A DNA stretch of 64,000 nt. Source: Tricholoma matsutake (taxonomy: Eukaryota; Basidiomycota; Agaricomycetes; Agaricales; Tricholomataceae). A program made the position numbers and the translations under genes. The DNA is taken from contig AP026545.1 in NCBI GenBank assembly GCA_026075535.2, positions 3,472,001-3,536,000 on the forward strand, written 5' to 3'. The notes below the pieces were generated by a model. That model was not told the DNA's origin. It saw nothing but the letters and a program-made list of their open reading frames with translations, and did no database searches. Below are positions 1 through 64,000 of this stretch, piece after piece (position 1 is the first letter of the stretch; the number at the start of each line of letters is the position of its first letter).

Positions 1-1317
1 GACTGCCATCAGGAGAAAAGAGGATATTGCTTGATAGTGTTCATTTACTGGTGAATGTCAACAGTAAAAGAGCTTCTGTAGCATCCCATATCTGAATTTC
101 CTGTCCAGATCTTGATGCTATCCACTTGCTGTCAGAAGAGAATGTGATACTTGACACACTTGCCAGGTGGCATTCTATTGATACAGACCACAGTCCTGTG
201 ACAACACTCCATACTTCCACATTGCCATTTTTGAGTCCACAGGCAACATAAGAATTGTCTGGGGAGAGTGCGATGCAAATTGTGCGATCAGAACCCTCAC
301 ATTTGAAGGTATGTCACATGCTCCTGTCATGGTATGTATCATTTCAAACACATCATCTGTGGCAATGAACAGCCACTGCCCATCAGCAGATAATGTGAAG
401 CTACCAGCTCCATGTCTTTTGCTGCCCATCTTGGGGCTCAAAACCTGCAAGTATGGATTCCAATTTTCCTCAACACTTCCCTTGACCCTTGCAGTTGACT
501 GGAGATCATCTGCATAGTTCAGTGCTAACAAAGTGGCTCTTGGTGTGAAGGGAAGTGTGGAATAATATACATGCTGTGCACTCTGGGAAATGGGTTCAAA
601 GAAGCCAAGAACAAACCACTCAGCATCTCCCAGGATGGTCAGCATGTTGGAGTCCATGCCAGCATTCTGTGAATCCAGTGTCAACCTGAATTGTTCTCTC
701 AAGTTAGAACCACTCACTTCACACCATTCTTGTGTACTGGTAAGAGCAGGGATGGCAAGGCTGAGCTCACCAAAAAGGCTAAGCACCTCAATCCAGTGTA
801 GGAGGTGCTGGAAGCAAAAGGAGTTCAGGCTCTTAGTCAAAGTATTTCCAACAGAAAAGGATCGTGAGACATGAGATGACCAGTGGAAGCATGAATATTG
901 GAGCTCCCGTGATATATTTTGTTCAATGTGGGCAGGCAGGTTGTCAATTTCCAAATTCAGTTTTGATGAGTTGCAAATGTTTTGCCTCAGAGAGTTACAC
1001 ATGCATTTGAGACATGCAAGGGCAAGCTGGTAGTGGTGATCTTTGGGGTTAATGAAGACTTGTGGGTTGGGGCACTGCTGGTGGTTGGTAAGAAAATCTC
1101 GGACATTACCATCATTGGATTTGGGGATGATGATCACAGAGCCTAGCTGGAGCAGGATGTTCTTAGCACAACCTTACATTTCTCCTAGCAACCTCTCTAG
1201 CATAGCCATTGGGCATGGTTCAAAAAGCAACACGACAGCACCAACTACTAACTGGAAGTGTGTGAGCAGGAAAGAGTATTCATCATCATCCATTGATATT
1301 GCATTTTCCAGGACTTT
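1..1317 (-). pseudogene. NACHT-WD40 (STAND/NLR-type) gene fragment, broken
   Basis: Fungal STAND proteins of this type are intracellular sensors with a NACHT NTPase followed by WD40 repeats. On the minus strand the fragment begins inside the helical region after NACHT, with the recognisable run LALACLKCMCNSLRQNIC (about 1010-960) that basidiomycete NACHT-WD40 proteins carry. It then enters WD40 repeats: FTLSADGQWLFIATDD at about 390-340, then in another frame ICIALSPDNSYVACG, VEVWSVVTG and ITFSSDSKWIASRS down to position 1. Breaks seen: an in-frame TAA near 1181, a 1-nt frameshift near 325 between two WD40 blades, and a TGA near 45. The NACHT domain is missing because an LTR begins at 1318, directly after ACTTT. 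The gene runs off the left edge. Family assignment is by motif resemblance; the pseudogene call is firm. Confidence 0.8.
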
Positions 1318-1707
1318 TGTAAGGGGACTAGGGGGGACTTGGGGGGGTGCCCTGTGTGTTTCTCCTATTTTTTATGTTCATCCTATATTTTTCCTCACTT
1401 CATTTCCTTCTATTCTTCATTTTCCATGATTTTTCCTTATTTTATTACTAATTTCCCTTTCTATCACATTTGTGCATGTTGACAGTTTTATATTTAGAGG
1501 CGGAGTACCCCTTCTGACATCCCCTTGGTATGATGTCATTTGGCAGCCTTGATCTGCCTATTTCCGCCTTTTTCTATTTTTAGACTATTATTTGATTTTT
1601 GCAATCTTCACATATACTGGGCATTGGCAAAGGGGTCCTTAGAGTTTTCTCTTCGGATTTCCCTTTGCTAGTCCATTAATTAAGTGGCTTCTAAGGTTGC
1701 CATTATA
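1318..1707 (+). repeat. 5' LTR of R1
   Basis: Starts TGTAAGGGGACTAGG and ends GCCATTATA, matching the R2 LTRs over most of its length. About 60 bp near its 3' end is replaced or lost compared with R2. A TATA-like CATATA at 1611 lies 30 bp upstream of AGAGTTTTCT at 1641-1650, the inferred transcript start. Confidence 0.88.
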
Positions 1708-1709
1708 GT

Positions 1710-1719
1710 AGAAAACTCT
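1710..1719 (+). promoter_or_regulatory. Self-priming primer-binding site of R1
   Basis: AGAAAACTCT starts 2 nt after the LTR and is the exact reverse complement of AGAGTTTTCT at 1641-1650 inside the LTR, where a TATA box 30 bp upstream would place the RNA 5' end. This is the Tf1/sushi-type arrangement, in which the transcript primes itself instead of using a tRNA. Confidence 0.72.
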
Positions 1720-1872
1720 CTCCTAAGGCCCGAAATCGTGAACGCGCTGCCCAAGATAGGCAGGTATGGAGTGGACGACACTTCCCAAAGCTCCATAGAC
1801 TCCCTACACACTGTTCTCGACAGTCCCGCCTTTAGTGTGCCACCATTTTTGCTTAATGCGCCCCCTAGCACC

Positions 1873-2367
1873 ATGGACACATCAGAGCGCCTTGATGCGC
1901 TTGAAAGCAACATTACTGGAATACACGCACAAATTGATTCACTTAAATCTACAATTGAAAACTTTGTCAGAACCCTTCAGACTAACTCCATGACCAATAT
2001 TCCCCCCATTGTGACTCCAAGTGGGCCCAACAGCGACACGCCACCTAACATGCCCACTAAGGAGCGTGCCCAGATCAAACCATCCCCCCCTGCCAAATTT
2101 AATGGCATGCGTGCACAGGGGCATGCATTCCTTAATTCCTGTGAGTTGTACATCAGTCTCCAGTTGCATCAATTCATCGACAATGCTGCAAAAATTTATT
2201 GGGCCTTCACATACATGAAATCTGAACATGCCTATCTCTATGTGGACCGTATTCTGCGCCAAACTAAAGAGCTTGGTTCTCTGCCTTTCTCCACTTGGGG
2301 TGACTTTTGAACAGAGTTTGTATGCCACTTTTGTCCCCTCAACGAGTGCCACCGAGCAGTGACATGG
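1873..2367 (+). pseudogene. R1 gag, N-terminal part
   Basis: Encodes MDTSERLDALESNITGIHAQ..., a short coiled N-terminus, followed by the capsid-like segment (FLNSCELYISL, AKIYWAFTYMKSE) shared with R2 and R3 gag. ATG 1873 is chosen because the coiled segment starts there; the upstream open frame runs through the LTR and primer site. A TGA at 2308 (expected Arg, CGA) interrupts the frame. Translation continues to the S insertion at 2368 and resumes at 11502. Confidence 0.8.
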
Positions 2368-2506
2368 TGTAAGAGTGTCTCTTACATCAGCAAACCTTTA
2401 TCACATGCATCCATTATCACATGTTATTCCACTGGTATATAGTCTACACTTCAGTACTTGTACTGTATTCTAGAATCCCCCTTTGAATCATATTAAGTTC
2501 CTTATA
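2368..2506 (+). repeat. S left LTR, truncated
   Basis: Matches 11309-11447 from TGTAAGAGTGTCTCTTACATC to AGTTCCTTATA, then ends in an A tract (2505-2514). The first 17 bases form a small hairpin (GTAAGAG/CTCTTAC). Confidence 0.8.
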
Positions 2507-2515
2507 AAAAAAAAG

Positions 2516-2689
2516 TGGAAGGAAGCTGGAGCTTCCAACACTCAAGACTCAAGGGCACGAAAACTATAAGGAACTTGATATGATTCGAAGGGGATTCTAG
2601 AATACAGTACAAGTACTGAAGTGTAGACTATATACCAGTGGAATAACATGTGATAATGGATGCATGTGATAAAGGTTTGCTGATGTAAG
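2516..2689 (-). repeat. S LTR, inverted copy
   Basis: Reverse complement of most of the S LTR (TGGAAGGAAGC... to GCTGATGTAA), missing only the terminal hairpin. With 2380-2506 it makes a palindrome of about 300 bp. It carries its own substitutions relative to the right LTR, so it is not a recent copy. Confidence 0.8.
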
Positions 2690-3196
2690 GTGCAAGCATG
2701 GTTTACATCAGCAACTGTTATGACATATTTACATACTTACATATCAGTCCGTTTCTGACCACTTTTGCTACTTACTTGCTTCCCCTCACCACCACCTCGT
2801 ATCACAAATAGCTAGCTCTAGAACTTCTGGAATACTATGCCATTTCTTGTTATGTTCTGAGTGATCAGAAGTGAGTACCAAGATTCTTATCTCTCTACTC
2901 TCCTTTTTCTAGTGCTTGTCTGTCTCCATAAAGGAGACAGCCTCACACTAGTAGATTTGTAATTGTAGTACTCATTTGCATTGATGACTGTTCGTTAGAG
3001 CAAGTGTTTGGAGCCCTGCACGAGCTTTCAGAAAGGCCTGCAGTTGAACCCGACCGTTTCAATTTGTGAAACACCTCCTCGGCCTCTTTTTGATGGGAAG
3101 CAGATTCTTTGTGCACCTTATTGTTGAGTCTGATCAAAAGCTGAATAAGGCTGACTACACAACCTGCACCCTGTTCACCCCCCCATCGTCAATGAC
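2690..3196. other. S interior, left portion; no gene seen
   Basis: I recognise no coding region here. The stretch has a small hairpin near 2921-2941 (GTCTGTCTCC.../GGAGACAGCC) and ends at the R3 LTR. The short open frames do not resemble any family. Confidence 0.5.
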
Positions 3197-3735
3197 TGTA
3201 AGGGCAACCTTATGATCAGAGTCCTAAGAACTCGATACTTGCAAGGGAAAACCAAAGATTAGATTCAATAACTATTGAACAAGGAAAAGACCCATACCTT
3301 GCAAGGGAAAACCAAAGAGAAAACTCTAAGGAGTCTGGTGCAAGGCCAAAGTATATATATGGAAGGCATGCGACATTCTAAAATACTTGGAGCCCCTTCC
3401 ATCCTAGCACTAATTCAGATCCAGGGTCATGTTCCCATTTGGGGAGATGACCATCAATCAGTGATAGTGTCCACATCAGGCCATGCTTGGTAAGTGGTGT
3501 CTGCATCAGGCCATGATTGGTAATGGGCATGTGAAGACATCCTCAATCATTTCCACAGGGGTATTGACTGCAAGAATGGTGAGAGTACAATAGGGGGTGA
3601 TGGATCGACATATCAGAATGTTTGTAGATGGTTGGCACAAAAGGTGCCTCGTTGTGCAAACATTTGCAGGTGTGTGGAAACATTTGCAAATGTGCACCAA
3701 CCATTGTAGGGGCTCGTAAGGTGTTCCCCTTCCAT
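3197..3735 (-). repeat. 3' LTR of R3
   Basis: 539 bp, from TGTAAGGGCAACC (plus reading) to CCCCTTCCA. The expected terminal TACA has become TCCA. On its left inner side the sequence beginning TCACCCCCCCCCTTAAGG is the polypurine tract read on the minus strand. Confidence 0.82.
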
Positions 3736-3779
3736 CACCCCCCCCCTTAAGGTGCAGCATCCCGATGTGCAAAGTTCCA

Positions 3780-6700
3780 TCAGTGTGGATATCGTGGTCG
3801 GAATCCCATCTGTCCAAAGGTAAGTGCATTAACACATTTTGGGGCACTCGGATGAGCTCTGTAGAAGTTCGCGATTAGTTTTGCGGCATCGAGATCCTCC
3901 TCTGGAATCCATGAATTCTCTTTGTGCCCATAACCTCTCCATCTGACCAGATACTGCAACTTCCTACCCTTCATCCTGCTGTCCAGCACCTCATCCACCT
4001 CGTACCTCTCTCCTCCTACAATCTCAGGGGGCAGTGGTGGTTTTGCATGGCAACCTTTGATCGGGTCCATTGGCATGGGCATGAGCTTGATGATGTGGAA
4101 CACCAGATGTATTCGAGCCATTGATGGTGACAGTTGGAGGCGATATGCATGTGAGCCGACAGGACAAATGACTGGGTATGGCCCCAGGAAATGGTATGCA
4201 AATTTCTTTGTGGGTCTAGTTGTGCTGATATCCGAAGCATCCAGGAAGACCTTTTTGCCGATCACGAAAATTGGTGCGGGGATTCGCCATTGGTTATAGT
4301 ACCTCACCATATCATCCTTTGATTTGGCAAGGGTGGCATGAGCCTCATCCAATGTTGATTTCATCTGATCCGCAAACTCGTTGACTGCCTCAAGCCTTGA
4401 GGGTCATTGGTTGGGCTCAAAACCCATCCACGGATGTCTGCCAGTGTCAATGAAGAAGGGGGAGTGCTGGGTGGATGAGTGGACATGGTTATTGTATGCA
4501 AACTCACCCAGAGGGAGCAGAGTGTCCCAATCATTTTGGCGCTCATTCACAAAAATGTGGATGTACTGCTCGAGCTCCTGATTGACTTGCTCGGTTTGCC
4601 CATCGGACTGTGGGGATACACTGTGGATGCCAAAATGGTGATCCCCAACAAGCGATACAATTTGCACATGAATTGCACTATGAACTGTGGTCCCCGATCC
4701 GAGAGCATCAATTTCAGGAGGCCATGAAGCTTCCACACGTTCTGCAAGTACAATTGCGCCAATCCCAGTGACGTAATGGTGGTGTGAGTGGGTATGAAAT
4801 GGCTGTGCTTGCTCACCGAGTCTACCACCACCATTGTCACATCGAAGCCATGGGAGTCCAGAAGTTCAGTGATGAAATCAACACTTACCACATCCCAGCA
4901 ATGTTTGGGGATTGGGAGGGGGTGTAGTTCACCAAAAGGTCAGCGCTTCTGCGCTTTCATGCGAAGACACAGATTGCAGGCCTTACAGTACTGACCAACA
5001 AGCGCAACATGTTTGGCCACCAGTAATTGCGCGAGATGAGTTCGAGTGTTTTCCAGTGCCCTGCATGTCCACCAATCTTGGAGTCATGATGCTGTTCAGC
5101 GATTCTGCGTCGTAAGTCTGGTATGAGCAGAACATAAATGCGATCATGAAACCTCCATAATCCATCCTCCTCTGTCCACTCCGAGCTTCACAATGTCTTG
5201 CCCTTGGCCCTATCCAACTCCTTCATCGCTAGTACTACTGCATCTTCGCTCTTTCCATCCCAAACCCCCTTTCGCACTTCACGCAAGATATTTCATTCCA
5301 CTCCTTCAATTGTCACCCCTTCGAGTGCATGAATCGCAAAGAATTCAGGGCGGAGCAGGGTAGTGTTGCAATTATCATCAGTGCTGTTCACATGATCAGC
5401 TTGTCGCGAAAGCGCATCACATTTACCCATACTCTTTCCAGGATGGTGGTGCATGACAAAGCCAAACCATGAAAGATAGAGCGACCAGTGAACTTGTCTG
5501 CGATTTAGCTTTTTCGTGGTCATGAAGTACTTCAGATTTTTGTGGTCAGTCCAGATCTCTACCTTGTGCTGTGCACCTTCAAGGAAATGCCTCCATTCCT
5601 CTAATGATCTCATCACTGCTAGCATCTCCTTGTCGTGGATCTCATAATTTTGTTCGACCACATTGAGTGATTTTGAGTAGAACACAATAGGGTGCCATTT
5701 GAGATCGTTGGCCTATTGCTGCAACAGCACTGAGCCAGTTGCATAGTCCGAGCGGTCCGCCTCGATCCAAAATGCTTTGGCATTGTCAGCGAAACAGAGA
5801 ATAGGGGAGGATGTGACCCGATTCTTGATTTTGTCAAAGGCACCTTGTTCCGAAGGTCCCCATTCCCATTTGCACTCCTTCTTTGTGAGCTCAAAGAGGG
5901 GTTTCGCATGATGCGAAAAGTCTTCGATGAAGCACCGATAGAAATTCACGAACCCTAGGAATGACTGTACCTCCTTGTGCGTTGTGGGGGTGGGCCATTC
6001 GGTGACTCCCGCTACCTTGACGGGATCCATACAAATTTTGCCCTCAGATATGATGAGTCCAAGGTACTCGATTGTTGTTTACTCCAACTCGCACTTGTCA
6101 TGTCGCAGAAACAACTTGTGCACATGAAGGTGCTCCAGGACAAGGCGCGTAATGCGCCGATGTTTGTTGATCAATTTTGTAAAGATGAGGATGTCATCCA
6201 GGTAGACACAGACCACTCCTTCCATAATGAGATCTTGAAAAATGTCGTTCATCATCGTTTGGAATGTGGAAGGGAGTTTGTGAGTCTGAAAAACATCACC
6301 AAGGGTTCAAAAAGCCCACAATTTGTGCGAAAAGCAGCTTTCCATTTGTCGCCCCTTTTCATGTGCACATTGTTGTACCCCCATCACACGTCAAGTTTTG
6401 TAAAGTATTTTGCACCTCGTAGTTGATTTACCAGTTCTGAAATCAGTGGTAGCGGATATTGGTTTTTGATTGTGAGGGCATTGAGAACGCGATAATCTTG
6501 TACAAGCCAGAGGGATCCATCCTTCTTCTTGATAAAGAAGACGGGGGATGCCATCAGCGACTTCAAGGGGCGAATGCGGCCAGTGGCTAGGTTCTCCTGG
6601 ATGAATTCGTCCATCTCGGCCTGTTTGTTGGGCGCGAGGGGGTAGACCTTGCAGCTAGCAGCTTTCGCACTGGGGATGAGTTTGATCACATGATCCCATA

Positions 6701-7697
6701 CCTTTTGGTCAGGCAAGCAGTCGAATGAAGACTTTGCGAATAGGTCCTTGAGCTCATAGAAGTGTGCAGGGATGGATTCGTGAAAGGACTTTGGTTGCAC
6801 ATTCTTATAGAAGGCCTCTGCTAGCCATTGTGAAATGTTGGACATGGCGCGAACGAATTCTGCTTCGCAGGGAATGGTAGCAACAAAGATGTGATCTCCC
6901 TCTTTGACCGAGTTTTCACTCAAAAAGGGTGGTTTGTCATGGTATTCGTCATCGTTATCATCGTTCACCAGTTGCAGAAGGTCCGGGATGTCCTCCATCT
7001 CAATGTCAGGGGTAGGCATGGGACCTGCATGACAGGTACAAATGCTAGCGATTTCCCAAAAAGTGCTTCTGTGCTCTTCGTTTGTCTCATTCTGACAGGT
7101 GCAGCAGTGATTCGGGCATCGACTCATTTTGACCTCATTAGTCTGCCAGTCCACCTCAGGATTATGCTCGCGGAGCCAGGTGAGGCTGAGAATAACATCT
7201 CGCTTGCTGATGCCAGTCACTGCAAATGTCACATGTTCAGAGTGGTCACGAAATCATAGTAGGACCTCTACAACTTCTGAGATATCACCTGCTTCATTTG
7301 CTGAGCCATCGACATTGAACACAGGGATGGATCAGCTGAGAGCTTTTGTTGCGAGGTGATTTCGTGCAATGAAATCGGAACTGATGAAAAGGTCGGTGGC
7401 ACCACAATCAAGTAGCACCTTGGTCATGTGCACAGCACCAGTATCGGTGGTTTGCAGCAATACTTCGAGCTCGAACGAGTGGGGGCTCGGGGTCGCCACT
7501 ACAACATAGTGGTTGGGGAGCTGTTTCTCCCATTTAGGGTGCTTATGAAAACACGAACGAGGATAGGGAGGGGTTAGTATGGCTTGTGCATCGTTCACAG
7601 AGAGATCAGTCAATGAAATAGAATTTGATTTGTACCCTTCATCTACTGACAACACTGTGAAATGATTTTTCGCGGACAACAGTGGTGTACTGCTCAC
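3780..7697 (-). pseudogene. R3 pol (PR-RT-RH-INT-chromodomain)
   Basis: Protease motif LLDCGATDLF near 7420 (the usual DSGA has become DCGA). The RT N-terminal block [24 protein letters not shown] is near 6400, and RT continues around 6380-6030 in broken frames. RNase H (DKEMLAVMRSLEEWRHFLEG, TDHKNLKYF) is at about 5680-5500, and the integrase core (SVDFITELLDSHGFDV, LSDRGPQF) at 4890-4650. The chromodomain YEVDEVLDSRMKGRKLQYLV lies near 4010 and would tether integration to marked histone H3. There are multiple stops and frameshifts. An example of an Arg-to-stop change is LDV*WGYNN near 6383. Confidence 0.82.
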
Positions 7698-8827
7698 TTG
7701 TTGTCACTGCAAAAATCCTCCTTTACTTCTACAACGGGCTCCTCATTCCTCTCGCTTGTGTTGTTCACATCCAGCACTGTGAATTCCTCCTGCGCAAAAT
7801 CTTGTCACTCTTCGCCATCCATGTACCGAATGTCAAACCATCTTGGGCATTCGGGTCATGCATGACCGGGTTCTCCGCAATGAAAGCAGACAAGCACAGA
7901 TCCATCCTTTGATTTAGTGGGTGTGGAGACACTTTGCACTGAAGGTGTGTATCGCAATGGGGTGATTGTGTGCAAGATCGGGGGGAGGGGCCATGCCATG
8001 GTGGGAACGAGCTTGCGGAACATGTTCCCCGGCTGCGAGCTGGTTTTGGATTGTGAGGCCATTTGCAAAGACGTGCGAAAAGCCTCATTTGCAATGCGAT
8101 TTTCATCGCAGATGATAGCAGCATTGTACCACTGCTTGGGGGTGTTATCCGAAGGTCGTCCAGTGGTGAGACAGGCAACATGGTCTTGGATCTTTGCGTT
8201 TAGACCTTCTCAGAATTTGAGGACAATATGTGAGCCCTTGAAGTACTGCACTCGCTCTACCAGTTTGCGAAAGTCGTCGACATACTCGTCAATGGTTTGT
8301 GTACCTTGGAAGTACTTCACAGTCTCAAGCTCGGTCCGTGAAGATTGGATCTCATTCTTCGGACAGAACTCGTTTGCGAATTCATCTGCAAAATTGGAGT
8401 AGGAGGCGTAGGGGAGTCTTCCGCTTAGTTGGTAGTTGCGCATGAGATGATCCACAAACTGTGTAGCTCATCCGCCCTTCATGAATGAGAGGGCCCACAT
8501 AACCTGCGCATGCTCATCTGCAAATTGATGAGGAGCGAGGGCAAAATAGAGTGCGCATGAATTCAGGAATGCTCGTCCTTGTGAACGATCACCCAAAAAG
8601 TCTGCGGGGTTTGCAGGCTTGGGGCGGTAATCTCGCGACAATGTTTTGCAATGGATTTCGTGAACTACTGGGCCAGGAGACCCTAGGTCTGTGGGGTTGG
8701 AGATGCTCGGAAGCACCTGTGGCTCTTCGTGGTCCGCCTCTCGTTGCACAAATACTGCCATAGTCTGTACAAGGCCTGCAATGCTTGCTTCGATGTGCTG
8801 GAGGTGGTCCTCATTGTCCATCTCCAT
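7698..8827 (-). pseudogene. R3 gag
   Basis: Starts MEMDNEDHLQHIEASI (chosen because it aligns with the R1/R2 gag start). It continues through the capsid segment FLNSCALYFALAPHQFADEHAQVMWALSFMKGG, VDDFRKLVERVQYFKGS and a CCHC zinc knuckle CFHCGEPGHARPEC near 7870. Several TGA codons interrupt it (near 8468, 8208 and 7765), at positions where the related gags have Arg. The protein would form virus-like particles and bind RNA. Confidence 0.78.
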
Positions 8828-8971
8828 GGGAAGGTTGGTAGTTGTGTAAAGGGGCAGAAGAGTCGAGTGGAGGGATGATAGCAAAGCTCTCCAAAGTCGC
8901 AAAAATGTGTGAAATTTTCATAAACTGAGTTGCTGGCTGTGGTAACCTACTACCTTCAGTCCACTAAAGAG

Positions 8972-8981
8972 AGAGTTTTCT
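8972..8981 (-). promoter_or_regulatory. Self-priming primer-binding site of R3
   Basis: Minus-strand AGAAAACTCT begins 2 nt inside the LTR edge and is the reverse complement of the 10 nt at 9105-9114 in the LTR. Motif and 2-nt spacing are the same as in R1 and R2, although the rest of the LTR has diverged. Confidence 0.72.
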
Positions 8982-8983
8982 TC

Positions 8984-9600
8984 TGTAAGGGCAACCTTAT
9001 GACCAGAGTCCTAAGAACTCGATACTTGCAAGGGAAAACCAAAGATTAGATTCAATAACTATTGAACAAGGAAAAGACCCATACCTTGCAAGGGAAAACC
9101 AAAGAGAAAACTCTAAGGAGTCCGGTGCAAGGCCGAAGTATATATATGGAAGGCATGCGATGTTCTAAAATACTTGGAGCCCCTTCCATCCTAGCACTAA
9201 TTCAGATCCAGGGTCGTGTTCCCATTTGGGGAGATGGCCATCAATCAGTGATAGTGTCCACATCAGGCCATGCTTGGTAAGTGGTGTCTGCATCAGGGCA
9301 TGATTGGTAATGGGCATGCAAAGACATCCTCAATTGTTTCCACAGGTGCAACGATTGCACAACTGGTTTGCGCAAAGGCACAAACTGCGACAACGGTTTG
9401 CGCAGGGGTATTGACTGCGAGAATGGTGAGAGTACAATAGGGGCTGATGGATTGACATATTGGAATGTTTGTAGATGGTTGGCACAAAAGGCACCTCATT
9501 GCATGAAAGGCGCTTTGTTGTGCGAACATTTGCAGGTGTGTGGAAATGTTTGCAAATGTGCACCAACCATTGTAGGGGCTCGTAAGGTGTTCCCCTTACA
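8984..9600 (-). repeat. 5' LTR of R3
   Basis: 617 bp. It carries a TATA box (TATATATA, 9139-9147, minus strand) about 28 bp upstream of the inferred transcript start at 9114. A segment near 9348-9405 with repeated TTTGCGCA is absent from the other LTR. Confidence 0.82.
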
Positions 9601-11308
9601 ACAATGATCTAGGAATCTCTCCCCACAACACCCCATTACCCCCTGCTTGCCCCCATTGTGCACCATGAGCTTCCCACTATGCCCCATGCATAGAATGCAA
9701 CTGCCACGTATTGTTGACACATTCATCAACAACAACCATATCCCCTGCTCTCCCCCACTCTGGACCACAGGCCACAGCTGAAAAACAATGGAGTTTGCTC
9801 CTTGGTACATCACAACACCCCCCAGATGTGCTGCAACCACCATGCTTGCCCCAGGTGCCCCGGAAACATGGTGTTTTCCTACCCCCTGTGTCTCATACCC
9901 CTGCCACATCACTGATGATGCCATCGACACCTGTTGACACCCCCATCCATTCCCCACACCTGCTGACACCCCCATCCCCACATTTTGCACTGTAAGCTGC
10001 CCCTGTCCGCTGCCACATCACCACCAGCTCCAACAACAACATCTACCCCCTTCTACACCCTGTACACCCCCATCCCAGCCAGCTCCACCATCTACAATGA
10101 CATCCCATTTCCCCTGCTTGACCACTGTCCCTCTGTCATCCCCCATGGGCCCACCAAAATGCCCCACAAGTCCACCAAATGAGCGTGCATCACCATCGAC
10201 GTGATCATCAATGACAGCTTACTCTGCCCCATCCAGTACCAACTACTGTCACCACCACATCACTGTCGACAGCATTACAAACCACGTCATACCCTCGATG
10301 GAATATCCCACCAATGTCCACTACCTTGCCTATCAATTTCACTGTTGATGCCTTAATAGAACTCGAGCATGCTGGAAAACACATGAATGGCACACTGCAT
10401 CAATTTCATTATGCATACTACTATACTACAAGGACTGCAGAAGCAACTTCACAGACTGAGAACAACCCCTGTGACATTGTTACCAGTGCCACCCCCCATT
10501 TTGTCTCCATGCCACATTCACCCAGCACTGTCACCTCCCATGGTTCACCCAGCACCATCACCTGCCCTGTCACTGTTAAGAATGCCCACTGTTCTCTGCC
10601 CTTGCCACCATAAACACACTGTTTCACCTGGCCCTGAAATCCCTGTAAACAAATTGTCTCACCATCACAAACGAAATCCCAAAAGCACCACATCACAATC
10701 ATGGTCCCCACCACTATGTCCCCTTGATCCCAGTTCTATGCCCCAACCCTTCCCATTCCACCGCCACATTTTCACCAATGCCACAACTGCCTGTCCCCTG
10801 TCATCTTGCCTGTCCTTCACTTGTTCAGCGCTGAATAGTGCTGTTCAATGTCTTTCAGTTCTTGTCGACTGTGTCCACGGATCAACTTGACTCAGTGTTC
10901 TTGTGGATGCGTAAAGTTACTTTTGATTACCACAGCCACATCACTGTTTGGTACAGGGTCCTTGTCAATGTCCACTGTGTTTTGGCTGTCCATGGCCCAT
11001 CTGCCTCTGCTCACCCCAGCTCAGCCTGCACCCTGTCCCACCTCACACTCTTGCCATGTCAATCATTGTCACACCCACCATCATCCACTGTCATTGCCCA
11101 TGAGCTCGTCAACGTCCACGACCCCATCAACACCCACAAACTTGTCAACGCCCATGATCCCATCAACGTCCATGCTCTGTCAATGTCTGACATCATCATG
11201 TCCCCTGCCCAACTCTGACTCAGTGTTCTGGTGAACATGTAAAGTTATTTTTGGTTAACATGACCATGTTTACTTTGCCCCCCATCTTTTTTTTGGAGTA
11301 TGAGAGAG
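9601..11308. other. S interior, right portion; C/A-rich, no recognised gene
   Basis: Cytosine-rich on the plus strand with many CCC, ACC and CATC runs, giving long Pro/Ser/Thr-rich open frames in two frames. None has a recognisable domain and the composition alone explains them. A short tandem repeat (GTCAACGYCCAYGAYCCCATCAA type) occupies about 11100-11190. The last bases before the right LTR (TTTTTTTTGGAGTATGAGAGAG) are a possible polypurine tract. Confidence 0.5.
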
Positions 11309-11496
11309 TGTAAGAGTGTCTCTTACATCAGCAAACCTTTACAACATGCATCCATTATCACATGTTATTCCACTGGTATATAGTCTACACTTCAGTACTT
11401 GTACTGTATTCTAGAATCCCCCTTCAAATCATATTAAGTTCCTTATAGTTTTCATGCCCTTGAGTCTCGAGTGTTGGAAGCTCTGGCTTCCTTCCA
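11309..11496 (+). repeat. S right LTR (188 bp)
   Basis: TGTAAGAG...CTTCCTTCCA, followed by the CATGG duplication, after which R1 gag resumes. This is the best reference copy of the LTR. Confidence 0.82.
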
Positions 11497-11501
11497 CATG
11501 G

Positions 11502-12114
11502 CTTGAGTCATCCTCTTACCATCAGGCATGTCAATCTGTGGACGATTATATTGATGGGTTTAAGGATTTGGTGGACATGGCAGGATATGGGAGTGGGCTA
11601 CCAGTTGTGGTAGGGCCTCAATCGAGAGATTCAGGACCAGATTGCACAGATGTTGGAAGGGCACCTGGCAGATGATGACATCTATGCTTGGTATGATGCT
11701 GTTTCACTCTGTGATGAGAACTGACTCACAAATGCAGTGTTTAACACTGCATTCCATGCTCCAACTACCACTCATGCACCCTACACCTTCAATTGAACCC
11801 TCCCCCAGCGTAACCACATTCCTGTCTGTCAGACTCCTGCACCAGCTGTCAATGTCCCAGTACCAATGGATGTTGATGCAACCCATAGCCGTGCACGTAG
11901 GTTGGATCTCTGCTACCACTGTGGGGAAACTGGGCACAGGGACGGAGCATGTCCCCATCATCAGGATATCTGCATGCTCACCCCTGAGGGGCAAGATGAA
12001 CTCCTCCAAGATTTGTTGGCGCTTGTAGATGTCGAGGAAGCAAAGGATCAGGTTGCAGAGGAGATCAAGTCAGAAGTTGTAGAGGAGCAGGATTTTTCTA
12101 TTCACAGCGAGTGA
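11502..12114 (+). pseudogene. R1 gag, C-terminal part
   Basis: Resumes R1 gag after S (compare R2 MDDYIDEFKDLVDMAGYGSG). It carries the CCHC zinc knuckle CYHCGETGHRDGACPHH near 11910 and ends HSE* at 12114. Stops at former Arg codons (for example ENR to EN*, near 11722) interrupt it. The pol frame overlaps the gag stop in the -1 frame, exactly as in R2. Confidence 0.8.
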
Positions 12115-15100
12115 ATCATATGCCCTCACTGCCTGTCCATAACCACTTTGAAGTTTTGTTAGTTGAATCCCCAGAGAATGAATCTATTTCCATGACTGTT
12201 CCCCTCTCTGACCCTTTGAAGTTGGCTGAAGACATACCTGCTCTTCCCATCTCTCTCTCTTCCCCATGCCCCAAAATTAAATCATGGGAGTGCAAACTAC
12301 CACGCAAATATATTGTTGCATCAACTCCCTCTACACATTCCTTGAACCTAGCAATCGAACTACAGACTACCAACACTGGACAGATACTCAGTGTCTCTGC
12401 ACTCCTGGACTCTGGTGCAACTGGTCTCTTCATTGATGCCCATCTCACACAACAACATTGCCTGAATACTCGCTCAATCTTGTGTCTGATACCTGTTTAT
12501 AATGTGGATGGGTCCCCAAATGAAGCTGGTGCCATCCAAGAGGTTGTAGACCTGGTCCTCCGTTACAAAGATCATAGTGAGCATGCCCTTTTTGCTGTCA
12601 CTCAATTAGGAAAGCAGAAGGTGATTTTGGGCTATCCGTGGCTTTGAGACCATAACCCAGAGGTCGACTGGCGCACTGGGGAGGTTACCATGAGCCAGTG
12701 TCCATCCCACTGTCACACTTGTTTCACAGAAGCCAGACAAGAACGTCGTGGACAAAGGGCCTCAATACAACATACTCAGAAGTGTCGTGCTGGACACCTG
12801 CCTATACCTGAAGTGGAGTTAGAAGGGGTTCCTGATCTGATGCTGGACTCGGATGATGATGATGAGGAGCCAGAGGAAGTGGAGGAAGGTGATTGGATCA
12901 TCTACACTGCAATTTGTCCATTGCATGAGGTGTGTGCCACATCAAACATATCCCAATGCCTCGCCGAAGCCTTCCACAAAAACAATGCTGCTAAATCCTC
13001 TCCTGATTCCTTGCTTCCTCATCTCCATGGGTTCAGGGATGTGTTCTCCAAGGAATTGTTTGACTCTCTCCCTGTGCGCAAGCCATGGGATCACACAATC
13101 AAACTCACCCCTGGTGCAACCCCTTCATCCTGCAAGGTCTATCCACTCTCTCCTGAAGAACAGTGACAGCGTGACCAGTTCATCGATGAGCACCTGGCCT
13201 CCGGATGTGTTTGACCATCAAAGTCACCCATGGCCTCTCCCTTTTACTTTGTCAAGAAGAAGGATGGCTCACTTTGACCGGTTCAAGACTACAGAAGGCT
13301 CAATGACATCACGGTCAAAAATCACTACCCATTACCTCTCATCTCTGAACTTGTGAACCAGCTTCATGGAGCCCAATACTTCACCAAGCTTGACATCCAT
13401 TGGGGCTACAATAATGTGAGGATAAAGGAGGGAGATGAGTGGAAGGCAGCCTTTGATACCAACCATGGTCTTTTTGAACTGCTTGTCATGTTCTTTGGCC
13501 TTACTAATAGTCCAGCCACCTTTCAGACCATGGTGAATGACATCTTCCATGTCCTCATCCTCGAAGGCATTGTTTGTATCTATCTCGACAACATCCTCAT
13601 CTTCACTCACACAGTTGAAGAGCACCTGCCTCATCCTAGAACGACTTCAATGGTACAAACTCTACCTTTGTCAGGACAAGTGTGAGTTTGAGAAGACCAA
13701 GATCAAGTACCTCAGCCTGATTATCTCAGAGGGTCAGGTGGAGATAGATCCTATCAAGGTGAATGGGGTCATGGCTTGGCCAACGCCCACAAACAAGAAA
13801 GAGGTGCAGTCTTTCCTGGGCTTCATCAATTTCTATCGGTGTTTTATCAAGGATTTCTCACATCATGCATGACCACTGTTTGACTTGACAGGAAAGGAGG
13901 CATGGAGGTGGGATAATGCACAACAGGAGGTGTTTGAAAAGCTTAAGGAGATGGTCACTTCCACTCCCATTCTTACCTTTGCTGACAATTTGCACCCTTT
14001 TCGTGTAGAAGCTGACAGTTCTGACTTTGCGATGGGCACCATGTTGTCTCAGCAGTCTCTGGAGGACCAGAAGTCACATCCTGTTGCATTCTACTCCAAA
14101 AGCCTTAGTGCTGTAGAGCAAAACTATGAGATCCATGACAAGGAGATGTTGGCAATAATGCGTGCACTTGAGGAGTGGTGACACTTCCTCAAGGGTGCCC
14201 AACACAAGGTGGAAATTTGGATGGATCACAAGAATCTCAAGCACTTTATGACAGCCAAGAAATTGAACCGTTGTCAAGCTCGTTGGTCCTTGTATCTATC
14301 CAGATTAGACTTCTCCTTGCACCACCATCCAGGTTGCAGCATGGGGAAGACTGATGCCCTCTCCCAACATGCAGACCATGGGGATGGCAGTGATGACAAC
14401 CAAAACATTGTGTTGTTGCAGCCAGACCTGTTCACCTTTTGGGCACTGGAAGGCATCGCACCCCAGGGCGAGGAGCAGGACATCCTACACAACATTTGTT
14501 GTGCAAACCGTAGTGGTTTACATGAGGATGTTGTTGCCTGAGCTGTTAAAGAACTGAGGAAGGGATCCACCCTTTTCTTGCGTGTGGCAGAGTGGGCTGA
14601 AAAGGAGAACTTGTTGTATTTCAGGGATCACATCTACATCCCCAATGACTCAGACCTTCACCAGCACATCATATCCCAACACCATGACTCACAGATTGCT
14701 GGTCATCCTGGATGCTGGAAGACCTTGGAGTTCACCTCATGGAATTATTGGTGGCCACAAATGTCACAACTCATTGGTCAGTATTGTCATACTTGTGACC
14801 TTTGCTTACACACCAAGATTCCTCATCACAAACCCATTGGCGAGCTACACCCTCTTCCTGTTCTAGAGAGTCATTGGGATGTTGTCAGTGTCGACTTTGT
14901 GGTGGAGTTGCCAGAGTTGAATGGGTTTGATGTGGTAATGTGCACAGTTGATTCAGTGGGAAAATGTGCTCACTTCATTCCCACTCACACCACTGTCAGC
15001 ACCCTGGGTGCTGCCCGACTCTATCTCCACCATGTGTGGAAATTACATGGACTTCCTGGTGCTTTCCTCTCTGACCATGGCCCTCAGCTCATGGCAGAGT

Positions 15101-15342
15101 TCACTTGCGAGCTGTATCAACTTCTGGGGATCAAACTCCTTGCTTTGACTGCCTATCACCCACAAACTGATGGCCAGACTGAGTGAGTCAACCAGGAACT
15201 GGAGCAGTACATCTGCATCTTTGTCAATGAGCACCAGGACAATTGGGACAATCTTCTCCCCTTGGACGAGTTTGGATACAACAACCATGTCCATGCTTCC
15301 ACTCAACAGACCCCTTTCCTCTTAGACACTGGACGACATCCA
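12111..15342 (+). pseudogene. R1 pol, N-terminal two thirds
   Basis: Protease [12 protein letters not shown] near 12410. RT blocks [20 protein letters not shown] and [11 protein letters not shown] at about 13380-13610; the catalytic YLDD reads YLDN, a CpG transition compared with the YLDD in R2. A deletion of about 14 bp near 13625 shifts the frame. RNase H (DKEMLAIMRALEEW) is near 14140. The integrase HHCC (HHDSQIAGHPG...CHTCDLC) is near 14690-14800, and its core SVDFVVELPELNGFD, LSDHGPQ is at 14890-15080. The frame is cut inside FLLDTGRHP by R2 at 15343. Many TGA codons sit at Arg positions. Confidence 0.85.
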
Positions 15343-15768
15343 TATAAGGGCAACCTAAGCCTCTAGCAAAGGGAAATCCAAAGTTAAAATTATACTACAT
15401 AATACAGGCATTGGGGACACACCTAGCAAAGGGAAATCTGAAGAGAAAACTCTAAGGATCCCCTTGCTGATGCCCAGTATATGTGAAGATGACAAAAATC
15501 AAATATAACCTAAAAATAGAAAAAGGCAGAGATAGGTGGATCAAGGCTGCCAAATGACATCATACCAAGGGGTATGTGTCGGAAGGGGTACTCCGCCTCT
15601 AAATATAAAAGTGTCAACATGTACAAACATGATAGCAAGGGAAAATTAGTAATAAAATCCAGAAAAATCATAGAAAATGAAGAATAGAAGGAAATGAGGT
15701 GGGGAAAAATATAGGACAAACATAAAAAATAGGAAAAACACACAGGGCATCCCCCTAGTCCCCTTACA
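15343..15768 (-). repeat. 3' LTR of R2
   Basis: 426 bp, TATAAGGGC...CCCCTTACA on the plus strand. The adjacent TCACCCCCTCTCT (15769-15781) is the polypurine tract on the minus strand. This LTR has lost seven CpG sites kept in the other LTR. Confidence 0.92.
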
Positions 15769-15779
15769 TCACCCCCTCT

Positions 15780-18700
15780 CTAAGATGCATCACCCCGATG
15801 CATTTGAAATCGCATATGACCAAAGTCCATGACTTGAATGCAACGCGGTGCAGCAGTGTGCCATCGGTGGAATTCCTTGATTAACTGAGGGGCATTTACG
15901 TCAGACTCTTCGACCCATGAGTTCTCCTCATACCCATAACCCTTCCAATGTACCAAATACTGGAGTTTTCCTCGATGCAAACAGCTGTCCAAGATTGACT
16001 CGACTTCGTATTGGGGTTCTCCCTCGATCACTGTAGGTGGTGGTGGTGGGTGTGAATGGCGTCCCGGGAACGGATCTGGGGGAGCTGGAAGCAATTTGAC
16101 GACATGGAAGATGGGATGGAGTCTGGACATGGAGGCTGGGAGGCGTAGACGATAGGCATGCGTTCCAATGCACTTGACAATGGGGAAAGGTCCCAAGAAG
16201 CGATGAGCGAGTTTCTTGGATGGACGTGTAGTGGAGATGTCACTGGAGTCAAGATAAACTCGATCACCAACCTTGTACTGAGGGGTTGGGGAGTGGCATT
16301 GGTTGTAAAATCACGCCATGTCATCCTTTGCCTTTGCTAAGGCTGCCCTTGCCTCCTCCAAGCTATCCCTCATACGTTCTGTGAACTCATTCACCGTCTC
16401 GATGTGTGAGGGAGTTTGGTGAGGTTCAAATCCCATGCGTGGATGTCGTCCAGTGTCTAAGAGGAAAGGGGTCTGTTGAGTGGAAGCATGGACATGGTTG
16501 TTGTATCCGAACTCGGCCAAAGGAAGGAGATCATCCCAATCATCCTGGTGTTCATTGACAAAGAGGCGGATGTACTGCTCCAGTTCCTGGTTGACTCACT
16601 CCGTCTGGCCATCAGTTTGTGGGTGATAAGCGGTTGAAGTGAGGAGTTTGATCCCCAGGAGTCGGTACAGCTCACGAGTGAACTCTGCCATGAACTGAGG
16701 GCCACGATCCGAGAGGAAGGCACCAGGAAGTCCATGTAATTTCCACACGTGGTGGAGGTAGAGTCGAGCGGCACCTAGGGCACTGACAGTGGTATGAGTG
16801 GGAATGAAATGAGCGCATTTTCCCACTGAGTCAACTGTGCACATCACCGCATCAAACCCGTTTGACTCTGGCAATTCCACCACAAAGTTGACACTGACAA
16901 CATCCCAACGACTCTCTGGAACAGGAAGAGGGTGTAGCTCACCAATAGGCTTGCGACGAGGAACCTTGGTGCATAAGCAAAGGTCACAAGTGTGACAATA
17001 CTGACCAATGAGCCGTGACATTTGTGGCCACCAATAGTTCCGTGAGGTGAGCTCCAAGGTCTTCCAGCGTCCGGGGTGGCCAGCAATCTGTGAGTCATGG
17101 TGTTGGGATATGATGTGCCAGCGAAGGTCTGGGTCATTGGGAACATAGATGTGATCCCTGAAATACAACAAGTCCTCCTTTTCAGCCCACTCTGCCGCAT
17201 GTAAGGAAAGGGTGGATCCGTTCCTCAGTTCTTTAACAGCTCGGGCGACAACATCCTCATGTAAACCGCTACAGTTTGCGCAACGAATGTCATGTAGGAT
17301 GTCCCACTCCTCACCCTGGGGTGTGATGCCTTCCAGTGCCTGAATGGTGAACAGGTCTGGCTGCAACAGCACAATGTTTTGGTTGTCACCGCTGCCATCC
17401 CCATGGTCTGCACGTCGGGATAGGGCATCGGTCTTCCCCATGCTGCAACCCGGACGGTGGTGCAAGGAGAAGTCAAATCTAGATAGATACAGGGACCAAC
17501 AAGCTTGACAACGGTTCAATTTCTTGGCTGTCATGAAGTACTCGAGATTCTTGTGATCCATCCAAATTTCCACCTTGTGTTGGGCACCCTCGAGGAAGTG
17601 TCGCCACTCCTCAAGCGCACGCATTATTGCCAACATCTCCTTGTCATGGATCTCGTAGTTTTGCTCTACAGCACTAAGGCTTTTGGAGTAGAACACAACA
17701 GGATGCCACTTCTGGTCCTCCAGAGACTGCTGAGACAACACGGCGCCCGTCGCAAAGTCAGAACTGTTGGCTTCTACACGAAAAGGACGCGAATCGTCAG
17801 CAAAGGTAAGGATCGGAGCAGAAGTGACCATCTCCTTAAGCTTTTCGAATGCCTCCTGTTGTGCATTATCCCACCTCCATGCCTCCTTTCCTGTCAAGTC
17901 GAACAGTGGTCATGCATGATGTGAGAAATCCTTGATAAAATGCCGATAGAAATTGATGAAGCCCAGGAAAGACTGCACCTCCTTCTTGTTCGTGGGTGTC
18001 GGCCAAGCTGTGACCCCGTTTACCTTGATAGGATCCATCTCCACTTGACCCTCCGAGATAATCAGGCCGAGGTACTCGATCTTGGTCCTTTCGAACTTGC
18101 ATTTGTCCTGATGAAGGTAGAGTTTGTACCGTCGAAGTCGCTCTAGGACGAGGCGCGTGATGTGATGGTGCTCTTCAACTGTGCGAGTGAAGATGAGGAT
18201 GTCATCGAGATAGATGCAGACAACGCCTTCAAGGATGAGGTCATGGAAGATGTCGTTCATCATGGTCTGAAAGGTGGCAGGGCTATTAGTAAGGCCAAAG
18301 AACATGACAAGCGGTTCAAAAAGACCATGGTTGGTACGAAAGGCTGCCTTCCACTCATCTCCCTCCTTTATCCTCACATTATTATAGCCCCAACGGACAT
18401 TGAGCTTGGTGAAGTATCAGGCTCCATGGAGCTGGTTTACAAGTTCAGAGATGAGGGGTAGTGGGTAGTGATTTTTGATTGTGATGTTGTTGAGCCTTCT
18501 GTAGTCTTGAACTGGTCGAAGTGAGCCATCCTTCTTCTTGACAAAGAAAAAGGGAGAGGCCATGGGTGACTTCAATGGTCAAATATGTCCAGAGGCCAGG
18601 TGCTTGTTGATGAACTGGTCAAGCTGCTGTTGTTCTTCCGGAGAGAGAGGATAGACCTTGCAGGATGAAGGGGTTGCGCCGGGGGTGAGTTCGATTGCGT

Positions 18701-19691
18701 GATCCCATGGCTTGCACGCAGGAAGAGAGTCGAATGACTCCTTGGAGAACACGTCTTCAAACTCATGGAGATGAGGGAGTAAGGTGTTAGTAGAGGATTT
18801 AGCAGCGTTGTTTTTGTGGAAGGCCTCAGCGAGGCGTTGGGATATGTTCAATGTGGCACACACCTCATGCGATGAGCGAATTGCAGTGTAGAAGATCTGA
18901 TCACCCTCCTCCACTTCCTCTGGGTCCTCATCATCATCATCCGAGTCCGGCATTAGATCAGGAACCCCTTCCAATTCCACTTCAGGTATAGGCAGGGGTC
19001 CAGCACGACACTTCTGAGTACGTCGTATTGCCACCTTCTGTCCACGACGTTCTTGCCTGGCTTCTGTGAAACACGTCCGACAGCAGGATGGACATCGGCT
19101 CATGGTAACCTCCCCAGTGCGCCAGTCGACCTCTGGGTTATGGTCTCGAAGCCATGGATATCCCAAAATCACCTTTTGCTTTCCTAATTGAGTGACAGCA
19201 AAAAGGGCACGCTCACTATGATCTTTGTAACGGAGAACCAGGTCTGCAACCTCTCGGATGGCACCAGCTTCATTTGGGGATCCATCCATGTTATATACAG
19301 GTATCGGATGTGAGAGTGAGCAAGTATTTAGGCAATGTTGTTGTACCAGATGGGAATCGATGAAGAGACCAGTCGCACCAGAGTCCAGGAGCGCAGAGAC
19401 ACCGAGTATCTGTCCAGTGTCGGTCGTCTGCAGTTTGATGGCTAGGTTTAAGGAATGTACAGAGGGAGTGGATGCCACAATATACTTGCATGGTAGTTTA
19501 CACTCCCATGATTTAATTTTGGGACGTGGAGTAGAAGGAGAGATGGGGAGAGCAGGTACGTCTTTAGCCAACTTTGAAGGGTCAGAGAGGGGAGCAGTCA
19601 CAGAAATGGATTCATTCTCCGGGGATTCAACTGACAAGACTTCAAAGCGGTTATGGACAGGCAGTGAGCGCGTACGATTCACTTGCTGCAA
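15780..19691 (-). pseudogene. R2 pol, one frame closed only by TGA codons
   Basis: A single frame of about 1304 codons in the -1 frame relative to gag. Protease [12 protein letters not shown] is near 19390, and RT with intact VCIYLDDILIF near 18220. RNase H (DKEMLAIMRALEEWRHFLEG, MDHKNLEYF) is at about 17650-17530. Integrase has HHCC (HHDSQIAGHPGRWK...CHTCDLC) and a D,D(35)E core (SVNFVVEL, LSDRGPQFMAEF; one catalytic Asp reads Asn). The chromodomain YEVESILDSCLHRGKLQYLVHWKGY is near 15990. I count five in-frame TGA codons (about 18578, 18420, 17908, 16593 and 16309), four of them where relatives have Arg. No frameshift is seen, so it lost function recently. Confidence 0.88.
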
Positions 19692-20769
19692 ATAGGAAAA
19701 TCCTGCTCCTCTACAACTTCCAACTTAATCTCCTCTGCAACTTGATCCTTCGCTTCCTCAACATCTACAAGCGCCAACAAATCTTGCAGGAGTTCGTCTC
19801 GTCCCTTGGGGGTGAGCATGCGGATATCCTGATGATGGGGACACGCTCCAGCCCTGTGTCCAGGTTCCCCACAACGGTAGCAGAGATCCAACTTACGTGC
19901 ACGGCTGCGGGTTGCATCAACATCCATTGGTACTGGGACATTGATGGCTGGTGTGGGAGTTTGATGAACAGGAATGGGGTTAGGGCGGGGGAGGCTTCGA
20001 TTGAAGGTGTAGGGTGTATGAGTGGTAGTTGGAGCATGGAATGCAGCATTAAACGCCACATTTGTGAGTCGGTTCTCATCACAGAGTGAAGCAGCTTCAT
20101 ACCAAGCAAGGATATCATCGTCTGCTGGGCGCCCTTCCAACATCTGTGCAATCTGGTCCTGAATTTCTCGGTTGAGCCCCCATCGGAACTTCACCACCAC
20201 TGGTAACCCACTCCCATATCCTGCCATGTCCACCAAATCCTTGAACTCATCGATATAGTCGTCCACGGATCGACGTCCCTGGTGGTAAGCAGATGACTCA
20301 AGTCATGTCACTGCTCAGTGGCGTTCATTGAGGGGGCAGAAGTGGTGTACGAACTCAGCTCAAAAGTCAACCCAAGTGGAGAAAGGTAGAGAACTGAGTT
20401 CTTTAGTTTGACGTAGGATATGGTCCACATAGAGATAGGCGCGTTCAGATTTCATGTATGTGAAGGCCCAATAAATTTTTGCAGCCTCATCGACGAATTG
20501 ATGCGACTGGAGACTAATGTATAACTCACAGGAATTAAGGAATGCACGTCCCTGCGCACGTGCACCATTAAATTTGGTGGGGGGGGACGGTTTGATCTGG
20601 GCACGTTCCTTAGTGGACGTGTTTGGCAAAACGTCGTTGTTGGGTGCGCTTGGAGTCGTAAAGGGGGAACTATTGGTCGTAGGGTTAGCCTGGAGGGTCC
20701 TAACGAAGTTTTCAATCGTAGATTTAAGCGAGTCGATTTGCGCGCGCATTCCGGAAACATCGCGTCCAT
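19679..20769 (-). pseudogene. R2 gag
   Basis: From MDAMFPECA (20769), which is shifted out of frame by a deletion of about 27 bp compared with R1. The capsid segment follows in frame (AQIDSLKSTIENFVRTLQA, FLNSCELYISLQSHQFVDEAAKIYWAFTY), then MDDYIDEFKDLVDMAG and a CCHC knuckle CYRCGEPGHRAGACPHH near 19850. The stop at 19679 lies in the pol overlap. Some TGA stops sit between the segments (for example near 20358). Confidence 0.83.
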
Positions 20770-20923
20770 GTCGCTAGGGAGCACGTTTGGCGAAAATGGC
20801 GGCATAATAAAGGCGAGATTATCTGGAACGGTGTGTAGGGACTCTGTGGAGCTTTGGGAAGTGTCGTCCAGTCCATACCTGCCTATCTTGGGCAGCATGT
20901 TCGCGATTTTCGGGCCTTAGGGG

Positions 20924-20933
20924 AGAGTTTTCT
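20924..20933 (-). promoter_or_regulatory. Self-priming primer-binding site of R2
   Basis: Minus-strand AGAAAACTCT, 2 nt after the LTR, exactly complementary to the inferred transcript start at 21037-21046. No tRNA-type TGG primer site is seen. Confidence 0.75.
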
Positions 20934-20935
20934 AC

Positions 20936-21361
20936 TATAAGGGCAACATAAGCCTCTAGCAAAGGGAAATCCAAAGTTAAAATTATACTACATAATACAG
21001 GCATTGGGGACACACCTAGCAAAGGGAAATCCGAAGAGAAAACTCTAAGGATCCCCTTGCTGATGCCCAGTATATGTGAAGACGACAAAAATCAAATATA
21101 ACCTAAAAATAGAAAAAGGCGGAGATAGGCGGATCAAGGCTGCCGAATGACATCATACCAAGGGGTATGTGTCAGAAGGGGTACTCCGCCTCTAAATATA
21201 AAAGTGTCAACATGTACAAACATGATAGCAAGGGAAAATTAGTAATAAAATCCGGAAAAATCATAGAAAATGAAGAATAGAAGGAAATGAGGTGGGGAAA
21301 AATATAGGACGAACATAAAAAATAGGAAAAACACACAGGGCACCCCCCTAGTCCCCTTACA
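20936..21361 (-). repeat. 5' LTR of R2, with promoter
   Basis: 426 bp. On the minus strand a TATA-like CATATA (about 21071-21078) lies 25-30 bp upstream of AGAGTTTTCT (21046-21037), the inferred RNA start. Confidence 0.92.
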
Positions 21362-21366
21362 ATCCA

Positions 21367-21436
21367 CGCATGGGATTCAAACCTTGCCAAACTCCCTCAC
21401 ACATCAAGACGGTGAATGAGTTCACAGAATGCATGT
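21367..21436 (+). pseudogene. R1 pol, short middle segment
   Basis: Continues GRHPRMGF... of the R1 integrase after R2 and ends at the GGGATAGC duplication of the MITE. Homologous to R2 pol near 16440-16370. Confidence 0.8.
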
Positions 21437-21444
21437 GGGATAGC

Positions 21445-22282
21445 TAGTGCTGAAGGGTCCAGTCCATAGGACCAAAAAAAAGACCGAAATTGGACTGAAT
21501 TAGACCAGAAAAGACCAGACCAGTGGTCTATTTATGGACCGGTCTTTTGCAGTTCAGTTAGCAGTCTTTCCATTTTGAAAAATGTTGTAAAACCAAAAAA
21601 AAATAGTCTAAACCAGTTAGGACCAGTTTTGTCGTGGAAACATATATTGGACCATGTTTCCACATGAAATCCGGCAAATTCGACCTCTGGTTCATAAAAA
21701 ATGGTTAAGAATTGAGCAAGACATAACCAAATCTATTTTGTATGAGTATTTTGTTGTAACAGATTAATTTTCATTTCATCTTACTCATATGTTGATCATT
21801 TGCTTGATTCTATTAATGATCATAGGACTAACATGTATAATAATACTCCCACCATTTGTCAATGCATGCTATGCATCACATAATTTATGGTTGTCACATT
21901 ACATTTCTTGGTGTTCAGCATGAGTCATTCAGTAGATGTATTTTTATATTGATCATAGCCAAGTCAAATCTTTATGAAATGTCTTAAAAGTTAGACCAAA
22001 TGATGGGGAATTACAATGTCTATCCATCTGTACAGTGGTTATAAGGTCCGGGTAGTATTTGCTAAGATACATATGGGTTATATTAATATGACAAATCTTA
22101 CAACAAAACATCAGTCTGAACCAGTCTTAACTGGTCTTTTTCGGTCTTTTAACTGGAAAGGACCAGTCCTAGGTGGTCCAGTTCAGTTCTAGCAGTATCT
22201 GGGTCAGTTCTGGACTGGTTTAGGCTGCGGTCTTTATGTTTTTGGGTCAACAAACTGAACTGGACTGGACCCTTAAACACTA
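21445..22282. mobile_element. hAT-like MITE, family M1, TSD GGGATAGC
   Basis: 838 bp with terminal inverted repeats TAGTGCTGAAGGGTCCAGTCC / rc TAGTGTTTAAGGGTCCAGTCC and a perfect 8-bp duplication (21437-21444, 22283-22290). The inner sequence is rich in GGACCAGT/ACTGGTCC words and AT-rich spacers, with no transposase. TAGNG ends and 8-bp duplications are hAT hallmarks. R1 pol is continuous across it. Confidence 0.9.
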
Positions 22283-22290
22283 GGGATAGC

Positions 22291-22641
22291 TTGGAGGAGG
22301 CAAAGGCAGCCTTAGTGAAGGCGAAGAAGGACAACATGGCATGCTTTTACAACCAGCACTGTTCTCTGACCCCTCAGTACAAGGTTGGTGATCGAGTTCA
22401 TCTTGACTCCAGTGACATCTCCACTACGCGTCTGTCCAAGAAACTCGCTCATTGCTTCCTGGGACCTTTCCCATTGTCAAGTGTGTTGGAATGCATGCCT
22501 ATTGTCTATGCCTCCCAGCCTCCATGTCCAGACTCCACCCAGTCCTCCATGTCGTCAAGCTCCTTCCAGCTCCCCCAGATCCATTCCCAGGACACCATTC
22601 ATGCCCACCACCGCTGCCTACAGTGATCGAGGGAGAACCCC
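22291..22641 (+). pseudogene. R1 pol, segment before the chromodomain
   Basis: Resumes R1 pol (SLEEAKAALVKAKKDNMACFYNQH, VHLDSSDISTTRLSKKLAHCFLGPF), the region downstream of the integrase core. It runs to the AGTAT duplication of R4. Confidence 0.8.
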
Positions 22642-22646
22642 AGTAT

Positions 22647-23047
22647 TGTTAGGGTGACACCCACTATCTGCTAGCTAAGACCATGCGGGTTCTCTCTACA
22701 AGAAGGGGGCGGGATCCGCGCACGTGATGGGGAATTGATGGTTTTGATGCGAGGGGTTATTAATAGGTGAGTTTGTTGAGATAGGCCTTTCACACCGAAA
22801 ACATAGGTGGAATACCTAAGAGAACACAACTGGGGTCCCCTAGGCATATATTTAGGGTTTATATACTATGTTACATATATTGTACATTGTTGTTACCGAC
22901 ATGCGCATACAGGCGCGTACATAGTGATGCGTGCGAAATAATATTCTCATGCTATCAAAGTGTAGTGTCATTTGGCATAATGTAGTGTAATTCAACATAA
23001 TAAAATGAAAATGAAATTTTATTAGGTAATGGGGCTGTTTCCTAACA
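22647..23047 (-). repeat. 3' LTR of R4
   Basis: 401 bp, TGTTAGG...CCTAACA in either reading because its ends form a short inverted repeat. The inner flank TTACCCCCCTTTT is the polypurine tract on the minus strand. Confidence 0.93.
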
Positions 23048-23058
23048 TTACCCCCCTT

Positions 23059-26000
23059 TTATGCCTCGACTTCCAGGCAAGAAAATCTTATGTTTGTCCC
23101 CTCTGTGAAATTTTGGTAAGGCCGGAATTTCATCCCCTCATACACCATTCTCGCAATGCGACGCGGAGCATTCGGATTACGTTTAAAGAATTGGGCGATC
23201 GCGTTATGCGCTCGCTTACAATTCTCTTCGGGTTCCCACGAATTATTTTTGTCGGTATAGTTTTTCCACTTTATTAAGAATTCCAATTTGTTCCGTCGAA
23301 GACATGAGTCTAGAATTTCTTCAACTATGTATTCTGGAGCACCTTCTACTATTATCGGAGGTTGCGGAGTAGTTTGTTGGCCAGGAATAGTGGGTGGATG
23401 GTAAGGGCGTAAGCGGGATACATTAATCTCGGGATCAATCTTAAATGATCGAGGTAATTTTAGCACTACTGCATTAGGCAAGATCACTTTAGAGATCGCA
23501 TATGGGCCAACTTGTTTCTCCGTAAGTTTCTTCGAAGGTCGTGGAATATTCAGGTCCTTGGTACTTAGCCATACCAAGTCACCAACTTTGTACTCTGGAG
23601 TGCGTGCTCGAGTACGATCTGCGTGTCGCATCATGTCATCACATGCTTTCTTCAATGCCGCCTCTGCTTCCTCTTGTACCCTTTGCATCTTAGATACAAA
23701 ATCTTCTACCGACTGTACTTTGACTTCCCTTCTGGGTTCTACTCCCATGCAAGGATGATATCCATAATTCGCGAAAAAGGGTGTCATACGAGTAGCCGAA
23801 TGGAATTTATTATTGTGGGAAAATTCAGCAATTGCCAACCATTCGGGCCAGTCAGTTTATCGGTAGTTGACAAACATATGTAGGTACTGCTCCAACTCCT
23901 GATTCATTCTCTCTGTCTGCCCATCAGTCTGTGGGTGATATGCCGTAGATAATTTAGTTTGAATTCCTAATATGTTGTTTAGTTCTCGCATAAATGCGGA
24001 AGCAAATTGTGGTCCGCGATTGGAGATAACGGTATCGGGTAACCCATGTAACCGCCATACCTGATTTAGATAGAGGCGCGCCAAGCCCAATGATGAGGTT
24101 TCTGTAGTAGTAGGAATAATATGGACCTCCTTTGTAAAGCGGTCACATACTACGAATATTGCATCGTACCCTTGAGCCTCAGGTAATCCGGTAATAAAAT
24201 CCACAGATATATCTCACCACGGCGCTTTAGGTATAGGGTTCGGCATTAATTTTCCTGCAGGTTTCTCTGGAAATTTCTTCCCCCTCATGCACGTATCACA
24301 TCCATCCACATACCCCAACACATACTTCAAAATTCTGGGCCACCAATAATTTCTCATTACTAATTCCAACGTCTTCCATCTTCCTGGGTGTCTGGCAATC
24401 AGCGTATTGTGATGTAACCGGACAATCTCCCTTCGCAAATCCTGATCCTTTGGTACATACACTTTTCCTCGGAACAACACCAACCCTTGTTCCTCAGCCC
24501 ATTCGTCTCCTTTGATATTACCTTTCTTCTCTCCCTTCAGAGCTTTCACAGCTTCCACTACTTCATCGTCCATTTCCGAGCATTGTCTAATTTTAGACAA
24601 CATTTCCGGTTCCGAGCTATCTATTAATAGATGCCCTTGACGCATAGCGCAAATGCGAAAGTATTCGGGTTTGAGTAAGGTAACATTTTTATTGTCCTCC
24701 TCCACCCCCCTTTTATGATCAATACGTCTGGATAAGGCATCTGCTTTCCTCATTAAGCTTCCCGCTTTATGGACCAAGTGAAAGTTGAAACACAATAGGA
24801 ATAGTGCCCAACGTGCTTGCCGGCGATTAAGCTTTTTAGCGGACATGAAGTATTGCAGATTTTGATGATCCGTCCAGATCTCAATTTGATGCATACATCC
24901 CTCCAAATAATGCCTCCACGCCTCCAATGCTCGTATTATCCCCAACATCTCTTTGTCATGCACATCATAATTCCTCTCCACATCATTCAACCCTTTTGAC
25001 AAGTATGCACAAGGATGCCATTTGTCATCTTCGCACAGCATTGATAATACCGCTCCAGTAGCAAAATCGGATGCATCGGATTCCACTCGTAAAGGGCATG
25101 TGAAATCTACTGGGGCTAATATTGGTCCCTCCACAAACTTCCTCTTCAACTCCTCAAACGCTGTCTGCTGCTGCTCTCCCCACCTCCACACTACTCCCTT
25201 TCGCGTAAGGTTATGTAAGGGTGCGGCAATTTTAGAAAAATTGTGCACAAAGCGACGATAATAATTTGCGAGTCCCAAGAAGGCTTGAACCTCCTTGACA
25301 CGGGTGGGCGCAGGCCAATCTGTGATTGCCTGTACCTTGATCGGATCCATTTTGATCCCGTCAGGGCCGATCAATAATCCTAGGAACTCGATCTCGCTTG
25401 CCCCAAACACACACTTCTCTGGTTTCAAAAATAGATCATTCTCCGCCAACCTCCATAACACCTCCTGCACTATCGCCTCATGATTCTCTTCATCCTCTGT
25501 GAATATCAGAATGTCGTCAATAAATATTATTACCACGCCTTTGTCTATTACGTCCTTGAAAATGTCGTTGATCATATTTTGAAAGGTCGGGGGACTATTA
25601 GTCATCCCAAAAAACATGACAAGCGGCTCAAAGGATCCTCGACGCGTGGCAAATGCAGCCTTCCACTCATCTCCTTTCTTTATTCGTACATTGTTGTATC
25701 CCCATCGTAAATCCAATTTTGTAAAGACCTTGGCTTTTCCCACCTTATCAATTATTTCTGTATCAACGGCAGGGGGTACGCGTTCTTCACTGTCCACTCA
25801 TTCAGATACCTATAATCAGTACACATCCTCTTCCTTTGGTCTTTTTTGGGCACAAAGAATATTGGTGATGTCTGCGGTGATTTTGAAGGTCGTATGTATC
25901 CTTTGCGCAATTGCTCCTTCAGGAATGCATCCACTTCTTCTTGTTCCATCGGAGATAACGGATATACCTTCGACTTCTTTGGCACAAACCCTGGCTTCAT

Positions 26001-26882
26001 CTCAATCGCATGATCCCATGGCTTCTGCACCGGCATTTGCTCAGACTCTTTCTTTTGGAACACTGACAAATGTTTATGATACACTTTTGGCACCCATTCC
26101 TCCACTGGCTTCTCCACCTTCACGATATTCTTGTCCCACGACTGTCCTCCACAAACTGCTCTAAAGGTTTGCTTCTGCTCTTCTTTCTCGATCATGATTG
26201 GAACTTCCCCATTTGGCATTTCCTCATCCTCCACTTCCTCCATCGTAACAGAATACTTCCTTGGACGTTCTTTCTCTTTCTTTTTCCTTTTTTCTTTCTT
26301 CATCTTCCTCCCATACACATTACATTCCTTAGGACAACGAGTCATTGGTACTTTCCCAGTTTTCCAATCAATTTCGGGATTATGCTTCCGTAACCACGGA
26401 CATCCTATTATTAGATTGGTTTTCCCAAGATCGCACACTTTGAATATGGCTCGCTCCTGATGCTCCTGATACTTTAGTACCATAGTCACCTCCTCCTTGA
26501 TAGTTCCTCCATGATTGACTGTTCCATCAATATTGTACACCATTATAGGTTGCGCCAGCTTGCATGTGTTAATACCGTTTCTGGTAATTAAGGATCGATT
26601 AATAAATAATCCTGTAGCACCACTGTCAAGCAATGCTTCCACATCAATAGCTGCATGCATGTCCACTGTCTTCAGTCCCACAGTCAAGGTGATTTCGGGT
26701 TCTATTTGTGCAGAGCGAATAAAGAATTTAGGGGTTTTCGGAAATGACATGTGACAATTTTCTTTGTTGCGTGATTCGCAACAGTTGTACTCCTCCTCGA
26801 TTTCCTTTTCTGATTTACTCTGGGTTTCCTCGGATACTAATACATTGTAACAATTCTGGGTCACCAATGGGGAAACCTTCAC
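23059..26882 (-). pseudogene. R4 pol, one frameshift and two nonsense codons
   Basis: Protease [16 protein letters not shown] near 26620. The RT start (YPLPLI) is followed by a 1-nt deletion near 25785, after which the frame runs from [16 protein letters not shown] with VVIIFIDDILIF (FIDD catalytic box) near 25520. RNase H (DKEMLGIIRALEAWRHYLEG, TDHQNLQYFM) is near 24960-24850. The integrase HHCC (HHNTLIARHPGRWK...CDTCMRGK) is at about 24410-24280, and the core (SVDFITGLPEAQGYDAIF, ISNRGPQF) follows. The chromodomain YIVEEILDSCLRRNKLEFLIKW is near 23330. TGA at 24213 replaces an expected CGA and TAA near 23855 replaces an expected CAA. Confidence 0.88.
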
Positions 26883-27976
26883 TGGGACTCTTCCACAAAA
26901 TTCTCCTGCTTGCCTTCCTCCTGCTTCACTTCCTCAATTGTAGCTCCCCTGATCTTTCTCTTCTGCTTGCAATACCTAGAAATGTGTCCTAACTGCCCAC
27001 AGTTAAAACATTTAAGTGGGGCTCGTCTCCCCACTTGATCAACCTCCATTGCCTCTGCTGGTGCTGCTGACTCCGTAACTATAGGTGTCACTGCCATGGC
27101 CGGTGGCTGTGCCCTCGGAGCTTGCGCCTGAGGCGCCTTTCCTTTCTCGGACTTTCCTCCTGATGACTTTCCAAATTTACTACTTCCATACATCAACTTT
27201 GACTCCGCCTGTTCCTGCCGATATTGCCAGTCAAGGCGCATTGCCCAATTATACCACTCATCCAACTTCTCTGGCATAGAAGGTAGTCGGTAGATAGACT
27301 TGAATAAAGAGGGATTTAATCCTGCTTTCAAAAACTCTACCAACGTGGCTTTTCCCATGTCCGTTTGCGAAGCTTCTGCTTTGAACTGCAAAATAAATTC
27401 ATCCGCCGTTAAGGAACCTTGGCGCATGGTCTTTAATTTAGCATTGGCTGTCGCCTTTGGATTAGGGTCTCCAAACTGTGCCTCCAATCTCTCCAGAAAT
27501 TCCTTGAAGGTTGCAAATGGTTTATTTCCCGCGGCAATTTGATTAATAGCCTCATTTCTCCAGAACTGTGCTTTCCCCCCCTGAATGTATGAGAGAGCAA
27601 ACATAATCCTAGACTCAGCTGTACGAAACTCAGGCTTCCTCCCATGGATGTACAATACTATAGAGCTGATGAAGGATTTTGTATTCTCCATGGTACCGTC
27701 AAAGATTTGTGGGGGCACGTACTTAGGTAAGCACGCTTTTCCATTTCCGGATTTCTCCACCGTCTCATCCTCCTGCGATATCCACTCCACCATCTCCTCC
27801 ATCTCATCATCTCTTTCTCCTGTCGTCTCTGGCTGTACTTCCACTTGTCTGGGCTGTGATGCTGCCAATACTGACACTAATTGCGACATTTGCACTGTGA
27901 GCACATCAATTTTTGCCTCTAGTGCTGGTATGGGAACAGGATTAGGACTGGGATTAGAAGTTGAAGGTTCGGACAT
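26879..27976 (-). CDS. R4 gag, open (365 aa)
   Basis: Structural protein of the virus-like particle. From [19 protein letters not shown]: a proline/serine-rich N-terminus, a short coiled segment ([20 protein letters not shown]), an acidic linker, then the capsid region ([59 protein letters not shown]). The CCHC knuckle [14 protein letters not shown] sits near residue 330. It ends EESQ*, with pol overlapping in the -1 frame at the stop. This is the only full-length open gag in the window and the likeliest to make protein. Confidence 0.85.
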
Positions 27977-28450
27977 AATTGTAGAATCTGTGATGAATCA
28001 CTTCTTCGACAAATTCAAAATTTTTTCTTCGAGACCTCTCCAAACGTCTATGGGTCACGTGATAAGGTTCGTCGAGGTTCGTCAATGGTTCGTCGTTCGT
28101 CGGGCGCCTATTTTGACACTTTGGATCAACAACCCTTCCAACAGTGCCTGATTTCGGAGATATCACTGAATTCAGCTTGTAACTAAAATAGTCGTCCAAA
28201 TAGAGTAATGTAAATCGTAACTAAACCAGATCTGATCGGTTGTCTGGTTGCAGCTGTCCTAATGATGAGCGCTGCCTCTCGATCACTGGCAGTCGCAATG
28301 TAAGGCGAGGCCTGGCATCGGCTTACAAAAGAAAAGGTAGATTACATATATACAAGTACTTCCGGCTCGTGCCGAAAGGATGAGTAATTGGATGTGGCGT
28401 GGTGAAACAATGATGTATGCACAAGTAAGAGAAGGCACACTGATATGGGA

Positions 28451-28461
28451 AGTTGTGTTCT
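28451..28461 (-). promoter_or_regulatory. Self-priming primer-binding site of R4 (11 nt)
   Basis: Minus-strand AGAACACAACT, 2 nt after the LTR, exactly complementary over 11 nt to 28638-28648 in the LTR. Tf1 uses the same 11-nt self-priming design. The sequence differs entirely from that of R1-R3, so the pairing itself is what is conserved. Confidence 0.8.
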
Positions 28462-28463
28462 TC

Positions 28464-28864
28464 TGTTAGGGCGACACCCACTATCTGCTAGCTAAGACCA
28501 TGCGGGTTCTCTCTACAAGAAGGGGGCGGGATCCACGCGCGTGATGGGGAATTGATGGTTTTGATGCAAGGGGTTATTAATAGGTGAGTTTGTTGAGATA
28601 GGCCTTTCACACCAAAAACATAGGTGGAATACCTAAGAGAACACAACTGGGGTCCCCTAGGCATATATTTAGGGTTTATATACTATGTTACATATATTGT
28701 ACATTGTTGTTACCGACGTGCACATACAGGCGCGTACATAGTGATGCATGCGAAATAATATTCTCATGCTATCAAAGTGTAGCATCATTTGGCATAATGT
28801 AGTGTAATTCGACATAATAAAATGAAAATGAAATTTGATTAGGTAATGGGGCTGTTTCCTAACA
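28464..28864 (-). repeat. 5' LTR of R4, with promoter
   Basis: 401 bp. A TATA box (TATATAAACCC on the minus strand, 28682-28672) lies about 30 bp upstream of AGTTGTGTTCT (28648-28638), the inferred RNA start. Confidence 0.93.
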
Positions 28865-28869
28865 AGTAT

Positions 28870-29095
28870 GAAGTTGAGTCGATCTTGGACAGCTGGTTGT
28901 GTCGAGGAAAACTCCAGTATTTGGTGCACTGGAAGGGTTATGGGTATGAGGAGAACTCATGGGTCGAAGAGTCCAATGTGAATGCCCCTCAGTTAGTCAA
29001 GGAATTCCACCGATGGCACACTGCTGCACCGCATCACATTCAAGTCACTGACTTTGGTTGTATGCGATTTCAAATGCATCGGGGTGATGCATCTT
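28870..29095 (+). pseudogene. R1 pol, chromodomain end
   Basis: YEVESILDSWLCRGKLQYLV...GYGYEENSWVEES: a chromodomain nearly identical to that of R2, ending GDAS*. It directly follows the R4 duplication and is followed by the polypurine tract AGAGAGGGGGTGA. Confidence 0.85.
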
Positions 29096-29108
29096 AGAGA
29101 GGGGGTGA

Positions 29109-29269
29109 TGTAAGGGGACTAGGGGGGACTTGGGGGGGTGCCCTGTGTGTTTCTCCTATTTTTTACATTCGTCCTATATTTTCCCTCACTTCATTTCCTT
29201 CTATTCTTCATTTTCTATGACTTTTCCTTATTTTATTACTAATTTCCCTTTCTATCACATTTGTGCATG
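29109..29269 (+). repeat. 3' LTR of R1, truncated
   Basis: First 161 bp of the LTR, sharing the G-rich start of the 5' LTR at 1318. It stops after GCATG, where unrelated gag sequence begins, so the end was lost by deletion or recombination. Confidence 0.85.
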
Positions 29270-30505
29270 CTAAGATTTTGGGTCGTCCCCCCTGCATTAC
29301 TTCTATGTGAAGATGGAGTGGAAGACCTTGGAAGTACCAGTCGCAAAGAGCAGACTGATTCCAGTTGACCCAGGATGCCAGTTCCCAGAAGTCCACATTA
29401 TACTTCATTATTTGTCCACCTAGTGTTTAAAGGTCTGGTTAATGCAACCGAAAAAATGACCACAACCAAACTGAACCGGACTGAATGCAACTGGACCATT
29501 GGTTGCGGTTGCCCACATTTGTGGTTGTTCTGGTTGCCGGTTGCCTCATTTTGAAAATATTTGAAAACCGTTAAAAGACCAGTTGCCATCAGTTGCAACT
29601 GGTCTTTCTGCAGTGCATAAAAGATGTGTACATTGCAGGAAAAAACCCACGAGTCAGGTTGCCATGAGGTGTGGGTTGCTCATATCTGTAATAATTTGCT
29701 GAAAAGATATGAAATTATTATGGAAATGAGAAACCCGCACCTCATGGTGACCTGACTTGTGGGTTATATCATTGCAGGAAAGGAACCCGCACCTCATGGT
29801 GACATGACTCGTGGGGTATATCATCACAGGAAAGGAACCCACCCCTCATGGTGACTAAGACCGGTCTTAACCAGTTTTTTGGGGGCAACTGAACCGATGT
29901 GGACCGGTCCTACTCAGTTTGGTTGCGGTTGCCCCATATCCCTGACACAGTCGTGAGGGCCAAAATTACCTTCCAACTCACTAAGAAATACCTTGTAGTT
30001 CCACATCCAATGAGCGGAATTTGTTGGGTCATTGAGCCCAGGTTTGAACCAGCTAAGGGCTGACCCTTTGAGGTAGGAAAGGATGAATAGGATCTTCTTT
30101 TTGTCAGAAGCAAAAACTTGAGGACAATCACAGAAGTGAAGGTTGCACGAGACTAGGAAGTCCCGAAGTTTCTGGGGATTGGCCCCATCAAAAGTATCAG
30201 GATCCCAAACTTTGATTTTATCAGTTTTGGTTGCTTGATTCTGCCAGAGGGTTTGGAGACTATCTGAGAGGTTGAAGAGAGCATTGAGGAACCTATCTTC
30301 TGGGTCAGGATTTCCGCCATCAGGAGGTAGGGTTGTCAGGATCGGGGTCATCCCCAGGGCCATCAGGACTGCTAGGGTCATCAGGTCCACTGGGAAGTCT
30401 GTCCTCTTTACCTGGATCTTCCTCATCGAAGGGGTTAGGTTGCCCAACATTCTCTACATACTCAAGTGGAGTCATATTCCGAGGGGTCTCTGGAGGCTGA
30501 GACAT
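29270..30505 (-). pseudogene. R5: gag of a different Ty3 element, remnant
   Basis: From MSQPPETPRNMTPLEYVENV (30505): an acidic, proline-rich N-terminus, a frameshift near 30330, then the retrotransposon gag core KVWDPDTFDGANPQKLRDFL, SYLKGSALSWFKPGL, ELEGNFGPHDCVRDM. This is interrupted by a MITE (29421-29935) and resumes as VDFWELASWVNWNQSALCDW and FQGLPLHLHIEVMQGG. It ends abruptly at 29270 against the broken R1 LTR. No pol is present. Confidence 0.78.
29421..29935. mobile_element. hAT-like MITE, family M1, right end lost
   Basis: Left terminus TAGTGTTTAAAGGTCTGG matches the copy at 31108. Inner sequence is rich in ACCGGT/CCAGTTG words. The right inverted repeat is missing and R5 gag resumes at about 29936. 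Inside, 29640-29855 holds three imperfect copies of a unit with ACCTCATGGTGACCTGACT, one of them inverted. Confidence 0.75.
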
Positions 30506-31107
30506 GAGGTTTGCACTGATGGAGGGTGCTCCAGAACCAATTTGTCTGAAGATGTTGGATGGTCTGGTGGATGCACCAAAAGTTGAAGCATGCCTAGGGG
30601 AAGGAAGTATTGATTGGCAGATTGCTGATAAACCTGGTACCATGCCAGCACGGCAGGAGTTTCTTGTAGCTCATTGAGTCTGTGATTCAGTGGGAGTCAT
30701 AGGAAGGTTTTAGAAGATAGGAGATGGGATGGGTTTGACAAGAGAAGTGAGAGTTTGTAAATACTGTTAAGTTCTGAGCTGGAGGAAGGAAGTCATCAGA
30801 TTTCTGGTCGTATCCAGATGGTAGAAGTTGATAAGGATAGATTGAGTAGGGAAGGGAATCTGACAGGATTCCGGGGCAAGGTTCACTTGATGTGCCATAC
30901 CAAGTGTGGGGACAGAAAGGACTTGGCTTCAACTTATAAGAAGTTGTGCCCTTCTCCTCGTCAAGTGTCCTAATTTCAAGGCAAGGGTAAAGGGAAGATC
31001 AGAGGTCCAGAGATTTTTCCAGAGAGGATGAGCTAAAGTTTGAGATAGACTTAAGAGAATATTTGGAGTGTAACTGGGTTGGAATTAAGTGGGTGACTTG
31101 GTTGATT
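30506..31107 (-). other. Probable leader region of R5; no gene seen
   Basis: Upstream of the R5 gag start on the minus strand. One 81-codon open frame (30932-30687) has no recognisable feature. The sequence is purine-rich on the plus strand. I see no LTR or primer site. Confidence 0.4.
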
Positions 31108-31666
31108 TAGTGTTTAAAGGTCTGGTTCATTGAACTGGAAAAAGACTGCAACTGAACTGGACTGAACCACAAAAAACCGGACTGTCAGTTGCAGTTTGGG
31201 CTTCCTTGGATGGAAGAAATGCTCCAAACCAAACCAATAAAAACCAGTTCAAGTTGGTTTGAACTGCTACTGTGTACTCCTCGTAAATACACATCTTTTG
31301 ACCATATTTTCAAGAGAAACGGTCCAGAATTGCATGTGCTATGGCCAAAATGATATGTTACTGCAAAATCTAACTTGCACGACATCTTGTAGTTGTGTTT
31401 TTTGAGATGTAGAGGATTGTCATCACCATAAAACCTTTATGGTCAACTACTATACACTCTATACTATAGTTTACAACTGGTTTTATGTACTAAATTCTAT
31501 GAGAAGACCATTTTTAGTCAGTTCAAACTGGTTCAAACCGCTTTGGACCAGTTTTTTGCAGTTCAGTCTGGTTTTTTGGGGTCTTACCATAATAGGCAAC
31601 TGGTTGCGGTTGTGGTTCGTCCAAATGGGGCAAAAAAACCAGACTGAACCAGACCTTTAAACACTA
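31108..31666. mobile_element. hAT-like MITE, family M1, TSD GGTTGATT
   Basis: 559 bp, ends TAGTGTTTAAAGGTCTGGTTC / rc TAGTGTTTAAAGGTCTGGTTC, with a perfect 8-bp duplication at 31100-31107 and 31667-31674. The many AACTGGTT/AACCAGTT words match the other M1 copies. No coding region. Confidence 0.92.
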
Positions 31667-31674
31667 GGTTGATT

Positions 31675-31930
31675 TACAAACTGGCTAATACAAGATGAAA
31701 GTAGCTAGCTTAAAAACTAAAGGCCAGAGGCAATTGGAGTTTCTGAGGCTGTGATAATTTGCAAACCAGCCTCCGAGGAAACCATTTCATCAAATTGGAA
31801 GTGAGAGAATTTCAACTCTAGGCAGTGCTGCTGATACAAGGTGGGCTGTGATGCAAGGTGGCTGGAAAGGGTGGCAGAAAACGATTGGAATTCTGGTCGG
31901 GAGAATCAGTCTTGACAATCATGTCCATTC
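31675..31930. other. Junction between R5 leader and R6; nothing recognised
   Basis: Follows the MITE duplication. No open frame or repeat that I recognise. R6 coding homology begins at about 31931. Confidence 0.35.
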
Positions 31931-32919
31931 TCACTTTCCACTTCAGTCTAGTTCACATTGCAGGAACTCACCATGGTCCAGATGGACTTTCATGACACCC
32001 TCCACAAGACACAGATGAACATGTTGACAATGAAACAGAACTCAAAGACTGGATTGACTGACTTCATGGATTTGTACACCAGATCAACCCCCTCACAACT
32101 CATCCTTTCCCCTCCCATTCCCTATCTGACATTTGCCCTACCTTTAGATCTCAGTAAGGGGGAGGACATCACTTACTACAATGTACCCTGATCCTTTGAA
32201 TTTGAAAATGGCCCAAAGATTTAGAACAACCCCCAGACCTCTCCAAATCTGACTATGCCACTTTTATGTGATATTGCACTGAGTTCTTCTTAGACTCTGG
32301 AAAACTTTGGTGCAAAGATTCACAGGGAGCCCACAAGATCATTGCAACTCCTGAATGCTGCCTCAAAATTATTCATACAACCCACGATGACATTGGTCAC
32401 AAGATGATCTTGGCCACAAAGGCTGTCATCGCACCTCAATTCTGGTGGCCAAACATGAAAGCCAACATTGCATGGTATATTCATTTGTGCCACCTCTGCC
32501 AAATTCAACAAACTTGAAATCTCCTTATCCTGCCCACTGTTGCAATCCCTGTGCCCTTATTTGGCAAACTACATTGACACAATGCACATACCAGCTTCAA
32601 ACAGATTCAAGTATATTGTCCAAGGTAGATGTTCACTCATGACTTACCCTGAGTGGTGGAGTCTTTGCTGAACTTTACACTCCCCCACAGAGTCCTGGAG
32701 GAATCCTGGTAGTCCTACCAGGAAGACCAGGAATCCAGTGGGACTCACCAGGACTCCAGTGGGACTCACCAGGAATCCAGTGGGACTCACCAGGAATCTA
32801 GTGGGACTCAGTACCCTAAAGTCATACCATAATGGAAAGTCAATTTGAGATATCTTACGAGTTTCAAGTGCTTTGGACTTCATGAATTTCACAAAGTACC
32901 TACAAAATAAACTTGTTCA

Positions 32920-33000
32920 GAGCAGGGATTGAACTCTGGAACTCATGATCAAGAATCACATGACAAACCAAACAAGTGCTTAACCAGTTGAGCCACAGGA
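32920..33000 (-). other. tRNA-like module, outward facing (F1 left)
   Basis: On the minus strand A box TGGCTCAACTGG (32995-32984) and B box GAGTTCAATCC (32936-32926) sit at tRNA-like spacing. The acceptor stem does not pair, so this is a tRNA-derived pol III promoter rather than a tRNA gene. It is homologous to the F2 right module. Confidence 0.6.
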
Positions 33001-34824
33001 GAATTATTAGCTGCCAATATAATAGTGTATTTATACCCTCAAACTCAAACTTAGGTATTTCTCTCTTGAAGCTCACAATTAAGATCAAATAAAATTTATT
33101 AACTACATCCCTCGCATTGGATGCGAGGGATACACCATTAATTACATAATAAAAAACCTCCCCCACACAAGGTGCGAGGGGGAGTCCTACAAATATATAC
33201 ATATAAAACTAATCTGTGAGGGGAGCACTACAATTATAAAGAAAAAGAAAGAAAAACCCCTCACCCACGTAAAATGCGGGCAAGGGGGAAGGTATTACCA
33301 TAAATAAAAAATGAAAAAAACCACCCCATGCAAAATGCGGGGGCAGCCTGGTGAGTCATGCCTGTTGTCCTGTCCCCATTGTCCTGGGTGCCAGGCCTTC
33401 ATTGTTGCTGTCCTTGTTGTTGCCGTCCTGGGCATCGTTTCCGTGCTGCTCCTGGTCGCCGTGCCCTTCCTGGTTGTCGTTGCCATCCTGGCCATCTCCC
33501 ACTGTGTGGTGGTGGCCATCATTGCCATTCCACCCGCAATCCACCCCATGAGCAGTGGCTCATGGGGCTGGAGGCAGGTGGTGTGTCGTTGGCCCTGTTG
33601 TCGTCGTCCATCGTGGTTGGCGGCCATGCTTTGCATTCTCGGGGTTCTGGTGCTGGTAGGCAGTGGCGGCGTCATCATCGTCGACTGCACACACTCACGA
33701 TCCACCCTATGAGCAGAGGCTCGCAGGCATGGGGTGGGTGTGTTGGGTTGTCTCATGTCCAGCCATCATTACCACTAGAGTAGAACCTATAAAACAAAAG
33801 AAACGAGTTAGTTAGTTTATAAAAACAAAAAGCAAACAAAAAAAAATTATGTAGGGCCCATCCAGTCTCGTCGTAGTCAGTAGCTAGTACTTAAAAAGTT
33901 TTGTCAGTGACCAAAAAAATAAGAGAAAAAAAACTTACTTACTTACGGCCCTCCTTCTCTGCGTTGTCATTCTCTGTTTCTTCGTTCATCATTCCACCCA
34001 TGATCCACCCCATGAGCAGTTGCTCATGGGGCTGGACGTGGGTGGTGTGTCGTTTGGTGGGTGGGGCTGGGCCTGCGGGGTCTGTTTGCTCTCCTGGCAC
34101 CCATGATCCACCCTACGAGCAGGGGCTCGCAGGCATGGGGGCAGGTGCTTGGTCAGTTGTGGGCGTGGCCCATTTCATGTCGTCGCCGTTCATTACCTGT
34201 AGTTTAGATGCTACAAAACAAAGCAATATATTTTGTTAGCGTATATAAACAAAAAAAAAGGAAAAAAAGCACACTTAGGGCCCAAACAATGTGATTGCAT
34301 CATTTGGGCCTGCATTCCATCCAATCATGTCGTTTGGGCCTGTGTTCTGTCTGGCAGTAGAGTAGAACCTATAAAACAAAAGAAACAAGTTAGTTAGTTT
34401 ATAAAACAAAAAGCAAACAAAAAAAACTTACTTAGGGCCCAAACGACACAATCTGCATCGTTTGGGCCCAGGTTCTGTCTGGCAGTAGAGTAGAACCTAT
34501 AAAACAAATGAAACAAGTTAGTTAGTATATAAAAACAAAAAAAAACAAAAACAGCAAACAAAAAAAAACGTACTTTGGGCCTGCGTTCTGTCCAGTCGGC
34601 TCGTTTGCGGGTGGTGGTGATGGGGGAGTGGGCATGGGAGTGGTGGTGGTGGGTGTCCACACAGTGGTGGTGGTGGTAGAGTGGAGAGGAGGGAGAGGCA
34701 GCAGCGTCATCGAGAGTGGTGGTGATGGTTGATGAGCTGGCAGTGTTGATGATGCGGCTGTGTGCTTTGTCATGCACAGCCGCCCCAATAGTACCTAGAG
34801 CAGTTAGTGGATATATGTTGTAAA

Positions 34825-34905
34825 TCCATGTGGTGTAGTGGTTATATTGGCTCTGCTATAACCTTTGTCATCTAATGCTGAGTGTTCAATTCTGGCTCAT
34901 GACAT
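34825..34905 (+). other. tRNA-like module, outward facing (F1 right)
   Basis: A box TGGTGTAGTGG (34831-34841) and B-box-like GTGTTCAATTCT (34882-34893). It points toward the right end of F1 and corresponds in position to the F2 left module. Confidence 0.55.
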
Positions 34906-36115
34906 TTATTTTATTACTTAGTAGTAGTAATAAAGACTCCTGGTTAAATCCCAGTGGAGTCCCAGTGGATTCTTGGTAGAGTCCTGGTAGAGTCCTGGTA
35001 GAGTCCTCATGGATTCCTGGTGAGTCCCAATTCCTGGTAGAGTCCTGAGAGTCCTGGGGGATTCCTGGTACCAGAGTCCTGGGGAATTCCAGGAATTCCT
35101 CCTGGAAGAGTGTAGTTTACCAGGAATCAACCAGGAATCCCCCTGGAATGGGAAGAGCCAGGAATATATACTTGAGTCACAAATGGCTGGAACATTGGTT
35201 CCCAATAATCCTCCAGGAATACGTGGGGGAGGACGAAGACCTCAGTCTTTGATGCAAAACTTCAACAACTATAAGCAATTGGATTTTCAAAGACATCATT
35301 TGTTGTTGGGGTTCCCTTTACAAAATCGTTACTAACAATGGTGGACCATTCATTGCAGCACTCAAATATCTTGCAAAATGATACCACTTCAAATCAGTGG
35401 CTACAATTCTTGTGCAAATGGTCTTGTTGAAAGAACCCACCTCAACGTTTGACAATCACTATTCAAGGCTGTTGATGGAGACCAGAAGAAATGGAGCTCT
35501 GGAGCACACTGTGTTCTGGGCAGAATGAGTCACAGCTCATAAATGTATGGGTTGTTCACCTTACTTTGCAGTTGCAGGTTCCCATCCCCTTATTCCCCTC
35601 AACATCTCCAAAGCAACCTATTTGCAACCCCCACCCAATTCCATCTTATCAACAACCAATCTCATTGCTCAACATGGTATTGCACTATAAAAACAATCTG
35701 CCAACCTCAAAACCCTCTATTCAAACATCAACACTGCTCGACTCAAAGCCACAAAATGTTTCAAACTTGCCCACCAACACACTATCTGTGATTACAAGTT
35801 TGGAAAAGGCAACTTAGTGCTACTTCAAAACATGCAAATCAAAAAATTCCTCAACTGCAAGATGCAAGCTCAATACCTTGACTTATTGTCACTGATCAAA
35901 GCTTCAGAGGAGCCTACATCATCCGTGAACTCAACAGAACCATATTTCATCACCCTGTTGCCACCTTCTGACTCCTCCCCTATTTAGCTCAAAAATCCAT
36001 TCCCCTTCCTCCAAACTTCCTTGACATGGACACAGAATGTCTCAAAGCACTTCAAACAACTTTGGACACTGACAAAGATCTTCATGAAGAATTCCCAGAC
36101 CTCAGAAACAATTAG

Positions 36116-36502
36116 CCCCTTCTCTTTCTCTTTTATTTTATGACTTATTCATTTTTTTCAAATTCTTATAGTGTACTATACAAGTCACAATATTGCCCTA
36201 TAGTGTGGTCACACAAACTCTACAAGGGTTTTTCAGCCATGATGATCTTCTGAGCCTTTCCCTTATTTCATAACGTCTTTTCTTATGATTTACCTTCCGA
36301 CTTTTCATGATACTTATAAAAACTCAAAACACAAAAACAGATCTTATTCTGAACATTTGAAATTTTATGAATCTTATTACAAACATTACAAAATTTTCCT
36401 GTTTTACTTGTACTTATTTCTTATGTTTTTCAGTCTCTCAAAATCATAATTTTTATTTTATGAATTACCAAAAATGAAATAACAAAAATAAAAACAAACT
36501 GC
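36116..36502. other. AT-rich spacer between convergent R6 pol and accessory gene
   Basis: About 387 bp rich in T and A between two converging 3' ends (pol stop 36115, accessory stop 36503). In R7 the matching spacer is 263 bp. It probably holds both 3' ends; no open frame of note. Confidence 0.5.
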
Positions 36503-37869
36503 CTACTCCTCATCTTCCAACACCACCTCTAGGGCCTTGATCTCTTTGTCCAGCATCTTACGCTGCATCCTTTTCCTCACCACCTCCTCTGAAATCATTC
36601 ATCAATGCTCCTCTACACCCAAAACCCCATCATCATCCTCTCAAACTGCCCAATCTTTGCCTTTCCTGTCTCACTTTGTCCACCCTTGCAACCTCAACAG
36701 ACCTGCCTCCAGTGTCTCCAATGGTCTGATGACTCGAATATGTCGCACTAAAACATTGTATACAGTTAGCAAAAATGAAAATGACGATGTTGAACTTTGA
36801 ACTTACCAGGCTTCAGACGCTCCAAAGGTTTCACCACTGCTGCCCTAACTGGCACTCGCTTCCCCTTTCCTTTTGGCACTCCTTCCTTGAAACCCCTTCC
36901 CAATAACACCCCTGTGCCTCTTGAGTGCAATTTGCAGCACTTAGCCACTCCATTGTCTACAATACATCTCAGTTGACTCTTGAACCTCACACAGCAATCA
37001 CACTATAACCATTTTTGTTAAGTGTTTGAAATAGTTTGAAAATTCACATGACTTATGGGTCCTTCAAAATCAAGGAGGCCCTCCTCCTTGAACTTCGTCC
37101 TTTTTGCCACCACTTTGTTGACTTCTTCCTCCAGCTCATCCTTGCCCTTGCTCTTGCCCTGGTCCTCAACCACCTTCCACTTCTGTGTCCCTATAATAAT
37201 GATGTCTTCATTGTCACTTTCCTCATCATCCTCACCGAGTTCTGCCTGCCTGATTGCCTCATGTTCTGTCTGCAACGCTGCACTACACTTCTTCAGCTCC
37301 TCTTTTGAGATAGTACAAGCTTGAAACTCAGCCACTAAAGCAGCATGAGTGTCTTTGAGTGCCTGTCATCATCCCTCGAGCTTTGCAGCTTTTGCTACTG
37401 CTGCCTGCCACTTCGCTTCCTCCTTGTCCACCCATTGTTTCACTTTGGCTGCCTCTGCCTCTGCCCATGCCTTTGCTTCAGTGGCCTCTGCTTCAGCCTT
37501 TGCCTTTGCTGCTGCTGCCAGCTCTTCTTCCCACTGTACCTGCGCTGCCAAATCCAAAAATAAAATGTCCCTGCCCCACGACAGCCATTTGTGACACACC
37601 AGAGGTGTGAACAGCTCACACGCCTCATCTACAATCTTCTGGACAGCGTCAAAGCATTCTTCCTTGAGACTATCAGCAAGCTCATCATATTCAGACTGTA
37701 GACACATGGTTAGCCCTCAAAAACATCATGAAAATGTGTTGGGACTCACCATTTTTTCATAAAACCCCTTTCCCCATATTTCAAAGTTGAGCTCCTCAGC
37801 CACACCCTTTTCAGGCATAACTTTTGTGTACTCAACAACAGCAGATTCAAATTCCAGTAAAAGCAACAT
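36503..37869 (-). pseudogene. Antisense accessory gene of R6, four exons (about 399 aa)
   Basis: Exons on the minus strand: 37869-37750 (120 nt), 37695-37057, 37002-36807 and 36747-36503. Introns are 54, 54 and 59 nt. All phases match the R7 copy and the total is 400 codons. The protein runs MLLLLEFESAVVEYTKVMPE...WGKGF, then SEYDELADSLKEEC and HKWLSWG, an Ala/Glu/Lys-rich coiled coil (AAAAKAKAEAEATEAKAW), an acidic GEDDEESDNEDIIII, GLLDFEGP, a cysteine cluster CDCCVRFKSQLRCIVDNGVAKCCK, KGKGK, and a terminal LDKEIKALEVVLEDEE. Breaks: two TGA in exon 2 (near 37370), four TGA in exon 4, the second donor changed from GT to AT, and paired local shifts after the cysteine cluster. The function is unknown. 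It lies antisense to pol, starting 163 bp from the 3' LTR. Confidence 0.82.
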
Positions 37870-38031
37870 GAACAGAGGATGCAGATGGATGAGTAAGACT
37901 CAAGGATGAAAGGAAATGCCAGGTTTTTGAATTGCCCTTATAGGTTTTCAACATGATCACACATTTGTCACATGACCATGAAACTTTGATCGGCTGACTG
38001 AGGACAGTCAGGATTTCAGTAAGGGGGAAAA

Positions 38032-38384
38032 TGATAGGTCCACCTCAAGCGCTGAGCTCTGGAAACACTCTGACACACTCTGACACTTCCCCACTGATGC
38101 CTTGAACACATATGAATGCCTACAAACCCATGAAACGTCTTCAAAATCCTTTGAATTGCTTTGTACCACTTTGAACAACTTTGAACAGCTTTGTATCACT
38201 TTGAACATATCTGGCCACTGTCCCCTTACCCTACTGACCTTTGGACATCTTTTGCATTCTATGGAATACACTGGCCTCTTCTTGTCCTGGCTGTTCAATC
38301 AAAGGCACATTGTGTTGCTATTGAGATATTTTCAAATTATTGCCTTTTTTGGAACCCTTGGTTCAACATGCTCTCGAATAGGCT
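38032..38384 (+). repeat. 3' LTR of R6, truncated
   Basis: TGATAGGTCCACC..., preceded by the polypurine tract GTAAGGGGGAAAA. It matches the start of the R7 LTRs (TGATAGGTACACC). The element G begins at about 38384 (TAGCACAGG). Confidence 0.75.
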
Positions 38385-38756
38385 ATAGCACAGGTTAGTA
38401 GAACCCATGCAGGTTATGAGTATGGGTAGGCACAGATATGAGGACAGGTCATAATTTCCATGACCCATAACCTGTGCCTACCCCTCACTAAGGGGGAGGG
38501 CAAGAGCAAAATCTAAAATACATACATAGTAAATTACATGATGTACAACTATATATCTACTTATTAACAAATAAAAAGTTGGGTAAGCCCATCTTAGAAG
38601 GGGAAATGGGAGGCTTATATACCCCCAGGTGCACTGACCATTTGGTCTTGTGTGCACATTGTGTCTTTGTTGATTGTTGATGCATTATTTACCTACCTTT
38701 GCACTTTGTCATGGTATCATTGATGCCTCCATTGTCCATCATCCACCTACCACTGC

Positions 38757-39136
38757 TAGTGTTGCCTCGACCGACTTTTGGCATTTTTGTATATTGAGAA
38801 TAACTTGATACCATGTGCCCGGACCACTTAGTGTTGAGAGAGGACCCATCGACTTTTGGGGTCGTGCATCCATGTAAATATTTTGAGAATTTTATAAATT
38901 TTATTGGAATTGATATTGCCCTTGACTTATTTTTTCAAGTCAACCAGTAAAACATAAGTCAAGGGCAATATCAATTCCAATAAAATTTATAAAATTCTCA
39001 AAATATTTATATGGATGCAAGACCCCAAAAGTCGATGGGTCCTCTCTCAACACTCAGTGGTCCAGGCACATGGTATCAAGCTACTCTCAATATACAAACA
39101 TGCCAAAAGTCGGTCAAGGCAACATTAACCACATTA
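38757..39136. mobile_element. Foldback hAT-like MITE, family M2-like, inside G
   Basis: A palindrome of about 380 bp: TAGTGTTGCCTCGACCGAC at the left is mirrored by GTCGGTCAAGGCAACATTA at the right, with arms continuing almost to the centre near 38940. Left flank ACCACTGC (38749-38756) and right flank ACCACCGC (39137-39144) would be an 8-bp duplication with one CpG transition, if a 9-bp ACCACATTA repeat at the right end belongs to the element. Confidence 0.75.
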
Positions 39137-39467
39137 ACCACCGCCATCACCTGCTCCTTCAACACTCACTGCCCCACTCCCATGCCCCTCAACATGCCAA
39201 ACACAGCCATGGCCAATGGACAGAAAATGGGCCCAAATGCTGATGTATGGTATTTGGGCCCCAGGTAAATTTTTTCTTTCTTTTTCTTCTTTTTACTACT
39301 TTGATTTCATTTTTAGGTTATAAGCATCTTGTAACAATGGGACCAGATTACCCCACCACTGTGAGCCCCTGCTCACAGGGTGATGGATGGCAGGGTGATG
39401 ACCAACTGGCAAACCAACACCCAATGATGAGGAACAGCAAATGATGGGGAATGAACGAGGAGGGGAC

Positions 39468-39850
39468 TGTTGAGATGTACACTGGAAACAGGTATCATCC
39501 TATCTGATGATATGGTCATTGATCCCATCACTGACATCCCATTATGGTGTGTCAGCATTCCAACATCCCTTTATGGCATGTTGGTGTTATTAGTAATAAG
39601 TCTTTTGGAATGTTCCCTTTATACTCACTCTCTGCTGGTTACCTTTATGACTTCTAGTATATATACCCTATGATATTAGTTAGACACCTCAGTCAATCAT
39701 ACAATGACTGAGGTGAGTAACATTCCATAGAACCTTACATACTAGATTACTAATAGTACCATAGTCTATTCTTATCTAGGTACTATTTGCTCGTATAGAG
39801 TCAATTATACAATGACTGAGTCTATTCTTATCTAGGATCGATTCTCTACA
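39468..39850 (+). repeat. 5' LTR of R8
   Basis: TGTTGAGATGTACAC...ATTCTCTACA, 383 bp. A TATATATA motif near 39659 is the likely promoter. An internal short repeat (ACAATGACTGAG) occurs twice. Confidence 0.9.
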
Positions 39851-39862
39851 GGTTATGGGCCA
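39851..39862 (+). promoter_or_regulatory. Half-tRNA(iMet) primer-binding site of R8
   Basis: GGTTATGGGCC directly after the LTR. It is complementary, with one mismatch, to the initiator-tRNA anticodon region (CTCATAACC), the internal tRNA primer used by Drosophila copia and many fungal copia elements. Confidence 0.65.
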
Positions 39863-40039
39863 CTCCTGTCTCTTTTGAGCGATGGTAGATAATCTCCTAG
39901 CCACTTGATGCTTTACTACGTCATTTTTTTTTGATCGAAAATCCGATCACTATCCCATTTTGGATCACGGATTACCCTTTGTGCAATCAAAACCCCTAGA
40001 TGGTCTCTTTGAATCTCAATTTTTTTTCCTATACCCAAC

Positions 40040-40678
40040 ATGACAGAATCTAGCCCTCCCTCAGCTACCCCAATCAAACTCTCAGTTCAGTATTCCAGCG
40101 AGAAACTTGACAAACTTAAATCAAATTACAAAGAATGGTGCAAGGAGATTACCATCACCCTTTCATTGAATGGTCTCTAAGACTATGTCACCGGCACAAT
40201 CACTGCACCTGCTACTTCTGAAACTCATGCATTAATCAACTGGAAGGCCAACTCCCATCTTGCATACACATTTCTAGCTTCTAGCATTGTTTCATCTGAA
40301 TGCCCTTTTATAGATATGGAAAAGGACACAACTGCATATTGGGAGGTGCTTCATAAACAACACCAGAATGAGGGTCCAGTTTGTCAAGTCCAGCTATTAC
40401 AACAGGCCCTCACCATTCAATGCACCACTGAGACCCCCCTTCCTGAGATGACTGACAAAATTTGCACTCTCATTGACCGCATGTTTGCTATGGGGGATAT
40501 TAAACCCAACCTCCTTTGTTGTATTGCTCTCCTAAACTCCCTCAGCGACAATTTCCCTCATGCACGTTCCATCATTTCTCGTGATATTGCCACATCCACG
40601 AAGGAATCCCCTTACACATCAAAGGATATCCACTCATTTTTGGAGAACAAACAATCCCTCCTTGAGAATGACCACCAT
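40040..40678 (+). pseudogene. R8 gag, N-terminal part
   Basis: MTESSPPSATPIKLSVQY, then KLKSNYKEWCKEITITLSLNGL, AYWEVLHKQHQNEGPVCQVQLLQQAL and LLNSLSDNFPHARSIIS: a typical copia gag (UBN2-like) fold. One in-frame TAA near 40181. It ends at the R7 insertion. Confidence 0.83.
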
Positions 40679-41791
40679 TGATGATACTCGACCAGGAAAC
40701 CCAAACAAAACCCACAAAAAGGCTTCGGATGGTATAACACAGGTTAGAGGAAGGTTGCAAGGTGGTACTAAATATCACCGCTGTTACCCGAGGTTAGGGA
40801 AACAGCTTTAGAGAGGGTCCGATGATGTTCAATGAGGTTTGAGAGCATACGAAGCACTGCAATAATGTTTGAGGAAAGTTCAAAGATGTTCAAAGATGTT
40901 CAAAGATGTTCAAAGATGTTCAAAGATGTTCAAAGATGTTCAAAGATGTTCAAAGATGTTCAAAGATGTTTGAAGATGTTTGAAGATGTTTGAAGATGTT
41001 TGAGGGGCTTATAGAGGATGTGGATGATTTCGACAAAGGCTGAGGATAGACTATAAGGATGTAGAAGGGCTTTGAGAGGGGATAGACAATAGACAATAGT
41101 TTCGAGAAGCTAGTATGAGAAGTTCGAAGAAGTTCAGCATAAAACACTGAACTTTGAGACTAAGTCAAGAGGCTTGGACTCAAGAGAATTGCTCTTAAAT
41201 CAGACAATTGGTGTGAGAGGATGATCTATTATGTCTTTCTAAGTAGCTAGTACAAGGCTATATATGTTTGGAAGAGATGGTACTTAAAAGGAAATAAAAC
41301 ATGAGGCATACATGAGGCAAGGTATAAAACAATAAAGAACTTTGCAAATCATAAAATAAATGAAAGAAGATGAGAAGGGAAACATATAGTCACGATGTAT
41401 TATGGGTACCTGTCCTATTGATCCAATATATCATCAAGACATCAAAGTGCCACAATTGCATCCTAAAATCCCATCGTCATGTCTCCTTGTGTCCGGTGGT
41501 GCTCGATATGCAATGCAGTAACTCATACAAGGTGTGCTGCATGTATCTGAAGGGCGGTGCGATAGGTATATGGTGGCTGAAGACGTTTGAGGTGCTGCAA
41601 AGACATTTGAACCTGCTCAAAGTGTTGCAAAGTCATTCGAAGTCATTCGAGATTGTTCGAAGTCATTTGAAGTAGTTTCAGAGCGGTCTCATGGGGTTCA
41701 TAGGGGTTCATAGGGGTTGGGAGCGTGTGTGGTGATGTGTCGATGCATTTGGAGACGTTCCCAGAGCTTAAAGTGCAAGGTGTACCTATCA
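40679..41791 (-). repeat. 3' LTR of R7 with expanded minisatellite
   Basis: 1113 bp, about 98 bp longer than its partner, mainly because a 10-bp unit CAAAGATGTT is repeated about ten times at 40870-40990 (with GAAGATGTTT variants). Inner flank TCCTCCCCCTTAC is the polypurine tract on the minus strand. Confidence 0.9.
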
Positions 41792-41939
41792 TCCTCCCCC
41801 TTACTGAAATCCTGACTGTCCCAGTCAGCCAATCGGAGTCACATGTGAAATGTGTGATTGTGTTGAAACTGTAAACAAAAGCTGAAAAACTTCTCGTTCT
41901 TCTTCATCATTCCTACACCCTCGATACTAGCTTTTCATC

Positions 41940-43268
41940 ATGTCTCTCCTTGGTGAACTCAACACCAACATCCTCGACTATGCCAAATCAATGCCCGAGC
42001 GCAATGCCACCAAAGATTTGGACTTCAAAGTGTGGGGGAAGGGTTTTTGCAACAAAATGGTATGTTTCTGCATTTGTTTTGTTGTATGGGTGGCTAAAAC
42101 ATTTGGTCTAGGGTGAATATGATGAGCTTGCCGATGATCTTGGTGAAGAGTGCGATCCAGCCGTTCAAAAGGTTGTTGATGAAGTTTTTGAGCTGTACCA
42201 ACCATTGGCCCAGCACTAATGGCTTTCATGGGGTGCCAAGCTACTATTTTCGGAGTTGCATGAAGAGGTGGAACGTGAAGATCGAGAAGCTGCTGAGGCG
42301 AAAGCACAGGTGGAGGCCAAGGAAGAGGTGAGGCGAATTCGGGAGGAGGAGGAACTAGCTCGAGAGGCAGCAGCGGCTGCTAAGAAGGCCAAACTGGATG
42401 ATCAGAGGGCCACTCTTGTCAAGGCTTGCAAAATGGCGCTGGGTGAATTTTGCGCCAAGACCCTCTTGAAGGCAGAGTTGTTGCGACGAAATGAGGAACT
42501 GGTGGCCGAAGCTAAATCAATCGAGAAGGCTGAGGCAGGGGTCGAGGACGAGGATGAGGAGGAGCTGCCCGTGGTGCAGGTGACAAAACAAAAGGTAGTG
42601 GAGATCGAGGGATGTGAAGATGGGGAGGACGAAGTTGAGGACTCCATGGAGGCAAAGTGAGCAAAGTGAGCAACAAGTGGATTGCTCAATTTCAAGAGTC
42701 CAGTGAGTTTTCATTTTGACTTCGAAGGTTTTTCAGACTGCTAACCATGTTGTAGTGCGATCGATGTGCTGGGATGAGATCCCAGCCACACTGTGTGGTT
42801 GAAGAAGGGGCGCCAAAGTGCATCAAGTGCACCAAGGTGCTGCAGGGATGTTATTGGGAGGGGGTGTTGAGGAAAGGTCTTCAAAAAGGCAAGGGGAGGA
42901 AGTTTGGGGCTGCAAAAGATGTTTTGCAGTTGAAACCAGGTGCGATTCTCATTCGGACTCCTTGCGAACCTTTCTAACTTTCTGATCGGATTGTTTTAGC
43001 TCTTTGAATTTGAGTTGTTGGGCTGGTCAAGGCAGAGTAGACAGTTGCGGGACCATTGAAACCGTCGACGCCAAAGTCGAAGCACAAAAAACAGTCGGAA
43101 GGGAAGGGCAAAGCAAAGGAGGTGTCATCAAATGATGATATTGAGGTCGTCAGCAACGAATGGGTGGTTCAACACCAGATGCTTGCAGCAAAGTTAGTAC
43201 AGAAGAAGGTGGAGATGGAAGTTCTGGGGAGGGAGATAGAACTTTTAGAAGTTATGATGGAGGAGTAG
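41940..43268 (+). pseudogene. Antisense accessory gene of R7, four exons (387 aa)
   Basis: Exons 41940-42059 (120 nt), 42112-42702, 42756-42939 and 43000-43268. Introns of 52, 53 and 60 nt run from GTATGT, GTGAGT and GTGCGA to TAG. The spliced frame is 388 codons with no frameshift. The protein: MSLLGELNTNILDYAKSMPE...VWGKGF, GEYDELADDLGEEC, WLSWG, a coiled coil (EEVRRIREEEELAREAAAAA), acidic VEDEDEEELPVV, GLLNFKSP, then a cysteine cluster CDRCAGMRSQPHC...CIKCTKVLQGC (C-x2-C-x8-C-x8-C-x2-C-x6-C, Zn2Cys6-like), QKGKGRK, and terminal VLGREIELLEVMMEE. Nonsense codons: TAA 42217, TGA 42658 and 42667, two TGA and one TAG in exon 4. It is convergent with pol (263 bp between stops) and starts 149 bp from the 3' LTR. 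Possibly a nucleic-acid-binding regulator; function unproven. Confidence 0.85.
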
Positions 43269-43531
43269 AAAAAAAAAGACTTCATTGTATTTTTGTATTT
43301 TTGTTTTTCTTTTCAATTTAAATCTTGTGAGTCTCAAAAAGTAGCAAATAAAAGAAAAAGAAAAAGAAAGAAAATAAAGAGAATAAGGGAAAGGCTCAGT
43401 AGATCATCATGGCCAGAAAACCCTTTTGGAGTTTGCGCGACCATGCTATGATGCAATATTGCAACTTGTATTGTACACTAAAAGAAATCAAAGTCCTAGG
43501 TAAGTGATTGTGAACAAAGAAAAGAGAATAA

Positions 43532-46500
43532 TTATTTGTCTTCGAAGTCCAGAAGGTCTTCGGGAATATCTTTGTCAATGTTCAAAGTGTTTCGAAGTTT
43601 TTCGAGACGTTCAGAGTCGATATCGAGGAAGTTCAGTGGAAGGGGAATTGATTTTCAAGCAAAATAGGGAAGGAGTTGGAAGGCGGCAATTGGCCAATGG
43701 AATACTGAACCATCGAGTTCGCAGATGATATAGGCTCCTTTTTGATCGATGATGATGAGGGGACCTAAATATCGAGGTCGCATCTTACAATTGAGAGATT
43801 TCTTGATTTGCATGTTGCGAAGTAGGACCAGGTCGCCTTTTTCGAAGTTGTAGTCGTGCATCATTTGTTTGTGAATGAGTTCAAAACGTTTCGCGGCTTT
43901 GAGTCGAGCGGTATAGACTTTCAAATATAGAAGTTTGAGGTCAGATGATTGTTTCTGTAGTGTGATTGCTCTTTGAGCGATGAGATCGGTTGTTGATAAG
44001 ATAGAATCAGGAGGGGGTTGCAAGTATGTTGCTTCGGAGATGTCGAGCGGGATTAGGGGATGTGATCCTGTAACTGCAAAGTAAGGAGAGCAACCCATAC
44101 ATCTACGAACTGTAACTTGTTCTGCCCAAAACACAGAGTGTGCTCTAGCTGACCATTTGCTCTGATCTCCATCGACTGCTTTGAATAACGATTGTCGAAT
44201 ATCGAAGTGAGCTCGTTCGACAATTCCATTCGCATGAGAATTGTAGCTGCTAATTCGAATATGGTTAATATGATATCATTTCAAAAGGTATTCCAATGCT
44301 GTGATGAAGGCTGATCCATTATCGCTCACGATTTCATATAGGGAACCCCATCTACAAATGATATCTTTGAAGATCCAATCCCTGAGGGTCATGGCATTTT
44401 CTTGTCAAAGATTTTGCCATTCAGGATAGGTTGTTAGTGAACATCAACCTTGTACAATATACTTGAATCTGCTTGAAGGAGGCATTTGCATAGTATCAAC
44501 ATAGACTTTGCTGAATAAAGGTGCAGGTGTGGCGATGGTAGGTGGGATGAGGAGATTTCAAGTTTGTCGTACTTGGCAGAGGTGCCAGGTGCAAATAAAC
44601 CATGCAATGTCAGCTTTCATGTTAGGCCACCAGAATCATAGGGAAATAACAGATTTCATCGTGAAGACCATTTTGTGTCTGATATCGTCGTGAGCTGCAT
44701 GAATAACTTCAAGATGATGTTTGGGAATTGTGATGATTTTGTGAGCTCCATGAGAGTCCTTTCTCCAAAATTTGCCACAATCTAAGAAGAATTCGGTGCA
44801 ATATCAAACGAAGGTAGCATATTCGGAATCTGATAAATCTGGAGGTTGTACCAAATCCTCTAACCATTTTTGAATGCAAATTAATCTTTCGTCATCCTTT
44901 TTCGCATTGTTCATTTGTGGGACATCATTGTAGTCAGATCCTCCCCCTTACTGAGATCTGAAGAGAGGGAGAGTGTCAAAACTCAATAGGAAGTAAAGGG
45001 ATGAGTCATAATGGGATTGATTTGGTGTACAAAACCGTACCGTGAAGATGATCGATCCAGTCTCCAAAATCATTTTCGTTATCGAACTGGTCATCTTCGT
45101 CTTGTGGAGGACATCTCGAAAGTCCATCTGGACCATGATGTGTACCTGCGACATGAACCAATGTGAAGTGAAAAGTGAGAATCGAGATGATCCATCGATT
45201 GATGCTAGCGCTAGGTGCAATATCAGGATTTGAGAGCATGCCTTTGATATACCTTGTGTCAACTTCAACGATGAGGTTTTGGACCCCTATTAGGTACAAT
45301 TGAAGTGCTCCGAGAGCACGATATAGACTGTAGAGTTTGAGTTTTGCTTGTGAGAACCGGGATTCGCGGTCATTAAGCGTGATCAAGCCAAATTGACTGT
45401 AATATCGTTTTCAAGGGTTGTTGGGATCGCATTGCGCAAGAAAGAAACCAATAGCAATGTACAAAGTGTCAACTGATAGGATAACTGGGGCGTTGGATGA
45501 GTAGTTGATAGCGCAAATTGCTGGGGAATTGATGAGTGCTTGCTTCAGGTCTTCCTGTGCTGCAATTTGTTTTGGTCCAAATTCAAAAGGGACATCTTTG
45601 CGTGTAAGGTGTATTAGAGCTGTAGCACATTGAGTGAAGTTTCAAATAAAGATACAACAAACTCCAATAGTCCCTAAAAATGCCTTGACTTTGGTAAGGC
45701 TTCAACAAGGTCCCCATTTGCTAACCGCTGCGATGCGAGTGGGATTGGCCATACAACCTTCGATATTGCATCAATGACCTAAAATGATTATTTCAGTGAT
45801 GCAAAGGTAGAGTTTCGGACCAGAAAAGGTTCCTCCACAATACTTCATGCATTGGACTATACGATTTAGATTCCCAAAATGTTCCCAAATGAAGCGTCGA
45901 ATGCCTGGATTATTGGCGATCATTTTGTAAGATCCTCCAATAGTGTTGCCATGGCTCAGCCGATGTTTTTTTTCAGAAAATGGCTATACTGTTCCTAATA
46001 AAATTTCTAAAATTCTGGAAATATTTGATGACATAGAGGAGTTCAAAAGCCGAGGGGCATGTTTCAGCACTAAGAAATTGGGCCAGCCCTTCCTGGGCTA
46101 TTAATGGGGCTTTGATTTCAAGCCAAGCTGCAAGCCAAACTAAAGCCACATTAATAACTTGGGAAGGGCTGGCCCGATTTCTTAGAACCAAAATATGACC
46201 CCTCGGCTTTTGAGCTCTTCTATCTTGTCAAATATTTCCAAAAATTTAGAAATTTTATTTGGAACACAATAGCCATTTGTTGAAAAAATGTTGGCTTGAG
46301 CCATGGCAACACTATCCTCTGATCGTTTGATATTCTGATTTTGGACCCTTAACTGGTGTGTTGTCGATGTAAGGGATGGTGATATGAGGGATTTCAGGTT
46401 GTAGGATGAATGTGATGTTGTCGTGTAAGATCAGAACTGAGTTCATCCAACCCATTGGTAGGGTGACAATTCGAAGCGCTCCAAAAGGTGTCTGAAACAT

Positions 46501-48096
46501 TGTTAGATCTTGAGATGATTCTGCGACTTTCCTTTCGTCGAATGCGACATATAGGTCCAACATTCCACTGCAAGCGCATCCCCCAAACTGTTCAGCTAGA
46601 TGCTCGGGGATCAGGATGATGCCAGAGTGCTGAATCATTACTTGATTTAGCAGTTTGAGACTGTGGACAATTTGAAGTGATTTTGCGTCTTTCTTCGCAA
46701 TGCAAAACCATCACGCTCAATACGATGAGTTTGATGACTTGTATACTCCTGCTTCTATCTTCTTTTTCAGCATTTCGCAGATCTGTTCGTACAGACCAGG
46801 AGGTATAGGGATATTACGTTTGACCCATGGAGTCTGAGGAATGATGGGGAATTTGATAGGAGGAAAGAAGTCAGGGTGAAAGCTTCCTCATTCTTGTTTG
46901 GTCCATGCGAAACCCATTTCATGATTTTGGATAAAGTTGTGCATAAGCTTTCATTCTTCTGGCCATAGGAAATTGCCAGGATGGTTTTTGTCGATGATAG
47001 CTTTGCGTTCGAGTGTATATTGGGGAGAAGGGACAAACAATGGGGGGTGAGGATTGAGTTTTGGCATTTTCTTGAGGGGGTCACCAGTGATTGTTCAAAC
47101 AATGCGAAATCGATCAGATAGTTCAGTAATAACTGGTCAAATTTTCTGTGCAACTGGTTTGTATTTCTTCTTCAAGGCTGCAAAGATTGGGTATATAGAG
47201 TCAGTTGATGAGATGTGGGGAGGGGAAATGATAGCAGAGTCATGCATAGAGGTGGCTGTCGAGGCCGATAAGAACATTGCATACTGGTGGCTAGCCATTA
47301 AATATAAGTTTGCAAGAATTGAGGAAAAGGAAAGGGTGTTCAAAGAGTTTGAGGAGTCAATATTGGGAATATTCACAGTGTACTTGATAGTTATAGAGGA
47401 ATTAGAATGGTCAAAAGAAATAATGAGAGTGCACTGGTTATTCTCTGAGATTTTATCCTCTAGTTGCAAAACTCCTTGTGAACTACTCTTCTTTGACGAT
47501 TAGATCAGGGGATAGTTGGAATAGCGCAGGATCATGTCGAGTTTGGATTGAATATAGTTATTGTTTGTGCTTCATTTTGATAATTCTTCACTGTACTTTC
47601 TCTGAGAATGTTGAATGGTCATCCAAGCAGAATGTTGTAGGCTGGATTGTGGATGATGTGTATTTGCATGTAGAGGGTGATGCTACTGACTTTGCAAGGT
47701 ACATTTTGTGCCAAACCTAGACTCTGGTCAATACCACCGTTAGCCAATTGTAGAGGGATGTGTATCAAAGGATCATATGTGAGACTGAGTTTGTGACAAA
47801 CTTCTTCTGACATTGCGATGATCGATGAACCCAGATCAACTACACTTTTGACTGGATTTCTGCCGTTGATGTTCATAATGACCAATCTAATAGAGTGTGA
47901 TTCCTTGGCTGCAATGAAAGGTTTGGGTATTTCTCCAGGGCGAAGACTGCCAATATATGTTTTGTAAGGGTCGTCAATTACGAAAATATCATTGTTAAGG
48001 AGATTTGTAGCATTATTTCCTTTGGGTTGCTGGATACGATGTGCAGTGACCTGTTCCTTCCATTTCATATGAACTTTGGGCAATAGCGAAAGTAAT
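43532..48096 (-). pseudogene. R7 pol (PR-RT-RH-INT)
   Basis: Protease VVDLGSSIIAMSEEVCHKLSL near 47830 (the D-S/T-G triad reads DLG). The RT N-terminal part is at 47153-46640, then GMLDLYVAFDERKVAESSQDL and MGWMNSVLILHDNI near 46570-46420, split by a MITE at 45941-46314. RNase H (LYSLYRALGALQLYLIGVQNLIVEVDTR...VHVAGTHHGPDGLSR) is at about 45340-45120. Integrase follows, with CMGCSPYFAVTGSHPLIPLDIS and the C-terminal LVLLRNMQIKKSLNCKMRPRYLGPL at 44230-43700, ending DKDIPEDLLDFEDK* at 43532. Several frameshifts and stops. Confidence 0.82.
45941..46314. mobile_element. Foldback hAT-like MITE, family M2
   Basis: 374 bp, ends TAGTGTTGCCATGGCTCAGCC / rc TAGTGTTGCCATGGCTCAAGCC, with long inverted arms (GGGCCAGCCCTTCC / GGAAGGGCTGGCCC in the middle). 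Flanks TCCTCCAA and TCCTCTGA are an 8-bp duplication with two transitions. It splits R7 RT. Confidence 0.88.
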
Positions 48097-48540
48097 TAGT
48101 GTTTGAAGGTCCAGTCCATGGTTATGTAACAGTCTTTTGGAATTTTGAGATGTAATCTGCTTGTCAAAGCCTTACAACTTATCCTGGCATTTTAGGACTT
48201 TTTGTACACAATGTCAAGATATGATTGAAAAGGTTTTGTCATTATGCCTCAGTGGTTTTTACAGAATTAAACATATTAAACATAAAACAATTTTTTCAGT
48301 CTATACATTTTCTGAGGTTTTGAGAAAAGTGTATGAACTGGAAAAATTGTTTTGTGTTTAATATGTTTAATTCTGTAAAAACCACTGGTGTATAATGACA
48401 AAACCTTTTTGGTCCTATCTTGACATTACATTCAAAAAGTCCTGAAATGCCAGGATAAGTTGTAAAGCTTTAACAAGCAGATTACATCTCAATATTCCAA
48501 AAGACTGTTACATAACCATGGACTGGACCTTCAAACACTT
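48097..48540. mobile_element. Foldback hAT-like MITE, family M1-like
   Basis: 444 bp near-perfect palindrome, starting TAGTGTTTGAAGGTCCAGTCC and ending GGACTGGACCTTCAAACACTT. Flanks AAAGTAAT (48089-48096) and AAAGTTAT (48541-48548) are an 8-bp duplication with one mismatch. It lies between R7 gag and protease. Confidence 0.88.
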
Positions 48541-48544
48541 AAAG

Positions 48545-50200
48545 TTATTCTTTGGGGGTTAGAGTGATAATCAGCATTTTCATCGATTGAGTGAAGACGT
48601 CTTCGGAGATTTTGTCCTTTTGAATGGGGGCTTGGGTATGGTACAATGGGCCATCTTTTGCTTTTCCAGTCGATGCAAAGTTGCATTTGTGGGGAGGTAG
48701 ATAAGAATTTTTTTTAGTACCGTTGTAGGGATGTATTACCAGTTGTGATGGTTTCTCGGAGGTCAAAGATGGTGCCAAATTTGAAGTAGGTAGGTTGGTT
48801 GCTGTGGACGATATCGATGGTGCTGGTAGTTGTGGGATGAATTGTTCGACCGGTGCAGGGATTTGAGGGATTGAAGGCTGTGAGGCAGGAACTGTTGGCA
48901 CATTTGAATCAGTTCATGCAAAAGGTCTACCACTTTGTAAAGCATATATCTCTTGTTTGAGTTGTGCAATATGATCTTCGGCCATTGTAGATAGGTCAGT
49001 AATTTGGTAGACACCTCTGGATGGTGTCGAAGAAACTGTTGAAGGTGTGATATTATACATTAGCAAAGGGGTAACATTAGATGGAGGGTTTCATCAAGTC
49101 CATTCATCAATCCTGTCCTTGATAAAATGACTGGGGATGTTTTGAGGAGTGTATTGACCATTTGGGAGAATGATTCTGCCTTCAGTGTTCTTCTTACACT
49201 TTCCTTCATTGATATATGACTGGCAAACCAAGCAATCACTAATGAAATGTCCTGTAAGTCCACAAAAGATGCAAACTAAAGTTTTGAGTTGGTCCAAATG
49301 AAATCCACTGTTAGGTCGAGTAGTGTTTGTGGTCTTTGAACCTGCTAAAGTGGTTATGAGAGTGGCTGTGAATTTCTCGAGGATTGCCATAAGATCTTCC
49401 GATTTAATTTGAGGCGAAGATGTCGAGGTTGTTGGGATTGCCGAAGGTGCTGAAGAATGTGAACTGAGTAGTGATGTCAAATCTGAAGCGATAGATCCTG
49501 CTAAAATGAATTTTGCTGCTGCATGAATATCATCGAGTGGGTAGAGGACGTCAGGGTAGTGATCAGGGAATTTTAGTTTGAGTCATCGAGTGATTCTAGC
49601 CCATAAACCTGGTTGAAAACCCCGAATGAAGGCTCTGCTTTGTTTAGCATCGGAGATCCTGCCTTTAGTAGATGAGAACTTTGTGATGTTATAGAATGAC
49701 CAAAAGTATGATGCCAAATTGCTCATGTTGTAAATACCTATGCAAAGTTGTTCACCAACGAGTTTGTCCATGTCTGAAATTGACCATTTCCGATCATCTT
49801 TGGAACCAGGGTACAGTTGGTGAATAGCGATGCGAAAATTCTGGAATGAAATGCCAGCGTCATATTCTGGAATCAATTCCCAGAGTTCAGAATTGTCGAT
49901 ATCGAGGTAGCAACAAGCATGCTTCTTCATTTCTCCAGAGTTTGTGACATTGCATGCTGAGAAAAGCAATTCAAGCTCATTAAAATATCTGCAAAGTTCT
50001 CGTGGCTGGGTGGGGTCAAATTTTGGAGCTGTGGAATGACCACGAGCTGGCATAGTTGCTTGTGTAGTCATGAATGCAATGTTTCTAGGGGTAGGGGTTA
50101 AAACTTGGGTGAATGATGGTAGAGGAGCCGAAGTTGTTGGAAGGATGAATGAAGAGGTAGATGATGAAGATGAAGAAGTAGAGGATGATTTTGAAGGCAA
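48545..50200 (-). pseudogene. R7 gag
   Basis: Serine-rich start (MPSKSSSTSS...), then KFDPTQPRELCRYFNELELLF, YLDIDNSELWELIPEYD and IHQLYPGSKDDRKWSISDMDKL (capsid-like), FIRGFQPGLWARI, a CCHC knuckle CIFCGLTGHFISDC near 49250, and a proline-rich tail (PSIPQIPAPVEQFIPQLPAPS). Two or more breaks separate the segments. The true start could lie upstream of 50200. Confidence 0.78.
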
Positions 50201-50387
50201 TGAGATAGGTGAAGGGAATAGTTGACGGTGAGTAGATTCTGCTTTGGAAACAGGGATTAGGATATCTCCCGATTGTTTGAGAGATTCGAAGGCGTGGCAA
50301 GTGTTGATTTGAAGGTTTCTAGCTTGTGTTGGCCTAAGCCGGGAGATTCAAGATGGATTAGGCGATGAAATGATTTAGAAACCCCTT

Positions 50388-50400
50388 GCGGTGGGCTCCA
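50388..50400 (-). promoter_or_regulatory. Candidate tRNA primer-binding site of R7
   Basis: Minus-strand TGGAGCCCACCGC begins 3 nt after the LTR. It starts with TGG, complementary to a tRNA CCA end, unlike the self-primed chromoviruses here. The tRNA identity is not assigned. Confidence 0.55.
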
Positions 50401-50403
50401 AAA

Positions 50404-51418
50404 TGATGATACTCGACCAGGAAACCCAAACAAAACCCACAAAAAGGCTTCGGATGGTATAACACAGGTTAGAGGAAGGTTGCAAGGTGGTACTAAATAT
50501 CACCACTGTTACCCGAGGTTAGGGAAACGGCTTTAGAGAGGGTCCAATGATGTTTGATGGGGTTCGAGAGTGTATGAAGCACTGCGATAATGTTCGAGGA
50601 AAGTTTGAAGATGTTTGAAGATGTTTGAAGAAGTTCGAGGGGCTTATAGAGGACGTGGATGATTTCGACAAAGGCTGAGGATAGACTATAAGGATGTAGA
50701 AGGGCTTTGAGAGGGAATAGACAATAGACAATAGTTTCGAGAAGCTAGTATGAGAAGTTTGAAGAAGTTCAGCATAAAACACTGAACTTCGAGACTAAGT
50801 CAAGAGGCTTGGACTCAAAAGAATTGCTCTTAAATCAGACAATTGGTGTGAGAGGATGATCTATTATGTCTTTCTAAGTAGCTAGTACAAGGCTATATAT
50901 GTTTGGAAGAGATGGTACTTAAAAGGAAATAAAACATGAGGCATACATGAGGCAAGGTATAAAACAATAAAGAACTTTGCAAATCATAAAATAAATGAAA
51001 GAAGATGAGAAGGGAAACATATAGAGTCACGATGTATTATGGGTACCTGTCCTATTGATCCAATATATCATCAAGACATCAAAGTGCTACAATTGCATCC
51101 TAAAATCCCATCGTCATGTCTCCTTGTGTCCGGTGATGCTCGATATGCGATGCAGTAACTCATACAAGGTGTGCTGCATGTATCTGAAGGGCAGTGCGAT
51201 AGGTATACAGTGGCTGAAGACGTTCAAGGTGCTGCAAAGATGTTCAAACCTGCTCAAAGTGTTGCGAAGTTGTTTGAAGTTGTTCAAGATTGTTTGAAGT
51301 TGTTTGAAGTAGTTTCGGAGCGGTCTCACGGGGTTTGTAGGGGTTGGGAGCGTGTGTGGTGATGTGTCGATGCATTTGGAGACGTTCCCAGAGCTTAAAG
51401 CACAAGGTGTACCTATCA
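50404..51418 (-). repeat. 5' LTR of R7
   Basis: 1015 bp, TGATGATACTCGACC...GGTGTACCTATCA on the plus strand. It has only two to three copies of the 10-bp unit expanded in the partner. Confidence 0.9.
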
Positions 51419-51805
51419 CCGTATGGACCCCCGGCCATCTGTGGCTCTCACCACACATATTAAATTGACAAAGCCATTCAATGCACCTGTTTGCAGGAAC
51501 CCCGCCTGCAAGAAAATGGACATTTGACCAAATACTGCATTAAAACAGGGGGAGGAATGGCTGAAAAAACAGTTGAAGAGTCTGCAGCAGCACGGAGAGC
51601 AGCTCAAAACAAAGGGAAGAAGGTCGGTAATTCATCCAACCTTAATCCAAGGGTCCCAATTACTGTGAAAGATGCTAATGGACATGCCTTCACTGTTATG
51701 GTGGATTCTGACCCTGCAAAACCCCAACCTGACATTTATACTCCATTCGCTGGACTTGCTAGTGACCCACTTCCCACAGCTTCAATCAAGGAGGTGGAAT
51801 ATTGA
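51419..51805 (+). pseudogene. R8 gag, C-terminal part
   Basis: Resumes after R7. The zinc knuckle CRNPACKK...GHLTKYC, cut by a 1-nt loss in an A run near 51515, is followed by the fungal copia signature IKTGGGMAEKTVEESAAARRAA. It ends KEVEY* at 51805 and pol follows closely. Confidence 0.8.
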
Positions 51806-53099
51806 GGGTTGGCTTGTCATTGAGGAGGAGTTAACCACAACTGTTGACTGGACCAACAACACCTTAACCCCTGGAGAAGAGGCATTCACTGCTGAACCAC
51901 TTAACCAAACTCAACGCTCCCAGGTTTCGCTTGCCAATTTCCCTTTTATTATTGATACGTCCACATCTCACCAGACAAGGCTGACTTGTTTACCCTTTGA
52001 CCAATCTCGCCCCACCCTGTGAAAGGTGTTGGGGGATCCTCCATTATTGTGATCGGTGTCGGTGACATAAAACTATGCATTGCTCAGGGCACATCAATCA
52101 TATTATATAATGCGCTTTACATCCCAAATGCGGCAGTCTGACTTATCTCAGTTGGTTCCCTCACTGACAACTCAAATGCTGTGGCTCATTTCAATAATTC
52201 CTCATGCTGGGTCATGGATAAATCTATGGGAGCACTTATTGCCCATGGAACTCTACTTCCCAATAAGAAACTATATACACTCAATCTGTACTCAGCCGCC
52301 GCTGACCATGCATTCACTGTCCACAAGTCCCCCAATCTGGAAACCTGGCACCACCGTCTTGGCCATGCAAATTATCAATCCCTTTGGGATATGGCCAAAA
52401 AGGGCACACTCACAGGTGCACCCATCGTCTCCACATCTAGACCAACCAAATGTGAATCTTGTGTCCTTGGCAAGCAGACAAAGACACCAGTTCCAAAGAA
52501 GCATGAGGAGGGGATTGGTCATAAGGTGACATGGAAGTTGGAAAAAGTTTGGGTGGATTTATCAGGTCTGCATGCAGTCAAATCTCATACTGGAAATTCT
52601 TATGTTATGGATATTGTCAACGATTATACATCTTTTCTGTGGTCGATACCACTTCATAACAAAGATGACTCATTTCCTGAACTGAAAGCTTGCAAATTAG
52701 CCCAGGAAAATGAAACAGGACTTAAAGTCAGAATCTACATCACAGACAATGGAGAATTAAAGTCTCATGAGATGGAAGCATGGCTTAAAACATGGGGAAC
52801 AGAACAACATTTTACGGCCCCATACACTTCAGCCCATATTGGGCAAGTCAAACACATGCATTGTACCCTTATGGCTAAGGCCCACACTATGCAAATTTAT
52901 TCGGGTTTACCGACTAACCTTTGGGACAAATTTTATCTAACAGCTTCTCATTTACATGCCAAAACCACTACACAATCACTTCAAGGGTGCACACCTTGGG
53001 AACTCTGGCATGGATGCAAGCCTGATTATTCATATATGTGTGAGATCAGTTGCCATGCCTTTGTTCTCATCCCAAAGAAGGATAACCCAAAGATTTTTG
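51806..53099 (+). pseudogene. R8 pol: protease and integrase
   Basis: Protease region FIIDTSTSH near 51945 (the expected DTGA-type triad reads DTST). GAG-pre-integrase block WHHRLGHANYQSLWDMAKKGTL near 52350 with CESCVLGK at 52450. Integrase core KVWVDLSG (first Asp) and YITDNGE (second Asp) at 52550-52750. The catalytic Glu position in the following ...HIGQVKHMH block reads Lys. The frame 52181-53099 is open up to F2. Confidence 0.85.
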
Positions 53100-53349
53100 G
53101 AGTACTTTACACTCCCCCACCTATTTCGGTTGGATTCCGGTTTGTCCGGCCAGAATTTCCGGAATTTCTGGAATCCAGTGGAATTTTTTTTGTATGTAGA
53201 TTTCCCTATGCAGCACAATTCTGGTCGGAATAAGGATCCAATTTACAGCCGGAATCCCCAGAATCTGACCAGACTCATCACAACCGGAATAACAGGAATA
53301 ACCGGAATAACCAGAATGCACGTGCTTTCCCAAATAAAAGTTCAACACA

Positions 53350-53420
53350 CATCAATAATCGAACTCTCGCCCTTGGGTCTGCATACATAACAGCACGCTT
53401 AACCACTGAGCTACCAAGGA
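53350..53420 (-). other. tRNA-like module, outward facing (F2 left)
   Basis: On the minus strand TGGTAGCTCAGTGG (53416-53403; A box) and AGAGTTCGATT (53367-53357; B box), about 50 nt apart. This is the most tRNA-like of the four modules. The acceptor ends do not pair fully, so I do not call a tRNA gene. Confidence 0.6.
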
Positions 53421-53689
53421 AGTATTCTTTGGTATACATTTAATACTTTTATTACCCAACCAAGGTATGTAGTTAATCACAGCCATTAATGGAATAATTG
53501 ATAAGTATGCATACGCATGACACGTGACACATGACTGCCAGCTCACAACCACTACCACCACTGTTGCCAACGCTGCCTCCTTCTCCTCTCCACTCTACCA
53601 CCACCACTGCGTGCACACCCACCACCACCATTCCCACGCCCAATGCCACCATCACCACCACCTTCAAACGAGCCGACTGGACAGAATGT

Positions 53690-54240
53690 GGGCCCAAACG
53701 ATGCAGATCGCATCGTTTGGGCCCTATGTAAGTTTTTTTCATTTGGTTTTTGTTTTAATGAACTAACTCATTTTTTTAGTTTTCTAGGTTATAATCTACT
53801 AGTAACGATGCCACCACCTGCAAACGAGCCAACATGGGCCCTACATAAGTTTTTTTCGTTTGGTTTTTGTTTTAATAAACTAACTAACTCATTTTTTTTA
53901 GTTTTCTAGGTTATAATCTACTAGTAACGACGCCACCACCTGCAAACGAGCCAACACGGGCCCAAACAACGCAGATTGCATCGTTTGGGCCCTATGTGAG
54001 TTTTTTTCGTTTGGTTTTCGTTTTAATAAACTAAGTAACTCATTTTTTTAGTTTTCTAGGTTATAATCTACTAGTAACGATGCCACCACCCGCAAACGAG
54101 CCAACACGGGCCCAAATGACGCAGATCACGTCGTTTGGGCCCTATGTGAGTTTTTTTTATTTGCTTTTTGTTTTTATAAACTAACTAATTGTAATTTATT
54201 GCTTTTTAGGTTGTATACTACTGGGGACGACCTGCCACGA
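53690..54240 (+). repeat. Tandem palindrome/intron-like units in F2
   Basis: Three to four units of about 120-150 bp. Each has GGGCCCAAACGATGC mirrored by GCATCGTTTGGGCCC (perfect 15-bp arms at 53690-53724, partial in later units), then GTAAGT or GTGAGT, a T-rich tract, AACTAACT, TTTTTTAG, and TTATAATCTACTAGTAACGA. The order donor, T tract, branch-like, AG resembles small fungal introns. Confidence 0.7.
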
Positions 54241-54485
54241 TGAAAAATGTGCAACCCATGCCCACGCCCACCCGATCCCCTCCTCCCCATTCAAATGGGA
54301 TGTGAGGCTGTCGACACGGGCTAGGAGGGTGCAGAGGGATGCCAGGAGACCCTGGAAGGGGGGTACCTGCCTAGTAAGCACCCACCAACTTCTGTACCTG
54401 TGCCATGTCGCACTGACGTGCCCAACCCCCCCCCCCCCAAAAAAAAAGAAAAAAACAGAAATTCAGACAGGGGACGACAGCGACG

Positions 54486-54720
54486 AATGACGACAAGCCA
54501 CCCACCCCCAGCCTCATGAGCAACTGCTCGTGGGGTGGATCGTGGGTGGAATGACAATGACGACAAGCCACCCACCCCCAGCCTCATGAGCAACTGCTCG
54601 TGGGGTGGAACATGGGTGGAATGGCACCCAGGTGCAGGGGTAGGAGACGACAATGCACCACCCACCCCCAGCCTCATGAGCAACTGCTCATGGGGTGGAT
54701 CGTGGGTGGAAGGACAGACA
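54486..54720 (+). repeat. Three direct repeats with GAGC hairpins in F2
   Basis: Each copy has CCACCCACCCCCAGCC, ATGAGCAACTGCTCRTGGGG and TGGATCGTGGGTGGAA. The first two copies are nearly identical. Similar hairpins recur in F1, G and H. Confidence 0.75.
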
Positions 54721-55084
54721 ACAGCAGGGTCGTGTCCCCTCCCCCTCCCCCGCACTTTGTGTGGGGAGGGATTTTTTGTGTATCTTAATTATTTATTAGT
54801 ATTGTGCCCCCCCTACCCCGTTTTGTGTGGGGGAGGGATTTTTTTCTTTATGTTTTTACCTCCCCCCTCGCATTCGGCGCGAGGGGTTAGCTTTTTATGT
54901 ATATAAATAAAACTCCCTCTCGCATCTTGTGAGAGGGAGGATTTTTTGTTTATGTATATAATTACAATTATCCCCACTCCCTCGCATTCAATGTGAGGGA
55001 TGTGGTTAATTAAAAAAATTTGATCTTAACTACTTCGAAAAAAATTAGAGTGTCATGAATAAACATTATATTACTATCGAATAA

Positions 55085-55175
55085 TTCTCCTGTGGCTCAA
55101 CTGGTTAAGCACACATGTTTGGTTTGTCATGTGATCACTCTAATCAAGATGTCTTGAGTTCAATCCTTACTCTGC
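55085..55175 (+). other. tRNA-like module, outward facing (F2 right)
   Basis: A box TGGCTCAACTGG (55093-55104) and B box GAGTTCAATCC (55156-55166). Closely related to the F1 left module, including the TTTGGTTTGTCATGTGAT stretch between the boxes. Confidence 0.6.
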
Positions 55176-55261
55176 ACAAATATATTTTGTAGGCACTTTG
55201 ACAACTTAAGACTTGAAATTTGACTATCCATTAGGCTATATACTCTAAGTTGAGGATCTGG

Positions 55262-55455
55262 AGTAACCAGAATCTGGTCGGAATAACTGGAATAACTGGA
55301 CTCCAACCAGAATAACTGGACTCCAACCGGAATAACTGGACTCCAATCAGAATAACTGGACTCCAACTGGAATAATTGGACTCCAACCAGAATAACTGGA
55401 CTCCAATCAGAATAACTGGACTCCAACCGGAATAACTGGACTCCGACCGGAATAG
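55262..55455 (+). repeat. 20-bp subterminal tandem repeat of F2
   Basis: About nine copies of GGAATAACTGGACTCCAACC with Y/R variants, next to the right terminal repeat. Such arrays can serve as transposase-binding sites in hAT elements; that role is inferred. Confidence 0.8.
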
Positions 55456-55484
55456 GTGGGGGAGGGTAAATTACAGGATTTTTG

Positions 55485-56699
55485 AATGATCTATTGAATG
55501 TGTGCTCATTGGATATGACCCAAAGTCCAAGTCTTACCGATGCTATAATAGGGCCACAAGGAAAGTCCACAGTTTCTATCACATTTGTTTCCTTGAAAGC
55601 CACGATGGACATGTCCCACCCACCCCACTACCTTTGGACAATACCATCAAAAAATTTATTTGGAATGAACCCACCTTCACCCTTTTACCCACAAACAACA
55701 ACGAGGACGATAAATTCTTCCACCCATTGAACACCGCCGAGTCAAATGATTCCGTCGGAGAGGAACGAGGTATAATTACTACTGACCCCCTTCCACACTG
55801 CTCATCTCGGGTACCTATCCCCACTGAGAAACATCCAAATGGAGGACCAACCATTACCAGAACAATAGCAGCTGTTCAAGAATCTCAAAACAGTGCCACC
55901 CGAATCAAAGAAGCCCGCCACCAACACAGAGCTGCCACTATTGCTGCCTGATCAGGAAATCATGATCATATACCAACTGTTGATCATGATCATGATGTCA
56001 ATCATGATCATGACATCATTGATGGACTACGTCAATCATTCAACAACCTTAACCTGGGTGATCAGGCACATCAACTCCAAGCCTTAATTTCGGAGATGAC
56101 AGATTTTGATCCTGAGTCGCTCCAATTTGAGGATGAACCCAAAACTTGGGAAGAGGCAAAGAATTCAGGGGACACAGAATGATGGTGGGCAGGGTATCTT
56201 GATGAATTGAAGTCCCTGAAGGACATGGGAGTCTATAAACTTATTCCCAGAGGTGACGTACCTCAAGGTAAACAAATTCATAGGGGCCGGCCAGTTTTCC
56301 ATATCAAATGTAGTGAAAGTGGTCACGCCGTGAGGTGGAAAGTTTGACTCATTTTTCTGGGCTTTGAACAAATTTATGGTAGGGACTATACAAAGACATC
56401 CTCACCTACTGCGCGCATGGAATCTTGGTGGATCCTGCTTCACATAGCCACTTCTCTGGGATGGGATGCTCAACAAATTGACATCAAACCTGCTTTCCTC
56501 TATGGGATACTCCCTGACAATGAGGTCCAGTACATGCAACAACCTGAAGGATTTGAAGAGTCAGGTCGTGAAGACTGGGTCTGGCAGCTTCAGCGGGGGT
56601 TATACAGCATGAAGCAGGGTGGGAGGATATGGAATCAAACCCTTAATGCTCAAATGATTACCTGGGGGTTTACATGCCTTACTTGTGAGTCCTGCATTT
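55485..56699 (+). pseudogene. R8 pol: linker and RT N-terminal part
   Basis: CVLIGYDPKSKSYRCYNRAT (end of the integrase region), a low-complexity linker with TGATCATGATCATGA repeats near 55960-56020, then RT: KTWEEAKNSGD, YLDELKSLKDMGVYKLIP, WDAQQIDIKPAFLYGILPDNEVQYMQQPEGF and LYSMKQGGRIWN. Stops at 56180 and 56345 (expected Arg or Gln). It ends at the solo LTR. Confidence 0.83.
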
Positions 56700-57101
56700 T
56701 GTTAGGAAACCACCCCATTACCTAATAAAATTTCATTTTTATTTTATTATGTCGAATTACGCTACATGACGCCAAATTACGCTACACTTTGATAGTGTGA
56801 GAATTTTATTTCACACGCATCAATATGTACGTGCATGTGCGAATGCTTTGGTAACAACAATGTACAATATATGTAACATAGTATATAAACCCTAAATATA
56901 TGCCTAGGGGACCTCAGTTGTGTTCTCTTAGGTATTCCACCTATGCTTTCGGTGTGAAAGACCTTTCTCAACCAACTCATCTATTAATAACCCCTCACAT
57001 CAAAACCATCAATTCCCCCATCACGAGCGTGGATCCCACCCCCTTCTTGTAGAGAGAACCCGCACGGTCTTAGCTAGCAGATAGTGGGTGTCACCCTAAC
57101 A
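56700..57101 (+). repeat. Solo LTR of the R4 family, TSD CATTT
   Basis: 402 bp, TGTTAGGAAAC...CACCCTAACA, flanked by CATTT (56695-56699, 57102-57106). R8 RT is continuous across it. It shows that the R4 family was active here more than once and that its internal region was removed by LTR-LTR recombination. Confidence 0.93.
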
Positions 57102-57106
57102 CATTT

Positions 57107-58116
57107 ATTACAGGAAATTGGACACTGGTATTATTATCGCTGCAGTACATGTCGACGATTATCTGTCTATTGCCAATTTCAAGGACGAAGACGAACATTT
57201 TAAAAACCAAATGTGGGAAGTGTGGACAATCTCTGACCTTGGTACCACCTGCTTCATTGTCAGTATTGCAGTTACCTGGGGTCGACATCTGTGCATGGTT
57301 GTGCTTTCACAGACTGCCCTCATCGATAAAATTGTTGATCAATTTGGTCAACAAGATGCAACATCCATTTCTGCCCCCCTTGAGCCCAGTATTAAATTAC
57401 AGTGTACAAACCGACAGAATATGTCTGCAGACAAGCTGTCACAACTCAACAGACTACCTTACCGTTCCCTCATCGGATGTCTTCTTTATCTTGCCATTTC
57501 CACACATCCTGACATTGCATACACTGTGCAACAATTATCTCAATACCTTGACAGTTACTCTTTTGAACACTGGAGTGCAGCAACATGGCTAGTCCGGTAT
57601 TTAAAGGGAACCCACAATCTCAAGCTCTACCTGGGTGGCAACAATTCTATCTCCCTTTGTGTGTTCAGTGACTCTGACTGGGCCAATTGCCTTGATACAT
57701 GTCGAAGTGTTGGAGGGTATACTTGCAACCTTGGATCAGGAGCCCTTTCTTGGACTGCCAGGAAACAAAAAGTTGTCGCAGTATCCTCTTGCAAAGCAGA
57801 ATATGTTGCCGCATTTGAGACCGCACAGAAATGTATTTGGATATGTGCTCTACTAAATGCTATAGGATACCCACAGTCCACCCCCACGACCATTCTTTGT
57901 GATAACACAGCTACCAAGACACTGTCTGAGGACCCTTTGCTCCACTCAAGGGTTAAACACGTCAATATCAAATACCATTTCCTTCGGGAACAAGTTCAGT
58001 CCAGTGCCTTACAGCTCCAATACATCAATACCAAGGATAATGTCGCGGATTTATTCACCAAAGCACTGGACGTCAAACAATTCACATATCTATGCTCATT
58101 CTTGGGCCTACATTAA
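57107..58116 (+). pseudogene. R8 pol: RT C-terminal part and RNase H
   Basis: AAVHVDDYLSIA (VDD catalytic box) near 57150, LSQTALIDKIVDQFG, LPYRSLIGCLLYLAISTHPDIAY, then RNase H: VFSDSDWANC, SWTARKQKVVAVSSCKAEY, LCDNTATKTL, VKHVNIKYHFLREQV and TKDNVADLFTKAL, to the natural stop at 58116. This whole segment is open, so its sequence is well preserved. Confidence 0.88.
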
Positions 58117-58157
58117 CCTGATTCCATGTGAGGAGGAGTGTTCCCAGTGAGGAGGAG

Positions 58158-58532
58158 TGTTGAGATGTACACCAGGAATGGGTATCACCATATCTGATGA
58201 TATAGCCAATCACTGACATCCCATTATGGCATGTCAGCATTCCGACATCCCTTTATGGCATGTCAGTGTTATTAGTAACAAGTCTTTTGGAATGTTCCCT
58301 TTATACTCACTCTCTGCTGGTTACCTTTATGACTTCTAGTATATATACCCTACAATATTAGTTAGACACCTCAGTCAATTATACAATGACTGAGGTGAGT
58401 AATGTTCCATAGAACCTTACATACTAGATTACTAATAGTACCATAGTCTATTCTTATCTAGGTACTATTTGCTTGTATAGAGTCAATTATACAATGACTG
58501 AGTCTATTCTTATCTAGGATCGATTCTCTACA
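58158..58532 (+). repeat. 3' LTR of R8
   Basis: 375 bp, matching 39468-39850, preceded by the purine-rich GTGAGGAGGAG and followed by GGGAC. Confidence 0.92.
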
Positions 58533-59345
58533 GGGACGACCCAACACACACCAGCACCAGCACCCCAACAATGAGGGAAAACAGGAATGGGATGGGAAGG
58601 GTGATGGCAATGACAAGGGAATGGGGATGACACCACCAGCGACACCAACACAAGCACTGCCTGTTGATGAAAATGATGATGAGTGACCCAGCACCTGCCC
58701 CCAGCCCTGTGAGCAACTGCTCATAGGGTTGATCATGGGTGTTGGTAGCCAACAATGAGGGACAACAGATGTGAGGGCAGGATGATGGGGCCAGGGAACA
58801 ACAGCAGAAAAAGGGCCCAAGAGATGTCGATGATGTCTCCTGGGTCATAGGTATGTTTTTTCCTTTGTCTTTTCATTTTATCATTACTGACTAAAAGTTT
58901 TTGGTACTAATTAATGACTACAACAATGGCCACTACCACCACCACCCTCAGCATGACAGGATCCCAAACCACTGCTGCGAGCAGAGGCTCATGGGGTGGA
59001 AATGGCAGTGTATGGGGCCCAAGAGACGTTGTTGATGTCTCTTGGGCCATAAGTTTATTATTTTTCTTGTCTTCTCTTTTGTATTCCTACTAACTAATGT
59101 TACTTACATGAAGTCATGACCACCACCCCCTCTCGCTTGAAAATGCGAGGTGGGGGTACAATTAAATTAGCTAGTTTAGATAGAATTAATTTATATAATT
59201 TATATACTCAGAGGGCTACGAGACCCATGTGGGAATCGACACCTGCTGGACCCACTGGGTGTCAACCTGTGGGTCAACAGGTTAATGCCATGTGGGTATG
59301 GGTATGGGTAGAGCTCTGGGTACCCACAGGAGTACCCATGCCATC

Positions 59346-59743
59346 GCTTACTCTCAAATACTTTCTACAGCCTCTCCTGCTATCTGGACTGTCTCTAACT
59401 CAAGGAAACCTCATTTTATATTATATTAGACATCAATTTCCATAGTATACCAAATAGATATAGTATTATGGACCTTGGGTGAGTGACTGTAACCTACCTC
59501 AATGTATTGACTCCTTACCTCTCTTTTACAGACTCATAGACCATTCCAAGGTGCTGATTCTACTTAGGATACCTTGGTATATGTGCATATACAACCATCA
59601 GTGGTCCTCATCAGCTGGCATGGAGTAACAAGGAGAATAGGTGAGTAGTTGAAGATTCTGTCTTTTAGGGACAGAGTATTGACCATATGGACAACCTGTA
59701 GGTCATAAATGAAGGGTAATAGGCTACTATAAATGCATAGGAG
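59346..59743. other. Unassigned sequence between G and a solo LTR
   Basis: About 400 bp with no recognisable coding region. One GTGAGT...TTTTACAG segment (59479-59532) looks intron-like. It ends at the AGGAG duplication. Confidence 0.35.
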
Positions 59744-60167
59744 TGTAAGGGGACTAGGGGATGCCCTGTGTGTTTTTTCTATTTTTTATGCTTGTCCTAT
59801 ATTTTTCCTCACTTCATTTCCTCCTATTCTTCATTTTCTATGATTTTTCCTTATTTTATTACTAATTTTCCCTTCTATCACATTTGTGCATGTTGACAGT
59901 TTTATATTTAGAGGTGGAGCACCCCTTCCAACATCTACCCCTTGGTATGATGTCATTCAGTGGCCTTGTTCTACCTATCTCTGCCTTTTCTATTTTTAGA
60001 TTATTATTTGATTTTTGCAGTCTTCACATATACTGGGCATTGGCAAAGGGGTCCTCAGAGTTTTCTCTTCAGATTTCCCTTTGCTATGTGCACCTCCAAT
60101 CCCTGTAATATGTAGTATAATTTTAACTTCAGATTTCCCTTTGCTAGAGGCTGAGGTTGCCCTTATA
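59744..60167 (+). repeat. Solo LTR of the R1/R2 family, TSD AGGAG
   Basis: 424 bp, TGTAAGGGGACTAGG...TTGCCCTTATA, flanked by AGGAG on both sides (59739-59743, 60168-60172). The promoter motif TCAGAGTTTTCTCTTC is kept. Confidence 0.92.
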
Positions 60168-60207
60168 AGGAGAGCCTTTGGATGATAGGAACAGTGTGTG
60201 CTTTATG

Positions 60208-61645
60208 GTTAGGCAATAGCACAGGTACAGGTACGGGTCATGGAATACCAACCCACAACCCGTGCCCTACCTGTCACCAAAAAGGAGGTAACAGTTCAAA
60301 ATACAAAATATAATACCTAAGTCTATCTAAAATTATTAACTACATATTAAAAATAAAGACAGTGGGGCGAGCCCAGCTCCAACAGTAGAAATGGGAGGGT
60401 TTATATACTCCCGGGATGCACACAGACAATTTGGCCTTGTTTGCACATGGTAATCATGTCTTCATTGATTGTTGATGTGTTATTTACATATATTTGTAAT
60501 CATTGTGATGACAACTTGAGTCCCCACAACAAGGACCTAAGAAACATGAATGACATTTCTTGGGCTGTATGTAAGTCTTTTTTTCTTCTCTTTTCATTTT
60601 ATTGTTACTAACTAATGTTACTATGTAGATCTGATGATGATGATGAACCCCACCCTGCCACTTCCATGAGCCCCTGCTCATGAGGTGGCTCAGTGGGATG
60701 AAGCAACCCAGATTGATGATGGACGGGACGACGAGGACAAGGATGGGATGACACAACAATGACAACGAAAGCAAAAAAAGGCCCAAGAGACATTGACAAC
60801 TTCTCTTGGGCCATTGGTAAGTTTCATTTCTTCTCATTTCATTCATTTGTTACTAACAATCTCTCTTAGGTACTAACTAGAACTACTGACAACAACAACA
60901 TCTGCAACAGGATGATGAGGCTGACCCAGCACCTGCCACACACTGCTGCGAGGCCCTGCTCACAGGGTGGATTGTGGGTGCCCAATGATGAACCAGAGGG
61001 GTAGGACAACGGCAACAGAGAACAACAATGACAGAGCCACGACGACCAGGACCAGGACCAGACAATGACACCATGGGATGACAAGGAGGGGGACAAGGGT
61101 ACAAGGAGGAGGGAACAACAGTGGAACAATGACGACAGGACCACAATGACCACAGCCATGACCACAATCAGATGACAATGCCATGGGACAACAAGGAGGG
61201 GGACAAGGGAACAAGGAGGAGGAGGAAACAATGGCAGACCAACAATGACAGGACCACAATGACCACAACCACAACCACAATCAGACGACAATGCCACAGG
61301 ATGACAAGGAGGGGGACAAGGGAATGATGGCGCCAATGCAGCACCTGCCCCCACCACAGCGAACAACTGCTCACATGGGGGATTGCGGGTGCTAACGGTG
61401 ATGGCAACAGGACGATGAGGAGGGATGGGGGAGGACTAACAGGGGGAGGATGGCAGGACAACAACAACACCAGAGGGAGGATGACACAACAGGGATGAGG
61501 AGAAGAACAACCACCCCCTCTCGCTCGCAAATGTGAGGTGGGGGAAAATTAACATGATTAGTTTCATAGATAGAATATAATGTATATAGCTGGAGTCTGA
61601 TGAAACCCATGTGGGAATCGACACCTGCTGGTACCTGCCTGTAAG
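60208..61645. mobile_element. H: G-family hairpin-rich transposon
   Basis: Begins AATAGCACAGGTACAGG and ends near ACACCTGCTGGTACCTGCC. Inside: two intron-like segments (60571-60628 with GTAAGT, TTACTAACTAATG and TATGTAG; 60817-60869), each preceded by a GGCCCAAGAGA...TCTCTTGGGCC-type palindrome; hairpins GAGCCCCTGCTC (60669), GAGGCCCTGCTC (60950) and GAACAACTGCTC (61363); and a purine-rich GACAACAAGGAGGGGGACAAGGG repeat region (61080-61330). No protein family recognised. Boundaries approximate. Confidence 0.6.
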
Positions 61646-61649
61646 TCTG

Positions 61650-61796
61650 CACATATACTGGGCATTGGCAAAGGGATCCTCAGAATTTTCTCTTCAGATT
61701 TCCCTTTGCTAGGTGCACCTCCAATCCCTGTAATATATGTAGTATAATTTTAACTTTGGATTTCCCTTTGCTAGAGGCTGAGGTTGCCCTTATAGG
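61650..61796 (+). repeat. 5'-truncated LTR of the R1/R2 family
   Basis: Matches the last part of the solo LTR at 59744, from GCACATATACTGGGC to GCCCTTATA. Its 5' portion is replaced by H. It abuts the copia R9 coding sequence at 61797. Confidence 0.85.
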
Positions 61797-64000
61797 TCCA
61801 GAGTATGGGATGCTGAGTTCAGAAGTGAATGTTTGTAGCCATATGACTTGGTGCTTTCCGCCATGTATTCAGCTTCCATTGACAATAATGCCACTGTTGG
61901 TTGCTTCTTTGATTGCCAAGAGATTGGAGTGCCTGCCATCTGGAAGCAGTATCCAGAATAGATTTTCAATCATTGATATTGGATCCCCAATTGTCATCTG
62001 AGTAAGCAAGGGGTTCAACTTCTCCCCTTCCCCAATAGACAACACCAAGATTGCCATTAAGATACCAGAACATGTGCTTGACAGCAGTCCAATGAGTAGG
62101 TCTGGGGTTGCTCACAAATTGACTAAGGGTTTGTACTGCAAATGAAATGTTGGGTCATGTGCCAATTGCTGCATACATAAGTGATCTGATCACACTGTGG
62201 TACTTGGGGATATCATGGTGTTCATCATTGGGTGTTTTGATCAATTTGACATTTGGGTCCAATGACATGCTGACAGGGCACAAATCTGCCATTCTAAATT
62301 TCTCTAAAACCCTTTTGATGTACTGGGATTGCATAATTTTGAGGGCACTAGCCTCCATGCCTCTTTCCAGTTCCAATCCCACAATCTGTTTTGCCTCCTC
62401 CAGATCTGTGATTGTGAAGAACTTCAACAACTTGGCTTTCATTCCCATGAATGCATCAGTGTCTGATCCAAAAGTAGTCATGTTGTCAATGTGAACCAAA
62501 GTGATGATCAGATCTTGATTGGTATGCCTGATGTGGATGCATTGATCAGAGAAAAGCCATGAGGAATCCATCTGTAGGAATGTCTGGTTGAATTCCTCAT
62601 TCCAGGCTCTGCCAGCCTGTTTCAGCCTACAGAGAGGCTGCAATAATTGAAGAACTTGTCCTGTGCCATCATCATATTCAGGGGGTTGCATCATGAAAAT
62701 CACCTTCTCTAATTTCCTATTCAGGTATGGATCACAAGATCCAGTTCAGTTGCAAGTCTTATTAATAGCCAAAAAGTTTCCAGCCACATGACCAGTGTGA
62801 AGGTTTCCATGAAGTCTATTCCAGGGATTTGGGAAAATCCTTTTGCCATGAGTCTGGCCTTGTGTTTTGTGATTTTCCTGATGTGACACACTTTATATGG
62901 TAGACCCATTTGCTTGCAATGGCCTGGCAGTCTGAAGGTAAGTCAACCAATTTGAATGTACCTCTTTTGGTTAATTGCATTATTTTGGCATCCATTGCCA
63001 TCTTCCACTTTGGGCAATCTGATCTATCTTTGGCTTCTTTTACTAAAAGTGGGTCTTGCCCTGATCATTGTGTAGCCCACCGCTATGTAGCCAGCTTCTT
63101 CCACTACTGGTACTTGGTGTTGCCATTCCTTTGGCCCATGAGAGTTTGGGTTGTTGAGCATTCTGTAATTAATAAGTGGTTGTGTGAGGATGCATGCTGA
63201 CCTTTCCTGAGGTACTGGTATTTGTGATGGTGATGTGTGATTTGATGGCAATTCAGGTATGTGATGTGCTGCTTCCCCTTCTGGTGCTTGCTCACCCAGA
63301 GTCTGTTTGTCATTATTTCCACTCTCCCCCTCAAGCTGCATAGGGTGAGTTACCTCCACTTCATCATATTTCTCCTTCATCATGGAAAATACCACATTTT
63401 GAGAGGTGAGGGTTTGATGAGTTTGGGAGTTATAGTACCTGTATCCCTTTGCACCATTGGCTATCCCCAAAAAAATAAATTGGTGTGATTTTGGATCAAG
63501 TTTGGACCTCTTCCCATCCTCAAGTTCTGCCTAGTGTTGTCTCAGCTTGAGCCAATGTTTTTCATAAAGTGAGCCATAACTTGGCAAATAAGATAGATAA
63601 AATATCCTGAATATTTGAGTGTATAGATAACCCCAAAAACTGAGGGTCCTCTGCCAAAGTTATTTGAGACAATCAACCATTCCCAACTTATTTGACCAGC
63701 TCTGTTTTTGAGCTGAGTCACTGAGTCAAAATTTGTTTCTTAAATAAGTCATTTATCTATTTTATTTACCAGTCATGGCTCTTTTTATGGAAAACATCTG
63801 CTTGAGCTGTGGCAACAGTAGTTCTGCCAAATTCTTCCAGGTGTGATATGTCTGGCTTCCTTCCCCAGAAGACTTCATCAGGCACCTTGTGATTCTTGAT
63901 TGATTGTGTGGGAGATCTATTTTTAAGGTAGGTTGCATAAGCAATTGCTTCTCTCCAAAGAGAGTGTGGGAGCCCATGCTGATGCAACATTGCATGTGCA
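61797..64000 (-). pseudogene. R9: Ty1/copia pol, runs off the right edge
   Basis: On the minus strand from 64000: end of the integrase (LHQHGLPHSLWREAIAYATYLKNRSP, PDEVFWGRKPDISHLEEFG), a MITE at 63532-63820, then FIFLGIANGAKGYRYYN, a linker, RT start KMAMDAKIMQLTKRGTFKLV...ASKWVYHIK near 62980, ARLMAKGFSQIPGIDF, MQPPEYDDG, LCRLKQAGRAWNEEF, LVHIDNMTTFG (the usual VDD reads IDN) near 62500, TDLEEAKQIVGLELER, and RNase H with GTPISWQSKKQPTVALLSMEAEY near 61900. Broken by several shifts and stops. It ends at the LTR remnant. It differs from R8 throughout. Confidence 0.82.
63532..63820. mobile_element. hAT-like MITE, family M2, TSD GTTCTGCC
   Basis: 289 bp, ends TAGTGTTGTCTCAGCTTGAGCC / rc TACTGTTGCCACAGCTCAAGC, perfect 8-bp duplication (63524-63531, 63821-63828). 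The copy at 45941 has the same terminal design. R9 coding text is continuous across it. Confidence 0.92.

Follow-up and report, generated by a model that had tools for sequence, protein, structure and literature searches.

The window analysed here is a stretch of 64,000 nucleotides from the Tricholoma matsutake genome (GCA_026075535.2, contig AP026545.1, positions 3,472,001 to 3,536,000), and on its minus strand lies a Ty3/gypsy element of about 10.5 kb, referred to as R7, whose long terminal repeats (LTRs) measure at least 829–836 bp. R7 has the LTR pair, the polypurine tract and the order of reverse transcriptase (RT), RNase H and integrase that characterize Ty3/gypsy elements, the RNase H match being weak and RT and integrase having been read by eye in the minus-strand frames. 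The element is degraded, and its primer binding site was not identified. The upper edge of the 3′ LTR is formed by TGATAGG on the minus strand, adjoining the polypurine tract. Aligned over 826 sites, the two LTRs show 38 differences (35 transitions, of which 30 are of CpG type, and three transversions), so the window copy has decayed mostly through CpG-type change. Between the 3′ end of pol (43655) and the LTR edge (41791), on the strand opposite to gag-pol, there is a gene of four exons, and the parts of the locus are as follows.

40956–41791, minus strand: 3′ LTR, a 94% match to 50590–51418; the lower edge is a minimum, obscured by tandem repeats
41792–41800, minus strand: polypurine tract, GGGGGAGGA, the sequence adjoining the LTR edge
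41792–41939, plus strand: leader and presumed promoter stretch, 148 bp from the LTR edge to the ATG
41812–41828, no strand assigned: 17-bp dyad CTGACTG-TCC-CAGTCAG; in the window copy its distance to the ATG is 111 bp
41940–42059, plus strand: exon 1, its ATG present in 19 of 20 copies
42060–42111, plus strand: intron 1, 52 nt, GT and AG kept in 20 of 20 copies, at the same place in the relative at 36.5–37.9 kb
42112–42702, plus strand: exon 2, with a Glu/Lys/Ala-rich charged stretch and an acidic stretch
42703–42755, plus strand: intron 2, 53 nt, GT kept in 20 of 20 copies and AG in 19 of 20, with a CTAA branch-like motif
42756–42939, plus strand: exon 3, with the Cys6 motif C-X2-C-X8-C-X8-C-X2-C-X6-C at 42756–42857
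42940–42999, plus strand: intron 3, 60 nt, GT and AG each kept in 19 of 20 copies
43000–43268, plus strand: exon 4, with a basic Lys/Gly-rich stretch and a C-terminal heptad-like stretch; a module swapped independently
43655–44275, minus strand: 3′ end of pol, the C-terminal part of integrase, an open reading frame named by eye, without a Pfam match and convergent with the antisense gene
45006–45410, minus strand: RNase H part of pol (PF17917, E = 1.9e-4, 22 bits, below the curated cut-off of 24.8)
50590–51418, minus strand: 5′ LTR, from the LTR pair match; the lower edge is a minimum

The antisense gene extends over 41940–43268 of the plus strand and comprises 388 codons, including the closing TAG. 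A preliminary description had read at this place, from the letters alone, a four-exon frame of that length with three introns of 52–60 nt, converging on pol, and this architecture holds in each respect: the exon coordinates sum exactly, the introns measure 52, 53 and 60 nt, all three have GT..AG ends and CTAA-like branch motifs, and pol ends on the opposite strand at 43655. Two of its statements have to be amended. The start codon was placed 149 bp inside the 3′ LTR; the distance is correct, but the ATG lies past the polypurine tract in the internal region, and “inside” should therefore be taken as “inward of” the LTR edge. The frame was also said to be broken by nonsense codons only, and never by a frameshift, which is true of the window copy (six in-frame stops, at codons 76, 223, 226, 301, 303 and 312, and no indel relative to the register of the other copies) but not of the family: in 11 of 20 R7 copies an indel shifts the frame upstream of the stop codon. 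Each of these 20 copies contains at least one nonsense codon, and the closing stop codon is found in all of them. About 80 bp past the antisense stop, in the spacer to pol, an AATAAA at 43347–43352 is a possible polyadenylation signal.

The reading of this frame as a gene for an accessory protein survived an analysis of selection across the 20 aligned R7 copies, in which columns with a CpG in any copy or with a TG/CA mixture were excluded and parsimony-informative columns were counted by codon position. The informative columns amount to 14/289 at first positions, 10/308 at second positions, 53/274 at third positions, 21/129 in the introns and 21/116 in the leader (41800–41939). Third positions differ sharply from first and second positions combined (24/597; Fisher p = 1.7e-12) and are similar to the introns (p = 0.49), p-values that serve as a guide only because the sites have a common history, and the leader evolves as fast as the introns and third positions do. 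The third-position excess is present separately in exon 2 (9, 4 and 19 informative sites at positions 1, 2 and 3), exon 3 (1, 3 and 13) and exon 4 (3, 1 and 19), while the informative sites of exon 1 (1, 2 and 2) are too few to show any bias. No such excess is seen in the columns that are variable and non-informative (41, 34 and 22; p = 0.07), most of which represent post-insertion decay. The spliced frame is far from chance, with 87 in-frame stops in 7675 codons across the 20 copies, against 162–527 when the spliced stretch is read in its five other frames and 237–446 when the unspliced one is read in all six. These codon-position counts demonstrate purifying selection on the predicted protein, and the pattern is what would be left by a protein that functioned while the family was active and was then released from constraint. 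Constraint on the protein between families is moderate: the ratio of transversions at second positions to those at four-fold sites is about 0.56, as against about 0.22 for four diverged integrases, with both ratios resting on tblastn segments that possibly include some intron codons.

The gene is not a peculiarity of one insertion. The T. matsutake assembly that was searched has 161,040,721 bases in 13 contigs, and since the searches score best candidates only, all copy counts are lower bounds: at least 41 DNA matches and at least 220 protein match segments. Among the best 40 matches to the integrase end of R7, the accessory matches listed include one on the expected side for 19, as judged by position only. 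Ten of the remaining 21 were inspected, and in eight of them the gene lies on the opposite strand (only partially in L043 and L046); the other two, L044 and L049, have no convincing antisense gene by the integrase match. The gene, whole or partial, is present in 27 of the 29 elements examined among these best 40, which bears out the expectation that the frame recurs in most members of the family and, together with the codon-position bias, supports its reading as an accessory-protein gene.

Beyond R7 itself, 12 diverged loci were inspected, and in 11 of them, as in a second, diverged element of the window, an integrase end lies next to the antisense gene on the opposite strand; within the stretch inspected at the twelfth, L039, none was found.

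36512–37869, minus strand: the same antisense gene in the second element, its last exon broken; a pol remnant lies on the plus strand at about 35387–35989
37994–38011, no strand assigned: the dyad of the second element, both arms kept, with a spacer of 4 nt, one base longer

This second element (35387–37869) is oriented opposite to R7. Its gene has 34% amino acid identity to that of R7 over residues 1–298, with a weak match in exon 4, and three introns are called in it at the same places as in R7. Locus L031 preserves a stop-free frame of 373 codons with introns of 51, 54 and 59 nt, and its third acceptor ends in AAG, as do those of L033, L037, L038 and L040. Intron calls were left out as evidence for L015, L032, L033, L034, L036 and L039, in each of which at least one is misplaced, and for L035, where no first intron was called. 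With three conserved introns, the coding strand is fixed. Two relatives of the gene lie on the same strand within 3.5 kb of contig C11 (7597547–7598377 and 7600208–7600975), perhaps in nested or tandem elements.

In public protein sets, which may include T. matsutake, a single-copy query returned three relatives, and an alignment of types as query raised this to 27 including those three (23 from JGI, two from ENA and two from Logan), none of which carries a Pfam domain. These proteins look as if their genes had been called without regard to introns. In P0001, as judged by eye, the reading frame runs through the same leader with its polypurine tract. P0004 contains the Cys6 motif. In P0020, from Logan, exon 2 is joined to exon 3 at the predicted junction and intron 2 is missing; its source may be either spliced RNA or a copy that has no intron there, and in both cases it marks the same junction. 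A query with the C-terminal half matched only P0020 and P0028 among the public proteins, and no relative was confirmed among viral contigs in one scan of eight.

As read by eye, the encoded protein begins with a conserved N-terminal part and continues through a Glu/Lys/Ala-rich stretch, an acidic stretch, the Cys6 module and a Lys/Gly-rich stretch resembling a nuclear localization signal (NLS) to a heptad-like end; it is highly charged, and no obvious hydrophobic or signal stretch was seen in the translations. It matches no Pfam family or PDB chain beyond noise; in particular, the TRP28 domain (PF04195) gave no match at E ≤ 1 or E ≤ 10, and there was no Pfam match to a bZIP. Five of the six cysteines are invariant in six aligned rows, and the module is probably metal-binding. 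The fungal Zn2Cys6 cluster has the spacing C-X2-C-X6-C-X5-12-C-X2-C-X6-8-C, and assignment to it is not supported, the spacing here being different (2-8-8-2-6) and a Zn_clus match lacking, also for exon 3 alone. An AlphaFold model of exon 3 alone is of low confidence (mean pLDDT 54), contains no helix and is uninterpretable. The basic NLS-like stretch suggests a nuclear location, the NLS, the coiled coil and the metal binding all being judged by eye.

The 17-bp dyad in the leader lies on the inward side of the polypurine tract, eight bases from its CCCCCTTA block. It is exact in 30 of the 32 element copies checked (the 20 R7 copies, the twelve diverged loci except L035, and the second element of the window), and L015 and L019 have one change each. 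It occurs at 302 places genome-wide, against 17 for a reversed control pattern, and twice in the window, where 0.01 would be expected. It may be the site of a dimeric protein at an antisense promoter or a hairpin of the genomic RNA beside the polypurine tract, and it could act as a probe for elements of this lineage, gene-bearing or not.

Comparison of the elements segment by segment gives the gene a history of its own. Divergence was expressed as transversions per 100 sites, a kind of change that CpG decay does not produce; the pol columns of L026, which has a pol deletion, were left out and L013 was used in its place, and the rows that could not be used were the LTR of L015, L022 and L035 (the upstream stretch being non-LTR or the start misplaced) and the leader of L035. 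Between L013, an R7 copy, and L040, a type II locus, the values are 1.1 in the LTR, 4.1 in the leader, 7.5 in exon 1, 23.5 in intron 1, 14.3 and 17.6 in exon 2, 13.2 in intron 2, 10.3 in exon 3, 29.3 in intron 3 and 25.9 in exon 4, after which they fall from 15.5 in the first half of the spacer to 1.0 in the second and stand at 1.9 and 1.0 in pol. Three pairs of R7 copies range from 0 to 5.0 throughout, the exception being intron 2 of L017 (13.2). Since the values for L013 and L040 are low in LTR and pol and high in the gene, very different genes evidently sit on backbones as alike as those of two R7 copies. The last exon is in turn exchanged independently of exons 2–3: L029 and L031 differ by 1.2–5.0 in exons 1–3 (13.2 in intron 2) and by 2.2 and 1.0 in pol, and by 19.2 in exon 4, and L030 and L037 differ by 0.4–1.6 in exons 1–3, 19.9 in exon 4 and 10.9 and 7.0 in pol. 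One exon-2–3 type is paired with exon-4 types of the L037, L029, L030 and L033 kinds, the last of these in L045 and L047. The exon 4 of L042 and that of L048 have no close reference type (11.6 and 4.3 transversions per 100 sites to the nearest), so that more C-terminal types than those named may exist.

Trees of the separate segments conflict in the same manner. In exons 1–3 the cost of making R7 group with the pol-A type-II loci is 79 log units, while forcing type II with L030/L036 in the pol tree costs 24 (p-AU 0.026) and forcing the type-II loci together in exon 4 costs 32 (p-AU 0.004), the AU tests being optimistic because the groups were named after the data had been seen. The idea that LTR and gene switch together as a regulator–operator unit was rejected, since elements with different gene types remain alike in LTR and leader, and this argues against a type-specific pairing of protein and LTR. 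In the R7 copy L017, intron 2 is of another gene type, in a patch of about 50 bp (cf. L029, L040), which suggests exchange on a fine scale.

The swapping of protein parts between closely alike elements suggests a job that rewards variety. We tentatively propose an exchangeable specificity cassette, in which a single replication backbone would have its nuclear accessory protein and, separately, the C-terminal module of that protein swapped by recombination, with selection keeping the diversity; we think this proposal somewhat more apt to be wrong than right. Recombination at high rate during transposition is documented for Onsen (PMC5668417), and the swapping of env has been reported for retroviruses (PMC10536682). 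The mosaics could instead go back to exchange between integrated copies, through gene conversion or ectopic recombination, rather than to template switching in reverse transcription, and the small patch of foreign type in L017 and the many copies per genome are in keeping with that. One mosaic type, however, is represented by several elements whose backbones are alike (L031, L034, L037, L038 and L050), as expected if recombinants were formed during replication and then spread; neither this nor the Onsen precedent (PMC5668417) is decisive, and we consider an origin between integrated copies fairly unlikely.

As to what the protein does, the overall explanation we favour, and think reasonably though by no means firmly probable, is that of a genuine spliced antisense accessory gene whose product would be a nuclear trans-acting regulator of the element. 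The structure of the gene, the selection on it and its exchange are what the analysis establishes directly. Transcription in the direction of pol would start at a promoter located in the 148-bp leader, in the 3′ LTR or in both, and the antisense RNA would be spliced and then translated. The introns would persist because the element copies itself through RNA of the opposite strand, in which they cannot be spliced. Imported into the nucleus through its basic NLS-like tail, the protein, with its probable metal-binding Cys6 module and charged helical stretches, may regulate transcription or silencing of the element, and its rapid diversification by modules may be driven by changing partners, with template switching in reverse transcription as the mechanism. 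Against a regulator it has to be said that all 20 R7 copies are broken, that no Pfam or PDB match backs DNA or metal binding, that the low-confidence exon-3 model shows no helix, and that the protein is only moderately constrained between families.

An alternative is a protein that counters host defence through anti-silencing or anti-restriction activity, its diversity stemming from an arms race with the host and not from regulation of the element. The anti-silencing VANC proteins of plant transposons offer an analogy. Fast protein evolution and module swaps on closely alike backbones would fit such a role, as would the heavy CpG-type change, which hints at methylation of these elements by the host; there is, however, no known host target, the overall constraint is purifying and no family match points this way, and we hold an antagonist of host defence to be unlikely, if far from negligible. 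Very improbable, in our estimation, is a structural or entry-type gene, encoding a virion or transfer protein and antisense by happenstance: the gene does occupy the env position and is swapped as retroviral env is (PMC10536682), but the product is highly charged, lacks any obvious hydrophobic or signal stretch by eye, and has a basic tail that suggests the nucleus. That the antisense RNA itself matters, the frame being there by chance, is scarcely credible: a transcript running convergently would cover the 3′ end of the genomic RNA and could form dsRNA, and RNAs of this kind are discussed in PMC7264820, but the notion is largely refuted by the codon-position bias in each of exons 2, 3 and 4, with introns varying like third positions, and by the retention of the splice signals and closing stop in the frame that has the fewest stops.

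Among the known systems closest to the R7 gene are the antisense open reading frames between pol and 3′ LTR described for Grande (gene23), RIRE2, Retand (ORF4, with TRP28) and PvRetro13 (PMC7264820, PMC11963269). Extra antisense genes had been called unusual in the preliminary description, and they are less so than claimed, being found in plants and in the Boty elements of Botrytis and Sclerotinia (PMC7264820). Grande gene23 is reported to have its own upstream promoter (PMC7264820, PMC11963269), and the function of antisense accessory ORFs is called unknown in PMC7264820 (2020) and PMC11963269 (2025). In its position between pol and the 3′ LTR, antisense orientation to gag-pol, presence in most copies and coding conservation, the R7 gene agrees with the plant class termed aORF-3R; it differs in that its protein gave no meaningful match in Pfam, TRP28 and SMC included, in its three conserved introns and in the exchange of the gene and of its last exon between closely alike backbones in the R7 lineage. 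Likewise fungal, Ty3/gypsy and placed between pol and 3′ LTR is the antisense gene brtn of Boty in Botrytis cinerea (described in PMC8365987 and PMC7264820, which cite Zhao et al. 2011), which belongs to an ascomycete and is likened here by description; the passages on it in those two papers mention neither introns nor cassette exchange. HBZ and APH-2, APH-3 and APH-4 of HTLV are likewise spliced antisense genes at the 3′ end of a retroelement, and HBZ is nuclear (PMC10186651), but HBZ is a bZIP protein expressed from the 3′ LTR (PMC10186651); in R7 the start codon stands 149 bp inward of the LTR, where transcription might still begin, and the Pfam search brought up no bZIP. Within T. matsutake, marY1 is, like R7, a gypsy LTR element, of 6,047 bp with LTRs of 426 bp (PMC10211490), compared by size with the much longer R7. 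Titles and abstract beginnings from the mostly open literature contained no report of a basidiomycete antisense accessory gene, of conserved introns in one, or of the exchange of one between backbones.

Antisense accessory ORFs as such are already known, and what is new in the R7 gene is that it is spliced and modular. Annotation that ignores the opposite strand and introns may miss antisense accessory genes of retrotransposons. The R7 lineage offers many copies in one finished genome and a record of selection from which CpG decay has been filtered out, and its natural module swaps on closely alike backbones make function testable, through the effect seen when the gene or the last exon alone differs. 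If the gene does serve as an exchangeable cassette, its diversity would be like that of retroviral env or phage immunity genes, allowing elements, for example, to escape host silencing or interference by resident copies.
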